Source: Beijerinckiaceae bacterium
Lineage (GTDB): Bacteria > Pseudomonadota > Alphaproteobacteria > Rhizobiales > Beijerinckiaceae
Length of the DNA stretch: 64,000 nt
NCBI GenBank assembly: GCA_019745195.1
Contig: JAIETL010000059.1
Coordinates: forward strand, 29,450 to 93,449
Reading direction: 5' to 3'
Shown: positions 1 to 64,000 of the stretch, one piece after another
Layout: each line of letters opens with the position of its first letter
Numbering within the stretch: position 1 is the stretch's first letter
Notes under the pieces: model-generated
What the model was told of the DNA's origin: nothing
Database searches by the model: none
The model's input: the letters and a program-made list of their open reading frames with translations, nothing else
Program-made: the position numbers and the translations under genes

Positions 1-752
1 TGACGGAGGCGGGTGCGCAGTATCTGGATCGGATCGGGCCGACGCTAAGGGAACTGTTGGTCGCCTCCGAAGATGTGGGCCTGGCCGAGAGCGAGGCGAG
101 CGGGTTGCTGAGATTGAACGTGCCCCGCGCAGGCTTCATGATCCTGCTGCAGCCCGTCCTGAGACGCTTTCTCGACCATTACCCGAAGATCAAGGTCGAG
201 ATCGCGCTCAACAACCAACTCGTCGACATCGTGTCCGGAGGCTTCGACGCCGGGCTGCGTTTCAGCGACAAGGTCGAAAAGGACATGATAGCTGTCAATG
301 TCGGCCCACCGATATGGGCCCATATCGTCGCCTCACCGGATTACCTCGATCGCCGCGGCGTGCCCGAGACGCCACACGATCTGCTCGGCCACGACTGCAT
401 CAATTTCCGCCACGTTACGAGCGGTCAGATCGAGAAATGGGAATTCGCGCGCGACGGCGAGGCGTTCGAGCTCGCCGTTTCCGGGCGCTTGACCGTCAAC
501 GACTCCGCCGCCCTCGTGCAGTCCGCGCTCGACGGCATCGGCGTGGCGTACATGATTAGTGGCTACATCGAACGATTCATCGAGAACGGACGCCTGGTTC
601 GCATGTTACCGGAATGGAGCCCTCGCTTCGACGGTCTGACGTTGTACTTTCCAAGTCGGCAAAGGGTGCCGTCGAAACTTCGTGCGCTCATCGACTTCCT
701 CCGCACCGGCGACCAGCCCGACCAGCCCGACGTGGACGGCGCCCTTCTTTGA
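1..752 (+). CDS. LysR family transcriptional regulator (5' truncated by window edge)
   Basis: Frame 3 is open from the window start (TEAGAQYLDRIGPTLRELL...). LysR substrate-binding motif VDIVSGGFDAGLRF; very similar to the LysR at 32082. Confidence 0.85.
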   Translation, partial: TEAGAQYLDRIGPTLRELLVASEDVGLAESEASGLLRLNVPRAGFMILLQPVLRRFLDHYPKIKVEIALNNQLVDIVSGGFDAGLRFSDKVEKDMIAVNVGPPIWAHIVASPDYLDRRGVPETPHDLLGHDCINFRHVTSGQIEKWEFARDGEAFELAVSGRLTVNDSAALVQSALDGIGVAYMISGYIERFIENGRLVRMLPEWSPRFDGLTLYFPSRQRVPSKLRALIDFLRTGDQPDQPDVDGALL

Positions 753-858
753 CATGCGGGTAAGATCGGCGACGCTTGTTTGGGAAGCAACGGGCCCCTG
801 CCGGCGACGGGAGACAGACCCTACCCAGGTAAGCGCCCCGGCAATGCGAAGAAGTCGG

Positions 859-1440
859 TCATACCGGGCATTCGCCACCGGCATCTAACCAGCGCTTCAC
901 ACCATCGAGAAACGCGGAATGGGACATAGGCGGTCGAGATCTCGTTGCGCCCGTCAAGTCGCTGCTGCCTTCCCACGCCCACAACACCAGCGGGTCGGCG
1001 AAAAGATGACGGACTAGCTCTGCGGGCGTCATGCCGCTCCGAGCCGGGTCACGTAATGCGCGGCAGATATCCCCGTCGCTCAACCCCTCCCAACCCATCT
1101 TGAGTGGCGCGAGATGCCATCCCGGCGCAGAAGGCACTCCATGAGCGGCCCCTTTCCCACCATGGCAGGTGGTGCAAGGCAGACCGGGTGATCCCAAGCC
1201 GCCCTCGCCCGCGGCGACGTTCATCAGATGCCGGCGGCCGTCCTCGCCTTGGCGTGGGAATGGCGAGAGCACGTGGCAGTTCATGCATCGTCGGTGTTGA
1301 AAGACCGGCGCTACCTCCAGAAACAGAACAGCGGAAGGGCGCTCCGCCGACACCGAAGGCGAACGGCTCAAGCCTAGGATCGACACCGCCGCGACTGCGA
1401 ACAGCGCACTCAACGATGCAAGTCCGACATTTCGGCTCAT
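859..1440 (-). CDS. c-type cytochrome with two CxxCH motifs
   Basis: N-terminal signal-like segment, CMNCH and CTTCH haem motifs. Confidence 0.6.
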   Translation of the reverse strand: MSRNVGLASLSALFAVAAVSILGLSRSPSVSAERPSAVLFLEVAPVFQHRRCMNCHVLSPFPRQGEDGRRHLMNVAAGEGGLGSPGLPCTTCHGGKGAAHGVPSAPGWHLAPLKMGWEGLSDGDICRALRDPARSGMTPAELVRHLFADPLVLWAWEGSSDLTGATRSRPPMSHSAFLDGVKRWLDAGGECPV

Positions 1441-1539
1441 TCCGGCTCCGTGCCCAGCTGAAGGTTCCTAACGAATCGCGAGCGAGCCGCTGACGAACGC
1501 GACCTCTCTCTTGGCCGCAGTCTTCGAACAGCGCTGCGC

Positions 1540-3399
1540 TCACCGTTCAGGCTCGCCGACGCCGCCGACCGCGACCTCCGCCCCGCCATCCTTGATCGCC
1601 TCCTGGGTCTCTTGCGTCAGCGCCTTCGATTTCCCCTTCGGCGCGACGAGCGGCTCGGGCGTCACGCGCGGTACCTTGTTCATGCCAGCCGCGATGCCCT
1701 CGTGGAACTGGATTTCCATGCGCTGCGCGTCGCGGTCGCGCACATGAGCTATGACGAGGCTGGCCTCGTCATAGCTCAGCCCCAACCCCTCTAGCGTCAC
1801 TCGCCCGAAGCCGAGCGCCGACTCGAAGGTCTCGCGCGTCTGGTAGTCGACATCGGCCTTCATCAATTCGATGGCATGGACGCGGTCGAAGGCGCGCGCA
1901 TGCAGCCGCGCCTGCGCGAATTCGGCCTTGGCCAACTCCACGATCCGCGAGGCGGCATGTTTGTCGTCTATGCACACGCAGATGATGCGCGCCTTGCCGG
2001 CGCCGGCCGCGCGCAAGACGTCGAGACGCGTGCCGTCGCCATAATAGATCTTGAAGCCGAACTTGGCCGCCGAGCGGATCTGCTCGACATCGGAATCGAT
2101 CACGGTAACGTCGATATGCTGGAGCAGCAGCGCTTGCGTCACGACCTGGCCGAAGCGCCCGAAGCCGATGACGACGACCGAGGCTTGACCTGCGCCCTCG
2201 AACGTCTCGTCGATCGCCTCCGACGTGTCGTGCGACAAAAGCCAGCCGTCGATCAGCTTGGCGAGGACCGGCCCGATCAGCATCGACAGCGCCGCCAGCG
2301 CGGTCACGATCGCGCCTTGCGACGCGTTGAGCAGGCCCAGCGACACGCCCAGCGGCAACAGCACGAAGGCGAATTCGCCCGCCGGCGAAAGCAGCGCCCC
2401 AGCGCGGATCGCTTCGGTGGTCGAGGAGCATGAGGCGCGCAGGATCGCGGCCGCGATCGCGATCTTGACCAGCACGAGGAGCGGCGCCGCCAGCGCCAGC
2501 AGGAGCGCGTTGTCGAGCACCAGCCGCAGATCGAGCGACATGCCGACCGCCATGAAGAACAGGCCGAGCAGCACCCCGCGGAACGGCTCGATATCGGCCT
2601 CAAGTTCGTGCCGGAAATGCGATTCGGCCAACAGAACCCCGGCGAGGAACGCCCCCATCGCCATCGACAGCCCGACATGCTCCATCAGCAGGGCCGCGCC
2701 GAGCACCACCAGCAGGGCGGCTGCCGTCATCACCTCCTTGGCGCCGGCCTGGGCGAGCAGATGGAAGAACGGGTTCAGCACGTAGCGGCCCGCCAAAACG
2801 ATCGCGATCAGCGCCAGGGCCGCCAGGCCGATGCCGGTCAGGGCCTGTCCGGTGTCGCCGCCGGCCGCCTCTGTGGTTGCCAGCAGCGGTAGCACGGCCA
2901 GCGCCGGCGCGATCGAGATGTCCTGGAACAGCAGGATCGAGAAGGTCCGCCGTCCATAGGTCTCGTGGCCACCGCCGCGCTCCTCCAGCACCTGCAGGGC
3001 GATCGAGGTCGCCGACAGGGCGAGCGCGAGCCCGACTGCGACCGCACCACCCACCGACAGGCCAAGCCACCACGCGACTGTGCCGATCACCAGCGCGCTG
3101 AGCGCCATCTGGGAAAGACCGGCGCCGAGAATGTCCTTGCGCATCGAATAGAGCCGCGACGGCTTCAATTCGAGCCCGACCAGGAACAGCAGCAGCACGA
3201 CGCCGATCTCGGCCGTGCCACGGATCGCGTCCGGGTCGGCAATCAGCGCCAGCACCGAGGGCCCGATGACGATGCCGGCCGCCAGATAGCCCAGCACGGC
3301 CGATTGCCCGAGGCGCCTGAACAGCGGCACGGCGATGACTGCGCCGGCGCAGAAGGTCAGGATCGGCGGCAGATAGCTAGTGTGGGAAGCGTCGGCCAT
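1540..3399 (-). CDS. CPA2-type cation:proton antiporter with TrkA-N domain (KefB/YbaL-like)
   Basis: 619 aa, multiple TM segments, Rossmann VVIGFGRFGQVV motif of RCK/TrkA-N. Confidence 0.9.
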   Translation of the reverse strand: MADASHTSYLPPILTFCAGAVIAVPLFRRLGQSAVLGYLAAGIVIGPSVLALIADPDAIRGTAEIGVVLLLFLVGLELKPSRLYSMRKDILGAGLSQMALSALVIGTVAWWLGLSVGGAVAVGLALALSATSIALQVLEERGGGHETYGRRTFSILLFQDISIAPALAVLPLLATTEAAGGDTGQALTGIGLAALALIAIVLAGRYVLNPFFHLLAQAGAKEVMTAAALLVVLGAALLMEHVGLSMAMGAFLAGVLLAESHFRHELEADIEPFRGVLLGLFFMAVGMSLDLRLVLDNALLLALAAPLLVLVKIAIAAAILRASCSSTTEAIRAGALLSPAGEFAFVLLPLGVSLGLLNASQGAIVTALAALSMLIGPVLAKLIDGWLLSHDTSEAIDETFEGAGQASVVVIGFGRFGQVVTQALLLQHIDVTVIDSDVEQIRSAAKFGFKIYYGDGTRLDVLRAAGAGKARIICVCIDDKHAASRIVELAKAEFAQARLHARAFDRVHAIELMKADVDYQTRETFESALGFGRVTLEGLGLSYDEASLVIAHVRDRDAQRMEIQFHEGIAAGMNKVPRVTPEPLVAPKGKSKALTQETQEAIKDGGAEVAVGGVGEPER

Positions 3400-3560
3400 G
3401 TGCGATCCACCGAGATATCGAAGGGCGTCCTAGCGATAATGCTGACCGAGGTCCATTCTTGGACGCGCCGTCCGATGATGCGACGCCTTGAGCGAAGATG
3501 CATCGTGCAGAGCGCGCTGGTAAATGGCAGGATTCGCGCAGGCGTAGGGTTAGGAGCTTG

Positions 3561-3840
3561 TGGTCTCGCCGTCAGCTCGATGCCAGGCCCTTTCATTATG
3601 GCGTTCGTGATTTTCAGGGCCGAATACCCGTCCTGGCTGAACGAGCGATAAAGTTGTTCTCGCGATAGCCGCGTTTCGATCGCGATCTGCGTCATAAACT
3701 TGAACGCGGGCAACGGCGCCAAGCGCGTGCGCGATATAGCCGGCAACTCCCGATGCGAAGGCTTCAGCCCGGAAGGCTGCAATGGCCTCAACAAAGGTCA
3801 GTCCCTCGACCGGGTCGAACATTGTCAGTTTTTCGGCCAC
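3561..3840 (-). pseudogene. HigA-family addiction-module antidote remnant, frameshifted
   Basis: Frame A gives ...GYIAHALGAVAR; frame B continues MTQIAIETRLSREQLYRSFSQDGY...GIELTARP. Together they form the usual antidote HTH, split by a 1-nt shift near 3707. Confidence 0.6.
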
Positions 3841-4000
3841 CTTACGTCCTCCAGTCTTTCGCCGGCTTGATGTCCCGTTCCTGCGTTCTCATGGTTTGGA
3901 CCAGGCGCTCGTCTCGATCGGTCCGCGGTCGTTGTTGCCTTTGCCGAGACGGACACCCCGGGACCTGCCTCGGGCAATGGTCGCCATCATAACGGTGATG

Positions 4001-4384
4001 TTAGTTCTGGAGCGCCTGAAGCGTGCGCAGGTAGGCGACGATGTCCGCTCGATCGCCCGCATTCGGAACGCCGACGTTCATCGTGGTACCTTGAACCGCA
4101 GCCCTCGGGTTAGCGAGGAAGCGGTCGAGGGCTTCTGAATCCCAACTCGTACCGAGGTTGCGCAGAGCCGGCGAGTATCGAGCGCCCTCGACGGCGCCCG
4201 CCTGGCGCCCGACTATCCCTGCGAGATGTGGTCCGACCCTGTTCTGACCCGACTGTACGCTGTGGCAGGCGGCGCAGCGTGACCGAAAGAGCCGCTCTCC
4301 CGCGGCGGCGTCCTGGGCCGAGGACGGCGAGGGAAGCGTCGTCGTTCCAACCATGACGCACAGAACTGCGGCCGCGAACTTCAT
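4001..4384 (-). CDS. class I c-type cytochrome
   Basis: Signal peptide MKFAAAVLCVMVGTTTLPSPSSA, CAACH haem motif, GPHLAGIVGR. Confidence 0.85.
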   Translation of the reverse strand: MKFAAAVLCVMVGTTTLPSPSSAQDAAAGERLFRSRCAACHSVQSGQNRVGPHLAGIVGRQAGAVEGARYSPALRNLGTSWDSEALDRFLANPRAAVQGTTMNVGVPNAGDRADIVAYLRTLQALQN

Positions 4385-4565
4385 GTCGGCTCCAATCTCC
4401 CTAGGGCCCTCGCATGGGCCGGCGACCTGATTGATATGGGCACCAGCCGGAGCGCAGTAGGCCAAGACCGTGCAAAGGCTTTGAAGCGATTCTAAACAAT
4501 TCCCCCGTGGTCATCTGCGACGCGATGTTCGAACCTCTATTCGAAGTTCGCTCAAGGAGTTCGCG

Positions 4566-5033
4566 ATGCCGAAGCTCAACATCAACGGCGGCATGATCGA
4601 CGTGGAAGTGGAGGACGACACGCCGCTGCTTTGGGTCATCAGGGACCACGTCGGATTGACGGGTACGAAGTACGGGTGCGGCGTAGCCCAATGCGGAGCT
4701 TGCACAGTCCATATCGACGGCGTTGCCACCCGTTCATGCGCCCTCCCCGTGAATGCCGTGGGCGAAGACCAAAAGATCGTCACGATCGAGGGGTTGGGGG
4801 CGAAAGGCCTTCACCCCGTCCAACAGGCCTGGGCCGAGCTGGACGTAGCCCAATGCGGCTACTGCCAAGTGGGGATGATCATGGCAGTGTCCTCGCTGCT
4901 GGCGCAGAATCCCCGTCCAACCGACGACGAGATCAAGGCTGAAATCACGAACATTTGCCGGTGCGGCACTTACACCCGCGTCTTGGCGGGCGTGAAGTTG
5001 GCCGCCGAGCGCATGGGGGCCAGCCGTGGCTGA
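4566..5033 (+). CDS. iorA: (2Fe-2S)-binding subunit, isoquinoline 1-oxidoreductase alpha type
   Basis: YGCGVAQCGACTVHIDG and CGYCQVGMIM...ICRCGTYTRV two-cluster motifs. Confidence 0.9.
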   Translation: MPKLNINGGMIDVEVEDDTPLLWVIRDHVGLTGTKYGCGVAQCGACTVHIDGVATRSCALPVNAVGEDQKIVTIEGLGAKGLHPVQQAWAELDVAQCGYCQVGMIMAVSSLLAQNPRPTDDEIKAEITNICRCGTYTRVLAGVKLAAERMGASRG

Positions 5034-7242
5034 GGGGAAGACGATGTCGACGATGGACCGCAGAATTGGCAACTCCGCTCGCATCGAGGCCAGCCGCCGC
5101 GCATTCGTGGTCGGCGGCTTGGCGGGCGCCTTCAGCCTGGGCTTCAGCCTCCCCGCCCCCGAGGCTGCGCTTGCGCAGACCGCCTCCGCCCCGCCTGAGA
5201 TCGGCGCGTGGGTGGTCGTCCAACCCGACGAGACCGTGATCATTCGCGTCGCGCGGGCTGAGATGGGCCAGGGAACCCTCACGGGCCTCGCCCAGCTGGT
5301 GGCCGAGGAGCTCGAATGCGACTGGGGCAACGTCCGCTACGAGATGGTGAAGCCGGCCGAGAATCGTGCGCGCGGGCGCATCTGGCGCGACATGTCGACC
5401 GGCGGCAGCTTCGGCATCCGCAGCTCCCACGCCTATGTCCGCGCGGGCGGGGCAGCCGCTCGGCTCATGCTCATCCAGGCCGCAGCCGAAAGCTGGAAGG
5501 TAAACGCCGGGGAATGTCGGGTAGAGCGGGGCGTGATCCATCATCCCCCGACCGGCAGGAAGGCGACGTACGGTTCCGTTGCGGCGGCAGCTGCGAAACT
5601 GTCGCCTCCGCAGAACATCGCGCTGAAGGATCCGAACCGCTGGACCATCGCCGGCCAACCGGTCAAGCGCCTCGACACTGCGGACAAGTTGGATGGATCA
5701 TTGGTTTATGGCGTGGACTTCAAGCTTCCGGGCATGCTGATCGCGCTCCCGCGCGCCTGTCCCGTCCACGGCGGTAAGCTCGTCAGCTTCGACGCTGCGG
5801 CAATCTCGGGCATGCGAGGCGTCAAGCACGTTCTACGCGTCGACGACGAAACTGTGGTCGTCGTCGCGGACACGTTTTGGCGCGCCAAGACCGCATTGGA
5901 CGCTCTCCCGATCGTCTGGGACGAGGGTCCGAACGCGAACGCCTCCAGCGAAACCATCGCTACGACGCTCCGCGAGGGGCTTTCCGCCGAGACGCGATTC
6001 ATTGGGAACAAGGTCGGCGACGCCCAGCCCGCGTTGGCCTCCGGAAGCGACGTCTACGAGGCGGACTACAGCTATCCCTATCAAAATCATGCGCAGATGG
6101 AGGTCCTCAGCGCTACCGTTCGTTGGAGCCCGGAGCGCTGCGACGTCTGGGCGCCGACGCAGGTAGCGGAGGCGGCGCATGACACCGCCGCATCCGCCGC
6201 GGGTGTTCCGACCGCGAATTGCGAGATCCATACCATGCGGATCGGCGGCAGCTTCGGAAGGCGTCTCTCGACCGACTACATCCGCATGGCGGTGCTGATC
6301 GCGAGGCAAATCCCCGGCGTGCCAGTGAAGATGATCTGGACGCGGGAGGAGGACATGGCCCAAGGACGGTTTCATCCCGTCACCAGGGCTCGGATGCGGG
6401 CGAAGCTCGGCACCGACGGGACGGTTGAGGCGCTGCACATGCGAATCTCCGGCCAGTCGATCGCAGCCTATGCGCGCCCATCCGCCATTACGGAAAACGG
6501 CGATCCCTTCGTGTTCCAGGGCCTCACTCCCGTTGCGCCCGAAGGTTCCTTCGCCTACGCCATCCCGAACCTCCTCATCGATCACGCAATGCGCAACCCG
6601 CACATACGGCCGGGATTCTGGCGAGGAGTGAACACGAACCACAACGCCTTCTACAGCGAGTGCTTCATTGACGAGCTGGCTCATAGGGCGAAACAGGATC
6701 CGCTGGATTTCCGCCGCCGCATGATGGGCGGCAGCCCGAAGCATCTTGCCGTTCTCGATGCCGTGGCCGATCGCGTGGGTTGGGGAAACCCCGCTCCCGA
6801 CGGGATTTTTCGAGGTATCGCTCAATACATGGGCTTCGGCAGCTACACCGCTGCCGTGGCCGAGGTATCCGTTGCCGATGGGCGGCTAAAGATGCATCGC
6901 ATCGTCGCTGCGACAGATCCTGGCCACGCCCTCAATCCTCAGCAGATCGAAGCCCAGGTCGCCGGTTCCTTCGTCTATGGCCTCTCCGCCATGCTCCATG
7001 GCGAGTGCACCGTGAAAGACGGCAGGATCGAGCAGCAAAACTTCGACACCTACAATGTCCTGCGGATGGACGAGATGCCCGCCGTCGAGGTGATCGTCAT
7101 GCCATCCGGCGGTTTCTGGGGCGGCGTGGGAGAGCCGACCATCGCGGTCGCAGCTCCTGCGGTCCTCAACGCGATTTTTGCCGCCACGGGCAAGCGCATC
7201 CGCGATTTACCGTTGAAAAATACCGATCTGCGGGTTTCCTAA
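5026..7242 (+). CDS. iorB: molybdopterin-binding subunit, isoquinoline 1-oxidoreductase beta type
   Basis: 738 aa, Tat-like SRRAFVVGG leader, overlaps iorA by 8 nt, xanthine dehydrogenase family architecture. Confidence 0.9.
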   Translation: MAEGKTMSTMDRRIGNSARIEASRRAFVVGGLAGAFSLGFSLPAPEAALAQTASAPPEIGAWVVVQPDETVIIRVARAEMGQGTLTGLAQLVAEELECDWGNVRYEMVKPAENRARGRIWRDMSTGGSFGIRSSHAYVRAGGAAARLMLIQAAAESWKVNAGECRVERGVIHHPPTGRKATYGSVAAAAAKLSPPQNIALKDPNRWTIAGQPVKRLDTADKLDGSLVYGVDFKLPGMLIALPRACPVHGGKLVSFDAAAISGMRGVKHVLRVDDETVVVVADTFWRAKTALDALPIVWDEGPNANASSETIATTLREGLSAETRFIGNKVGDAQPALASGSDVYEADYSYPYQNHAQMEVLSATVRWSPERCDVWAPTQVAEAAHDTAASAAGVPTANCEIHTMRIGGSFGRRLSTDYIRMAVLIARQIPGVPVKMIWTREEDMAQGRFHPVTRARMRAKLGTDGTVEALHMRISGQSIAAYARPSAITENGDPFVFQGLTPVAPEGSFAYAIPNLLIDHAMRNPHIRPGFWRGVNTNHNAFYSECFIDELAHRAKQDPLDFRRRMMGGSPKHLAVLDAVADRVGWGNPAPDGIFRGIAQYMGFGSYTAAVAEVSVADGRLKMHRIVAATDPGHALNPQQIEAQVAGSFVYGLSAMLHGECTVKDGRIEQQNFDTYNVLRMDEMPAVEVIVMPSGGFWGGVGEPTIAVAAPAVLNAIFAATGKRIRDLPLKNTDLRVS

Positions 7243-7582
7243 AGCAATCAGATCGACAGAGCGCCGCCCAAGTCCCAACGCCGTCCCGCCTTCGTATGAG
7301 TAGTTCACAGGCGGGATGGATGACGAACTTTTGCGGAAGAGGTCAGCGGGCGTAAGCGGCTCAGTCACTCGTTCGGCGGCAAAGCCATTGGCGCGGGTCG
7401 GTGGCGCGTCGCGTCCCCGGAAGTATTCCTTTGGCGTGCGGCACTCGGCGACCAAGGAGATTTTCGCCAGCGCCGCCCCCTGAGCGCAGGGCGGCGGGAA
7501 CGCAGCCAACTTTGACACAAGCGATCCGTTTCTATGGTGCTTGACGGTGCCGACTTGACTGCAGGATTCCCGATGCAGCTCT

Positions 7583-7927
7583 ATGCCGCCCATGTCAGAC
7601 GAGGACCTCACCATTCACCGCGGCACCGGATGCCTGTGGACCGATCTTGGCTTCTCGAACCCCGCCGAGAAAGAAGTCGTGGCGAGGTTGTGCGCCATCA
7701 TCTCGGACGTCATCCGCGAGCGGGGCTGGACGCCCGGCGATGCAGCCCGAGCGATCGACATGGACGCCGAAATGATCCGGCACGCTATGTACGGGCGCCT
7801 CAGTCAGGTCACCGCGGGCGATCTATTCGAGGTCATCACGCGCCTCGGCTGCGACGTCGGGATCAGCGTCGGGCCACCCCAGAACGAACGGGGCGCCGTC
7901 ATGGTCTGGAGAACCGATGACGAGTGA
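7583..7927 (+). CDS. HTH (HigA/HTH_37-like) regulator or orphan antitoxin
   Basis: DLGFSNPAEKEVVARLCAIISDVIRERGWTPGDAARAIDMDAEMIRHAMYGRLSQVTAGDLFEVITRLGCDV matches the layout of HigA-like XRE proteins. Confidence 0.65.
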   Translation: MPPMSDEDLTIHRGTGCLWTDLGFSNPAEKEVVARLCAIISDVIRERGWTPGDAARAIDMDAEMIRHAMYGRLSQVTAGDLFEVITRLGCDVGISVGPPQNERGAVMVWRTDDE

Positions 7928-7929
7928 CG

Positions 7930-8118
7930 TCAGTCGTCTTCGCCCGGCTGCCTCGGGATCGGGGGCACGCCCTTCGACCGCCGAAAACGATCGCTGATTT
8001 CGCGGACCAGCTTACGGTACTTCGGGTTCTCCATCGGATCGAAGGTCGCCAGCCCCTGCGGGTTGTCGCCCCGCGGTGGAGGCGGCCGCTCATCCGTCTC
8101 TGGTGCCTTGCTAGCCAT
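7930..8118 (-). CDS. small hypothetical protein
   Basis: Plausible 62-aa ORF MASKAPETDERPPPP...; convergent with 7583. Confidence 0.4.
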   Translation of the reverse strand: MASKAPETDERPPPPRGDNPQGLATFDPMENPKYRKLVREISDRFRRSKGVPPIPRQPGEDD

Positions 8119-8146
8119 GCCAGCATCCTGAATCGAGGAGGACGAC

Positions 8147-8713
8147 ATGTCACGCACTTGGTTCACTGCCGATACCCATTTCGGGCACGCCAACATCATC
8201 AAGCTTTGCGACCGCCCCTTCGTGGACGTCCACGAAATGGACGAGACGATGATCGCAAACTGGAATGCTATGGTCGGCAAGAACGACCAGGTTTTCCACC
8301 TCGGCGACTTCGCCTACCGCGCCGACCCTCGCTACGCGCGGAAGGTCTTCGACAGGCTGCACGGGCAGAAGTTCCTGATCTGGGGCAACCATGACGACGC
8401 CCGTACCCGCGAACTGAAATGGTCGGACGTCTCCCAGATCCGCGAGGTCGCCGTTGACGGTCAGCGCTTGATCCTGTGCCACTATGCCATGCGGTCCTGG
8501 AATGCCCTGCACAGAGGGTCGATCAATCTCTATGGGCATTCCCACGCAAAGCTCCCGGGCACCTACCATTCCGAAGACGTCGGCGTCGACGGATGGGGAT
8601 TCTCGCCGGTCTCCTGGCCGGACATCAAAGCCCGGCTGGACGCCAGGCCGCGGCCCGAGCAGCCGGAGGAGATCGACGAGGCGGCCCAGCCGGGCGGGTT
8701 GACCGTTCCGTAA
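8147..8713 (+). CDS. metallophosphoesterase family protein
   Basis: FTADTHFGHANII, HLGDFAY, WGNHDD, YGHSHAKLPG metallophosphatase motifs. Confidence 0.9.
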   Translation: MSRTWFTADTHFGHANIIKLCDRPFVDVHEMDETMIANWNAMVGKNDQVFHLGDFAYRADPRYARKVFDRLHGQKFLIWGNHDDARTRELKWSDVSQIREVAVDGQRLILCHYAMRSWNALHRGSINLYGHSHAKLPGTYHSEDVGVDGWGFSPVSWPDIKARLDARPRPEQPEEIDEAAQPGGLTVP

Positions 8714-8736
8714 GCCGGATCGTCTATTGTCGGCGC

Positions 8737-9111
8737 ATGAAGAAACCCGACAAGCCACCCCACGATCCGAGGTTCTTTCGGATCCACGCTAGCGGTGCTT
8801 ACGGCAAAGGCTGGCAGTGGCGCATGGCCCTTGCCCGCGGCCTCAATCTCCGGACCGTTGCGAATTGGGCCGCGGGCTGGACGGCACCGCCGCCCGAGCT
8901 GATCGCCCACCTCGTCGGCGTCCACAACAGGATCACGGAGCTCGGTGCCCGTGAAGAGATAGACTTACTTGTCGACAACCTGATCGCGAATGGCGCCAAC
9001 CCGCACGCCGTCGCCGCGCTGCTGGAAGAGAAGGCAAACAAGCTGTCACCGCGGGGCACCCCGGCCGGGGTGGTAAAGACAATGTCACCGAAAAAACCAA
9101 AGGCCGGGTAA
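8737..9111 (+). CDS. hypothetical HTH-like small protein
   Basis: WQWRMALARGLNLRTVANWAAGWTAPPPELIAHL resembles an HTH segment. Confidence 0.5.
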   Translation: MKKPDKPPHDPRFFRIHASGAYGKGWQWRMALARGLNLRTVANWAAGWTAPPPELIAHLVGVHNRITELGAREEIDLLVDNLIANGANPHAVAALLEEKANKLSPRGTPAGVVKTMSPKKPKAG

Positions 9112-9126
9112 CCGTCTTCAGCGACT

Positions 9127-9158
9127 CATATAGCCTATGAAATTCATATGACCTATGA
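9127..9158. repeat. tandem 14-bp direct repeats catatagcctatga / catatgacctatga, 18-bp period
   Basis: Direct reading; located 28 bp upstream of the AAA ATPase start. Confidence 0.7.
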
Positions 9159-9160
9159 CT

Positions 9161-9179
9161 CCCCTCCATTCCGGAGGGG
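9161..9179 (+). promoter_or_regulatory. hairpin CCCCTCC-ATTCC-GGAGGGG sequestering the Shine-Dalgarno sequence
   Basis: Perfect 7-bp stem; 3' arm GGAGGGG is the SD 6 nt before ATG 9186. Confidence 0.7.
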
Positions 9180-9185
9180 ACGCCG

Positions 9186-10778
9186 ATGCCCGACAGGTAC
9201 ACATTCAAGCTCGACGCTGACGAGGCGACCTTCGCGGCTCACGCCGAGAAGTGCGTCAAGATCGACACCGAGCGGCACATGGTCCGGTCGGGTCTCACGA
9301 CGCCGACGACGGCGCAGCTGCTCGCGGGCTATCCGTATCGCTCCGGCGACATCGTCGTCGATGCGGCGTTCTGGGCCTGCACGCTCCAAAGCGATAACAC
9401 CTACGATCCGATCAAGCTGCCGAAGGCGGTTATCCAGGCACTCCAGGACCTCGGCGCCAAGCCCAGCAGGATTGCCATCATCCGAGTTCGCCAGGCGGCC
9501 CAGCGGAAGCGTCCGGAGTGGGGTGATCACTACAAGGCTCGGCTCCAAGAGATCGTCGATCGCTGCAACGTCTACCTCGCTTCGCTGTTGGACACCGAGG
9601 CCAAGCGAGAGCGGACCCGGCTCGGCTTCCAGCACTTCAACGCTGGCAGCGACCATCCCGACAACGCCGAGCGGCTGATCTTCGCCATCTGCGAAGCGAC
9701 CGGCCACGACTACGAGCGGATCGTCGACGAGTACCTGCCCAGGCTGTGGCTGCACGCACGCGTCAAGCGGATGACGCTGCGTTACGAGGACGTCGAGCGC
9801 TGGCTGACCGAGTATCGCATCGCGCTCAAGCTCAAGGGCGAGAACGACTCGCTGCCCGAGCCCGTCGACCTCGGCGACTTCGAAATGAGCGCCCAGGGAA
9901 TCCCCGCGCCTCCTGCGGCTCCGACGCGTGTCGTGGTCCCCGAAATGAAGAAGAAGCCGAGGACGGATTCGGCGGCGTACGCCTTCTATGAAATCGCCGG
10001 CAAGCCGCTGCCGCTGGTTCGCTTCGAAGGCGACCTCGGTGCCGTCTTGCGCGAGCTCTGCGAGCGGTGGCCGTGGGCGTCCGAGACGATCAAGACCATC
10101 TTGATGGACCTCGTCGGGTCGCAGTGGATCAGGCTGCGGCCGACGCTGCTGCTCGGGCCGCCGGGCACGGGGAAGTCCAGCCTGGCGCTGGCGATCGCCC
10201 GGGCCCTTGGGCTGGTGCCGACACTCTATAATGCTGCTGGCAACAGCGACGGCAGCTTCATCGGCACGAACGCTCAATGGGCCACGGCCAGGGGCAGCGT
10301 CTCCCTCCAGGCGCTTCTCCGGGCCCAGGCAGCGAACACCGTCGTCATCATCGACGAGATCGAGAAGGCCGGCACCAGCCGCCACAACGGCAATATGCAA
10401 GACGGTCTGATTCCGATGCTTGAGCCGACGACGTCGCGCTGCATCCTCGATCCCGCTCTGGAGCTTCCCGTCGACCTGTCGGAGGTCAGCTACCTGGCCA
10501 CGGCCAACGGTCTCGACGGCATCTCGTCGCCGCTACTGGATCGTCTCCGAATCCTCCACGTCCCGGAGCCGGGCCCGGAGCACCTGCCTGTCGTCGCAAA
10601 GCAAATCGTGGCCGACCTGCGGCGCGAGAGGAATGCCTCGGAGCAGTGGATGCCCGACCTGGACGGCGAGGAGATCGCGATGATCGCCCAGCACTGGAAG
10701 GGCGGCTCGATGCGGGCTGTCCGTCGAATGATCGAAACCATTGTGGCCGGGCGTGAAGCCTTCGCCCAGCGTCATTGA
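9186..10778 (+). CDS. Lon-like AAA+ ATPase without protease domain
   Basis: Walker A GPPGTGKSS, Walker B VVIIDEIEKAG, Lon-like LPVDLSEVSYLATANGLDGISSPLLDRL; ends shortly after the AAA lid. Confidence 0.8.
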   Translation: MPDRYTFKLDADEATFAAHAEKCVKIDTERHMVRSGLTTPTTAQLLAGYPYRSGDIVVDAAFWACTLQSDNTYDPIKLPKAVIQALQDLGAKPSRIAIIRVRQAAQRKRPEWGDHYKARLQEIVDRCNVYLASLLDTEAKRERTRLGFQHFNAGSDHPDNAERLIFAICEATGHDYERIVDEYLPRLWLHARVKRMTLRYEDVERWLTEYRIALKLKGENDSLPEPVDLGDFEMSAQGIPAPPAAPTRVVVPEMKKKPRTDSAAYAFYEIAGKPLPLVRFEGDLGAVLRELCERWPWASETIKTILMDLVGSQWIRLRPTLLLGPPGTGKSSLALAIARALGLVPTLYNAAGNSDGSFIGTNAQWATARGSVSLQALLRAQAANTVVIIDEIEKAGTSRHNGNMQDGLIPMLEPTTSRCILDPALELPVDLSEVSYLATANGLDGISSPLLDRLRILHVPEPGPEHLPVVAKQIVADLRRERNASEQWMPDLDGEEIAMIAQHWKGGSMRAVRRMIETIVAGREAFAQRH

Positions 10779-10789
10779 AGGAGGCCGCC

Positions 10790-11068
10790 ATGACCGAATT
10801 CGAACGCATCGCCGACGGCATTGAGGAACTGATGTTCAACGGCCTGATCTGCCCCCTGCAAGCGACGGCATCGTGCCGGCGCGTGCGCGGGATCGCCCGT
10901 CTCGTCGATGGCGACCGGGTCTCGCGCAGCGTCGGCCTGATCATGGCGCTGGCCGAGGAGCAGCGCGCCAACGTGCCGCCGCTCGGCGACATGGACCTCC
11001 CCTTCATCCCCTTCATGTTGCCGATCGAGGACGGTCGGCCCCTGCTGCTGGAGCACTCCAATGCGTAG
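10790..11068 (+). CDS. hypothetical protein
   Basis: SD GGAGG upstream; in the co-oriented array. Confidence 0.55.
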   Translation: MTEFERIADGIEELMFNGLICPLQATASCRRVRGIARLVDGDRVSRSVGLIMALAEEQRANVPPLGDMDLPFIPFMLPIEDGRPLLLEHSNA

Positions 11069-11576
11069 CCCCGCCGAACGCCGCCTCGCCTACCAAGTCG
11101 AACTCGCGCGCGGGAGGCGTCTTGCCGCCGGAATCCCCGCAGACGAGACATGGTCCAAGCGCCTTCGCCAGCGCTGGCCGATGCGGCTGATGTGCTCGAT
11201 GGAGTGCGGGCCCGGGTGGGCCGACCTCGTCGAGGCCTTGAACGAACTGATCGACGTCGAGGCGACCGGTGAGTTCCGCTTCACCCAGATCAAGGAGAAG
11301 TTCGGCCAACTCCGAGCTTACTGGCACGGCGTCGACGAGCACGGTCGCATCGAGGAACTCGTCGAGGCAGCCGAGGAGGTCTCGGCGTCCATGTGCGAGA
11401 CCTGCAGCGGCGATGCCAAGGTCTGGCAGACCCAGGGCGGCCCCGGATTCGGCTACGTTCACGTGGCTTGCGACGAGCATGCGCGGCCCGGCTCAGCGAT
11501 CGTCCGCGTCAAGACCGAAAAGATCAGAACGCCGATCGGCAACTTCCGCGCCAACAAGGTCGAGGACGACACATGA
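11061..11576 (+). CDS. hypothetical protein with CxxC and C..H residues
   Basis: 171 aa, overlaps neighbours; MCETCSGDAKVW...HVACDEHA. Confidence 0.6.
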   Translation: MRSPAERRLAYQVELARGRRLAAGIPADETWSKRLRQRWPMRLMCSMECGPGWADLVEALNELIDVEATGEFRFTQIKEKFGQLRAYWHGVDEHGRIEELVEAAEEVSASMCETCSGDAKVWQTQGGPGFGYVHVACDEHARPGSAIVRVKTEKIRTPIGNFRANKVEDDT

Positions 11577-11932
11577 GCACGCTCTCGGAGAAGATCCGCG
11601 CTGCCTACAGGGATTTGGATCTCCTGAAGAGCGGCTGGCGGCCTGGCCCCGACGTCGAGGCCGTCCCGCTCGATCAATGGTTCCCGATCGTACACCGCGG
11701 CCTCGATCTCCCGGCGCTGGCGGGTGACGCAGACCATCCGCGCCTGGGCAGCACCCTGATCACGACGTCGCCCGTGTTGTGGGTCAGCGATGACCAGACG
11801 CTCGCGAGGTGCCTCAGCCGTTGGTACCGGCTCGGACAGCCCAGGCGCCTGTCGGCCAGGGTGCCGCTCTGCGGGTGGGATGACATCGCAGCGCTGGAGA
11901 CCAGGATCGCGAATACCGGGAGAGCATGGTGA
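11573..11932 (+). CDS. hypothetical protein, possibly DUF6634-like
   Basis: ATGA overlap with the upstream gene; LKSGWRPGPDVEAVPLDQWFPI...ITTSPVLWVSDDQTLARCLSRWYRLG. Family assignment from memory. Confidence 0.55.
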   Translation: MSTLSEKIRAAYRDLDLLKSGWRPGPDVEAVPLDQWFPIVHRGLDLPALAGDADHPRLGSTLITTSPVLWVSDDQTLARCLSRWYRLGQPRRLSARVPLCGWDDIAALETRIANTGRAW

Positions 11933-12159
11933 CGACGCCGGTCATGAATTTCGTGGTCATCTCGGACACCGAAGCCTTCTCGAACCTGCGGGATTCCGGC
12001 GTGCTCCCGGGGCTGCTAGCGTCCGGCGTCAGGGTCATCATGCACAGCCGTCTCGCGAAGAACGTTCGCCTGGGGCGGCATCGAGAGATCCTCGACCTGC
12101 CCTGCGTTCTCGTCGGCGGCGACGACGAAATCGAGGCGATTGCCAGGAGGTTGGCATGA
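11926..12159 (+). CDS. small hypothetical protein
   Basis: Overlapping start/stop with both neighbours. Confidence 0.5.
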   Translation: MVTTPVMNFVVISDTEAFSNLRDSGVLPGLLASGVRVIMHSRLAKNVRLGRHREILDLPCVLVGGDDEIEAIARRLA

Positions 12160-12398
12160 CGGATGACATCGCAAATTGGGACACCGATCCGGCCTATCGA
12201 GAGCTCAAGCGCAAGTTCGATGCCGGCGAGATCACGCGCGAGAAGCTGCTGGAGGGCGGCTGGCTTTTCATGCGCGTCCAAGCCGCCGTCGGGGCTGAGC
12301 GCTGGAAGCTCATGTCGGAGATCCTGGCGACGGAAGAGCCGGACGTCGAGGCGGCGCTGGCGATCAAGAACGGCATGCCGGGCATCCCGCCGAAGTGA
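12156..12398 (+). CDS. small hypothetical protein
   Basis: MTDDIANWDTDPAYRELKRKFDAGEITREKLLEGGW...; ATGA overlap. Confidence 0.55.
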   Translation: MTDDIANWDTDPAYRELKRKFDAGEITREKLLEGGWLFMRVQAAVGAERWKLMSEILATEEPDVEAALAIKNGMPGIPPK

Positions 12399-12463
12399 GG
12401 CGCAGACGGTCCCGCTGCGTGCCGATTCGGGTGCAGGTGCAAGCCACAACAAGGAAAACGACG

Positions 12464-12937
12464 ATGACGGGAGAAAAGATGACGGCTGAGGATTGGCAGC
12501 GCCTGGCCGATGCGTACCGTCAACACGTGCCGCCCGAACCCGTGGTCGACACGGACCCTGAGGTCGCCAGGCGCCGAGAGCAAGCCCGTCGTGCCGTCGG
12601 CAGTCTCTATACCAGCGGCCGCCGCCCTTCGCTTGAATTCGTCGTGCTCACCGAGTGGTGGGTCAACGGGGTGATCACGACCGACGAAGCAATCGAGAGG
12701 ATCAAGGGCGCCGCCGAACAGCAGTACCGCCCCCCGGTGACGCCGGAAGAGCGCTGGACTGCTGGGCTGATCGGCTTTGATCAGATGCGGGCCGAGATCG
12801 GCCGCGGTGACTACGTGAAAATTGAAATCGAGGCAGCGCAGGCGGCTGGCCATCAGGCGTCTCTTGAAGCGCTGTATGCGTACGTGCGCGGCGAGATCTC
12901 GCTCGAAGAGATGACCGCTAAGAAGGGTAACGACTGA
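12464..12937 (+). CDS. hypothetical protein with an antitoxin VbhA-reminiscent C-terminal motif
   Basis: C-terminal ASLEALYAYVRGEISLEEMTAKK resembles the yvxGeIsldEl element; weak. Confidence 0.5.
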   Translation: MTGEKMTAEDWQRLADAYRQHVPPEPVVDTDPEVARRREQARRAVGSLYTSGRRPSLEFVVLTEWWVNGVITTDEAIERIKGAAEQQYRPPVTPEERWTAGLIGFDQMRAEIGRGDYVKIEIEAAQAAGHQASLEALYAYVRGEISLEEMTAKKGND

Positions 12938-13131
12938 TGGTGCTGGGCAGCTTGAAGGAATGGGGGAAGCTCTACCCTGACTTCGTGAAAGGCTACACGC
13001 TGGAGGAGCAGGACTGGATCGGAAAATTCCTTCTATTCATGCTGCTCGACCTGAAGCGCACCGTCGACCACTGCCGTGAGTCGGGAGAGCCCCTGCCACC
13101 GATCCTGAAATCGCCGGCTAAACCTGAATAG
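12937..13131 (+). CDS. small hypothetical protein
   Basis: Start overlaps the previous stop; ends in a terminator stem. Confidence 0.5.
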   Translation: MVLGSLKEWGKLYPDFVKGYTLEEQDWIGKFLLFMLLDLKRTVDHCRESGEPLPPILKSPAKPE

Positions 13132-13154
13132 CGCGAGGCCTTGTTCAGGTTTAG
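13118..13154. terminator. bidirectional terminator-like inverted repeat CTAAACCTGAA-N15-TTCAGGTTTAG
   Basis: Perfect 11-bp arms between convergent ORFs. Confidence 0.7.
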
Positions 13155-13169
13155 ACAGGCGCCGGCCAG

Positions 13170-13346
13170 CTAGTCCAGCGACGGCGTCGCCAGCAGGTCA
13201 GCTCGCCTGATCAGGTCTGCGTCACCATCCATCGCCTCGCCATAGACGACTACCAGCGCCGCGAGGTAGCCGCGCTGGTAGTCAGTGTCCGGAGGGTCGG
13301 CGAGGAAGCCGCGGATTGCGGCCTCGATATAGGTCTTCGTGTCCAT
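13170..13346 (-). CDS. small protein MDTKTYIEAAIRGFLADPPDTDYQRGYLAALVVVYGEAMDGDADLIRRADLLATPSLD (absent from ORF track)
   Basis: 58-aa ORF read on the reverse strand; ends just past the bidirectional terminator. Confidence 0.6.
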   Translation of the reverse strand: MDTKTYIEAAIRGFLADPPDTDYQRGYLAALVVVYGEAMDGDADLIRRADLLATPSLD

Positions 13347-13617
13347 GATCCCTCTTAGCGGCCTGCGCCGCGTCCTTGGCCGCTTTCGCGGCGATCCATC
13401 CCGCTTTCATGCCGGCGAGCCGCTGAAGCTGGACGGTGAACGCGTTCGCCGTGGCGCGGTCGTCATCGAGGGCACCGTGGAACGTCGAGGGCGCCTCGTC
13501 CCCGTTGTACATGAGTTGCAGCGCCTGCCACGTGATGCGTCCCGCCCGCTGCTACTTGCTGAACTCCTCGCGAATGACGAGGGCCCATTGCCCGCGAAGG
13601 GTCACATGCAAGGACAT
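13282..13617 (-). pseudogene. hypothetical phage-like gene with an in-frame amber codon
   Basis: Reads MSLHVTLRGQWALVIREEFSK-TAG-QRAGRITWQALQLMYNGDEAPSTFHGALDDDRATANAFTVQLQRLAGMKAGW... in one frame; TAG at 13552-13554; AGGA SD upstream. Confidence 0.4.
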
Positions 13618-13903
13618 CTGTCCTGCGCAATGGTGGCGGGCCCTGCGCTCGGGCAAGGCCGAAGACACCCTTTCGCTGAGGACACTGAGCTTTACATACT
13701 CAAGACGATCCAACAGGAATCGAAAAAAATGAGCGTCTTAATCCTTGGATACTGCAGTCCACGTCGCTTGGTCTAGAAAATCAATGACAGCTACGGCTTC
13801 CGCGAATTGGATCCCGTATGCCTGATGAAAGCCTCTTGTGCTTATCGAACGAAGCGGTACCCTGTCCTGAACGTGAGGCGTCCAAGCAAGTCGCCCGCTG
13901 AGT

Positions 13904-16900
13904 GTGGCATTCCCTTCCATTGTTACTTTCATCACGGTGAGCAGAGTGGCGTACGAAGACACCCCCGAAGACAGAATTCCTAACCCGCGCCAGAGCGAAA
14001 CTACCCCTTCCGAGGGGTCGCGAGAGGACAACAGTCCTAACTCCGAGGTAGCCAAAACCGACCCCTCCAGGGTCCTTCCGTTTGCCTTCACGCACCCCCT
14101 GCTTCAGGGCGCGAAGCTGTCGAATCCGGACGAGCGGAGGCCGGGTACTGTCGTCCGCTCGATGATGTACCAGCCCGGCGAGGCCCACTTCCGTTCCGCT
14201 TTGGCCTGCCTCCGGAATGGCTGGAGCGTTTACCCCCAGACCCGTGACGACAAGAGGCGGCCTTGGCTGATCGACGGCCAAGGCATTCTGATCAAAACCT
14301 ACCAGGAAGTGCGCCCCGACGAGCGCCTGGTCCATTACTGGATCGAGAAGGCGCCCTCGGCGAACGTCGCCGTTATCATGGGCCCGGCGTCGGGCGGCAT
14401 GATCGGGTTCGACATCGACTTCGACGATCTCGACAAGTCCTCCTGGGCGCAGCGCCTGGCCCAAAAGCATTTCGGCCTGACGCCCTTCCGGCGCCAGGGC
14501 CGCGCGCCGCGCATGATGTTGTTCTACCGTGTTGACCCAGGCACTCAGATCCGCTCGCGGGCGCTGAAGGTGGCCGGCTCGGACGACGCGATCGAGATCC
14601 TAGGCCAGGGCAAGTCCGTTACGATTTACGGGACGCACCACAAGACGGGCGACTACTTCAAGTGGGCCGACAAGGCCCCGGCCTTCGCCAGCACCGACCT
14701 CGCGCCCATCATTACCCAGGCGCAGCTGGACGCCTTCCTCGACGACCTCGACCACGCCTTTGAACTGGTCGGCTACCGCGCGAAGCCCGTATCCCACTTC
14801 TCGGCCGAGCTCGTGAACTTCGACGGACCGGTCAACGCGCCCCGCAACCGGATGGACTCGGGCACCTGGGAGCGGCAGGGCCTCGGCAAGCTGCTGGTCA
14901 AAGGCAGGCAGTCGTGGATGTTTGCTAGGGCGTTCGAGTACGTTCGTCTCAATACGGATGCGGTCAGGACCGACGAGGGCAGCGCCGCCGTATTCCAGCG
15001 CTACCTCTTCGAGGCCCTCCGCTACATCGCCAGGACGGGTGACTGGTCGACGGACGCCGCCATTGAGAAGGAATGCCGCTCGATCTGGTCGAGGACCCGC
15101 GCCAATCTCTTGGCCGACCGGATCAAGGCTCAGACCGTCACCGTCATCGAGGACGGCTCGCGTCAGGTCGTGGCCACCGGCGGCGTCTTGGCGATCGCCG
15201 GTGATCTGGGCAGCGCATCACGTTGGGTGCCCGCCCCAGGCTCCAAGGACCGCCGCAAGTCTCCAGTCCGCGTCGTCGAGAAGGTCGACGCTGATCACAT
15301 GCCGAACGCCGAGCGCGCCAAGGCCGTCGCACTGCTCGATGCCGATTCGCGAGAGGAAATTGGCAAGCGCGTCTCTGCCGAGGTCGAGGCGTACATCGAT
15401 TCGTTCCTCGATCTGCTCTGGGACAACGCGGACCGGATCGATGCGCTTCTGAAAGAGGGCAAGGCCTTGCCGGCCGAGCTCATGGAGATCGGCGCGCTGA
15501 TCGCGCCCACCGGCGCCGGCAAGACCTCGACGGCCATGAGGCGTTTCGTGCACAAGATCGAGACGCGTGGTCGCCTTCCCTTCGCCCTCGCGCTGATCAC
15601 TCCCAACCACAGGAACGCCTCGGAAGCCTCGGGCATCGCCCAAGCCGCGGGCGCCGCCGACGTCTGGTCCGAGATCGTGGACGCCACGCGCGGCGCCAGG
15701 GTCCTGCACTACAAGGGGAAGGCCGAAGCCGGCTGCTTGCGGGCGGACGAGGTCAGGGCCCTCCAGTCCGCCGGCATCTTCACCGCCGGCCTGTGCCGGT
15801 CCCAAGTCATTCATCCAGTCACGGAAGAAAAGACCGAGAGCTTCTGCGCTTTCTATAACGATTGCCCCTCGATCGCGCAGAGGAAGCTGGCCGAACTCGC
15901 CGACATCATCTTCCTGCCGCACGCGTACATCACGAACCCCCTCCCGAAAGAGGTCAGCGCAAGGATCGGCGCAATCATCATCGACGAGCGGTTTTGGCCC
16001 GAGCTGGCCCACACAGCCCAGCTGCCGATCGGGATTCTGCACAAGGCCCGCCGTCCCCCGTACCTGATGAAGGCCGACAAGAGGGACGGCATCACGGCGC
16101 AGGATCACATGCTCGGTCGCCATCGGGCCGCCATGGTCGTGGAGGACGCCGTGAAGTCCGGTGTCTGCCCGGCGTATGCCTTAGCCTGCTACGAGAAGGT
16201 TGAGGCGCTTTCGAAGAAGCGCGTCACCGGACTGGAGTTGGTCCAGTCGGCCAAGCTCGTCTGCTCGCGCGCCAAGGGCGGCGGTATGGAGGTCACGCCA
16301 AGCACGACCGCGGACGACATCGGCGAATTGCTGACCCGGCCCGAGGGCGAAATGCTCATGGTGGAATGGCGCTTCTGGACGATCGTCGAGGAAATCATCC
16401 ATGCCTACCGGCAGGGTCGGAAGAGCCGCGATATCAAGACCGACACCCGCATCAAGATTCTGTCGCACTCGCGCAAGATCGGCAAGGGCGACAAGGCTAA
16501 GTCGGTGGCGGATTACGCGCTGAGCCTAGGCTGGCGCATCACGCCGAATTTTTCGAACCGCCCTCTCTTCCTGCTTGACGCCTCGGCACACCCCCGCATC
16601 CTCGGCAAGATTTTCAAGGGCCGGCCGGTCAAGGTCCACAAGGTCGAGGCTCCGCTGCACCTGCGCACGATCGTCGTCGCGGAAAACATGTTTGACCAGA
16701 AGATGATCCCTTCCGCGCCGGGGAACCTGAACCGTGACGACCAGGCCCGCGCCGCCGACATCCAGTCCAAGCTCCGCTTCATGACCGCTCATGTCGCGGC
16801 GATGTATCCGACCGAGCGTGTCCTAGTCGGCTCGACGCTCGCGGGCGTGAAAGCCATGACCAACGAATGGCCGTCTCCCGACAACGTCGATTTTGCCCAC

Positions 16901-17986
16901 TTCGGCAACTTGCGCGGTTTGAATGCGTATGAGGAGCATGCCGCCGCTATCAGCTTCGGCAGGATGGAGTTGCCCGTCGACGTCTTGGACGGCCTGGTCG
17001 CGACGTTCTCCTACGATGACGAGACGCCCGAGCCGGCATGGAACGCCACCGGCACCGGCTGGATCGGTAAGCAGAAGCTCAGGGCGCCCGAGGGAGAGCG
17101 TCGCCTGATGCGCCGCGACGGCGCCTACGTGACCTTGAGGGACTCGACCTACGACGACAGCATCTATCCCTGGCACAACATCATCCGCGCGCAGTGGCGC
17201 GAGGAGGAGCTGCGGCAATTCGCGGGGCGCCTGAGGCCGGTTTACCGGAAGGGAGAAGCGCCGCTTTGGATCTGCGTGTCGACCTCGGTTCCCCATGACA
17301 TCATCGTTGACGACGTCCTGACGCTCGACCAGATCGTGAAGGGCGCCGGCTTGGGCGAAGCGGTGCGGCGCGCAAACGGTCTCATGGACGTGAAGCGGAT
17401 CGATCGCGATGTCGCTGACAGGGAGCAGGATCGCGATCGGATCTGTGGCGCCATGCGCGGCACGGACGGTCGCATGAACGAGGGCTACGCCGTCGCCAAC
17501 ATCTGGTCCGACGGTCGCCCCGAATCCCGAAAGGTCCGCATCGCGGCATGGGTGCCGAACGTCTGGGATGCGATCTACGCGAGCGAGCGCAAGCTCGGCC
17601 GCGAACTCGACCGTGTCGATGTCATCGTCGAGGCGCCGAAGGTGAACCCCCTCGCCCGCATCCCCGAGCCGTCCAAGATCGACAGGGCAATGAGCCGCCT
17701 TCCCAATGCCGCCACGGCGACCCGGCAGGAGTTCCTCCAGGAGCGCGCCGACGCCGAGGCAATCCGCCGCGAGAGGCTTCTGGAGAGGCTCACGGAGGAA
17801 ATTCGGCTAACCGATCCCGACGGCAGGATCAATATCGCCGCGATCAGGATGGAAGGCGTCGCTCCGGCCCTGCCGCTTCACGTCGCCATGATCTTGGACG
17901 CGTATCCGCCGCCAAGCGACGAGGCCGAGGAAGAGGCTCCACACCTGGCGGAGCCCGAGCCGCCGCCCATTGCCCAAACGGCCTAG
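13904..17986 (+). CDS. large PrimPol (bifunctional primase/polymerase) fused to a helicase/ATPase-like domain
   Basis: PrimPol motifs MIGFDIDFDD and IEILGQGKSVTIYGTHHKTGDYFKW; later Walker A APTGAGKTSTAM and acidic IGAIIIDERFW. Start codon uncertain (GTG 13904 or further in). Confidence 0.75.
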   Translation: MAFPSIVTFITVSRVAYEDTPEDRIPNPRQSETTPSEGSREDNSPNSEVAKTDPSRVLPFAFTHPLLQGAKLSNPDERRPGTVVRSMMYQPGEAHFRSALACLRNGWSVYPQTRDDKRRPWLIDGQGILIKTYQEVRPDERLVHYWIEKAPSANVAVIMGPASGGMIGFDIDFDDLDKSSWAQRLAQKHFGLTPFRRQGRAPRMMLFYRVDPGTQIRSRALKVAGSDDAIEILGQGKSVTIYGTHHKTGDYFKWADKAPAFASTDLAPIITQAQLDAFLDDLDHAFELVGYRAKPVSHFSAELVNFDGPVNAPRNRMDSGTWERQGLGKLLVKGRQSWMFARAFEYVRLNTDAVRTDEGSAAVFQRYLFEALRYIARTGDWSTDAAIEKECRSIWSRTRANLLADRIKAQTVTVIEDGSRQVVATGGVLAIAGDLGSASRWVPAPGSKDRRKSPVRVVEKVDADHMPNAERAKAVALLDADSREEIGKRVSAEVEAYIDSFLDLLWDNADRIDALLKEGKALPAELMEIGALIAPTGAGKTSTAMRRFVHKIETRGRLPFALALITPNHRNASEASGIAQAAGAADVWSEIVDATRGARVLHYKGKAEAGCLRADEVRALQSAGIFTAGLCRSQVIHPVTEEKTESFCAFYNDCPSIAQRKLAELADIIFLPHAYITNPLPKEVSARIGAIIIDERFWPELAHTAQLPIGILHKARRPPYLMKADKRDGITAQDHMLGRHRAAMVVEDAVKSGVCPAYALACYEKVEALSKKRVTGLELVQSAKLVCSRAKGGGMEVTPSTTADDIGELLTRPEGEMLMVEWRFWTIVEEIIHAYRQGRKSRDIKTDTRIKILSHSRKIGKGDKAKSVADYALSLGWRITPNFSNRPLFLLDASAHPRILGKIFKGRPVKVHKVEAPLHLRTIVVAENMFDQKMIPSAPGNLNRDDQARAADIQSKLRFMTAHVAAMYPTERVLVGSTLAGVKAMTNEWPSPDNVDFAHFGNLRGLNAYEEHAAAISFGRMELPVDVLDGLVATFSYDDETPEPAWNATGTGWIGKQKLRAPEGERRLMRRDGAYVTLRDSTYDDSIYPWHNIIRAQWREEELRQFAGRLRPVYRKGEAPLWICVSTSVPHDIIVDDVLTLDQIVKGAGLGEAVRRANGLMDVKRIDRDVADREQDRDRICGAMRGTDGRMNEGYAVANIWSDGRPESRKVRIAAWVPNVWDAIYASERKLGRELDRVDVIVEAPKVNPLARIPEPSKIDRAMSRLPNAATATRQEFLQERADAEAIRRERLLERLTEEIRLTDPDGRINIAAIRMEGVAPALPLHVAMILDAYPPPSDEAEEEAPHLAEPEPPPIAQTA

Positions 17987-18040
17987 CCAGCGGCCGCTTC
18001 CGACATCGTCATAGAGTAGAACGGGCGTCGTGCCCGAACG

Positions 18041-18068
18041 AACCCGGCTGCCTTCGCGCGGCCGGGTT
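18041..18068 (+). terminator. intrinsic terminator-like hairpin AACCCGGC...GCCGGGTT then TTC
   Basis: 8-bp perfect stem downstream of the PrimPol gene. Confidence 0.5.
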
Positions 18069-18440
18069 TCGTCGGTTCAGGGCAGGAATAGGCCGGATTG
18101 AGGGCTCTGAAGGCGCCAGCGAGCGTTGATGGCGCGACGTCGTCGGGATTGGCCAGCATACGGACCAGGACGCATTCAGGCCATAGAGCCGGGCCGGCCT
18201 AAGTATCTGGTTTTGCAGGAAAGAGAGGTCCGGGCTTCGTCTTATAGAGTCTATACATTATGCGCAGAATGCGCCTCTAGGATATCTAACCATCTTCTTG
18301 GGTCTGTCTCCGCTCTCGCTCCGACAAGAGTCCTGCCGGGGTTTCCTCGTTTCTTCAACAATAAGGGGCTTCGCCCACGGGGGTCTCCAGACGACGTCCG
18401 GCCCGTTGTACCTTGCCAGCCGGTCACGCATGATCCGTCC

Positions 18441-18755
18441 ATGACCCACAAGGACAGCCCACAGGCCGTGTCTGCTGAACGTCAGCGTCAAGCGGCGGCG
18501 CGGGCGCGTGCGTACCGCCAGAGATCCCGAGAGGCGGCCCTGATCGACACCGCGATCGCGGACGCCCTGGCGGCCACCGTGTCGACCGCATTCGTTGAGG
18601 ACGGCATGGTCGCGTTCCTGGCGAAGTTCCGGTCCCACGCCGTTGGCGGCATGAAGGCGGCCGGAATCGAGAGCCCCCAGGCCGCGTTGCGCGACAGGCT
18701 GGGCCTCAGGTCGGAGCGGGACGCCAGCTCTTGTGAATTGCGGATGAATCGGTAG
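18441..18755 (+). CDS. hypothetical basic protein
   Basis: MTHKDSPQAVSAERQRQAAARARAYRQRSREAALIDTAIADAL...; followed by a strong terminator. Confidence 0.55.
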   Translation: MTHKDSPQAVSAERQRQAAARARAYRQRSREAALIDTAIADALAATVSTAFVEDGMVAFLAKFRSHAVGGMKAAGIESPQAALRDRLGLRSERDASSCELRMNR

Positions 18756-18818
18756 AATCTCCTTGTCTGACCACTGCCTGTGATGAGGCAATGGACGGAA
18801 TGCCAGATACCACTCACG

Positions 18819-18849
18819 GCCCGGTCGCCTCATGCTTCCGGGCCTTTTT
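18819..18849 (+). terminator. rho-independent terminator GGCCCGG-N12-CCGGGCC-TTTTT
   Basis: 7-bp perfect stem followed by T5. Confidence 0.8.
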
Positions 18850-18915
18850 CGTGGCCGGCCACACCCGAAGTCGATTTGTGCCTTTTTTCTGTGCGGCCCG
18901 TGCTGTCGTCACCGC

Positions 18916-19038
18916 ATGGCCGGCTTCAACATCACCACCGACATGGGCGACGACATCCAGCGTCTCTCCGCGATCGCCGAGCTTCGCGACGAAATTGCGG
19001 GCCTGAAATACAAGGTCGACGCGCTCGAAGCGGCGTGA
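18916..19038 (+). CDS. small hypothetical coiled-coil-like protein
   Basis: MAGFNITTDMGDDIQRLSAIAELRDEIAGLKYKVDALEAA. Confidence 0.45.
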   Translation: MAGFNITTDMGDDIQRLSAIAELRDEIAGLKYKVDALEAA

Positions 19039-19211
19039 CGTGATCCCGCACAAACTCGTTACAAAGCATCCAAGTAACGGGGGGAGCACGATCGAACAGG
19101 CAGGATCCGTTTCATGACGTTGGATCCCTTTTAACCCCTGCGTCACCTTCCACTGGACTGCAGGCCGCCGACTGTGTGAATCGAGACGTCCCGCCGCTGG
19201 AGACGCCCCCG

Positions 19212-19493
19212 ATGTCAGATCATGCTCACAACCTGCACCTCGGTGCCTCGGTCGTCGCCGGCGGCCTGATCTCCGCAATCATGGCCAACGACGCCGCTCG
19301 CCGGGTCGCCCGGCAGGAAGCCGAGGCCGAGGCGACCAGCGTCGCGTCGGTTCGCCGCCTCGCCGCGCTTCTCGCTGCCACCCAACGCGAAAACGCCGCC
19401 CTGCGTGCTGGCAGGACGGCGCTTCAGGCAGAGGTGGAAGGCTTGCGGGAAGATCTAGCGTGCGCTCACGCCGCTCTCAGGCGAGTGCTCTGA
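19212..19493 (+). CDS. small protein with TM-like N-terminus and coiled-coil C-terminus
   Basis: GASVVAGGLISAIMAN then Ala/Glu/Arg-rich heptads. Confidence 0.55.
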   Translation: MSDHAHNLHLGASVVAGGLISAIMANDAARRVARQEAEAEATSVASVRRLAALLAATQRENAALRAGRTALQAEVEGLREDLACAHAALRRVL

Positions 19494-20044
19494 GTCTCGT
19501 CCGGGATGTAGAAATCCCCGTCTTCGGACATCTGCACTTTCGGCACCGCCGCCAGGGCGGCTAGGTACAGTCGCGAGCCGTCCCGCACCGGAGCGGCGGC
19601 CATCGGCCTGGCGCCGACGCTCGGGACGCCTTCGAGGTGATCCTGCGGGCACCTGGGCTTCAGATGCTGGGCGATCTGAGCCGGGGTGGCCATGAAAAGC
19701 CGGCGTGCCCCTTCCGGCGTCAGGTCCGCGAGCCAGCGGCGCATGTCGTCGTCCTCGACGTCGGGCACCCTCGATCCGGTGACGACAGCGGCCGCGTATC
19801 GGAGCACGGTCTGCACGGCACTTTCGGATTCGCTCTTGGGCTGCATGATAGCCTGCTCTTCGCGAGCCTGCGCGAGTTCGACTGCTTCGTCCGCTTCGAT
19901 GCCGGCAGCCGTCGTCAGGTCGCCGCCGCCGCCGCCGGACGGTAGGCATTCGACGATGAAGTCCTTGGCCTGACCGCACCAGCGGACGATGCGGCGGGGG
20001 ATCGCGGCTAGAGCGGCGGCGATGGCGAGGAAGAGCTTCTTCAT
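19466..20044 (-). CDS. hypothetical protein
   Basis: MKKLFLAIAAALAAIPRRIVRWCGQAKDFIVECLPSGG...; SD GGAGG on the complement; overlaps convergent 19212 gene by 28 nt. Confidence 0.55.
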   Translation of the reverse strand: MKKLFLAIAAALAAIPRRIVRWCGQAKDFIVECLPSGGGGGDLTTAAGIEADEAVELAQAREEQAIMQPKSESESAVQTVLRYAAAVVTGSRVPDVEDDDMRRWLADLTPEGARRLFMATPAQIAQHLKPRCPQDHLEGVPSVGARPMAAAPVRDGSRLYLAALAAVPKVQMSEDGDFYIPDETQSTRLRAA

Positions 20045-20108
20045 GGGTGACCTCCTGTGGTTGGTCACCATTGTCCGCATGACGTAGCAAGGCACAAACA
20101 GCGTGACG

Positions 20109-20768
20109 TCACGCGGTCGCGACCGCTTCCCGCTCCAGTTTCCGAGCCCGCCACTGCCGCTGATACTCGCTCGCATCCGACCACTCGGGCGGGTCGGCCA
20201 GCTGCACGGCCTCGACGCCCGCAGGCAGCGCTTCGAGGTACTTCCACGTCACGTACTTCTTGCCGATGGCGTTGACGAAGCCCGGCTTGCCGTCCGGGCT
20301 CAGGAAATACGACTTCGGCTGGAGCCTGCCGACGACGGTGTCCAATTCGGTGCGTCGAAGGCCGTAGACGCGATTCCACCTCTCTCGCTCGCGATACCCG
20401 AGCTCGCGCTGCCAGGCTTCCGGGTCTTTGTGAGCCAAGGCCAGGTCGTAGAGCCCGCCTGTCCCGCCGCCGATGTGCGTCAGGCCCTCGGACGTCCCGT
20501 GATACACCTCCATGCGACTGCTCTCGCCCATGCGAGGCTGGATGACGAGATAGTCGCCGTCGCACCAGAACAGCGTGCATTCGTAAGCGGTCGAGTCCTG
20601 CGCCGGGCTGACGTCGCGGTTCTTGTGAAAATTGAGGGTGCCGACGCCGCGGACCATCCCCCGCTTACGCAGGATCACCTCGGTCCGGAACACCAGCCCG
20701 GGCACGATCGCATGATAGAGCGGGCCGTCCTGCCACCACTCGATGCGCTTCTGGCGCATAATACCCAT
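20109..20768 (-). CDS. hypothetical protein
   Basis: Compositionally plausible 219-aa ORF starting MGIMRQKRIEWWQDGPLYHAIVPG. Confidence 0.6.
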   Translation of the reverse strand: MGIMRQKRIEWWQDGPLYHAIVPGLVFRTEVILRKRGMVRGVGTLNFHKNRDVSPAQDSTAYECTLFWCDGDYLVIQPRMGESSRMEVYHGTSEGLTHIGGGTGGLYDLALAHKDPEAWQRELGYRERERWNRVYGLRRTELDTVVGRLQPKSYFLSPDGKPGFVNAIGKKYVTWKYLEALPAGVEAVQLADPPEWSDASEYQRQWRARKLEREAVATA

Positions 20769-20982
20769 GCTTAAAATGCTTACCACGTCCAATCCTCCCG
20801 GATTTGGCAGAACCCAAAACCCCAACAGGTCATGGCGTTTGAGATTTCAAGAGATACCTAAGGGGTCTTAAGTACACAAACTCGATCATTAAGACGAATA
20901 GGTTTTTATGATTGTCAAGCTAAACGCTTGTTGACGAATCTTCTTTCCTCCGGAAGGCTCTTCGTGAGCATAGGAGGACTTC

Positions 20983-21340
20983 ATGTCAGCAGAAATCATC
21001 CGGTTCGGCAAGGGCGACGCGATCAAGACGCTGACCCGTGCCGCATGGGTCAAGAATATCTTGGCGATGGGCCGCCCCGCTGGCATCGACATGCCGGCCA
21101 TTGACCTGGTCAAGGGCGCGAGGGAGTCGGTCTGGCGCGAGATCACCAGGATCGCCGGCGAGGCGCCCAAAGCGTGGGAGCCGGTCGAACGGGAATGGAT
21201 CGGCGACGTCACGCAGATCTACGACCCGGCGGTCCTGAAGGATTTTGGCAGGCCTGGCCACGCTGGCGGTCGCTTGCGACGTCTATGTCGCCGACCTCGA
21301 AGCCATGGCCGCTCGCCGGCGGCAGCGGGAAGGCTTGTGA
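20983..21340 (+). pseudogene. hypothetical gene with probable frameshift near 21240
   Basis: Frame 1 reads sensibly to ...YDPAVLK; frame 2 then gives ILAGLATLAVACDVYVADLEAMAARRRQREGL-stop with TGATG coupling to the next gene. Confidence 0.5.
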
Positions 21341-21570
21341 TGCCCGAGACCGCTCTCACTCTCGAAGAGACCCTGGCCGCGCTGCGGGACGCCATCGCCG
21401 CCGCCGGCAGCGCCCGGGCCTGGGCCACCGGCCACGGAATCTCGGCTCAGTACGTCGCCGACGTCCTCGCCGGCCGCCGCCAGCCGTCCGATCGCATCCT
21501 CGGGCCGCTCGGCTTGTGCCGCGTCACCCTCATCGTCCCTGCCCCCACTAAGAAGGAATCCCTCTCATGA
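21340..21570 (+). CDS. small HTH protein
   Basis: ALRDAIAAAGSARAWATGHGISAQYVADVLAGRRQPSDRILGPLGL, Cro/CI-like. Confidence 0.65.
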   Translation: MPETALTLEETLAALRDAIAAAGSARAWATGHGISAQYVADVLAGRRQPSDRILGPLGLCRVTLIVPAPTKKESLS

Positions 21571-22112
21571 GCCGCCTCAATCCGGACCAGTATCACGACG
21601 GCCACCGGCTCCCCTTCCGCGTCGAGGTCCAGCTGACTGCCGTCGGCATCGCCTTCATCGTCCTGGACGCCGACCATCTCGACGTCCCGGTTTTCGTCCA
21701 CAGCCTCGAAGACATGCTGCGCTACGTCGACGAGGCGAACGAACTCTGCACGCACTATAGCGCGCGGCGCGGCATCACCATGCGCGGTGCCAAGCACCTG
21801 TCGACGCCTTACCGTCTCGACGACAGCCATCCCGCCGACCGCTTGCCGCCGACGCTGGCGACTGCTTTCGAGTGCCTCGTCATCGGCGGTGCGTATCGAG
21901 ACTGGATCACCCCGGCGCTGATCGACGACCTGCGGGGATTCAAGCTCGTCGATGCGAACGGCGTGGTGCCGAAAAAGCTCGTCGATCGGTGGATCGCATG
22001 GCGCAAGGCCGAGGACGCCGAACTCGTCCGCTTGGGTATCCACGCCGCCCCGACGCCGGTGATCCAGGCATTCCGGACGGCCTCGCGCAGCCACCTCACG
22101 GTCGTCCAGTAG
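21567..22112 (+). CDS. hypothetical protein
   Basis: ATGA overlap with upstream gene. Confidence 0.55.
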   Translation: MSRLNPDQYHDGHRLPFRVEVQLTAVGIAFIVLDADHLDVPVFVHSLEDMLRYVDEANELCTHYSARRGITMRGAKHLSTPYRLDDSHPADRLPPTLATAFECLVIGGAYRDWITPALIDDLRGFKLVDANGVVPKKLVDRWIAWRKAEDAELVRLGIHAAPTPVIQAFRTASRSHLTVVQ

Positions 22113-22140
22113 CCCCCCTTGCAAGACCCACTTGGCAGTC

Positions 22141-22157
22141 TTGGTTAAGTTAACCAA
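22141..22157. promoter_or_regulatory. perfect 17-bp operator-like palindrome TTGGTTAA-G-TTAACCAA
   Basis: Direct reading, intergenic upstream of 22238. Confidence 0.6.
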
Positions 22158-22237
22158 CAGTTTTCGGACCTAAAACAAAGGGGTTTACGGACCCCCGCGA
22201 ATAGGCGAGCCATCACACAACGGAGGATTTCGCATCA

Positions 22238-22546
22238 ATGCCAAATCGATATTATGTTTGCTTTGAACACCGCGACCGCATCTTTGCCACCCGTGTCACA
22301 GGCCGTGATGAAGGTGGCCAGCGCGCGCTTTCTGCCGCTTCTATTCATGCAGGCAAGCTGATCGAGACGTGCACCGTTGCTCACTGGCGTGCCGGCGAGA
22401 TCATCGGGCGCTGGACCGAGTCGACGAAGCGGGGCGTCGAGCCGCTGGGCTGGCACGACATGCAGATCGCGGCCGGCAGGAGCCGCAAGATGGTCCCGAC
22501 GCGCGAGGTCAACGCGTACCTTCGCAACCTCCGGGAGCGCATTTGA
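22238..22546 (+). CDS. hypothetical protein
   Basis: GGAGG SD upstream, coupled to the next ORF. Confidence 0.55.
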   Translation: MPNRYYVCFEHRDRIFATRVTGRDEGGQRALSAASIHAGKLIETCTVAHWRAGEIIGRWTESTKRGVEPLGWHDMQIAAGRSRKMVPTREVNAYLRNLRERI

Positions 22547-22944
22547 TGACTCTGGAAGAAGCCCTGAAAAACCCTGACGGCGTCGCCTTGATGTCGGTCG
22601 AAATGAACGCTGATTGGACGGAAGCTGCGGTCACAACGCTTGTCGCCGGTCAGTGCGGCATCGTCGAAGTGCCGCACGCCAACATCGACGCGCTCGATCG
22701 CGTCATCGGGGGCAGGCCCGTGCTGACGCACACCTCCGGCGAGGTTGCGGCAATCTACCACGACGCTGATAGGCCGCTGCCGAACTTGTTCGATATCCGG
22801 ATCAAAGACGGCGACAGCCTCGTCAGCCTCGCCGCCGAATACGGCGTGACGATCGAGGACGACGAACAGGACTGCGTCGCGGTCAACGAGATGATGGTCC
22901 TCGTGGGCATCGTCGACACGATGATGGAAAGGGCCAGGACATGA
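22546..22944 (+). CDS. hypothetical protein
   Basis: TGATG overlap; MTLEEALKNPDGVALMSVEMNADW... Confidence 0.55.
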   Translation: MTLEEALKNPDGVALMSVEMNADWTEAAVTTLVAGQCGIVEVPHANIDALDRVIGGRPVLTHTSGEVAAIYHDADRPLPNLFDIRIKDGDSLVSLAAEYGVTIEDDEQDCVAVNEMMVLVGIVDTMMERART

Positions 22945-23318
22945 GCATGCCGATCACCCTGGCCGAGCAGCGGGACCTCCTTCGCGATCGCCTCGAAATT
23001 GCGAAGGCGGTTGGGCTGACTTCGGCAGTCGTTGAGGTCGACTTTCTGCTCTTCTCGGCGTCGAAGAAGGCGCTCGCTATCCTCAACGCAGCATTGGCAG
23101 AACGCGCCGCCGCGCTCGATCTCAAGTATCAGTACGGCGCGACCATCGAATCTGGCGCCGGCCACAAGCCCAGGCCCTCAGCCCCGCTGAGGCAGCCGCA
23201 CTTGCCCTTGGGTGCCACAGGGGGTCTGGCGATAACGCCGCCCAATGCGAAGCCCGCGCGCATGCGCCCCCGGGTGCCACCCGGCCCGGATGCCGACGAT
23301 CTCCTGATTACTTTTTAG
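22941..23318 (+). CDS. hypothetical protein with Pro-rich linker and SSB-tip-like C-terminus ...GPDADDLLITF
   Basis: ATGA overlap; C-terminal tail shared with the ORF ending at 26669. Confidence 0.55.
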   Translation: MSMPITLAEQRDLLRDRLEIAKAVGLTSAVVEVDFLLFSASKKALAILNAALAERAAALDLKYQYGATIESGAGHKPRPSAPLRQPHLPLGATGGLAITPPNAKPARMRPRVPPGPDADDLLITF

Positions 23319-23412
23319 AGGCCCCGGCCCTGCCTCAGGCGGCTCGCGCGAGCCGCCTCGGGGATGGCCAAGCCCGGCGATCCAGTCACCTTTAAAGTTG
23401 CGTGGAGTACAC
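23319..23412 (+). promoter_or_regulatory. structured leader element, family 1 copy A (94 bp)
   Basis: Near-identical to 26669-26762; contains a 22-bp palindrome AGGCGGCTCGCGCGAGCCGCCT and conserved GTTGCGTGGAGTACAyATG. Confidence 0.75.
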
Positions 23413-23823
23413 ATGGCAGACACCCCCGATTACCGCTTCGAGACCGCGAACGACCACATTTACGACATGACGGAGCAGCACCGGCGTTGGGAAGTCCTCG
23501 ACGATCTCGATGATCCACACGTGGTCGCGGAGATGATCGCCGATGGCGACGTCGAGATCGATCCGACGGGCTCGCTGATCCGGATGACGAAGCACGGGCT
23601 CGCGTGTGCGGCGCATCGATCGCAGGATTGGGATGACCACCATTTTCCCACCCAGTTTCAAACGATGACCGTGCGTCAATACGCCAAGCACCGCGGCGTG
23701 CCGCCCGGCGTCATCGAGGCTGCTTGCAAGGATCGGATCGCGTTCGCGATGTGGGGCGGCAAGATCGATGTCGAGGTCGCCGACAAGCTGTGGCCCAACA
23801 ACCCGGGTGCCAAAGATGACTGA
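23413..23823 (+). CDS. hypothetical protein
   Basis: MADTPDYRFETANDHIYDMTEQHRRWEVLDDL...; SD GGAG. Confidence 0.6.
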   Translation: MADTPDYRFETANDHIYDMTEQHRRWEVLDDLDDPHVVAEMIADGDVEIDPTGSLIRMTKHGLACAAHRSQDWDDHHFPTQFQTMTVRQYAKHRGVPPGVIEAACKDRIAFAMWGGKIDVEVADKLWPNNPGAKDD

Positions 23824-24325
23824 GACCGCACTGCTCAAGCGCCCCCGCTCCATCGCCGGCAGCGCCCTCGACGCCGCCATTGCGCGGCACCTGGCGGGTT
23901 GGGGATTCGATGTCGTCTACCGCCCCGACGACGACGTCTTCGATCGCCTGGCGATCGTACCGCACGCAATGACGACCGATGGCTTCATCGTCGATGCCAT
24001 CGCCGCCAGCCACATCTCGGCGGCCATGGCGTGCGCGATGCCCATCGATCTGATCTATCTCGACCCGTCCGCGTGGATCTTCGACACTCGCCTGGCCTCC
24101 ATGGAAGTGCCGCCGGCGTTCCAGATCGCGACCGATTCCGACGTCAAGAAAATCGACGGCGCCGTGAAGCGCACGGGTCGCCTTTGCGGTCGCTCGCTCA
24201 AGCGCCCGATGGTCTCTTTCACCAGGCCCCTGCTGACGCTGGCGATCGAGCTTCGCCCGACGCCGCGGACCGTGAACGCCGAGAGGGACGATCTCCGGCA
24301 GGCGCACATCCTCGACTACATGTAG
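23816..24325 (+). CDS. hypothetical protein
   Basis: Overlaps the upstream ORF by 8 nt. Confidence 0.55.
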   Translation: MTETALLKRPRSIAGSALDAAIARHLAGWGFDVVYRPDDDVFDRLAIVPHAMTTDGFIVDAIAASHISAAMACAMPIDLIYLDPSAWIFDTRLASMEVPPAFQIATDSDVKKIDGAVKRTGRLCGRSLKRPMVSFTRPLLTLAIELRPTPRTVNAERDDLRQAHILDYM

Positions 24326-24350
24326 CCCGATTCTAGGAATCCAGCCCTAC

Positions 24351-24418
24351 TTCTAAGCGTTTTTACGCAGTAGGGCCGGTTTCTAATCGTTTTTACGCGC
24401 CGATTACGATTTTTACGC
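24351..24418. repeat. iteron-like repeats with core TTTTTACGC x3
   Basis: Cores at 24360-24368, 24390-24398 and 24410-24418 (spacing 30 and 20 bp); first two share TTCTAAkCGTTTTTACGC. Confidence 0.65.
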
Positions 24419-24422
24419 AAGC

Positions 24423-24481
24423 GTGAATATTTTTGTTCACACCCCCTTGCGCCTCCGTTAAATGAGAATATATTTATTCAC
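24423..24481. promoter_or_regulatory. two operator-like inverted repeats GTGAATATTTTTGTTCAC and GAGAATATATTTATTCAC
   Basis: 18-bp elements at 24423-24440 and 24464-24481, 41-bp register, AT-rich. Confidence 0.6.
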
Positions 24482-24529
24482 ATTAGGCAGCCAGAACGGA
24501 AGCCTCGCAACCGCCCCAGGAGGCACATC

Positions 24530-25009
24530 ATGGCTACTCAGTTCATCGCCCTGTTCTCCGACACCGCCGCTCAGAACGCCATCCTCGCCACCGGCGAGAC
24601 CGCCGACCAGGCTATCTCGACCGCTCTCTCGAACCTCGGCGGCGACCTCCGCGCCGAGGACTTGATCGCCCAGCCGGTCACCAGCCGTCTCGGCGCGCTG
24701 CTGGACACCGGGACGGACGTGAAGTCTTGGGCCAATCGCGAGGACGGTCGGGCCGACGTCTACCGCGGCCAGATCACGGACAAGGATGTCGAGACCGCGC
24801 TCAAGGACGCCGGCGGCTTCTACATGTACGTGCTTGAAAACGACGACACCGAGGAGATCAGCGTCGAGTATTCGCCGGTTCAGCTTAACATCAAGTGGTC
24901 CGAGGAGTGGACCGAGATCAATGAGATCGCGCCCTGCGAAGCAGGTTGGGCTGCGCAGTCGAAGAACCCCAAGGCCGAAATGAGGACCCTGCTCTCCCGC
25001 CGGCCTTGA
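24530..25009 (+). CDS. hypothetical protein
   Basis: RBS region cgcaaccgccccaggaggcacatcATGG shared with 25120 and 26069 genes. Confidence 0.6.
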   Translation: MATQFIALFSDTAAQNAILATGETADQAISTALSNLGGDLRAEDLIAQPVTSRLGALLDTGTDVKSWANREDGRADVYRGQITDKDVETALKDAGGFYMYVLENDDTEEISVEYSPVQLNIKWSEEWTEINEIAPCEAGWAAQSKNPKAEMRTLLSRRP

Positions 25010-25119
25010 TCACTCGCACGGACCGCCGGGGCACCCCCGCCCCGGCCATCCTGTGAGCCCGTTTGAACGCGGGTTCACACGATGGCCACCAGGTCATCCC
25101 AACACCCTAGGAGGGCATC
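25010..25119 (+). promoter_or_regulatory. structured leader element, family 2 copy C
   Basis: Hairpin 1 CCGGGGC/GCCCCGG (25026-25045); hairpin 2 GGCCATC..TGTGAGCCCG / CGGGTTCACA..GATGGCC (25044-25087); then AGGAGGGCATCATG. Confidence 0.75.
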
Positions 25120-25536
25120 ATGAGGAATCGCACTTTCACGATCACCGACCCGCTGCACGGCCTCACCGGTGAGCTCGGCGACATCGTCTACAGGGACGGC
25201 GTGCCCTTCTCCGAGAAGGAGGTCTTTGAGGTCTCGACCGGGCGCCTCGTCTGCAAGATGCTCGCGCCGATGAGCAGCGGCACCGCCTGCATCATGGCTA
25301 CGATCGCGGCGGTCGAGAAGGCCGATCTGGCGCTGCTGTCCGGCGAGACCCAGCGCGTCGAGCTCGACCGCGGCGGCGACGGGCGCTGGTGGATCACGAC
25401 CCGCATCCGCAGCGAGCAGACCTGCGGAGAGTGGGTCAAGGCCTCGCACATGGCCTTCGCCGAGCGGCATCTCGCCCAGGTCCAGCTGCGCCGGATGGTC
25501 CGCGCGAAGGTCGCGAACATGGCCGAGGCGGCGTAA
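25120..25536 (+). CDS. hypothetical protein
   Basis: MRNRTFTITDPLHGLTGELGDIVYRDG...; SD AGGAGG. Confidence 0.6.
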   Translation: MRNRTFTITDPLHGLTGELGDIVYRDGVPFSEKEVFEVSTGRLVCKMLAPMSSGTACIMATIAAVEKADLALLSGETQRVELDRGGDGRWWITTRIRSEQTCGEWVKASHMAFAERHLAQVQLRRMVRAKVANMAEAA

Positions 25537-25808
25537 TGTCCGAGCCCCGCATCTGGACGCCCGACGAGGTTCGCATCGTCGCCGCAGCACTGTACGGATC
25601 GTCGTGGCAGACCCCGCTTGCGAAGGCGATCGAGGCCGATTCCGGGCGGCCGTTCCCGCAGAACCGGATTGCGAAATGGTACATGGAGAGCGGGGGCCGG
25701 GGCATCCCCGAGTGGCTCCAGCCCCGGCTCACGGCACTCTTTATCTATCTCTACGGGATCACCGAGGACGAGCGACAACGGGCCCTGGAGATCATCGCCG
25801 AGCACTGA
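25536..25808 (+). CDS. hypothetical HTH-like protein
   Basis: MSEPRIWTPDEVRIVAAALYGSSWQTPLAKAI...; overlaps previous stop (TAATG); paralogous N-terminus at 26391. Confidence 0.6.
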   Translation: MSEPRIWTPDEVRIVAAALYGSSWQTPLAKAIEADSGRPFPQNRIAKWYMESGGRGIPEWLQPRLTALFIYLYGITEDERQRALEIIAEH

Positions 25809-25930
25809 AAGAAGAAAGGCGCCAGGATTGCCCCGGGGCTTCTTGGCCCGATGGGCGTGACCTCATCGTAATCAACCCGGCCGGCACGCGCGAGCACACC
25901 GTCTTCATCCCGTCCTGGATCGAAGCCTGA

Positions 25931-26068
25931 TCACGCAGACCGCCGGGGCGACCGCCTCGGCCATCCTGTGAGCCGTCCCCGCTCTCTGGAGCGCGAGCGC
26001 CCTGGCAGGCCAGGGACAGTTCACAAGATGGCCACCCGGTCATCGCAACCGCCCAGGAGGGCATCATC
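25931..26068 (+). promoter_or_regulatory. structured leader element, family 2 copy D
   Basis: Hairpin 1 CCGGGGC/GCCTCGG (25943-25960, G-U kept); hairpin 2 GGCCATC..TGTGA / TCACA..GATGGCC (25959-26033) with a different inner domain; then AGGAGGGCATCATCATG. Confidence 0.75.
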
Positions 26069-26398
26069 ATGCAGAAGACTTTCTATTGCGCGCTCCATGC
26101 CGACACTGCCGACCAGCGCGAGATCCTGGCTTACGATCCCGATCCGGAAGTCGCCCTTGCTTATGCCGCAGTCAAACACGGCATCGTGGAATCCCAGATG
26201 ATCACCGTGCAGGCGACCCGTCGCCTTTCGGAGATGCTGGATTTTTTGAACTGCCCGACCTGCTTCAGGATCACGCCCAACAACCAGGTCGATGTCGTGA
26301 CATTCGAAGAGCTGGCGTACAGGCCGGCGACCCCGGCTGATGGCCTTGAAGAAGAAGAAGCAGAGAAGGCGAAGAAGGCGGAGGAGGAGGGTGAGTGA
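26069..26398 (+). CDS. hypothetical protein with CPTC motif and charged C-terminus
   Basis: MQKTFYCALHADTADQREILAYD...NCPTCFRITP. Confidence 0.6.
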   Translation: MQKTFYCALHADTADQREILAYDPDPEVALAYAAVKHGIVESQMITVQATRRLSEMLDFLNCPTCFRITPNNQVDVVTFEELAYRPATPADGLEEEEAEKAKKAEEEGE

Positions 26399-26669
26399 GG
26401 TCAGGATATGGACGCCCGACCCGGTCCGCTTCGTCGCCTCAGCGCTCTACGGGGAGCGCTGGCAGAGCCCTCCCCGACCCGGCGCTCCAGCACCACCACC
26501 AGGCGATCGTCGAATCCCTGGACGCCGAGCCCACCCCGGCGCGGCGAAGCCGGCCATGGCGCTGGGTGCCGCGCCGACGATCAAGATGCCCCCGCTGCGG
26601 ACGCCGCCGCCGAAGGCTCCGAGGAAGGTGACCGGGCCGGACGAGCAGGATCTCCTTATTCCATTTTGA
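26391..26669 (+). CDS. degenerate paralog of 25536 N-terminus joined to a Pro-rich ...GPDEQDLLIPF tail
   Basis: VSEVRIWTPDPVRFVASALYGERWQ matches MSEPRIWTPDEVRIVAAALYGSSWQ; tail matches the 22941 ORF. Confidence 0.5.
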   Translation: MSEVRIWTPDPVRFVASALYGERWQSPPRPGAPAPPPGDRRIPGRRAHPGAAKPAMALGAAPTIKMPPLRTPPPKAPRKVTGPDEQDLLIPF

Positions 26670-26762
26670 GGCCCCGGCCCTGCCTGCGGCGGCTCTTAGC
26701 GGAGCCGTCTCGGGGATGGCCAAGCCCGGCGATCCAAGTCACCCCAGTTGCGTGGAGTACAT
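26669..26762 (+). promoter_or_regulatory. structured leader element, family 1 copy B (94 bp)
   Basis: Near-identical to 23319-23412; stem GGCGGCTC/GAGCCGTC retained by a G-U pair, loop changed. Confidence 0.75.
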
Positions 26763-27209
26763 ATGAGCATCATCGAGCATTCCGAGACCGCTGCCCCCGA
26801 GCCGAGCATCGCTCCGCTGGTCACCCTCACGACCGAGGACGTCGTTGTCTGCCGCGAGGTTTACAATCGCATCGTCGACGACCGGTTCACGATGGCAGAG
26901 TACAAGTACATGAAGGCCCTCGCTGCGCGGACCGTCACCGACGAGTCGCTCATGCGCTGGCACGTCTTTGATCGCGTGCCCTGGGTCAGCTACAGGCGCC
27001 CGATCGAGAAGCGCCTCGCGAAGTCAACGTCGGAAGACATCTGCTACTGGACGTACACGAAAATCCCCCGCGGCGAGCGAGTGCTGCGGACCGTGGGCGA
27101 CTCGGCCAACGACACGAACCGCGCCGTCCATTCGAAGCTGGCTTGCCTACTCTACAGCCTGCTCGAAGACTACGACGTGCCCCTTTGGTACCGGATGGCG
27201 AAGCTCTGA
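26763..27209 (+). CDS. hypothetical protein
   Basis: MSIIEHSETAAPEPSIAPLVTLTTEDVVVCREVYNRIVDD... Confidence 0.6.
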   Translation: MSIIEHSETAAPEPSIAPLVTLTTEDVVVCREVYNRIVDDRFTMAEYKYMKALAARTVTDESLMRWHVFDRVPWVSYRRPIEKRLAKSTSEDICYWTYTKIPRGERVLRTVGDSANDTNRAVHSKLACLLYSLLEDYDVPLWYRMAKL

Positions 27210-27720
27210 TGCCCGCCCCGACCCGCTCGCTGTTCCGCACCCTGGGCGGCAAATTCTTGCAGGCCAAGGGCATCATCGGCCTTTTTCCGCCGCACCGCGT
27301 GTACGTCGAGCCCTTCGGCGGCGGCGCTAGCGTGCTGATGCGGAAGCCGCCCTCGCCCGTCGAGGTCCTAGGTGACGCGGACTTCGATGTCGTGTCGCTT
27401 TACCGGGCTGTCAAAGATCCGGTGCAGTGCGCGATGCTGCAGTTCCACATGCTCTACACCCCCTTTTCGAGCGCCGAATTCGAGCGGGCTTGTCAGGAGA
27501 CCGGCGGCGAACCCTTGGATCGCGCATGGCAGGTATTGGTCCGCAGCGCGATGGCCTTTTCGCCGGAGCGGACGTCGGAGAAAGTGAGTGGATTCCGGCG
27601 CAACACCAGCGGCAGCCGCAACGTGCCGAGCAGCTACGATTGGGCGACTTAAATGAACGCTCTGCCCCGCTTCAGGGACCGCCTAGCGCGCGTCATCATC
27701 GAGGACGGCGACGCCGTCGA
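27209..27720 (+). pseudogene. D12-class (Dam-like) DNA N6-adenine methyltransferase, truncated
   Basis: FGGGASVLMRKPPS motif; in-frame TAA (27650-27652) then same frame continues MNALPRFRDRLARVIIEDGDAVE and is lost before the catalytic DPPY. Confidence 0.65.
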
Positions 27721-27725
27721 AGGGA

Positions 27726-27854
27726 ATGGCTCGGGTCAAGACGCAGCTGGATGCGGATGAGAAGGCGGCCCGTGACGCTTTCATGGCATGGATCACGCCG
27801 ACCATCGGGCTCATCGGCGTCCTGATCGGCTTGGTAGCCGCGTTCAAGAAATAA
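27726..27854 (+). CDS. small single-TM protein MARVKTQLDADEKAARDAFMAWITPTIGLIGVLIGLVAAFKK
   Basis: 42-aa ORF read directly (not in ORF track); charged N-term plus TM helix. Confidence 0.5.
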   Translation: MARVKTQLDADEKAARDAFMAWITPTIGLIGVLIGLVAAFKK

Positions 27855-27939
27855 CCCACCAGATTGTGGGTTTCCTCACGACGAGTGCGGCGCGAGTCCA
27901 ATTATCAAGTACTATCCCTTGGCGGGGATAGGAGACGAG

Positions 27940-28971
27940 ATGAAAATCGACGTTGCCAAGCCGGATGCCGAGCGACATCCGAATTTGAGGTCACTGAACA
28001 CAGTGGTCCTAAAAGACGGCCCGAAAGTTCGGAAGGTCGCGAAGATCACCAAAATTCGCGACCATAATACCGGGGCGCCTCATCACGATTCTCTCAGCTT
28101 GAAAAGCTACAAGCTCAATCCAGTGTCCTGTGATCTTCAGCAGGAACGAAGCCTCAGTCTTGAGGGTGAGGAAATCACCCGGTTGACGGATTTCCTTCAG
28201 GCGTTGCGGGACGGCTCCGTGCCGGATAGGGCCGGAAGCTTCGTTGTTCTGAATGCAGCAGGGAAGGAAGCCGAGACCCTGCGGCAGATGGCCGATCTTG
28301 GTGACGGCGCGAAGCTGGACGCCCTTGCCACTCTGATGCGTCAGGCCGCTTCGACCCCAGGTGTGCTGGCCAAGCTCGCGGCCAAGCTGTCAGAGGACGA
28401 AGGCTTCTTGGAGAAAGCGGCCACGGCGCTTAACCTGGAGGTCTATCGCAGCGCTGTCCGAGACCTCGAAGCCCTAATCGCGACGAGCAACAGGGAGGCC
28501 GACTTCCAGAGTTTCCTGGAGACGAACCCATGGATGTTCGGGAGTGAGTACAGCGCCGTTCTCGACCGTCGTCGTTGGACACGTGATGAGCAGCTGGACT
28601 TTCTGGCACGCCTTACGACGGGCGGCGATGTGGAGGTCATCGAGATCAAGACGCCGATGCAAGGCCAGCCACTTTTTCTGAAGGACAGCTCGCACGCCAC
28701 TCTTTATCCCGGCGCGCCGCTGACGAAGGTGATCGCCCAGGTCCAAAACTATCTGGAGAGGCTCGACCGCGACCGAAACGGGATACTGGCGAACGACGGC
28801 GTCGACGTCACCAAGATCCGGGCGAAAGTCATCATTGGGAGCGAAGGTGACGCGGATCAACAGGCGGCCTTGAGGCGCTTGAACGGCCACCACCACCGCA
28901 TCCAGATCATAACCTTCGATGGGCTGCTAGCGATCGCGCGCCGGGTTCTCGCCTACCTAGAAGGGGGCTAG
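27940..28971 (+). CDS. sduA: Shedu immune nuclease family protein (SduA, DUF4263)
   Basis: C-terminal EADFQSFLETNPWMFGSEYSAVLDRRRWTRDEQLDFLARLTTGGDVEVIEIKTP matches the Shedu PD-(D/E)xK-like core. Confidence 0.8.
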   Translation: MKIDVAKPDAERHPNLRSLNTVVLKDGPKVRKVAKITKIRDHNTGAPHHDSLSLKSYKLNPVSCDLQQERSLSLEGEEITRLTDFLQALRDGSVPDRAGSFVVLNAAGKEAETLRQMADLGDGAKLDALATLMRQAASTPGVLAKLAAKLSEDEGFLEKAATALNLEVYRSAVRDLEALIATSNREADFQSFLETNPWMFGSEYSAVLDRRRWTRDEQLDFLARLTTGGDVEVIEIKTPMQGQPLFLKDSSHATLYPGAPLTKVIAQVQNYLERLDRDRNGILANDGVDVTKIRAKVIIGSEGDADQQAALRRLNGHHHRIQIITFDGLLAIARRVLAYLEGG

Positions 28972-29056
28972 TCGATGGCTGTGGCGAATTCCCCACATTG
29001 ACTCTGGCAGGGCCGATGATGTTCCTATTATGTTCTCATGATAGGAGCCCGTTCCG

Positions 29057-29478
29057 ATGCACATGTCGCCCGCCGTCCTCGGCCCGCCGATCTTCCTGCC
29101 GGTATACCTGAAGGCGGTGCGGGCGGGCTTTCCGTCGCCTGCGGACGATTACCTGGACCAGCCCATCGACCTGTCGCGGGCGCTGATCCAGAACGCGCCG
29201 GCCACCTTCATCATGACCGTCGCCAGCGACAGCGCGATCGATGTCGGCATCTTCGACGGCAGCCTGATCACGGTGGATCGCAGCCTCATGCCCAAGGACG
29301 GCGATGCCGTCGTCGTCGACGTCAACGGGAGCGCAGCATCAAGATTTTCAGGATTACCAGGGGCCGATCAAGTCTCGCGTTCGGCAACCGGCGCTACCCC
29401 GAATACGACCCTGGCCCGGACGCTGAGATCAACGTCTTTGGCGTCGTGACCAACACGGTGCGGCGGTTCCGGCGGTGA
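29057..29478 (+). pseudogene. umuD: UmuD-like S24 peptidase, frameshifted
   Basis: FPSPADDYLDQPIDLSRALIQNAPATFIMTVASDSAID...GDAVVVDVNG, then frame shift near 29327 to RSIKIFRITRG...[16 protein letters not shown]. Confidence 0.7.
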
Positions 29479-30749
29479 CCCGCTCGTTCGCCCTAATCGA
29501 CGGCAACAGCTTCTATTGCTCCTGCGAACGCGTGTTTGATCCGAAGCTCCAGCGGCGCCCGGTGATCGTGCTCTCGAACAACGACGGCTGCGCGGTCGCC
29601 CGGACCGCCGAGGCGAAGGCGCTCGGGATCAAGATGGGCGCGCCAATGTTCTCGATCCACGACCTCTGCAAGCGCGAGGGCGTCGTCGTCTTCTCGTCCA
29701 ACTACACCCTGTACGGCGACATGAGCCGCCGCATGAACACCGTCTACCAGCGCTTCTCTCCCGACATCGAGATCTACTCGATCGACGAGAGCTTCCTCGA
29801 CCTGACGCCGGTGGCGCCGGAGCAACGCGAAGAACTCGTTCGTGACCTGCGCACGACGGTCTCCACTTGGACCGGCGTTCCCACCTGCGTGGGAATCGGC
29901 CCGACGAAGACCCTGGCGAAACTCGCCAACAAGATCGCCAAGACGACTCCTCAGCTCCGCGGGGTCTGCGACCTGACCAGCGAGGAGGCCCGGCGGGAAT
30001 GGCTGCCCCTGTTCCCGCTTGAGGATGTCTGGGGCATCGGTCGCGCCAGTCAGGCCAAGCTCGGCGCCTTCGGCTGCAAGACGGCCGCGACGTTGCCGCG
30101 CTCGATCCCAAGCTGGCCAGAAAGACACTGACCGTCGTCGGCGAGCGGACCATCCATGAGCTTCGCGGCCAGCCCTGCATCGACCTGGAGACAGTGGCGC
30201 CGACCCGAAAGGGCTGCGCTGTTACCCGGTCGTTCGCCGGCCGCGTTGATTCCTTGGAGATGATGCAGGAGGCCATCGCGGCCCATGCAACCCGCCTCGG
30301 GGAGAAGCTCAGGCATCACGGCTTGGCGACCACGTCACGGTTTTTTTCCACACCAGCCCCTTCGATAACGGCCCGTCCCGCAGCGTCTCGACCACAGTGG
30401 ATTTTCCCGAGGCCAGCAACGACACCCTGGTCCTGGTCCGGGCGGCGAAGTGGGGAGCCCGGCGGATCTGGAAGAACGGCTACCGGTATTCGAAGGCCGG
30501 CCTGATGACGGTGGACCTTGTCCCGCTGGAGGCCTCGCAGCGCGCCCTGATCGGCGCCCTCGATCGCGAGAAGAGCGGCCGCCTGATGGAGGCCCTGGAC
30601 GCTTGCAACCAGAAGCATGGCAGCGGGTCTGTGTTCTCGGCGGCGTCGGGGATCGCCACCAAAAGAAGGCCTGGATCACCAAGTTCGACATGCGGTCGCC
30701 GCGGTACACGACGCGACTTGAAGAGGTTCCGGTAGTAGCGGCGGCTTGA
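29475..30749 (+). pseudogene. umuC: UmuC-like Y-family polymerase with three -1 frameshifts
   Basis: [19 protein letters not shown]...[12 protein letters not shown]; homologous segments continue in frames 0, 2, 1, 0 with breaks near 30088, 30325 and 30662; ends ...FDMRSPRYTTRLEEVPVVAAA. Confidence 0.75.
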
Positions 30750-30822
30750 TCTTACCAATCCGGGTCATCGATGGGCGAAGGCCGCGAAGCCGTCGGCTAA
30801 GCCAGAGCGCGGCAACGCCGAC

Positions 30823-31065
30823 ATGATCATCGCGACGACCCAGCGCGTGTCGTCCGTCTGGTATGCGTCCTGAGAGATCGGCGTCTCGCAGGCGACAATC
30901 CGCAAGGTCTTCAAGCGTCGCGGGTTGGAGATCCCGAAGCTCGACAAGGGCAAGCTTAGACAGGCTTGCCTGGTCGGCGGGGCGAAGCGCAGGGCCTGGA
31001 CGATTGCGGCCAGGGAGCCAGTCAGCGTGTATCAGCGGCCCATCCAGCTGTCGCTTTTCGGCTAG
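30823..31065 (+). pseudogene. small HTH protein remnant with in-frame TGA
   Basis: MIIATTQRVSSVWYAS-TGA-EIGVSQATIRKVFKRRGLEIPKLDKGKLRQACLVGGAKRRAWTIAAREPVSVYQRPIQLSLFG. Confidence 0.35.
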
Positions 31066-31505
31066 CGGATCACAACGCCGTCGGTGGGCCAGTCGCCGAA
31101 TATCCTCGCCAGCTGCTCGCCCTCATCTTTGCTCTGGACCTCCAGGGCAACAAAAGGCGGGTCGTGCCGCCGATAGGTCCTCGCGGCGGCGACGAGGTGC
31201 GAACCACGAGCGACCATCGGGATCATATCGGGCACTCGGGGATCAGGGTCCTGCCAGACGAAGACGATAACGGGGTTTCCAAGGAAGTCCCGGACGAACC
31301 TATCGATCGCCAACCGATCGCCCCTCGCGACAAGCGCATCGTGCTTGGCCTTGTTCGCGGCTGCATTGCGCAGGATATCCATACGGAGGCTATGCGTACG
31401 ACCGACGTGCTCGACGGCGACGCCATGGATGGAATGGAAGTCCCCGAACACCCGTTCGAGATCCTCCTGGCCGGGAGCCGCCCGGCGGCGCTTGGACTCA
31501 CCCAT
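31062..31505 (-). CDS. hypothetical protein
   Basis: 147-aa ORF convergent with the island. Confidence 0.5.
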   Translation of the reverse strand: MGESKRRRAAPGQEDLERVFGDFHSIHGVAVEHVGRTHSLRMDILRNAAANKAKHDALVARGDRLAIDRFVRDFLGNPVIVFVWQDPDPRVPDMIPMVARGSHLVAAARTYRRHDPPFVALEVQSKDEGEQLARIFGDWPTDGVVIR

Positions 31506-31551
31506 GCGACATCCGCGGGGCTAAGCAGCGCCGTGACAGCCCGATCGGGGC

Positions 31552-31953
31552 TCAGGGGAGGATCGCGGTGACCCGGATCTCGATGCGCATCGTCGGCAAC
31601 CCCAGGGCTGCGACCCCGATCTCGGTCCAAATCGGCGCGTGGTTGGGCATGTACTGCCGATAGAGTTTGGACATCGTCTCATTCACGACGGCAGGGAAGC
31701 CGCCGACATGATAGGAATTGACGTGCACGACATGCTCCCATCCGGCCCCGGCGGTCGCCAACGTGCGTTCGACGTTTTGAAAGGCCTGCTCGATCTCAAC
31801 CTCGATGGACTCCGGTATCTGAAGGTCGTCGTCCCAACCACCCTGGCCGGACGTCTCGACGCGGTTTCCGATCTTGACTGCCTGCGAGTAATGCAAGGTG
31901 TCCCGGAGGAACTCGCCATAGCCGGGGGTTACGAAGAACGAGGGCTTTTCCAT
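31552..31953 (-). CDS. RidA family protein
   Basis: YSQAVKIGNRVETSGQGGWD...AFQNVERTLATAGAGWEHVVHVNSYHV...RIEIRVTAIL. Confidence 0.85.
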   Translation of the reverse strand: MEKPSFFVTPGYGEFLRDTLHYSQAVKIGNRVETSGQGGWDDDLQIPESIEVEIEQAFQNVERTLATAGAGWEHVVHVNSYHVGGFPAVVNETMSKLYRQYMPNHAPIWTEIGVAALGLPTMRIEIRVTAILP

Positions 31954-32081
31954 CGGTTTCCATCCTGGTGATTGAGCAAGGACGCGACGTCGCCGGTCCT
32001 CTTCGTCATCGAGAGATATGGCGTCTCGATTGATTACTTAAGACGTTGATAATCGCATGGGTTAGTGCAATTTGGCCAGCA

Positions 32082-32990
32082 ATGCATCGTCCGTCGTTCA
32101 ACGATCTCACCGCCTTCGTCGCCGTCGCCGACCATCGGAGTTTCCGCCGCGCCGCGGAGGAGATCGGCACGGCGCCCTCAACGTTGAGCCATGCGATCCG
32201 AACGTTGGAGGATCGCATGGGTGTCCGGCTCCTGAACCGCACGACGCGGAGCGTCTCGCCGACCGAGGCGGGCTTTCAACTCCTCACTCGGCTTCGGCCG
32301 GCACTGGCGACGCTGGACGAGGCGTTGGACAGCGTCGCGGCGTTTCGCGGCGACGTCTCAGGCACGGTGAGGATCAACGCGCCCCGGGTCGCGGCCGCGA
32401 TGCTGGTGGACGACGTTCTTCCGCTCATGGCGGAGAGGTTCCCCGATGTCACCGTCGACATCGTGGTGGAGGGCAAGCTGGTCGACATCGTATCCGGCGG
32501 CTTCGACGCCGGCGTCCGGCTCGCCGGCTCGATACAAATGGATATGGTCTGTGTGCAACTCGGCAGCCTAGTCGAATTCGTCTGCGTCGCATCCCCGGCC
32601 TACATATCTCGCCATGGCGAGCCGGGCTCTCCGGAAGACCTCAAGCGACATCGCTGCATTGGCCACCGCATGCCTGGCGGCAAGCTGTATCGATGGGAGT
32701 TCACGCGCGCAGGGCAGGAACTGACAGTCGATACCGTTGGACCTGTGATCCTCGATGATGAGGACCTGATGGTCGACGCCGCCGTGAAGGGGCTTGGCAT
32801 CGCATATGTCACGAGCCCCGCCGCGACGGCCGCCTTGGCCGACGGACGCCTGCGGCGGGTGCTCCGTCCATGGACGCCGGCGCCGGAGGCGATTGCGATA
32901 TACTATCCTGGCCATAGGCGCGTACCGCCTGCGCTTCGTGCCTTTCTCGACACAGTAAAAACGCTGACACACGGATCGATGCAGCCGTAG
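32082..32990 (+). CDS. LysR family transcriptional regulator
   Basis: N-terminal wHTH FNDLTAFVAVADHRSFRRAAEEIGTAPSTLSHAIRTLEDRMGVRLLNRTTRSV. Confidence 0.9.
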   Translation: MHRPSFNDLTAFVAVADHRSFRRAAEEIGTAPSTLSHAIRTLEDRMGVRLLNRTTRSVSPTEAGFQLLTRLRPALATLDEALDSVAAFRGDVSGTVRINAPRVAAAMLVDDVLPLMAERFPDVTVDIVVEGKLVDIVSGGFDAGVRLAGSIQMDMVCVQLGSLVEFVCVASPAYISRHGEPGSPEDLKRHRCIGHRMPGGKLYRWEFTRAGQELTVDTVGPVILDDEDLMVDAAVKGLGIAYVTSPAATAALADGRLRRVLRPWTPAPEAIAIYYPGHRRVPPALRAFLDTVKTLTHGSMQP

Positions 32991-33328
32991 GGCAGGTGTC
33001 GAGACTGAAGGATTCAAAGAATTCCCGCAGCAACAGCGCGCAAAATCGGTTCTAAGCAGCAGCGGAATTTACGCCTGCTTGGGCCGGAACGAGCGTACGC
33101 CGCTTCGGTAGAGATGCCGCTTCCCGCCGATGCTGAATTCAAGGGAGACAGGAAGCTCATAACCGCGTGCCTCGATGCCTAAGGAGGCCCGTAGGCGCTC
33201 AAAAGCATCGTGGCGCCGGGGTCAATTCGAAGCTGTGGGCTTACGCCAGCGCAAGTCTGGCCTGTTCGTGCATTACATTTATGGTGAGCGGGGCCATGTC
33301 GAAGGCCCCATCTTCAACGGAGACTTCA

Positions 33329-33601
33329 ATGACTAAGAACGGACTGATTGCCGCCGTTGCGGAAGATGCCGCCAAGTCGAAAACCGATGTCGTCGCCGTT
33401 CTGACATCGCTCGCTGCCATCGTCTCGACAACCTTGAAGGGAGGTGGTGAGCTCACCTTGGGCGGCATCGGCAGACTTTCAGCGGCGAAGCGCGACGCCC
33501 GACAAGCCCGCAATCCCTCGACCGGCGCGGTAATCGACGTCCCCGCGAAAACGGTGGTTAAGTTCAAGGTGGCTAGAGACCTCGCAGACGCCGTTGCCTG
33601 A
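33329..33601 (+). CDS. HU family DNA-binding protein
   Basis: MTKNGLIAAVAEDAAKSK...GGIGRLSAAKRDARQARNPSTGAVIDVPAKTVVKFKVARDLADAV. Confidence 0.85.
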   Translation: MTKNGLIAAVAEDAAKSKTDVVAVLTSLAAIVSTTLKGGGELTLGGIGRLSAAKRDARQARNPSTGAVIDVPAKTVVKFKVARDLADAVA

Positions 33602-33679
33602 TTTCGACGTCCCCGCCCATTCGAAATGAGCGGGGAGTTCGATCGATCCGGCTGGCCGCGGCCGGGCCGATCATCCGTA

Positions 33680-34135
33680 TCAAGCGGCGATCTTGGGCTT
33701 CGCCGCACGCTTCGCTTTGGCCGGTGGGGCGACGGCGGCGGCCTTGCGACCCAAACCCATCGACTTGGCGAGAGCCGACCGCGCCTCGGCATAAGCCGGC
33801 GCCACCATCGGATAATCCGCCGGCAGGCCCCACTTCGCCCGGTACTCGGCCGGCGTCATCCCATATTTGCTGCTCAAGTGGCGCTTGAGGGACTTGAACG
33901 ACTTGCCGTCCTCCAGGCAGATGATCGCATCGGGCGTGACGGACTTGCGGATCGATACCGCCGGAACCTGTGCCGCCGCCGGTGCCGGTTCAGCCTGTTT
34001 GCCCAACCCCGAGAGTGACGAGTGGACGCTGGCGATCAACCCGGCGAGATCGGACATCGGGACATTGTTGTTGGCGACATAGGCGGAGACGACGTCTGCC
34101 GCGAGCTCGACCAAATGACCGTTTGCTTCTTCCAT
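33680..34135 (-). CDS. mucR: MucR/Ros family transcriptional regulator
   Basis: [44 protein letters not shown]. Confidence 0.85.
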
Positions 34136-34660
34136 GATTTCCTCCGGATATCCAAATGCCATGCGAAATGACGTCTTGATGGTGGAACAATAATGAATCG
34201 ATTCGCATAGTCTGATCATGCGAGGTAATCACGTTGCACAGATGCGTCTAGTGCCAAAGCGTCGAATATCGTAATTCTGAAGATCTTCGCCTGATAATTT
34301 CGCCCTCGGCCTTAACTGTTGAAGGCGGCGATGATCTTAAGTTCCTCCATTTCAGAATTTCCTTAAATTGCACGACGTTTTTTGCTAGAGGATGCCGTTG
34401 CGGGTGGTATCAGTCGGCAGATCCTGCTCGATCGGTACCAATGGGCGCCCGTGAGCCAGAAGCGATCACGATGCATCCGTAATTTATTCCAAAGTACGCC
34501 GATCCGGCCGCTTCAATGTTGGCGTTTGAATTCGAAGGTTTCCCCGCAAACCCGTTCCGGTAGGTCGCGGGAGGCCGGAGCGCCAACAGTCTGAAAGGCG
34601 TTCCCGGACTGTGTCCAGTTCCGCACGGATTACTGCGTTGGCACTATGCGGACGGTTGGA

Positions 34661-34936
34661 TCACTCCCCGATAGCTACGAGCCTGCATGTCGATCGCGTG
34701 AATGTCTCGATGGCCGAAAGGGCCTCGTCCAAGGTCGCATAGGGTCCAAGCTTCATCGATTTCATATTGTCGGCGACGCGCGCGCCCGGCTCGATTCGGA
34801 ACTCCTCGGGCGCTTTCTCCTCGACGATCCCGACATCCCTGCCCAGAAGGTCGACGAGCGACCAAGCCGTCGCGCTGACTGGCTTCACGGTGATGTCCAC
34901 GCGGTAGCTCCAAGAGGTTTGGTGCGAGCAGTTCAC
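34661..34936 (-). CDS. hypothetical protein
   Basis: 91-aa ORF, regular composition. Confidence 0.4.
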   Translation of the reverse strand: MNCSHQTSWSYRVDITVKPVSATAWSLVDLLGRDVGIVEEKAPEEFRIEPGARVADNMKSMKLGPYATLDEALSAIETFTRSTCRLVAIGE

Positions 34937-34957
34937 ACGCCAGGAGTTGCCGGGTCG

Positions 34958-35668
34958 TTACCGTCCGCCTCTCGCCCGATAGTTAGCGATCATCGCCGGT
35001 GTGATGTCTTCCTGATAACAAAGCGGAGCCCTGCCGCCGCCTCGGGAATGTGCGCTACGGCGGCCGCACCGCCTCCCGCCACGATCAACGTTGTGTGGGC
35101 AAGGGCAACTGCCCGGATAGCTCGCGATGCTACGAGCGATGAGAGCTGCGCCGATCGCGATGGCATCGAGAGGAGCCTGCACCGTGGGTTTGCGCCTGGC
35201 GCCAGGCGCTTCATCCTCCGCATCGTCATCGACCGGAGCCTTCATGCTCAACCGCCGCGCGCTCATCCAGCCTTCGACGGCGCTGATCGGATGGCGCACC
35301 TCGGCCCAATCTTCACGCCGTGTCAGCTCCCCGACCTGCATTCCGGTCGGCAGCCGGTCGAGGATCGCCGCCTTGCCGTCCGGGGCCGCCCGCATAGGCA
35401 CTTCCTTGCCGGTGACGTAGAGGCTGCGCTTGATCGGCCTGAGGATCGCCCCGACCTGTCGGCGCAGCGTTGGCTGCGAGACCGGGCTGGATGCCGGCGC
35501 GGCGGGAATGAGAACGGTTGCCGCTGGCGCCGGTTTGTCGACACCGTCGCGACTGACCACGGGCGCTGGGGTCGATACGACGCTGGGCGGCTTAGTGTTC
35601 CCGCCGCATTTCGCGAACACCAACACGCATGCCCCGACGATAAGCCATCCGCCGACGTTCCGCCCCAT
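34958..35668 (-). CDS. SH3-domain-containing protein with N-terminal hydrophobic segment
   Basis: LYVTGKEVPMRAAPDGKAAILDRLPTGMQVGELTRREDWAEVRHP; C-terminal Cys-rich SCPCPHNVDRGGRRCG. Confidence 0.65.
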   Translation of the reverse strand: MGRNVGGWLIVGACVLVFAKCGGNTKPPSVVSTPAPVVSRDGVDKPAPAATVLIPAAPASSPVSQPTLRRQVGAILRPIKRSLYVTGKEVPMRAAPDGKAAILDRLPTGMQVGELTRREDWAEVRHPISAVEGWMSARRLSMKAPVDDDAEDEAPGARRKPTVQAPLDAIAIGAALIARSIASYPGSCPCPHNVDRGGRRCGRRSAHSRGGGRAPLCYQEDITPAMIANYRARGGR

Positions 35669-35943
35669 GGCCAGTTCTCTGTTGACCTAGGGCGAAGCTA
35701 GGACAGCGCCGCTTATCCTACAACGCAGGATTGCACGCGGAGTGCCTTGTGGCACCCACCCTGACGGTTTCCTCGTCACTCTCATTTTGCCTCATCTGCC
35801 ATACCAGCGGTCGCGGTGGCAGGCGGGCGACCGGCAGCCCGGAGGAACGCCAAGCCCGTGAGTAAGCCGGGGTCTCCGCCGGCCGATCCGTAGACCCCGA
35901 ACAATCGCTTCGTTGGTCACCTACCGCTTCCGGGCCCCGAGCG

Positions 35944-36678
35944 TCAGAAGCGCGGTTCGGGCAGGCTTGCCACCAGCCGGCTCAGGCCGTCGCTGTAGCG
36001 TTCCCGCAGGTCCGCCCAGTAGGGATGCTGGGCGGTGAACTTGGCGACCTGCCCTGCCGTCAGGCTGCCGGCCTCGTAGCGCAGCAGGTCGATCGGCGGG
36101 GCGACCGAGAGGTTGCTGCGTATGGTGGCGTCGAAGGAGAGCAGCGCCAGCTTCGCCGCCTCGTCGAGCCCGCTGCGCATCGTCAGGGCGCGGTCGAGGA
36201 TCGGCTTGCCGTATTTCGTCTCGCCGAGTTGCAGGAACGGGTTGCGGCTCGAGGCTTCCACGAAATTGCCGGCCGAATAGATCTGGAACAGGCGGTGGCC
36301 GTCGCTGGCGATCTGGCCCCCGACGAGGAAGCTCGCGCTCGGATCGCCATAGGGCTCGACGTGGCTGCGGTTGAGCCGCATCACCTCGCGCAGCACGGCA
36401 CCGACGGTCTGCGCGACATCGAACAGGCTGCGGGCGGCGAGAATGTCGCCCTCGGGTCCCGCCGTGCCACCGCGGCCCGCAGTTTGGCGGATCATGCTTA
36501 TCACCGCCTGGGTCGTGGCGAGATTGCCGGCCGAAAGGATGGCGACGACGCGTTCGCCCGGCGTTTCGAATAGCGCGAGCTTCTTAACGGTCGAAATCTG
36601 GTCAACGCCCGCGCTGGTGCGGGAATCGGAGGCCAGCACTAGTCCCGATTGCAGCCAGATGCCAAGGCAGTAGGTCAT
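35944..36678 (-). CDS. proteasome-type protease, Anbu-like
   Basis: MTYCLGIWLQSGLVLASDSRTSAGVDQISTVKKLALFE; Ntn-hydrolase beta-subunit-like sequence. Confidence 0.8.
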   Translation of the reverse strand: MTYCLGIWLQSGLVLASDSRTSAGVDQISTVKKLALFETPGERVVAILSAGNLATTQAVISMIRQTAGRGGTAGPEGDILAARSLFDVAQTVGAVLREVMRLNRSHVEPYGDPSASFLVGGQIASDGHRLFQIYSAGNFVEASSRNPFLQLGETKYGKPILDRALTMRSGLDEAAKLALLSFDATIRSNLSVAPPIDLLRYEAGSLTAGQVAKFTAQHPYWADLRERYSDGLSRLVASLPEPRF

Positions 36679-36731
36679 GGTCGCGTTTCCCCCGCGGTGA
36701 GCGGCGATTATGGCATGGTCCCGCCGCCGGT

Positions 36732-37874
36732 TTGACGCGGATCCCCGATGCAAAGCCAGAACGAATCGGTAGAATCGCCCGGATGCTCATGCACTTGCCG
36801 TTCGTGTACGACGCGATCGTTCTTCCGACGCCTCGGCACAAGATCCCGCAGCAAGCGATCCTCCGCGGGTACACCTACGCAGTCGTACCGGAAGCCACGC
36901 TTTCGGACCTGACGCCCGTCGCCGAGATCCCGTACAGGAACTCCACGGTCGCGTTGTTTTCCTATCGTGGCAGGCTCGTGCGGCAAGCGCTTTCCCGCAC
37001 GACGGGCAGCCCGCTCACTGCGCTCGAACTCGAGCTCACGCTCTCCGAACATTTTAGCCGATGGCCCGTATTGGATGGCCAGCGGGAGATGGACTTTGAG
37101 AATTCGCTCTTCCCGATCGCGAGGGGAAGATCGCAATTCGCCTGGGCGTGGGAAGACGGCGTCGGCCCGATGTCGCGAAACACTCTCTTTTACGAGAGCT
37201 CCCATCGCGGTTGGATGAAGCCCGTCGTCATGGACTCGACGGAGGACCGCGAACGCGGCTGGGCCCAGGAGGAGTACGGCGTTTCCGTCGTGATGGTGGA
37301 CGGACAGCCGTTCGTCGCCTGCCCGGAGCCGATCTGGCTGATGCGGACTTGGCCGGGACCGGCGACGCTCTCGTCGAGCACGACGCCTGAGCCGTTTCAT
37401 GCGTACCACGCCTTTCGGCTCGACGAACGTGACCTGGCGGAAGCATGGTGCATCGAATGCGGCCTCCCCGCACCGTTCGACCCGCCGGACATCGATCTGC
37501 TGAACGCAGGCCTTCTGACACGGGATACGGTTGCCGAGCTCGCGATCGCCACGATCGGTTCCCTTCGCCGTCTGCATCTCCTGGATTTTGGCCGAAACCC
37601 AGAATGCGAAGGGGAGAAACTACTTTCGCGGCTCGCCGATACGCAAAGGTCGCTCGACCTATGGGAAATGCCGCTGCTGTTGGACACCGTCAGTGATATC
37701 TACGATGGCGCTGTTGAGGAAGGCGAATTCGGCGAAGGCCTCGGTGATTGGGGCAATATCGCAAAGATCGTGGCGCGTTGGCGTTTCGAGATCGCTCATC
37801 GACGGGACCTCGCTCGCTACGTGCAGCTCTCCGAGGATGACCTAGCGGCCCTGGAAGATTTACCGACGTGGTAG
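36732..37874 (+). CDS. hypothetical protein
   Basis: 380-aa ORF; true start may be ATG 36783. Confidence 0.6.
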   Translation: MTRIPDAKPERIGRIARMLMHLPFVYDAIVLPTPRHKIPQQAILRGYTYAVVPEATLSDLTPVAEIPYRNSTVALFSYRGRLVRQALSRTTGSPLTALELELTLSEHFSRWPVLDGQREMDFENSLFPIARGRSQFAWAWEDGVGPMSRNTLFYESSHRGWMKPVVMDSTEDRERGWAQEEYGVSVVMVDGQPFVACPEPIWLMRTWPGPATLSSSTTPEPFHAYHAFRLDERDLAEAWCIECGLPAPFDPPDIDLLNAGLLTRDTVAELAIATIGSLRRLHLLDFGRNPECEGEKLLSRLADTQRSLDLWEMPLLLDTVSDIYDGAVEEGEFGEGLGDWGNIAKIVARWRFEIAHRRDLARYVQLSEDDLAALEDLPTW

Positions 37875-38399
37875 GTGTAGGACGGCGAGCCTCCGAGAAA
37901 AGAGCCTGAGAGCAGCCGCGAAAGCACGCGATCACATCTAGCCGCGCCTGCCTCTGCACGAGCACCTTCTTGTGAGCCTTTCGGCCCTCAAGCTTTCCCT
38001 TCGGAAAGGCTGCCGCGAGGGCGTTGATCTCTTTCGGTCCGGCGCGACGAACTGGCTGCCTGTGTCGCCAGCGGCTCGCCATAGCGGTCGAGCTAAAATA
38101 GACGGCACGGAAGCCGCCTTCGACGTCGTAACGTAGGCGCGAGCCGGACCGACGCGTGCGGCTTCTGCGATTATCGGGCGATTTCGGCGGGACGCAGTTC
38201 CGTCGTCCTGGCGATAGAGAGCCTACCGACCAGTGGAATACGCCGATTGCGGCCGCATCGACCGCGCCAATCTTCCAACCCTCAGGAGAACGCCTGCGGC
38301 GATAGCTCGCATGGCCGCCAAGGCCGCCAGGGCCGCATGAAGCAGCCTCTCCCGAGCGTCCATGCGACCGAGCGCGCTCCTTGAAGTCGAACTATCGAT

Positions 38400-38430
38400 A
38401 ACTTATATATGCTCCATGCACATAAAAGTT
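38400..38430. promoter_or_regulatory. imperfect 31-bp operator-like palindrome AACTTATATATGC-TCCAT-GCACATAAAAGTT
   Basis: Upstream of the msrB-msrA operon. Confidence 0.5.
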
Positions 38431-38585
38431 AACATCGGATTGTGGCGTCTAGGCGCCCGGCCGTGGCTTGAACACGTGGGTAAACGAAAGGAATGCCGGA
38501 CCCTCACCACGAGCACCGGCCATCCGGACGGAGAGGAGCCACTTCGCGCGCCGGTTGGAACTTACGCGGCGGAAAAACGGGAGGA

Positions 38586-39032
38586 ATGCGAATGACCTAC
38601 GTACGAAGCAGGGAAGCGATCGGTCGGCTGACACCCGGGCATTTCGGCGTCACCAAATACGCAACCGAGGGATCCCGCTCAGGTGAGTATAATCACCATA
38701 GAGAACCGGGCATTTACGTGGACCTCGTGTCGGGCGAGCCGCTTTTTTCCTCGGCGGACAAGTACGACTCGGGCTCGGGGCGGCCGAGCTTCACCAAGCC
38801 AATCGCTCCTGCCCACGTCATCGAGGTTCACGACACTGCTCATGGAATGGGACGCACCGAGGTTCGCTCATCCCGCAGCGACAACCATCTCGGTCATGTT
38901 TTTACCGACGGGCCTCCTGCCCGGGGCGGACTGCGATACTGCATAAACTCGGCATCGGTGCGCTTCGTGCATCAAGACGAGATGGAACGACAGGGCTATG
39001 GCCAATACATCAGCCAAGTTGAGAGGATCTGA
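38586..39032 (+). CDS. msrB: peptide-methionine (R)-S-oxide reductase
   Basis: [27 protein letters not shown]; carries GSGRPSF in place of GSGWPSF. Confidence 0.85.
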
Positions 39033-39033
39033 C

Positions 39034-39537
39034 ATGAGAGAGCGCGCGGTTTTGGCAGGTGGATGCTTCTGGGGAATGCAGGACTTGATCCGCAAGCTCC
39101 CGGGAGTGATCGAGACGAGGGTCGGGTACGCGGGGGGCGACGTCCCGAACGCGACCTACCGCAACCATGGCACGCACGCCGAGGCCATCGAGATCGTCTT
39201 CGATCCCACGATGATCGGCTACCGGCGGATCCTGGAGTTCTTCTTCCAGATCCACGATCCGACGACGCCCAACCGGCAAGGCAACGACCGGGGCGGTTCG
39301 TATCGCTCCGCGATCTTCCATGTCGACGAAAGGCAGCGTGAGATCGCCAACCAGACGATTGCGGACGTCGACTTATCCGGTTTGTGGCCCGGGCCGGTCG
39401 TTACCGAGGTATCGCCGGTCGGGGACTTCTGGGAGGCCGAACCCGAGCATCAGGATTATCTCGTGATGCGGCCGGGGGGATACACGTGTCACCGCATCCG
39501 CCCCAATTGGGTGCTCCCGGAGCGCAAGGCAGGCTAA
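39034..39537 (+). CDS. msrA: peptide-methionine (S)-S-oxide reductase
   Basis: [27 protein letters not shown]; tandem with msrB. Confidence 0.95.
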
Positions 39538-39809
39538 TTGACCTGCCGATTGTGTCCGCCTGGTTCGTGTCGACGAGACCGAGCCAGGCGGACCGAAACG
39601 TTTCGATGCCGGAAAGCCGCTTTGCGTCTCCCGTTTGGTCATGCACCAATGCGTACGAGGCGGACAAGAGGACCTTTCCGGCCGAGCGGGTTCTCTCGGT
39701 CCGGCTCATCGTGCCGGTGTGCGAGGGCTTGCTACACCGGTTCGACAGCGACCGCTGAACGCGCGACATCCGGCGCGTTCAGCTCGGCATTCCAACTCAT
39801 AGGTTAGCC

Positions 39810-40796
39810 ATGCTCACCCACCGTACGAAGGTTCTCATCATCGGCGCGGGTCCGGCGGGCTACACGGCCGCGATCTACGCCGCGCGAGCGAACATGAAGC
39901 CCATCCTCGTCACCGGGCTCCAGCCGGGAGGCCAGCTGACGATCACGACGGACGTGGAGAACTACCCGGGTTTCGCGCATGGCGTGCAGGGACCGGATCT
40001 CATGGAGCAGATGCGGCAGCAAGCCGAGAACGTCGGTACGCAACTGCTCTACGACATCATCGTCTCGGTCGACCTGTCCGCCACTCCCATCCGCGCCGTC
40101 GGCGACGCCGGCGACGTTTATCTCGCCGACACGTTGATCGTCGCGACCGGGGCGCAGGCTCGATGGCTCGGGCTCGAAAGCGAGAAGACCTTCGGAGGGC
40201 ACGGCGTGTCCGCCTGCGCGACCTGCGACGGGTTCTTCTGCCGCGGCAAGGAGGTCGTCGTGGTCGGGGGTGGGAATACGGCGGTGGAGGAGGCGCTTTA
40301 CCTCACGCACCACGCAACCAAGGTCACGGTGGTCCACCGGCGCGACACCTTCAGGGCGGAGAAGATCCTCCAGGATCGCCTCTTCGCCAATCCGAAGATC
40401 AGCGTCATATGGAATCACGAGGTCGAGGAAATCCTCGGCACGATCGAGCCGATCAAGTCGGTCACCGGTCTTCGCATACGGGACGTGACCAGTGGCGAGG
40501 CGAAGGAACTCAGGACCGATGGTGTCTTTATCGCCATAGGGCACGACCCCGCCACCGCCTTGTTCCGTGGGCAGATCGACATGGACGACGTCGGGTACAT
40601 AAAGTTGCAGCCGTGGTCCACGAAGACGTCGGCACGCAATACCCTGGCCGCCGGCGATTGCGCCGATGCGATCTACCGGCAGGCCGTACTGGCCGCGGGG
40701 ATGGGCTGCATGGCCGCGCTCGAAGCCGAGAAGCTTCTCGCCGGGCAATCCTTGGAGCCGCAGGCCGTTGGCGACCATGGGCATCAAATCGGATGA
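39810..40796 (+). CDS. trxB: thioredoxin-disulfide reductase
   Basis: GAGPAGYTAAIYAARA, CATCDGFF redox motif. Confidence 0.95.
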   Translation: MLTHRTKVLIIGAGPAGYTAAIYAARANMKPILVTGLQPGGQLTITTDVENYPGFAHGVQGPDLMEQMRQQAENVGTQLLYDIIVSVDLSATPIRAVGDAGDVYLADTLIVATGAQARWLGLESEKTFGGHGVSACATCDGFFCRGKEVVVVGGGNTAVEEALYLTHHATKVTVVHRRDTFRAEKILQDRLFANPKISVIWNHEVEEILGTIEPIKSVTGLRIRDVTSGEAKELRTDGVFIAIGHDPATALFRGQIDMDDVGYIKLQPWSTKTSARNTLAAGDCADAIYRQAVLAAGMGCMAALEAEKLLAGQSLEPQAVGDHGHQIG

Positions 40797-41089
40797 CCGA
40801 CGCTTCGGATGGAGCAGGTAAGCGTTGCGCACCGATTTCGACCTTCGACGTCGCGCTCGCTCGGTTGCCGACGGGCTATCTCAAGGGCTCGTTCATGGGG
40901 CGTACCTACGGCGTGACGGTCACGCGCTCCGAGGATGGAAAGCGCACGAGCCTCTTCGCCGAGGAACTCGGTGGCCAAGACATCGTAAGCTTCAATCTCT
41001 ACGGCTTGAGTACCGGCGAGCTACTCAAGCCGTGCGAGATGTCCAGCCAGAAGGTCGTCGACTTCGTTATCGGCCTCGTTGCGGAATAG
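40793..41089 (+). CDS. hypothetical protein coupled to trxB
   Basis: Starts in overlap with the trxB stop; MTDASDGAGKRCAPISTFDVALARLPTGYLKGSFMGRTYGVTVTRSEDGKR... Confidence 0.6.
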   Translation: MTDASDGAGKRCAPISTFDVALARLPTGYLKGSFMGRTYGVTVTRSEDGKRTSLFAEELGGQDIVSFNLYGLSTGELLKPCEMSSQKVVDFVIGLVAE

Positions 41090-41130
41090 CGAGCGATCAG
41101 CGGCCGCCGTCGGGCGCACCCAGGCCGCCG

Positions 41131-41784
41131 CTATCTCCGCGCCGCTTCCACGAGCATCTTCAGTATTTCGTCCGGCTCCTGCCGGCGCGTGAAATCCGGC
41201 TCCACGAAAGCGCTGGCGATCCCACCATGACGATCGACGACGAAAGTCGCCGGGATCGGCAGCATCGTCACCGGCGATCCATGGCGTCCGCCGATGTCGA
41301 CGCCCCGGCGGGCATAGTGCCGAAGAACGCCCTCGGGCACCGCAAATAAGACGCCGTAGGCCATCGCGACACCGTAGTCGACATCCCCCAGGACCGTGAG
41401 ATCGAGGCCGTTCTCCTTCCTCAGCTGCCTGGGAAAATGTTGGGTATCGGGTGAAATGACGACCAGACTCGCACCGGCCGCGCCGAATTTCGACTTGGCC
41501 TCCTGCAACGCACGAAGTTCGGCGGTGCAAAACGGGCACCAGCCCCCTTGGAAGAAACTCAGCACCAACGGTCCCTTCTCCCGCAGGCGCGCGGAGGACA
41601 CCAGGTTGCCGTCGGCGTCGGGGAGGAGGAAGTCCGGGGCCGGCTCTCCGACCTTCAGCGCCCCGTCCGCGGCGCCGATCTCCCGCAGCCAGCCGACCAG
41701 CTGATGGTAGGAGGACCAGTCGTCTTGGTCGAACCCAGCCAAGACTTCGAATCTGCTCTGCTCGTAGGACATTGTTCGGGACAT
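41131..41784 (-). CDS. peroxiredoxin-like (AhpC/TSA) protein
   Basis: GEPAPDFLLPDADG...LVLSFFQGGWCPFCTAELRALQ. Confidence 0.9.
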   Translation of the reverse strand: MSRTMSYEQSRFEVLAGFDQDDWSSYHQLVGWLREIGAADGALKVGEPAPDFLLPDADGNLVSSARLREKGPLVLSFFQGGWCPFCTAELRALQEAKSKFGAAGASLVVISPDTQHFPRQLRKENGLDLTVLGDVDYGVAMAYGVLFAVPEGVLRHYARRGVDIGGRHGSPVTMLPIPATFVVDRHGGIASAFVEPDFTRRQEPDEILKMLVEAARR

Positions 41785-41790
41785 GGCGCC

Positions 41791-42720
41791 TTACAGATGG
41801 GCGGGTGCGCGTTCGCGGGAAGGGTCAGGGGTCGCCGACCGTACCGCGAAAGACCAGTCCCGCAGGCGAGCGACCTTCACGAAGGCGTCCAGCGCGGGCG
41901 AGTAGCGTCTTCCTTGAACGACCGCGAGGTGGATCTCCCTCCACGCGGATACGCTCCGGAGGGGCACGGCGACCAACTCTGGACGGCGCGGTACGTGTTC
42001 GGGCGAGATGAGCGCCCCGAAGCCGGCTGAGGCGAGGTGTTGCAGGTGCGCATCGTGCCCGCTGCGGTGCCCGAAGCTCGGTTCGACGCCTTCGAACACG
42101 GTGTCCCGGAAGATATCACGCCCATCGTGCCCCACTCTTTCAAGGATGGTCTGGCCCCTCAGATCCTCCAGGCCGATTTCGGAACGCCCTGCCAACGGGT
42201 GCTCGACGTCGACAAGGACCACGAAGCGCTCGCGGAACAACGCCCAAGAGTCTATCCGCTCGGCGGACGCGTCCAGGCCGTCCATGAGGGCGGCGCTCAC
42301 CTCCCCGTTGAGGAGCATCGTCGTGAGCACCTCGGGCGATGCCTCGCGCAGTTCCAGGCGGAGTCCCGGAACGTGGGCCGATACCTCCCTGAACGGCTGG
42401 AGGATCAGCGCGGCCGACACGGACGGCGAGAGTCCCAGCCGAAGCGGGACGACGTCGCTACGCCCGAATTCTCGCGCCGCGGTTCGCACCGCCTCCGCCG
42501 AGGCGAGGGTGCGCTCCAACATCGGCAGCACTTGCTTCCCCAGATCGGTCAGTTGAGTGAGGTTGCGTTCCCTCAACAACAACGGGCCTCCCAGTTCGTG
42601 CTCCAACTTCTGGACGGCTTTGGTGAGCGCGGGTTGGGTCACATGGCATTGCTCCGCCGCTCGGGTGAAATTGAGGGTCTTCGCGACCGCCAAAAAGTAT
42701 CGGACTTGGTGCAGCTCCAC
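41791..42720 (-). CDS. LysR family transcriptional regulator (GTG start)
   Basis: VELHQVRYFLAVAKTLNFTRAAEQCHVTQPALTKAVQKLE; divergent/adjacent to peroxiredoxin. Confidence 0.9.
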   Translation of the reverse strand: MELHQVRYFLAVAKTLNFTRAAEQCHVTQPALTKAVQKLEHELGGPLLLRERNLTQLTDLGKQVLPMLERTLASAEAVRTAAREFGRSDVVPLRLGLSPSVSAALILQPFREVSAHVPGLRLELREASPEVLTTMLLNGEVSAALMDGLDASAERIDSWALFRERFVVLVDVEHPLAGRSEIGLEDLRGQTILERVGHDGRDIFRDTVFEGVEPSFGHRSGHDAHLQHLASAGFGALISPEHVPRRPELVAVPLRSVSAWREIHLAVVQGRRYSPALDAFVKVARLRDWSFAVRSATPDPSRERAPAHL

Positions 42721-42931
42721 CGGTCTCTCGCAGCATGGATCGTGGCGCCATGTTGCAGCATTTTCGGACGCGGGACAGATCGAACATCGTGAGGCCGTGG
42801 CAACGCACGAGCCACGCCCGCCTACGGGAGCGTGGGCTCCCATTGCCGGTGACGTGTATCGCGTAGTCGCGCGAGCCGGCGGCGGGGCCTGCCGTGGGAC
42901 GGCGGGCCGACACGCGCCGCACGGCTGGGTC

Positions 42932-43411
42932 TCAAGCCGCTTCCAATGCGCCCAATGTCGATTCCAGCTCGATCAGGGCGCCTTCTATCTCGTTGAGCCG
43001 GTTGCGCAATATTTCGAGCTGCTCGACGATCTGGTCGCGGCTCAGATTCAAGCCGCCGACCAAGGCCGAGTTGCCTTCGTCGGGCAGATGCTTGTCCTCG
43101 ATCGCCAGCATCGCGCGAATTTCGACGAGCGTGAATCCCAGCTGCTTGCCTTTGAGGATCAGCGCGAGACGCGCCTTCTCGCGGGCCGGGTAGATGCGCG
43201 TCGCACCGAAACGGGCCGGAGCGAGAAGGCCGCGCGATTCGTAGAAGCGCAGTGCGCGCAACGTAACGCCGTGGTCGCGGGCGAGTTCACCGATGGTGAA
43301 ACCGCCGACAGGGTCCTCATGATCGGAGTCGGGATGCCTGGTGGCGTCCGGGCTCAGATGTCGATCACCCCGGTCGACGGCGGTCGCCAACGCTGAGCTT
43401 CGTCGCGTCAT
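42932..43411 (-). CDS. MerR family transcriptional regulator
   Basis: FTIGELARDHGVTLRALRFYESRGLLAPARFGATRIY. Confidence 0.9.
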   Translation of the reverse strand: MTRRSSALATAVDRGDRHLSPDATRHPDSDHEDPVGGFTIGELARDHGVTLRALRFYESRGLLAPARFGATRIYPAREKARLALILKGKQLGFTLVEIRAMLAIEDKHLPDEGNSALVGGLNLSRDQIVEQLEILRNRLNEIEGALIELESTLGALEAA

Positions 43412-43548
43412 AACGTAATGTCCTTGGCTAGTGGGAGTGGGAACCCGACGCATTCGCGTCGGTTCGACGAGTGCGTAATCACGCCGCGGCTACGGACGGC
43501 GTGCGTCGAACATCTACTTCTTGGCCGGTATGGAGCGACCTAAGGAGA

Positions 43549-45033
43549 TCAACCGGCCTCGCGCGTCGGCGAGATCGTTCGCCGCGCGATCGTGCCCGAG
43601 GCGTCTGTCAACGAGGTGGGGTAATCGCCAGTGAAGCAATGATCGGCGTATTGAGGGCATACGCCGTCCCGCCGCTCGTGGCCCATGGCGCGGTACAGCC
43701 CGTCGACCGACAGGAAGGCCAACGAATCCGCGCCTACGAATTGGCGCATCTCGTCCAGGGAATGCGTCGCGGCGAGCAGCTTCTCGCGGTCGGGCGTGTC
43801 GATGCCGTAGTAGTCGGGATGGTTTATCGGGGGCGCGGATATGCGGAAGTGTATCTCCTTGGCGCCGGCCTCGCGCATCATCTTCACGATCTTGAGCGAA
43901 GTCGTGCCGCGTACGATCGAATCGTCGACCAGCACGATGCTCTTGCCCTCGACGACCGAACGGTTGGCCGAGTGCTTCAGCTTCACGCCGAGTTCGCGAA
44001 CCTTTTGGGTCGGCTCGATGAAGGTGCGTCCGACATAGTGGTTGCGGATGATGCCGAGCTCGAATGGGATGCCGCTCGCTTGCGCGAAGCCGAGCGCGGC
44101 CGGCACGCCGGAATCCGGCACCGGCACGATGACGTCCGCGTGCGCCGGGGCTTCGAGCGCGAGCTGCGCGCCCATCGCCTTGCGGCGTTCATAGATGCTG
44201 CGGCCCTTCACGATCGAATCCGGCCTGGCGAAATAGATGTACTCGAAGATGCAGGGCCGCTCCCGCATCGGCGGGAAAGGCTTGCGGCTCTCGATGCCGC
44301 TCTCGGAGATGACGACGACCTCGCCGTTCTCGACCTCGCGGACGAACTTGGCGCCGATGATGTCGAGTGCGCAGGTCTCCGAGGTCAGGATGGGACAGCC
44401 GTCGAGTTCACCTAGAACCAGCGGGCGGATGCCTAGCGGATCACGCGCTCCGATCAGTTTCTTGTTGGTGAGGCCGACGAAGGCGTAGGCCCCCTCGATC
44501 TGGCGGATGGCCTCGACGAAGCGCTCGATGAAGCGCGGCTGGCGCGAGCGGGCGACGAGGTGCAGCAGCACCTCGGTGTCGGAGGTCGACTGATAGATCG
44601 CCCCATCGCGCACGAGGTTGCGCCGCAGGGTCAAGCCGTTCGTCAGGTTTCCGTTATGGGCCACCGCGAAACCGCCGCCATGAAGCTCGGCGAACAGCGG
44701 CTGGACATTCCGCAGGATGGTCTCGCCGGTGGTGGAATAGCGGACATGGCCGATCGCCTGCGAGCCCTGCAGCTTCTCGATCACCGAAGCTTCGGAGAAG
44801 GCGTCGCCGACGAGGCCCAGGCGCCGTTCCGACTGGAAGCGCGCACCGTCGAAGGAAACGATGCCGGCAGCCTCCTGGCCGCGATGCTGCAGCGCATGCA
44901 GGCCGAGCGCCGTCAGCGCGGCGGCGTCGGGATGGCCGAAGATGCCGAACACGCCGCACTCCTCGCGCAGGCGGTCCGCATAGGGATCGAAAGCGTCCTC
45001 GGTCTCGGTCGTCGAGTGCATCGCAAGCTCCAT
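43549..45033 (-). CDS. purF: amidophosphoribosyltransferase
   Basis: ECGVFGIFGHPDAAALTALGLHALQHRGQEAAGI...VLVDDSIVRGTTSLKIVKMMREAGAKEIH. Confidence 0.95.
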   Translation of the reverse strand: MELAMHSTTETEDAFDPYADRLREECGVFGIFGHPDAAALTALGLHALQHRGQEAAGIVSFDGARFQSERRLGLVGDAFSEASVIEKLQGSQAIGHVRYSTTGETILRNVQPLFAELHGGGFAVAHNGNLTNGLTLRRNLVRDGAIYQSTSDTEVLLHLVARSRQPRFIERFVEAIRQIEGAYAFVGLTNKKLIGARDPLGIRPLVLGELDGCPILTSETCALDIIGAKFVREVENGEVVVISESGIESRKPFPPMRERPCIFEYIYFARPDSIVKGRSIYERRKAMGAQLALEAPAHADVIVPVPDSGVPAALGFAQASGIPFELGIIRNHYVGRTFIEPTQKVRELGVKLKHSANRSVVEGKSIVLVDDSIVRGTTSLKIVKMMREAGAKEIHFRISAPPINHPDYYGIDTPDREKLLAATHSLDEMRQFVGADSLAFLSVDGLYRAMGHERRDGVCPQYADHCFTGDYPTSLTDASGTIARRTISPTREAG

Positions 45034-45314
45034 ACGTGATGTCCCGCACGCGCCGCGCGCGGAGTTGGGGGCGGTTCCAGCTGCCCTCGCCCGCCCTGCG
45101 GGGCGCGCTCGGGTATGCGAACCGCAAGGTCGCCCGGTCGGATCAAGAAGCGGCCCCGGCCCCGCCGTCGGACCCAGGTGGCTCGATGGGGCGACTTCGG
45201 GCGCCATTGCAGGCGGGCGATACCCGGCCGGCCAACGAGAACGTCGACGGCCATCGCCACCACCGCCAAGTCGACACGACCCGCACACGCGAGTGGAGCG
45301 GGTGCGGCGATCGA

Positions 45315-45605
45315 TCAAGGCGAGGGAGGAACCTCGCCGAGCACGGATGCCAGGAGGGGATCCAGTCCACGCGCGGCGTCGAGCTCATAGAGATCCGAGG
45401 CGCCGCCGATGTCCCTTCCCTCGATGAAGACCTGCGGAACGGTCTTCCGGCCGCCTGAACGCTCGATCATCTCGCCCCTCAGATGCGGGAACTTATCGAG
45501 ATCGTACTCGGTCCAATCCTTCACGCCCTTCCCTCGCAGGAGAGCCTTCGCACGCTGGCAGGCACCGCAGTGAGCCTTGGTGTAGATCACGATCTTGTCG
45601 GTCAC
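45315..45605 (-). CDS. glutaredoxin (GTG start)
   Basis: KIVIYTKAHCGACQRAKALLRGKGV...RKTVPQVFIEGRDIGGASDLYEL. Confidence 0.85.
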   Translation of the reverse strand: MTDKIVIYTKAHCGACQRAKALLRGKGVKDWTEYDLDKFPHLRGEMIERSGGRKTVPQVFIEGRDIGGASDLYELDAARGLDPLLASVLGEVPPSP

Positions 45606-45866
45606 GGCAGTTCGTATCCCTTCGCAGGCGGACAAAAGCGCCCTGCATTCGTTGCTTGGTTTCGAGAGCAGGATACGAGATCGGTAGGGCGCTTCGCCAA
45701 TGCCCTGAGGGAATGATTTCCATCGACGACACCCCACGTTCGTCCCTCAGGTGATCGACGAGCCCCGTGCATCGAGCGCGGGTCGGACGGCGAAGCCTGG
45801 AAACACCGCCTATGCGCGACCACTTCGCGCTCGACCCAAAGCCAAGCTCTCGGAACGCTTGATTCC

Positions 45867-45881
45867 TATGCGTTACGCATA
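45867..45881. promoter_or_regulatory. perfect palindrome TATGCGT-T-ACGCATA
   Basis: 12 bp upstream of the MarR ATG; related to sites at 56018 and 57093. Confidence 0.65.
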
Positions 45882-45893
45882 TATTATTTGCTC

Positions 45894-46376
45894 ATGGAAC
45901 CAGCCGCCGCCAGAAGTCATTTCGGGGCGTTGGCGTTGGCGGTAGCCGACGAGATCGCCAATGCTTCCGCATCGTATTCGCCAAGTGGGCCGACGGCGGC
46001 GGCCTTGGTGTACATTTGCCTGGATCCCGGACTGTCCATCGGTGAGTTGGCCGAGAGGATCAGGCTGTCCCACGCCGGCACGGTCCGCCTGATAGACAGG
46101 CTCGAACTAGAGAGGCTGGTCGAGCGTCGCAGAAACGACAGCGACCGGCGCGCTCGCTTCATCTACCTGACGACCTCGGGAGAAGAGCTGATGGCCGCGA
46201 TCATGACGGCCCGAGACGACGCGATTTCGGCCTATCTCTCCGTCCTCTCGCCGGACGAGCTTTCGACACTCGGAGCACTTTCGGAACACCTGCTGCAGAT
46301 GAAAGAGTTCGACAGGAAACGTGCCGGGGGCCTGGGCATCAACGGCAAGATCCGTTTCCCCATCCGTGCGAAATGA
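45894..46376 (+). CDS. MarR family transcriptional regulator
   Basis: LSIGELAERIRLSHAGTVRLIDRLELERLVERRRNDSDRRARFIYLT. Confidence 0.85.
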   Translation: MEPAAARSHFGALALAVADEIANASASYSPSGPTAAALVYICLDPGLSIGELAERIRLSHAGTVRLIDRLELERLVERRRNDSDRRARFIYLTTSGEELMAAIMTARDDAISAYLSVLSPDELSTLGALSEHLLQMKEFDRKRAGGLGINGKIRFPIRAK

Positions 46377-46434
46377 GCGCGACGGCGGCGTACCGCCGCC
46401 GTGAAGCCCGCTGCCTCGATGAGTACCTTTCGCC

Positions 46435-47373
46435 ATGGACGGCATATCAGGCCTAACGGCGGCGATGCTGGTCTGCGGACTCGCCTTCGGCTTCGGTTAT
46501 TCGGCAAATCAGGGCGGAACCTGCCTGGTGCTGGCGGCGGACGAGGTACACCGACGACGCCGACCCAGCATGCTCGTTGCGTTCCTCGCAGCGTCGTGTT
46601 CGGCCGGCCTCGTCGCAGTTCCCCTCGTCTGGTCTGAAGCTACCGGCGCGACGCTTGCCGCCTCGACGGGCTTCAGCGTTCCGCTCTTGGTGGGTGCAGC
46701 CGCTTTCGGCGTGGGAGCGCTCGTCAACGACACCTGCATCCTAGGATCGTTGGCTCGGCTGGGAGACGGAGAGATCAGGTTGGCGGCGGTTCCGGTCGGG
46801 TTGACGGCCGGCATCGTCCTTGTCGACGAGGTACTGGTCGAGCGAAGCGCGCCTTGGTCCAGCGTTCTGGCGAAGCCGAGCATGTTGAGCGTCGCCTCGC
46901 TCGCCGTCTTCGGCGTCGGCCTGATCCTTGCCGTGGCGTTCGTCTCGAGAATGGAGCCGACGCGCCCGAAGGGCACTTGGGGGCTCGGCCTATCGATGCT
47001 GCTGCTCGGTGCCAGCGGCGGAGCGCTCTATGCGATCGCGCCCGCGTGGCATTTCGTGAACCTGCTTCACCGCAATCTTCCCGATGCGATGCCATCCGGG
47101 GCCGGGATGGGAGCCTGGGCCATGGCGTTCTCGACGGCGGGCGCAGTCGTGGCGTCACTACGTCGAGGGAAACTGCGGCTGCGTCGACCTTCCACAGCCG
47201 ACACCATTCGATCGTTGGTCGGCGGCACCCTCATGGGCGCGGGGGTTGCCCTGATCCCAGGCGGCAACGATGGTCTTCTTGAAGCCGCCGCCTATGTTCT
47301 GATGACGTTCACGATCATACTGTGCCTCGTGCTACGAGGATCGTTCCGGCACCGGTTCAAGCAGGTCGACTAG
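46435..47373 (+). CDS. YeeE/YedE family membrane protein (sulfur-compound transport)
   Basis: FGFGYSANQGGTCLVLAADEV, GALVNDTCILGSLARLGDGEIR, multi-TM. Confidence 0.8.
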   Translation: MDGISGLTAAMLVCGLAFGFGYSANQGGTCLVLAADEVHRRRRPSMLVAFLAASCSAGLVAVPLVWSEATGATLAASTGFSVPLLVGAAAFGVGALVNDTCILGSLARLGDGEIRLAAVPVGLTAGIVLVDEVLVERSAPWSSVLAKPSMLSVASLAVFGVGLILAVAFVSRMEPTRPKGTWGLGLSMLLLGASGGALYAIAPAWHFVNLLHRNLPDAMPSGAGMGAWAMAFSTAGAVVASLRRGKLRLRRPSTADTIRSLVGGTLMGAGVALIPGGNDGLLEAAAYVLMTFTIILCLVLRGSFRHRFKQVD

Positions 47374-47435
47374 CCCTTCGCGGTTGGTGGGAGCCGTCGA
47401 GGTTAAGCCTGTCGCCATCGCTTGCTTCCCGGCAA

Positions 47436-47936
47436 TTATTCCGACGCTACCGCTCGCTCTCCGTCGATGCGGACCACCTCCGCCGCGAGCGAGTCCGCGT
47501 CCAGGTGAAAGTCGGAGAACAATAAGCGCCCATCACCGTCGATCACCGCGAACCATGGCGTTCCGCGGGTCCGATAGTCCTCCATGAAGCTTGGAGACCT
47601 TGAGCCTGCCCCGACGACGTCATGTCCGAACGCGATCGGCAGACTGTACGCCAGCTGGTTCTTCCGTAATTTGTCGAAAGTGTTCTCGTGCTCGCCCTCG
47701 AAGACCGTTTGGATCGCCGCGAACCCGACGCCGCGATTCGCCAGAGTGGAGTGCAGCCTCTGCAAGGTTGGGAAGCCATGCGAGTGGCATCCACCGCACC
47801 AGTGCTGGAACGCGAACAGTACCTTCATGCCGGCCCCGAGGTCCGAGAGCCTCAACTGCGAGTCGAGGACCTCGCCGCTCTTCCCGATCCATCGCTCGAC
47901 CCTCAACTCGGGCGCGCGGCGTTCCTTCGTTTCCAT
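47436..47936 (-). CDS. thioredoxin-fold redoxin/TlpA-like protein
   Basis: LFAFQHWCGGCHSHGFPTLQRL...RGTPWFAVIDGDGRLLF. Confidence 0.75.
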   Translation of the reverse strand: METKERRAPELRVERWIGKSGEVLDSQLRLSDLGAGMKVLFAFQHWCGGCHSHGFPTLQRLHSTLANRGVGFAAIQTVFEGEHENTFDKLRKNQLAYSLPIAFGHDVVGAGSRSPSFMEDYRTRGTPWFAVIDGDGRLLFSDFHLDADSLAAEVVRIDGERAVASE

Positions 47937-48575
47937 GTCCAATATCTCCTTACAAGTCATATCGATGCAACCGGATCCGCCCTTACCGAGGACGGTCTCG
48001 ATCGAAGCCTCGACCGGGGCTATCGCAAATCGGACCGGTGGTCGGCGGAAAACCCGCGGCCCGTTCCTTGAGTAGAAATTCTCGGCTGTGATTCCGCGCC
48101 GAGTGGTCGACCGCGCGGTCGCTGGGTGGGCCGCCCTATATTCGCCTCGTACTCAAGCGAACTAAAACGATCTGTCTCAGCTCGGGCGAGCCTATCGCCC
48201 CGGCCAGTCGACTTCCAATTGTCCACCAGTATAGTTCCGATGCCTCATCAACACGGTTAGAGATGCGGCCCGAGCCGGTCCCCTCATCCGTCTGAACGCA
48301 TCGGGGTTCGTTCCGCACAAGGACGGGGGCGGGAGTGTCGGGGGCCTGCATGGGCTGGAAAGGTCGAGCAACTTCGGGTCCGAGTGGCAAGTCGCTCCCA
48401 CTAGGGCACGCCGGACTGTTCGAGTGCGGAAGGTGTCGACGACGCTATCGAAACTATGCGCTCGCTGTATTTGGAATAACGCGGGCGCTAAACCATAGTT
48501 CGCTGAAGCTTCCTCGCGTCGCATCTTTGACGCAGGCGCAGAGGCGGGTCCATCGGGCGAGGGAAGGAACGTGAG

Positions 48576-49181
48576 ATGGTCACCAGAGGCTTCGGCGGTC
48601 GGGAGAGCGGACGAGACGAGTCCGGGCGAGTTCCTCCCGGTCAGCATCTTACGGACGGCTTTCCCGTGCTGTCGGCGGGGCCGACGCCGCGGATCGAGCC
48701 GGCGGATTGGAATTTCACGCTCAAGGTCGGACCGAGGCCCGTCAAGGTTTGGGACTGGGAGGAATTCAACTCGCTTCCGAAGACCAAGATGACCCGCGAC
48801 ATCCATTGCGTCACTTCGTGGTCGAAGCTCAATACGGCATGGGAGGGCGTGATCATCGACGACATCCTCGCCGACGCCGGAGTCGAGCAGCCCACCGAAT
48901 TCGTCCTGGCACACAGCTACGACGGCTACTCCACGAACGTCCCGCTGGCGGATCTCGCGTCGGGGAGGGCAATGGTCGCCTTGAGCTACGAGGGGCGGCC
49001 CCTACCGCCCGACCACGGCGGGCCCGCGCGCCTGCTCGTCCCTCATCTCTACTTCTGGAAATCCGCCAAATGGGTGAACGGGCTTCAGTTCACCGACCGG
49101 GACGAGGCTGGCTTCTGGGAGCTGCGAGGCTACCATATGTATGGCGATCCCTGGCGCGAGCAGCGGTACAAGAGCGACTGA
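48576..49181 (+). CDS. molybdopterin-dependent (sulfite-oxidase-fold) oxidoreductase
   Basis: KMTRDIHCVTSWSKLNTAWEGVIIDDIL...HSYDGYSTNVPLADL...LVPHLYFWKSAKWVNGLQF. Confidence 0.85.
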   Translation: MVTRGFGGRESGRDESGRVPPGQHLTDGFPVLSAGPTPRIEPADWNFTLKVGPRPVKVWDWEEFNSLPKTKMTRDIHCVTSWSKLNTAWEGVIIDDILADAGVEQPTEFVLAHSYDGYSTNVPLADLASGRAMVALSYEGRPLPPDHGGPARLLVPHLYFWKSAKWVNGLQFTDRDEAGFWELRGYHMYGDPWREQRYKSD

Positions 49182-49298
49182 GTTGGCATCCGTGCAGCGG
49201 CGTGCCGGACGGGCTTCATCGAGAGGCTCGATAGACGGCCAAAAAGGATCGGCGGCCCGCATCCCTCTCGCCGTCCCCGACGGCGGAAACGGCGCAGC

Positions 49299-50171
49299 TT
49301 GAAAACGCTCCAGATCGTCCACGGCACGACATACCTCTTTCATCAGGCGGTGAGCTTCTGGCCACATCGTCTCCTGCTGCGTCCGCGGGAGAGCCGGGAT
49401 CTTCGACTGATCTCCAGCCAGATCCTCATAGAACCCGCCGCTTCCATCAGCTGGGCTCACGACGTCTTCGGGAACGCCGTCGCCACCGCGTCGGTCGGCG
49501 GCGTGTCCGATCGCCTGCATATCCAGGCCGTGTCCGTGCTGGAAATGGACGCCGTGGAGTGGCCGGTATTCGATATCGCCGCCTCTGCCATCGACTATCC
49601 CTTTCGTTACTCCGACGCCGACTGGGCCGATCTCGGGGCGCTGAGCGTCCTTCAACATCCCGACCCTTCGGGACGACTGCATCGCTGGGCCAGGAGCTTC
49701 GTCCTGGGCGACCGAACGGACACGCTCGCTCTCCTGAAGGACGTGAGCGCGGGGGTCTCGGCGGCGGCCGCGTACGAGATCCGGGAGGACGAGGGCACCC
49801 AGTCCCCCACGCATACGCTCGATCGAGCGTGCGGATCGTGCCGCGATTTTGCGGTCCTGTTCGCGGAGGCGGTACGAGCGCTCGGATTCGGCGCCCGGGT
49901 CGTATCAGGGTATCTCCACGACCCGACGCAAGACCTGCTCGGTTCGAGCGGGCCGGGCTCGACGCACGCATGGGCGGAGGTGTTCGTGCCGGGTGCCGGT
50001 TGGATCACGTTCGATCCGACGAACAGAAGCGTGGGCAACGTCAACTTGATCCCCGTCGCCGCTGGAAGGGACATGGCTCAGATCATGCCGGTCAGTGGAA
50101 GCTTCGTCGGGCCGGCGGATGCATCCGCCGGTCTCTCGGTCTCGGTCGAGGTTCGCGCCTACCAACCGTAG
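49299..50171 (+). CDS. transglutaminase-like family protein
   Basis: GSCRDFAVLFAEAVRALGFGARVVSGY...HAWAEVFVPGAGWITFDPTN. Confidence 0.9.
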   Translation: MKTLQIVHGTTYLFHQAVSFWPHRLLLRPRESRDLRLISSQILIEPAASISWAHDVFGNAVATASVGGVSDRLHIQAVSVLEMDAVEWPVFDIAASAIDYPFRYSDADWADLGALSVLQHPDPSGRLHRWARSFVLGDRTDTLALLKDVSAGVSAAAAYEIREDEGTQSPTHTLDRACGSCRDFAVLFAEAVRALGFGARVVSGYLHDPTQDLLGSSGPGSTHAWAEVFVPGAGWITFDPTNRSVGNVNLIPVAAGRDMAQIMPVSGSFVGPADASAGLSVSVEVRAYQP

Positions 50172-50365
50172 CCACCGCACCGAGCCACCGCCTGTTCGAG
50201 GATACGGTTTTTACGAGAGATGCCGCGGGGTTGCGGAGATCCCTGCGAAGATGTGACCCGACCGCCTCGCAAGGGGGCGACGCCAACTCCACGATGGGGA
50301 GCCCGGAAGTCCCCTCCCCGTCCGATTCCAATGCGCGCAGTGTAGCCATCTCGAGGAGACGCATC

Positions 50366-51232
50366 ATGACCGACAGCAACGATTACGTACCGCCGAAGGT
50401 GTGGGTCTGGGAAAAGGCCAGCGGCGGCGCCTTCGCCAACATCAACCGGCCGATCGCCGGCGCCACGCACGAGAAGGAGCTGCCCGTCGGCAAGCATCCG
50501 CTTCAGCTCTATTCGCTGGGCACCCCCAACGGCCAGAAGGTCACGATCATGCTGGAGGAGCTGTTGGCGCTCGGGCACGGTGGCGCCGAATACGACGCCT
50601 GGCTGATCAAGATCGGCGACGGCGACCAGTTCGGTTCGGGCTTCGTCGAGATCAATCCCAACTCCAAGATCCCGGCCTTGATGGACCGAAGCGGCCCCGA
50701 GCCCATCCGCATTTTCGAATCGGGCGCCATCCTCGTGCATCTGGCGGAGAAGTTCGGCGCGTTCCTCCCGACCGAGCCTGCCGCCCGCGCCGAGACGCTG
50801 TCCTGGCTGTTCTGGCAGATGGGCTCGGCTCCCTTCCTCGGCGGCGGCTTCGGCCACTTCTACGCCTACGCGCCCGCCAAGTTCGAGTATCCAATCAACC
50901 GCTACGCCATGGAAGTGAAACGCCAACTGGACGTGCTCGACCGCCAACTTGGCGACCACGAGTTCATATCCGGAAACGAGTACACCATCGCCGACATGGC
51001 GATCTGGCCCTGGTACGGTGGCCTCGTGAAGGGCTGGCAGTACGGCGCGGCGGAGTTCCTGTCGGTGCAGGACTACACCAACGTGGTGCGCTGGGCCGAG
51101 CAGATCTTCGCCCGCCCCGCCGTGGAGCGCGGGCGCAAGGTCAACAAGACCTCCGGCGAGCCCACCGGCCAGTTGCACGAGCGTCACGACGCCGTCGATT
51201 TCGAGAGGACCCAGGACAAGCTCGGCGCATAG
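50366..51232 (+). CDS. yghU: glutathione-dependent disulfide-bond oxidoreductase (GST family)
   Basis: PPKVWVWEKASGGAFANINRPIAGATHEKELPVGKHPLQLYSLGTPNGQKVTIMLEE. Confidence 0.95.
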   Translation: MTDSNDYVPPKVWVWEKASGGAFANINRPIAGATHEKELPVGKHPLQLYSLGTPNGQKVTIMLEELLALGHGGAEYDAWLIKIGDGDQFGSGFVEINPNSKIPALMDRSGPEPIRIFESGAILVHLAEKFGAFLPTEPAARAETLSWLFWQMGSAPFLGGGFGHFYAYAPAKFEYPINRYAMEVKRQLDVLDRQLGDHEFISGNEYTIADMAIWPWYGGLVKGWQYGAAEFLSVQDYTNVVRWAEQIFARPAVERGRKVNKTSGEPTGQLHERHDAVDFERTQDKLGA

Positions 51233-51565
51233 CCGGACGCCGGCCCGCGCGTGCGGCATTCCAGGGCGATATTCTTCACGCCTTCCGCAAGATCCAGCAC
51301 TTGTTCGTCGGTTGGGCAGGCCTTGGCGTCGCCGCCCTTGCAGATGTGAGAGTCCACATGGTGTGGGTAAAGTTCTTCGTAACGTTCCGAAAATTCGACA
51401 ACAGGGGCCGCGCGGACGGTGCAAGGGCTTCCTGATTAGCTCGTAGCCACCCCCGTCATCCTGATCGAGCGACGCTCGCCCAGGCTTCCATCGCTGGGCT
51501 CTGGCGGTCAACTCAGCTCGATCGAAGATTCTAAGGGCGCAAACGCCAGGCCGGAGTTTATCGAT

Positions 51566-52792
51566 ATGGCAGAAAAGACGTTCGCGTTTCTCAGCGGGAC
51601 GGGCTCACAGCTTTCCGGGCACCTCGAACCGCCAGAGGGGACGCCGCGGGGCTGGGCGATGTTCGCTCACTGCTTCACCTGCGGCAAAGACAATCGTGCC
51701 GCCGTCCACATCTCGCGCGCGCTGTCGCGTGCGGGCATCGGGGTCTTGAGGTTCGATTTCGCAGGCACCGGAATCGGCGGGAGGACGGGGGAACCCGTGA
51801 GCTTCGCGTCGGACGTAGAGGACCTCCGTGCCGCCGCCGAGGCGATGGCGGTCGCGGGTATGGCGCCCTCCCTCCTGGTCGGGCACAGCCTTGGTGGCAT
51901 CGCCGCGATCGTGGCTGCGGCCGAAATGCCTGATATCGCGGCGGTGGCGACGATCGGCGCGCCGGCCGACCTGCAGCATATCCTGCGCGTCTTCCGACCG
52001 ATCGACCTGGACACCATCGCAAGTAAGGGCGAGGCGTCGGTGGAGATCGCCGGCCGAACCTTCCTCGTTCGCCGCAGCTTCCTGGAAGCGATCGAGCAGA
52101 TCGACGTCGAGAAGTCGATCGCCTCCCTGAGGCGTCCGGTGCTGGTCATGCATTCCCCGCTGGATCAGGTGGTCGGTATCGACCACGCATCGCGTATCTT
52201 CGTCGCGTCCAGACACCCCAAGAGCTTCGTCTCGCTCGACACGGCGGATCACCTTCTCACCGACGTCGCCGACGCGAACTACGCGTCGGCCATGGTGGCG
52301 GCATGGGCGAGCCGCTTCCTCCCGCCGCTCACGGCGGATCTTCCGCAGGTCGAGCTCGCCGAGGGCGTCGTCGCCACCGAAACCCTTGCGGGAACGTTCC
52401 AGCTCAACGTCCGCAGCGGCGAGCACACCTTGTTCGCAGATGAGCCGGCATCGGTCGGTGGTCTCGGAACCGGACTGTCTCCATACGAACTGGTATCCGC
52501 CGGCCTCGCAGCCTGCACGGTGATGACGATGCGTCTCTACGCGAACCGCAAGGGGTTTCCACTCGAACGGGCGAGCACGACCGTGCAGCACGAAAAGGTG
52601 CCGGACATGATGCCGCCCGACCGATTTAGCCGTACCATCGTCCTCGAGGGCCAATTGACCGACGATCAGCGCGCCCGCATCGTCGAAATCGCCGATCGGT
52701 GCCCGGTCAGTTTGTCTCTTGTACGGGGTTCGGATGTGCAGACCGAGCTCTCGAACGCCGGCCGGGTCGCGGATCTGGAGACGGTGGCTTGA
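51566..52792 (+). CDS. bifunctional alpha/beta hydrolase - OsmC family protein
   Basis: Hydrolase [10 protein letters not shown]-terminal Osm[27 protein letters not shown]. Confidence 0.9.
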
Positions 52793-52821
52793 TCTTGGCG
52801 CTTGCGCAAAGGCGAACGAAC

Positions 52822-53355
52822 GTGAGTCGACCAACTGCCGGCGACGGTGAGGCCGAAACCGAACGGGCGATACTCGCTGGCGGCTGCTTCTGGGGCTTGG
52901 AGGATCTGCTGCGCCGAGCCAAGGGCGTCGTCTCGACGCGTGTCGGCTACATCGGCGGCGAAATGCCCGATCCGACCTATGCGCGACATCATGGCCATGC
53001 GGAAGCTGTGGAAGTCACCTTCGACCCCTCCGTCCTGAGCTATCGAACTCTCCTTGAGCTTTTCTTCCAGATCCACGATCCCACGACCTACGAGCAACAG
53101 GGGAGCGACGTGGGTCCAAGCTACAGGTCGGCGATTTTTCACACCAGCGAGGTGCAGAAGGAGGTCGCCCTAGAGACGGTCGCCGACATCGAGGCGTCAG
53201 GTCGCTGGCCCGGCGCGGTCGTGTCTGAGATCAACCCGGAAGAGCCCTTCTGGGAGGCGGAGCCAGAGCACCAGAAATACCTCGTGCGCCGCCCTGGGGG
53301 CTATAGCTGCCACTTCGTGCGCCCGACCTGGCGTTTGGAGCGACCAGGTCGGTGA
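52822..53355 (+). CDS. msrA: peptide-methionine (S)-S-oxide reductase (GTG start)
   Basis: [36 protein letters not shown]. Confidence 0.95.
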
Positions 53356-53671
53356 TTGGGTCGAAGCTTTTCTCTTGGGGATGCGGAAGGGCGGCAAGCT
53401 GGGCTCCCGGGGGGAACCCCCGCTCCACTGACCCGTCGGGATCAAGCCAGTTCGGTAAAGTGGCCGGCGCAGCCTCCTCGAACGGAGGAAACCGTATGTA
53501 TCGGCTCGGTGGGACCGAGCGCCGGCGTCCGATTCCTCGCCGGGTGCTTTTTATCGCAGGGCTCGCGGAGGCAATGAAATTCGATCTTCCGAGTAGGCGC
53601 CGCCCCTCTCCGCCGCATCACTCCTCGTGACTTTCCTACCGCTTCCGTCACGGCCGGCAATCAACCGCCGT

Positions 53672-54226
53672 TTATCGCGAGCCTCCCAACGCGCCGTCGT
53701 CCCTCTCGCGATCGACACCTCGCTGATACAATTCGGCATCGACGGGGCAGTTCGCGCAGCCCTCGTAGCAGCACAGTCGGCATATATAGTATGAATGATC
53801 AAGGTTCTCCAAGCGATCTCGCAGAACGCGTTCCGCGATATCGGATAAGATTTTCAATTCATCAGCATTGAGGATAGATAGTCCTTCGGCAATTACTTTG
53901 TCGCGCGAGGCCAGGACCTCGTCGCTCGCGACCTTCCCGGCTGGAGTAAGATAGAGGGAGCGCGTTCGCCCGTCCGTCGAATGCTCCCTGCGTTCAATCA
54001 ACGCCTCGGCCGCCAATCGATCGACCAGGCGAACGGCTCCTGCGTGCGAAAGGCCTACCCCGATCGCGAGCATGCGGATCGACAGCCCGGGCTTGTGCGC
54101 GAGCAGCGCCAGCGCCGAGGCGGCGGGTCCAGCTTCCGGCGCCCGCGATGAACTGGCGCGAACGATGTCGTCGCTGATCATGAGTGCGAACGCCCCGAAT
54201 ATATTTCGATCCCGAGGTCCATCCAT
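53672..54226 (-). CDS. MarR family regulator with Cys-rich C-terminus
   Basis: SIRMLAIGVGLSHAGAVRLVDRLAAEALIERREHSTDGRTRSLYLTPAG; tail YYICRLCCYEGCANCPVDAE. Confidence 0.85.
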   Translation of the reverse strand: MDGPRDRNIFGAFALMISDDIVRASSSRAPEAGPAASALALLAHKPGLSIRMLAIGVGLSHAGAVRLVDRLAAEALIERREHSTDGRTRSLYLTPAGKVASDEVLASRDKVIAEGLSILNADELKILSDIAERVLRDRLENLDHSYYICRLCCYEGCANCPVDAELYQRGVDRERDDGALGGSR

Positions 54227-54638
54227 TCCCCATCTATATGTGCGCAGAGCATGGACATCAAGCCTGCCCTCGGCACCCTCACCCCGCTTTTTGGGTGGAT
54301 AAATTTACGCTTGGAGAGTTTTTAAGCAGCATTTTGGCCGATCGTTCGAGAAAATCCGGTCCGAATTCATCTCTGGCTGAGGAACGACCTATACTTTGAA
54401 GCTATAGCTTAAGGGAAATCTCTGCGTCCATTCCTTGCGCCTGCGGCCAAACTCGCTTCATGTGATTGACGACAGCTGATCACCTGACTGGACTGTGCTT
54501 ATGTTCGGGTCATCGGCGCAGCGATGGCCCGTCGGCATCCCGACGTCACCTCGTACATGTGGATGGCCATGACCGAAGCACGCTCGCTACGACCGCAACG
54601 GGCCACGACCGCCGCAAGTTTCCGGCCGGCGCCGCTGA

Positions 54639-55688
<1,050 letters not shown>

Positions 55689-56017
55689 GCAGACCGAACG
55701 GGAAATCGGAAAGAACACTTGGGCCAATATTGAGGGATCGGATGGTGCCGCCGCGACGTATAAGGCGTACAATCAGATTAGTTCAGTGCAACGTCGGCAG
55801 GCTCGCCGGATGATTGCTTTCCATCTCCCGTCGCAGTTCCTACTTATCCGAAGATATAATTTATATCCGTGCCGTTCTTGGCGAGGGTGACGAGGTGAGC
55901 TCGGCAGCGACCTCTCTGTCGCCGGCCTTGATTTCGAACCCGCAATTCTCGCGGCAGCTGCGTCGGCGCAGCGAAGCGCGAGCCAAACAGCCCATCACGA
56001 CCGCTCGATATTTTTGT

Positions 56018-56030
56018 ATGCGCAACGCAT
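56018..56030. promoter_or_regulatory. palindrome ATGCGCAACGCAT upstream of DUF417 gene
   Basis: Reverse complement is identical to the ATGCGTTGCGCAT core at 57096-57108. Confidence 0.65.
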
Positions 56031-56068
56031 GAATTCGTTCATCAATAGAAATTGGTAAGGGGACTCAC

Positions 56069-56557
56069 ATGAGCATTTTCGACCGATACGAATTTCTTGT
56101 CGCGGAAAGAGACCGCAGGGACCTTGCCTTGCTCAGATGGGCTCTCGTGATCATTTTCGTGTGGTTCGGCGCGATGAAGTTCACGGCGTACGAGGCCGAC
56201 GCTATCGCCCCATTGATCGGACACAGCCCGATCATGGGTTGGCTGAGCATTTTCGGGATGCGGGGGCAGAGTTATCTCATCGGCGTCATTGAGCTGTCGA
56301 CAGCTTTCGTTCTGATCCTCGGCGCCTTTCGCCCCCTCTTCTCCGCGCTCGGTGCGCTGATGTCGGCTGGGACGTATCTGATCACGCTGACGTTCTTCGT
56401 CACCACCCCCGGTGTCGGTGAGCCGACTGCCGGCGGTTTCCCTGCGCTATCAGCTATGCCAGGGCAGTTTATACTCAAGGACGCAGTGCTGCTGGCGGCG
56501 TCCCTCGTACTTCTGCGGGCTTCGATCCGCGACAGAGGCGCGCTCGTGCCTTCGTGA
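56069..56557 (+). CDS. DUF417 (YkgB/RclC-like) membrane protein
   Basis: LALLRWALVIIFVWFGAMKFTAYEADAIAPLIGHSPIMGWL...GVIELSTAFVLILGAF. Confidence 0.85.
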   Translation: MSIFDRYEFLVAERDRRDLALLRWALVIIFVWFGAMKFTAYEADAIAPLIGHSPIMGWLSIFGMRGQSYLIGVIELSTAFVLILGAFRPLFSALGALMSAGTYLITLTFFVTTPGVGEPTAGGFPALSAMPGQFILKDAVLLAASLVLLRASIRDRGALVPS

Positions 56558-57092
56558 CTGCGGTCTTCCAGCCGGGCGGTTGAGCGATTGATAGAGAACC
56601 GCGGCGGGGCCTGAAAAAATACCCCGTCGCTGTCTCAGCTCGAACGCGCCCGATGCCGGCGAGGCTTCGCCGGCATCGGCGAAGGTCCACTCTGGATCGA
56701 GCGCGAACTTCTCACACTGCCGAAGCAGCGACCACCCGAGACCCGCGGATAATCGTTCGGGTGAGCGATACTCGGGAGAGCGTTAGTCTTCTGAAGGGCC
56801 TCCGGACCGCTTCGATGTTCCCCCAAGGGATCACGGAGGATGGTTCATGGCTAGCCGACGAGATCGACGAGACGACGCTCCGCAGCTGATCGACCACCAG
56901 ATCGCGGAGGCGCGCCAGAAAGGCGCTGAACCAGATCGCGGCGGTCTCTTTCGATCGAGGCCGCGGCGCTGAAGAAGCGTGGCGGTCTTTCCCCCTCGTC
57001 CGGACAAACCGCACGACGGCTGTGATCCGAGATCCTCGCAAGGCACGAAACGGAGGGATGACCGACCACCGATAGGCATCCCATGGCTAATT

Positions 57093-57111
57093 TATATGCG
57101 TTGCGCATATA
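57093..57111. promoter_or_regulatory. perfect 19-bp palindrome TATATGCG-TTG-CGCATATA
   Basis: Upstream of the LysR gene 57215; degenerate second site ATGCGTTGATCAT at 57136-57148. Confidence 0.7.
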
Positions 57112-57214
57112 GACAAGCTCCGAGGCCATGATTATATGCGTTGATCATACTTCTCTGGGCGCTTTCGAGGCGGCCTCGCGAAGGAGCATCAGTCAGGCGC
57201 GGCGCCGAGGGCAA

Positions 57215-58090
57215 ATGGAACTCAATCAGGTCAGCTATTTCATCAACTTAGCCGAGACGCTGAATTTCACGGCGGCCGCTCGCTTGAGCGGTGTGTCGCA
57301 GCCGAGTCTGACCCGAGCCATCCGCCGCTTGGAAGATGAGCTTGGCGGGCCCTTGATCTATCGCGACGGGAAAAACAGCCGCCTGACCGGTCTCGGCCAG
57401 GATGTCGAGGCGGAGTTCCGGCGCATGGTGGCCGCGATGAAAAGCGTCCGCGATCACTCTGAAAACTGGGCGATGGGCGGGCATCGAGTGTTGGATGTCG
57501 CCGTCGCATCTACCGTAGGACCAAAAGCGTTCACGGCCTTTCTCGAGGGCGCATTGGCGGAAATGCCGTCCATCGAAATCAAGGTGCACTCGCTCCAGTC
57601 GGACGAGGACACATCGGAGGTGCTTTCGGGAAAATACCACGCGTGCATCATGCCGCGTGAAACGAGGCCGGAACGCAAGCTGGACGTGCACACCTTATTC
57701 CGGGAACGCTTCGTGCTCGGCTGCTCCGCGAGCCACCCCTTGGCCGCCAGCGAGGTCGTGCGCTGCGAAGACCTGCTCGAGTTTCCTTTCGTCGATCGCC
57801 TGAAATGCGAATTTCGCGATCAGATCCTTGATCACTTCGCGCGACGGGACTTGGTCATGCAACCCCGGTTTCGATCGGATCGTGAGGACTGGGTGCAAAA
57901 GGTCGTCGCCGACGGCGATGCCATCTGCATTCTTCCGGAACGATCGGCCACGGTGGACGGTCTCGTGACTCGACCGATCGAGGGGTTCGTCCTGGAGCGC
58001 GAAGTCGTGATCGCGACGGTATCCGGCTCTACGGCGACGGTCGAGATTCGGAAGATCGCGCAGTTGGCCGCCCACTACGAATGGCGATAG
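57215..58090 (+). CDS. LysR family transcriptional regulator
   Basis: MELNQVSYFINLAETLNFTAAARLSGVSQPSLTRAIRRLEDELGG. Confidence 0.9.
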   Translation: MELNQVSYFINLAETLNFTAAARLSGVSQPSLTRAIRRLEDELGGPLIYRDGKNSRLTGLGQDVEAEFRRMVAAMKSVRDHSENWAMGGHRVLDVAVASTVGPKAFTAFLEGALAEMPSIEIKVHSLQSDEDTSEVLSGKYHACIMPRETRPERKLDVHTLFRERFVLGCSASHPLAASEVVRCEDLLEFPFVDRLKCEFRDQILDHFARRDLVMQPRFRSDREDWVQKVVADGDAICILPERSATVDGLVTRPIEGFVLEREVVIATVSGSTATVEIRKIAQLAAHYEWR

Positions 58091-58663
58091 GAGGCTGCCC
58101 GAGAGGTTCGACAGCCATTCGTGGCGAGTTCCCGGGCGTACGGCTGCCAACCCGCCGGGCGCTATACCCTCCGAGTCGACCGCGGCTCGGTACAGCGGCG
58201 GGGCGCTCACGTTCCAAGTAATCCGAAGAGGACGAGCCCCTCGCCGTGACCGAAGCTGCACCGCGACCGAGGCGCCAGGATCAACGCGCGTTGCCTAGGC
58301 CCACGAGGACGATGGAAGCGCGGACGGGCGGCGCTGCGGCGTATGCCCGGCTTGGTCCGGCGTCGTAACGGAGCACCTACACGGCGCTGCCCATCACACG
58401 TCGCGCGAGCCAAATTCGCTCCCGCAGGGACATGGGGCCACCAATTCCTGCGCTGGCTGACGATCGCGCCCGTGGGCGTCTGCTCAGGATCAATTCGGGT
58501 CGAATGTTCGGATGCCGAGAGCTCCCTATCCGAATGGTCAATTATCAAGCGCGGAGCGGTCGGTCTAACTAGGAAAACCGACAACAACTCGATGAAAGAA
58601 ATCGAGCGTCCTGGGAGACGGAAGCTGTGCGGCTCACGAAACGGCGTCGTCGCTATGGAAATT

Positions 58664-58678
58664 ATACGCACGGCGTAT
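58664..58678. promoter_or_regulatory. perfect palindrome ATACGC-ACG-GCGTAT upstream of msrB
   Basis: Direct reading; about 98 bp before ATG 58776. Confidence 0.55.
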
Positions 58679-58775
58679 TGGCTAATTCGAGGGCGCACTA
58701 CGATACTCGATGGGAATGACCAACGGCATCCATCCATCGCGGAGCGTCCGGCCACGAAAATTACTGGAGCGTGTC

Positions 58776-59219
58776 ATGAAGTTTGAAAAATCGCAGGAAG
58801 CCGTCGATCGCCTGACCCCCGAGCAGCGCCGAATTACTCAGGAATCCGGCACCGAAAGGGCCTTCACGGGCGAGTACAACCGAAACAAGAAGCCTGGTAT
58901 CTACGTCGATGTCGTTTCGGGTGAGCCGCTCTTCGCTTCGACGGACAAGTTCGATTCCGGTACCGGCTGGCCCAGCTTCACCAAGCCGATCGTCGCGGCG
59001 AACGTGAACGAGGTGCGCGACAGCACGCACGGCATGGTCCGGACGGAAGTCAGGTCGGTACACGCCGACAGCCATCTCGGCCACGTGTTCCCCGACGGTC
59101 CTTCCGACCGCGGCGGCCTGCGCTACTGCATCAATTCGGCGTCCCTTCGCTTCATCCCTCGCGAAGAGATGGAGACCGAGGGATATGGCGAGTATCTCGA
59201 CCAGGTTGAGGAGGTTTGA
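58776..59219 (+). CDS. msrB: peptide-methionine (R)-S-oxide reductase
   Basis: [16 protein letters not shown]...[28 protein letters not shown]. Confidence 0.95.
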
Positions 59220-59220
59220 C

Positions 59221-59760
59221 ATGAATCAGCGCGCTGTTCTCGCAGGCGGATGCTTCTGGGGTATGCAGGACCTGATCCGCAAGCGGCCGGGCATCGTCTC
59301 GACCCGTGTGGGCTATACCGGCGGGGATGTTCCGAACGCCACCTATCGCAATCACGGCACGCATGCCGAGGGAATCGAGATCGTCTTCGACCCTGCGGTG
59401 ACGAGCTACCGGAACATCCTGGAATATTTCTTCCAGATCCACGACCCGACGACGAAGAACCGCCAGGGCAATGATCTCGGGCTCTCCTACCGTTCGGGCA
59501 TCTACTACGTCGACGAGGAGCAGAAGCGCGTCGCCGAGGAGACGATCGCCGACTTGGATGCCTCGGGGCTGTGGGGTGGCAAGGTGGTCACCGAGGTCGA
59601 GCCGGTCGGCGACTTCTGGGAGGCCGAACCGGAGCACCAGGATTATCTGGAGAAGAGGCCGGGCGGCTATACCTGTCACTTCCCCCGTGCCGGCTGGGTG
59701 CTCCCGAAGCGGCAGAACGCCGGCGATGCGCGGCCCGAAGCCGGGATTGCAGCGGAATAG
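59221..59760 (+). CDS. msrA: peptide-methionine (S)-S-oxide reductase
   Basis: [47 protein letters not shown]. Confidence 0.95.
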
Positions 59761-60011
59761 GATTCCCGGGCGCTCTCGCTCCGGTGATCCGTTCGCAATC
59801 TTCGTGGCCGCGTCGTCCAACGATGCGGTCATCGAGCCCGGCCGGGCGAGACGGGGCATTCCAACCAGCCGCCGTCGCACACCAGGAACACAGAATTGCC
59901 AGACCTTTCGTCCTTTCCGATCACACAGCGCCGGCTGGCATCCGCATGGCTCGGACTAGGGCCAGCTCGGCCGGCTGCACGGGCCGGCTTGCAGATCCCT
60001 GCGAGGTCGGC

Positions 60012-60980
60012 ATGAGCGTCATCGCCGCCTACTATTACAAAGACGGCAAGCGTATCCGGGAAATCGCGATCGACGAGCGCGTCCAGCTGGGCGAGGATCG
60101 CTCGGGGTTCTGTTGGATCGCGCTTCTCGATCCGACGGCGGGCGAGCTTCAAGCGATCCAGGCGACCTATCACCTTCATCCGTTGGCCATCGACAACGCG
60201 ATGCATCCCCTCTGCCCGCCCAAGCTGGAGGTCTACAACGACGAGCTTTACGTCGTCGCTCAGACCGCCGAGCTGGTCGGTGACGAGATCCGCTATGGCA
60301 AGATGGCGATCTTCACCGGGCACAATCATCTCATCAGCGTACGGCACGGCAACGCCGGAGCCCTCGGCGACCTTCGGGAGCAGCTCGAAGCTTCGCCGGC
60401 GCCCTTCGCGAAGGGGGTCGACTACGTACTCCACGCAATCCTGCACCGGATCGTCGACCGATATCTGCCGATCTTCGAAATGATCGAGGACGACGTTCTG
60501 GAGATGGAGAGACGGTCGCTGGACGACTTTCTCGGGCGAAAGGAAGTCGCCCGTATCTTCCAACTGAGGTCCGAACTCACGCGCTTCCAACGTACGCTCG
60601 GAGCTATGGGCGAACTGGTGCGAAAGCTCGTTCGCGGTCACTTTCCCTGCATCACCGCCGAAGTCAGTCCCTACTTCAGCGACGTCGCCGACCATCTCCA
60701 TCGTGTGCAGTCCATGGTCGACGGTCTTCTTCAGGTTCTGTCCACCGTCTTCGAGGCCAGCAGCCTTCTGGAAGCGCAGCGGACCGGCGTCATCACACGC
60801 CAGTTGGCGGCCTGGGCGGCGATACTGGCGGTCCCGACCGCGATCGCCGGCATCTACGGCATGAACTTCAAGAACATGCCGGAACTGGACACCGCCTACG
60901 GCTACTTCGTCGTACTCGGGGTGATAGCGTTGTGCTGCCTCTTCCTCTTCGTGCGCTTCAAACGGGCGAAGTGGCTATGA
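60012..60980 (+). CDS. corA: CorA-type magnesium/cobalt transporter
   Basis: C-terminal GIYGMNFKNMPELDTAYGYF GMN motif. Confidence 0.9.
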   Translation: MSVIAAYYYKDGKRIREIAIDERVQLGEDRSGFCWIALLDPTAGELQAIQATYHLHPLAIDNAMHPLCPPKLEVYNDELYVVAQTAELVGDEIRYGKMAIFTGHNHLISVRHGNAGALGDLREQLEASPAPFAKGVDYVLHAILHRIVDRYLPIFEMIEDDVLEMERRSLDDFLGRKEVARIFQLRSELTRFQRTLGAMGELVRKLVRGHFPCITAEVSPYFSDVADHLHRVQSMVDGLLQVLSTVFEASSLLEAQRTGVITRQLAAWAAILAVPTAIAGIYGMNFKNMPELDTAYGYFVVLGVIALCCLFLFVRFKRAKWL

Positions 60981-61050
60981 AGACCGCGGCTCGCCTCATC
61001 GGACGCAACTCGACGGTTTCCAGCGCACAACGCTTGGCAAAGGTACACCC

Positions 61051-61623
61051 ATGACAGCTCAAGTAACGGACGTTCTCGAGGCCGTGCAGTCCTTCATCGC
61101 CAAGGGCTACGACCGAGAGTACCGCGTAAAGAACGGAAACCTCGTCGATCTCGAGTTCGGATCGCCCCTGGATGCGTGTTCCATGCACGTCGACGCGGCA
61201 TTGCGCCTCGAAAGCGGGGACGATGCCGAAGACGCTTCCAACATCTACGCGATCACCGATCCGGCGACCGGGCACAAGGGTCTGTTGATCGACGCGTTCG
61301 ACGTGTTCGACGAGATATGCCATCGCGACTTTTCCGAGCGACTGGTGGCGCGTCGGGAAACGGCGCCGGCGGGCGACCAGGACGTGCCGAGCAAGCACGG
61401 ACTGCGCAAGGTCTACAAGACCGAGTTCGAGCTCGATCCCGAGCGATACGTTCTCCGCGAAGGCTTTCCGGACTTCCCGCCATGCCCGTTCGGCGAGTCC
61501 TTCAGCATCCTCGGCTTCGACACCGCCGAGCAATCCTACGTCTGGCTCGTCACGAGCATCATCAAGGACTCTCGGCTGATCAGGATCCCCTACCAGGGAG
61601 AGGACGTCGTCACCGACGAATAG
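61051..61623 (+). CDS. hypothetical protein, small PRPP-synthetase-like family suspected
   Basis: VLEAVQSFIAKGYDREYRVKNGNLVDLEFG...NIYAITDPATGHKGLLIDAFDVF; family from memory. Confidence 0.5.
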   Translation: MTAQVTDVLEAVQSFIAKGYDREYRVKNGNLVDLEFGSPLDACSMHVDAALRLESGDDAEDASNIYAITDPATGHKGLLIDAFDVFDEICHRDFSERLVARRETAPAGDQDVPSKHGLRKVYKTEFELDPERYVLREGFPDFPPCPFGESFSILGFDTAEQSYVWLVTSIIKDSRLIRIPYQGEDVVTDE

Positions 61624-61712
61624 CGACGTCGGAGCGCCAATGGCGTCCGCTCCCGAAGTCACCGACCGGCCAACTTAGCCATTTCGATCACCCGAATACA
61701 AAGAGATGAATC

Positions 61713-62162
61713 ATGGATTGGAATAAGGACCACCTCCGGGACACCATGCTTTCGCTGGAAACCGCGGCGCTGCGTAGCGCCCGCGAAAATTACCTGAATT
61801 ATGTCTCCACCGCTCGCGTCGACCGGACGGAACCGGTCGAGAACGACGAGTTGGCTCAAGCCGAAGTCGCGAGCGACTTCGCCGAGGCCCTCGACGACAC
61901 GCTCGACGACTACGCCGACAAGCTCGAAAAACTCAGGACGATCGATTTCGGACCGAAGTCTACGGTCGGCGAAGGCGCGGTCGTCAAGCTGTCCGGCCGC
62001 TACTTCGTGATCGCGGTGTCGACGGGCAAGTTCACCTGTCGTGGGCGGGAGTTCATGGGCATTTCCACGATGGCGCCTATCTTCGAGGCCCTCGAAGGCG
62101 CCCGTGCAGGGGAAACCGTCCGGTTCAACGGTCGGGACCTCATCCTAGAAGAAGTTGAATAA
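61713..62162 (+). CDS. hypothetical protein, C-terminus GreA-C-like
   Basis: FGPKSTVGEGAVVKLSGRYFVIAVSTGKFTCRGREFMGISTMAPIFEALEGARAGETVRFNGRDLILEEVE. Confidence 0.5.
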   Translation: MDWNKDHLRDTMLSLETAALRSARENYLNYVSTARVDRTEPVENDELAQAEVASDFAEALDDTLDDYADKLEKLRTIDFGPKSTVGEGAVVKLSGRYFVIAVSTGKFTCRGREFMGISTMAPIFEALEGARAGETVRFNGRDLILEEVE

Positions 62163-62202
62163 CCGCACTCGCGCCAGCCCATCAAGCGAACTGGAGACAC
62201 CG

Positions 62203-63216
62203 ATGAAAGCCGTTGGTTACAAGGTCCCGGGCCCCATCGCCGAGGACACCGCGCTGGTCGACATCGATCTGCCTCGGCCCGTCGCCGCGGGACACGACAT
62301 CCTGGTCGAGGTGAAGGCCGTCTCGGTCAACCCGGTCGACTACAAGGTCCGCAAGAGCACGCCGCCCGCGGACGGCGATTGGAAGGTTCTGGGTTGGGAT
62401 GCCGCCGGGATCGTGAGCGAGGTCGGTCATGACGCGAAGCGGTTCAAGGTGGGGGACGAGGTCTATTACGCCGGATCGATCACGCGGCCCGGCACCAACG
62501 CCGAGTTCCATCTCGTCGACGCCCGGATCGTCGGTCGCAAACCCGCGTCGCTGTCCTGGGCGGAAGCGGCGGCGCTGCCTCTGACGACGCTGACGGCCTG
62601 GGAGGCGATGTTCGACCGCCTCGACGTGCAGAAGCCCGTTCCCGGCGCTGCGCAGGCGATCCTCATCATCGGTGGCGCCGGCGGGGTCGGGTCGATCGCC
62701 GTCCAGATCGCGCGACAGCGCACGGACCTCACCGTCATCGCGACCGCCTCTCGACCGGAAACCAATGAGTGGGTGAAGGGGCTCGGCGCTCACCACGTCG
62801 TCGACCATTCCCGTCCGCTCGCCGCGCAGATCGCCGAGCTCGGCATCGGCGCTCCCGCTTTCGTCTTTTCGACCACGCATACCGAGCAGCATGGCGCCGA
62901 CATCGCGGAACTGATCGCACCGCAGGGACGGTTCGCATTGATCGACGATCCCAAGGGATTCGACATGATGGTGTTCAAGCGCAAGGCGGTGTCGATCCAC
63001 CACGAGCTGATGTTCACGAGGTCGATCTACGGCACGCCCGACATGGACGAGCAGGGCAAGATCCTCGATGCGATGGCGGTCCTCGTCGACGCCGGCAAGA
63101 TACGCACGACGCTGACCCAGCGACTGTCGCCGATCAACGCCGCCAACCTGAAGACCGTGCATGCGCTGATCGAAAGCGGCGCGGCGAAAGGCAAGATCGT
63201 CCTCGAAGGCTTCTGA
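62203..63216 (+). CDS. zinc-binding-type alcohol dehydrogenase/quinone oxidoreductase family
   Basis: VKAVSVNPVDYKVRK, VLGWDAAGIVSEVG, LIIGGAGGVGSIAVQIAR. Confidence 0.95.
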   Translation: MKAVGYKVPGPIAEDTALVDIDLPRPVAAGHDILVEVKAVSVNPVDYKVRKSTPPADGDWKVLGWDAAGIVSEVGHDAKRFKVGDEVYYAGSITRPGTNAEFHLVDARIVGRKPASLSWAEAAALPLTTLTAWEAMFDRLDVQKPVPGAAQAILIIGGAGGVGSIAVQIARQRTDLTVIATASRPETNEWVKGLGAHHVVDHSRPLAAQIAELGIGAPAFVFSTTHTEQHGADIAELIAPQGRFALIDDPKGFDMMVFKRKAVSIHHELMFTRSIYGTPDMDEQGKILDAMAVLVDAGKIRTTLTQRLSPINAANLKTVHALIESGAAKGKIVLEGF

Positions 63217-63286
63217 CGACCGAGACCATCGACAACTTCTCCGACCTCACGACTGCCGGGCGAAAAGCCTCGGCGAAGGGAATCCC

Positions 63287-63718
63287 ATGACCAAATCCAT
63301 AGCCACCGCCTCGATCAATCGCGAAACCGCGGTCGCACTCATCGACGCGGCGATCGCCGCGGCCCGTGTGATCGGCATCCCCGCTGCCGTCGCAGTCGTC
63401 GACGCCACCGGTAACCTGCGCGCGTTCGAGCGCACCGACGACGCGCCGTTCCTCACGGTGGATGTCGCCATCGACAAGGCCTGGAGCTCCGCCTCGTTCG
63501 GGTTCCCGACCCATGTCTGGAACGACTACGTGACCAACGACCCGAAGGTGGCGCCGCTGGCCTATCGCCCGCGGATGGTCGCCGTCGGCGGCGGCTATCC
63601 GATCCTGGAGGACGGTAAGTTGATCGGCGGGATCGGCATCTCCGGGGGCACCTATCAGCAGGACCAGGACGCGTGCGTCGAGGCCCTGCAGAAAATCGGG
63701 TTCCAGCTGCCGGCCTGA
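63287..63718 (+). CDS. GlcG/HbpS family heme-binding-like protein
   Basis: AAARVIGIPAAVAVVDATGNLRAFERTDDAPFLTVDVAIDKAWSSASFG...GGGYPILEDGKLIGGIGISGG. Confidence 0.9.
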   Translation: MTKSIATASINRETAVALIDAAIAAARVIGIPAAVAVVDATGNLRAFERTDDAPFLTVDVAIDKAWSSASFGFPTHVWNDYVTNDPKVAPLAYRPRMVAVGGGYPILEDGKLIGGIGISGGTYQQDQDACVEALQKIGFQLPA

Positions 63719-63783
63719 CCACCGGCCGGCCGTTGCCGCTGGCGATGGCCGGCAGACCCAACCTCCTCATGAAAGGTCCATCG

Positions 63784-63960
63784 ATGGAAGCGTTCGTCGT
63801 CTTCACCCGGGAAGAGACCACCGACCCCCAAGAACTCGCGGCTTATTCAGCGGGCGTCGGGCCATCGTTCGATGGCCACGACGTGACCTTTCTCGCCGCC
63901 TATGGCGCGATGGAGCACTTGGATGCAGATTCCGACGCGACCGGCCGGGTAATCCAATAA
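63784..63960 (+). pseudogene. DUF1330-like protein, apparently 3'-truncated
   Basis: MEAFVVFTREETTDPQELAAYSAGVGPSF...VTFLAAYGAMEHLDADSDATGRVIQ then stop; expected remaining domain is missing. Confidence 0.45.
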
Positions 63961-64000
63961 TTAACCGGCCACTGTTCCGAGAATTAACCGGTCGGGATTC

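Follow-up and report, generated by a model that had tools for sequence, protein, structure and literature searches.

Genes and Spacers at the Locus

The window, i.e., the whole stretch of 64,000 nucleotides that was analyzed, contains a run of small plus-strand genes with two homologous spacers among them, designated here copies A and B. The features are as follows:

24530–25009, plus strand: small gene P0001, 159 aa, assigned to no family; copy A begins with its stop codon
25007–25119 (to 25122 with the start codon), plus strand: spacer copy A, beginning with the TGA that ends the 24530 gene and reaching the ATG at 25120
25109–25114, plus strand: Shine-Dalgarno AGGAGG of A, read in the sequence
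25120–25536, plus strand: cargo gene P0002, 138 aa, without a significant family match
25536–25808, plus strand: small gene after the first cargo gene, 90 aa, weakly matching two functionally uncharacterized phage families; a duplicate of its start lies at 26391
25929–26068 (to 26071 with the start codon), plus strand: spacer copy B, preceding the 26069 gene and running from TGATCAC (about 25928) up to the ATG at 26069
26055–26060, plus strand: Shine-Dalgarno AGGAGG of B, read in the sequence
26069–26398, plus strand: cargo gene P0003, 109 aa, distantly paralogous to P0001 (33% over 57 aa)
26391–26468, plus strand: diverged duplicate of codons 1–26 of the 25536 gene, 18 of 26 residues kept, the remainder unrecognizable

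The duplicated unit is larger than the spacer, as it comprises the spacer, a cargo gene, and a small gene, of which the cargo alone is unrelated (P0002 and P0003 look unrelated as judged by eye). Pfam and NCBIfam gave no significant family for P0001, P0002, P0003, or the 25536 protein, and no viral relatives of P0001, P0003, or the 25536 protein were found. Two matches to P0002 were rejected: a viral one (L017) extends over just 46 residues, in a reading frame that looks unrelated, and another (G219, E 2.4e-4), which has one internal stop, was judged spurious. Homologs of P0001 and the 25536 gene are neighbors in one congener (G055, contig 81), where the spacer is absent.

The surroundings encode a Prim-Pol protein, an AAA ATPase, a VbhA-like antitoxin, a Shedu-like protein, an S24 peptidase, and a Y-family polymerase, and the nearest plasmid matches are to Bosea and Methylobacterium; the region resembles an element that is either integrated or carried on a plasmid. 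The protein of 27919–28971 ends in the C-terminal domain of Shedu SduA (E 8e-14) and may represent an anti-phage defense gene of the same element, and 12395–12937 encodes a VbhA-type antitoxin domain (E 4e-10). The Y-family polymerase gene appears to be split into ORFs at 29475–30131 and 30397–30735; its G055 homolog (L044:6343–7623) is one frame of 426 aa, and the gene at 29475–30735 is likely frameshifted.

No consensus promoter turned up when 24300–26800 was scanned for sigma-70 sites, so the operon is assumed. Upstream of the 24530 gene, the AT-rich segment 24350–24480 contains three TTTTTACGC repeats (24360, 24390, and 24410), the sole copies in the window, together with the related inverted repeats GTGAATATTTTTGTTCAC (24423) and GAGAATATATTTATTCAC (24464), and is a probable promoter/operator region judging from these repeats. 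A sequence-only reading of this DNA had presented the spacers as leaders; since copy A begins at the stop codon of the preceding gene, this wording is doubtful for A, which is more likely intercistronic than a leader.

Homology and Alternative Pairings of the Spacers

Copies A and B are homologous, their local alignment scoring 68 against a maximum of 35 among 1000 shuffles. The alignment has three conserved blocks, separated by the loop of hairpin 1 and the interior of hairpin 2; the end common to both copies is GGTCATC-CAAC-CC-AGGAGGGCATCAT, and in both copies the conserved structure stands directly before a strong Shine-Dalgarno site, AGGAGG. The stems are located as follows:

25028–25043, plus strand: A hairpin 1 (P2), GGGGC/GCCCC; in the alternative state it grows to 25025–25046, CCGGGGC/GCCCCGG
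25943–25960, plus strand: B hairpin 1 (P2), CCGGGGC/GCCTCGG, arms 25943–25949 and 25954–25960, G-U retained
25044–25087, plus strand: A hairpin 2 (P3), GGCCATC-C-TGTGAGCC / GGTTCACA-C-GATGGCC
25959–26033, plus strand: B hairpin 2 (P3), GGCCATC-C-TGTGAGCC / AGTTCACA-A-GATGGCC, 43-nt interior
25081–25098, plus strand: A alternative hairpin (P4), GATGGCC/GGTCATC, incompatible with the base of P3 and predicted to dominate in A (~0.96)
25938–26041, plus strand: B closing stem, GACC 25938–25941 / GGTC 26038–26041, forming a three-way junction; probability ~0.79

The hairpins described in the sequence-only reading were borne out, including the hairpin 1 arms with the G-U kept and the hairpin 2 arms with a mismatch at the same position in both copies (C.C in A and C.A in B), but the anatomy needed revision. 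Hairpins 1 and 2 share a GG (25044–25045 in A; 25959–25960 in B), so that their full versions are mutually exclusive, and both P4 and the GACC/GGTC junction stem had been missed. The interiors of hairpin 2 do differ as claimed (A, 12 nt; B, 43 nt). The last segment, which had been ascribed to the 24530 gene as well, is shared by that gene only as approximately TCGCAACCGCCC-AGGAGG, a weak match of 81% over 21 nt.

GATGGCC has two possible partners, the upstream GGCCATC (P3) and the downstream GGTCATC (P4), and both pairings are unchanged between A and B. Partition functions predicted different states for the two copies, with A in P4 (~0.96) and B in P3 (pair probability of the GGCCATC/GATGGCC stem ~0.95), and the energy gap between the P3 and P4 states was 3.0 kcal/mol in A and 1.7 kcal/mol in B. 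In neither predicted state is AGGAGG buried by the large stems; it lies in or beside a small CCC/GGG hairpin and is partly paired. Masking of the Shine-Dalgarno site by GATGGCC was rejected, as pairing with GGGCATC beside this site was predicted at ~3% or less.

Another duplicated pair of hairpin spacers lies before small genes at 23318–23416 and 26668–26766 (score 130 versus a shuffle maximum of 30), in which stem pairing survives a C-to-T (G-U) change and the loops differ. Kinship of A and B with these spacers was not detected, the similarity not being above shuffles (p 0.07–0.22).

Folding Strength and Apparent Constraint on the Stems

Copy A folds at −56.9 kcal/mol (z = −4.6) and copy B at −66.8 kcal/mol (z = −3.1), and for each of them 0 of 200 shuffles folded as well; an equally long stem occurred in just 2 of 150 random 130-nt segments from the window. 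On the coding strand, a stem-loop lies between the stop codon and the next Shine-Dalgarno site, which is the position of an intercistronic hairpin. Because the antisense strand folds as well as the sense strand in A (−56.8 versus −56.7 kcal/mol) and better in B (−77.2 versus −66.8 kcal/mol), action as RNA is no more than plausible, and a palindrome working at the DNA level has to be weighed beside it.

Divergence was counted in the ungapped shared alignment columns 11–53 and 97–128, sorted by a structure derived from the same two sequences (n = 2), and changes were found in 2 of 48 paired columns (4%) versus 7 of 25 unpaired columns (28%; Fisher p = 0.006). For comparison with coding sequence, we used codons 1–26 of the 25536 and 26391 small genes, which were duplicated along with the spacer; 23 of their 78 positions differ (29%), evenly across codon positions. 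Paired spacer sites change more slowly than this coding block (p = 0.0004), and unpaired sites are no different from it (p = 1.0). Of the two stem changes, one converts G-C to G-U, which is legal in the sense RNA alone, and the other converts C-G to C.A at columns 53/97, where B has lost the uppermost pair of the shared part (on the antisense strand this would be a tolerable G-T). No pair had changed on both sides in RNAalifold with the two sequences. The stems having been kept while the remainder drifted suggests a constraint on the stems, although gene conversion could give the same pattern; the slow change fits a functional structure, which plausibly acts as RNA.

Searches for Relatives

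At the gathering threshold, none of the 4227 Rfam families matched in the window, and with the threshold relaxed to E up to 5 in the region 23900–27000, no match overlapped A or B. A third copy was found neither in the own genome nor in 66 congeners or 394 family genomes by pattern, BLAST, and covariance model searches, the methods varying by set. The covariance model recovered only A and B at E ≤ 0.01 in 67 genus and 394 family genomes, under stricter filters by which weak homologs could be lost. The hairpin pattern and a 116-base BLAST query gave only the own copies in the 67 genus genomes, the extra matches of 20–43 bases being short and GC-rich. No spacer match was obtained by blastn in plasmids and phages, and spacer relatives were not found in viral contigs.

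Several candidates were examined and rejected. The pattern GATGGCCACCNGGTCATC had 19 matches in viral contigs, 0 of them with the upstream GGCCATC arm, and a 21-base pattern had one match in genome contigs, located in a Chloroflexi sequence that lacks the hairpin arm; both results were attributed to chance. Covariance-model matches in L061, L062, L058, and L056 contained many broken pairs. An intrinsic terminator was dismissed, as a T-run is missing and neither A nor B has a terminator-like site on the plus strand, and so was an integron attC, the core sites RYYYAAC / GTTRRRY being absent around A and B on both strands. A REP element was likewise rejected, with just two copies in 5.4 Mb.

Homologs with compensatory changes, by which a conserved structured RNA family is recognized, were not found in the genomes searched. 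The sequence-only reading had seen the signature of a functional, possibly undescribed RNA, with Rfam, a covariance model, and further members outside the window as points to be checked. Retained stems with a divergent interior stand (2/48 versus 7/25), but two paralogs, no covariation, and antisense folding that is equal or better do not establish a new functional RNA; Rfam offered no match, the model found A and B alone, and the own genome of 5.4 Mb held no further member.

Discussion

Rather than a widespread new RNA family, the hairpin spacer is probably a local structure for gene control or mRNA protection. Our preferred explanation, held tentatively and with slightly less than even confidence, is that A and B are an intercistronic element that insulates or stabilizes the downstream cistron and was spread by local duplication. 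A block of hairpin spacer, cargo gene, and small 25536-type gene would have been duplicated locally, with the cargo exchanged later. A polycistronic mRNA, probably starting upstream of 24530, would carry the spacers, and their GC-rich stems would form in the stretch that separates the preceding stop codon from the next Shine-Dalgarno site. The stems would most likely be cis-acting, serving as a barrier against exonuclease and ribosome read-through, and the folded insulator would leave the next AGGAGG accessible, giving the downstream cistron its own mRNA stability and translation rate. The analysis shows that the copies are homologous, that they fold well, and that paired sites change more slowly; for this scheme we infer co-transcription, action at the RNA level, and an effect on the mRNA.

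Known structures offer partial likenesses. In the gal operon, the E-hairpin between galE and galT blocks 3′–5′ exonuclease digestion (PMC9239205). Copies A and B resemble it in having a GC-rich stem-loop right after the stop codon and before the next Shine-Dalgarno site, and intercistronic hairpins of the gal type can stop exonucleases and shape the cistron ratio (PMC9239205). However, A and B are larger, with several stems, mutually exclusive pairings, and two paralogous copies. With REP elements they share an extragenic position, a palindromic nature, the similarity of their copies, and a possible mRNA-stabilizing role, although REPs are short sequences that recur at multiple sites in a genome (PMC12306157), whereas A and B are two adjoining and much longer copies. 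The cis-regulatory leaders of Rfam, such as riboswitches and ribosomal-protein leaders, are similar in being structured, in preceding a start codon, and in having alternative pairings; A and B, however, match 0 of the 4227 families and are without phylogenetic covariation.

An inverted repeat that is equally good on the antisense strand could also be a palindrome acting as DNA, either as an operator or protein-binding site for the element's regulator or as a promoter of recombination enabling cargo exchange between the conserved flanks. The exchanged cargo gene flanked by conserved blocks would agree with this, and the small flanking gene may be DNA-binding, as far as its weak phage-family matches can indicate. 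We nevertheless regard it as unlikely, since an interior spacing that differs by 31 bp between the copies is unusual for an operator, attC core sites occur on neither strand, and two copies only do not make a REP element. A functionless duplication that included a GC-rich palindrome, with arm-to-arm or copy-to-copy gene conversion accounting for the low arm divergence, also appears unlikely. Palindromes are prone to gene conversion, and there are only two paralogous copies, with 0 elsewhere in 66 congeners and about 390 family genomes; this reading is opposed by the contrast between 29% change in the coding block, 28% in the unpaired spacer, and 4% in the stems, and by the replacement of the interior in one copy with the surrounding pairing intact.

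The alternative pairings raise the further question of a two-state cis-regulatory RNA, riboswitch- or attenuator-like, in which GATGGCC would pair with GGCCATC (three-way junction) or with GGTCATC (P4 plus full hairpin 1), and the balance would be tipped by a ligand, a protein, or the movement of ribosomes, with a resulting change in access to the start site. Both pairings being unchanged in A and B, with predicted occupancies of ~96% P4 in A and ~95% P3 in B across a gap of 1.7–3 kcal/mol, would suit such a switch, but the Shine-Dalgarno site and start codon are strongly buried in neither predicted state and GATGGCC pairs with GGGCATC next to the Shine-Dalgarno site at ~3% or less. Moreover, GGCCATC and GGTCATC are near repeats, so that the alternative could be a by-product, homologs are absent from the sets searched, and the cargo genes have no common pathway hinting at a ligand; such a switch is quite improbable in our judgment. 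That it is confined to one mobile element, its opposite default folds setting two neighboring small genes to opposite responses to one signal, is a very improbable elaboration.

Two paralogs give no support to the claim of an undescribed regulatory RNA family; a new family would need independent homologs, and without further ones the duplicated spacer is a local curiosity. The locus also illustrates how small genes of an accessory element are exchanged between conserved flanks. If the stems act in the mRNA, the locus would be a small natural experiment, in which one hairpin spacer is present twice, with differing interiors, opposite predicted default folds, and unrelated genes downstream.
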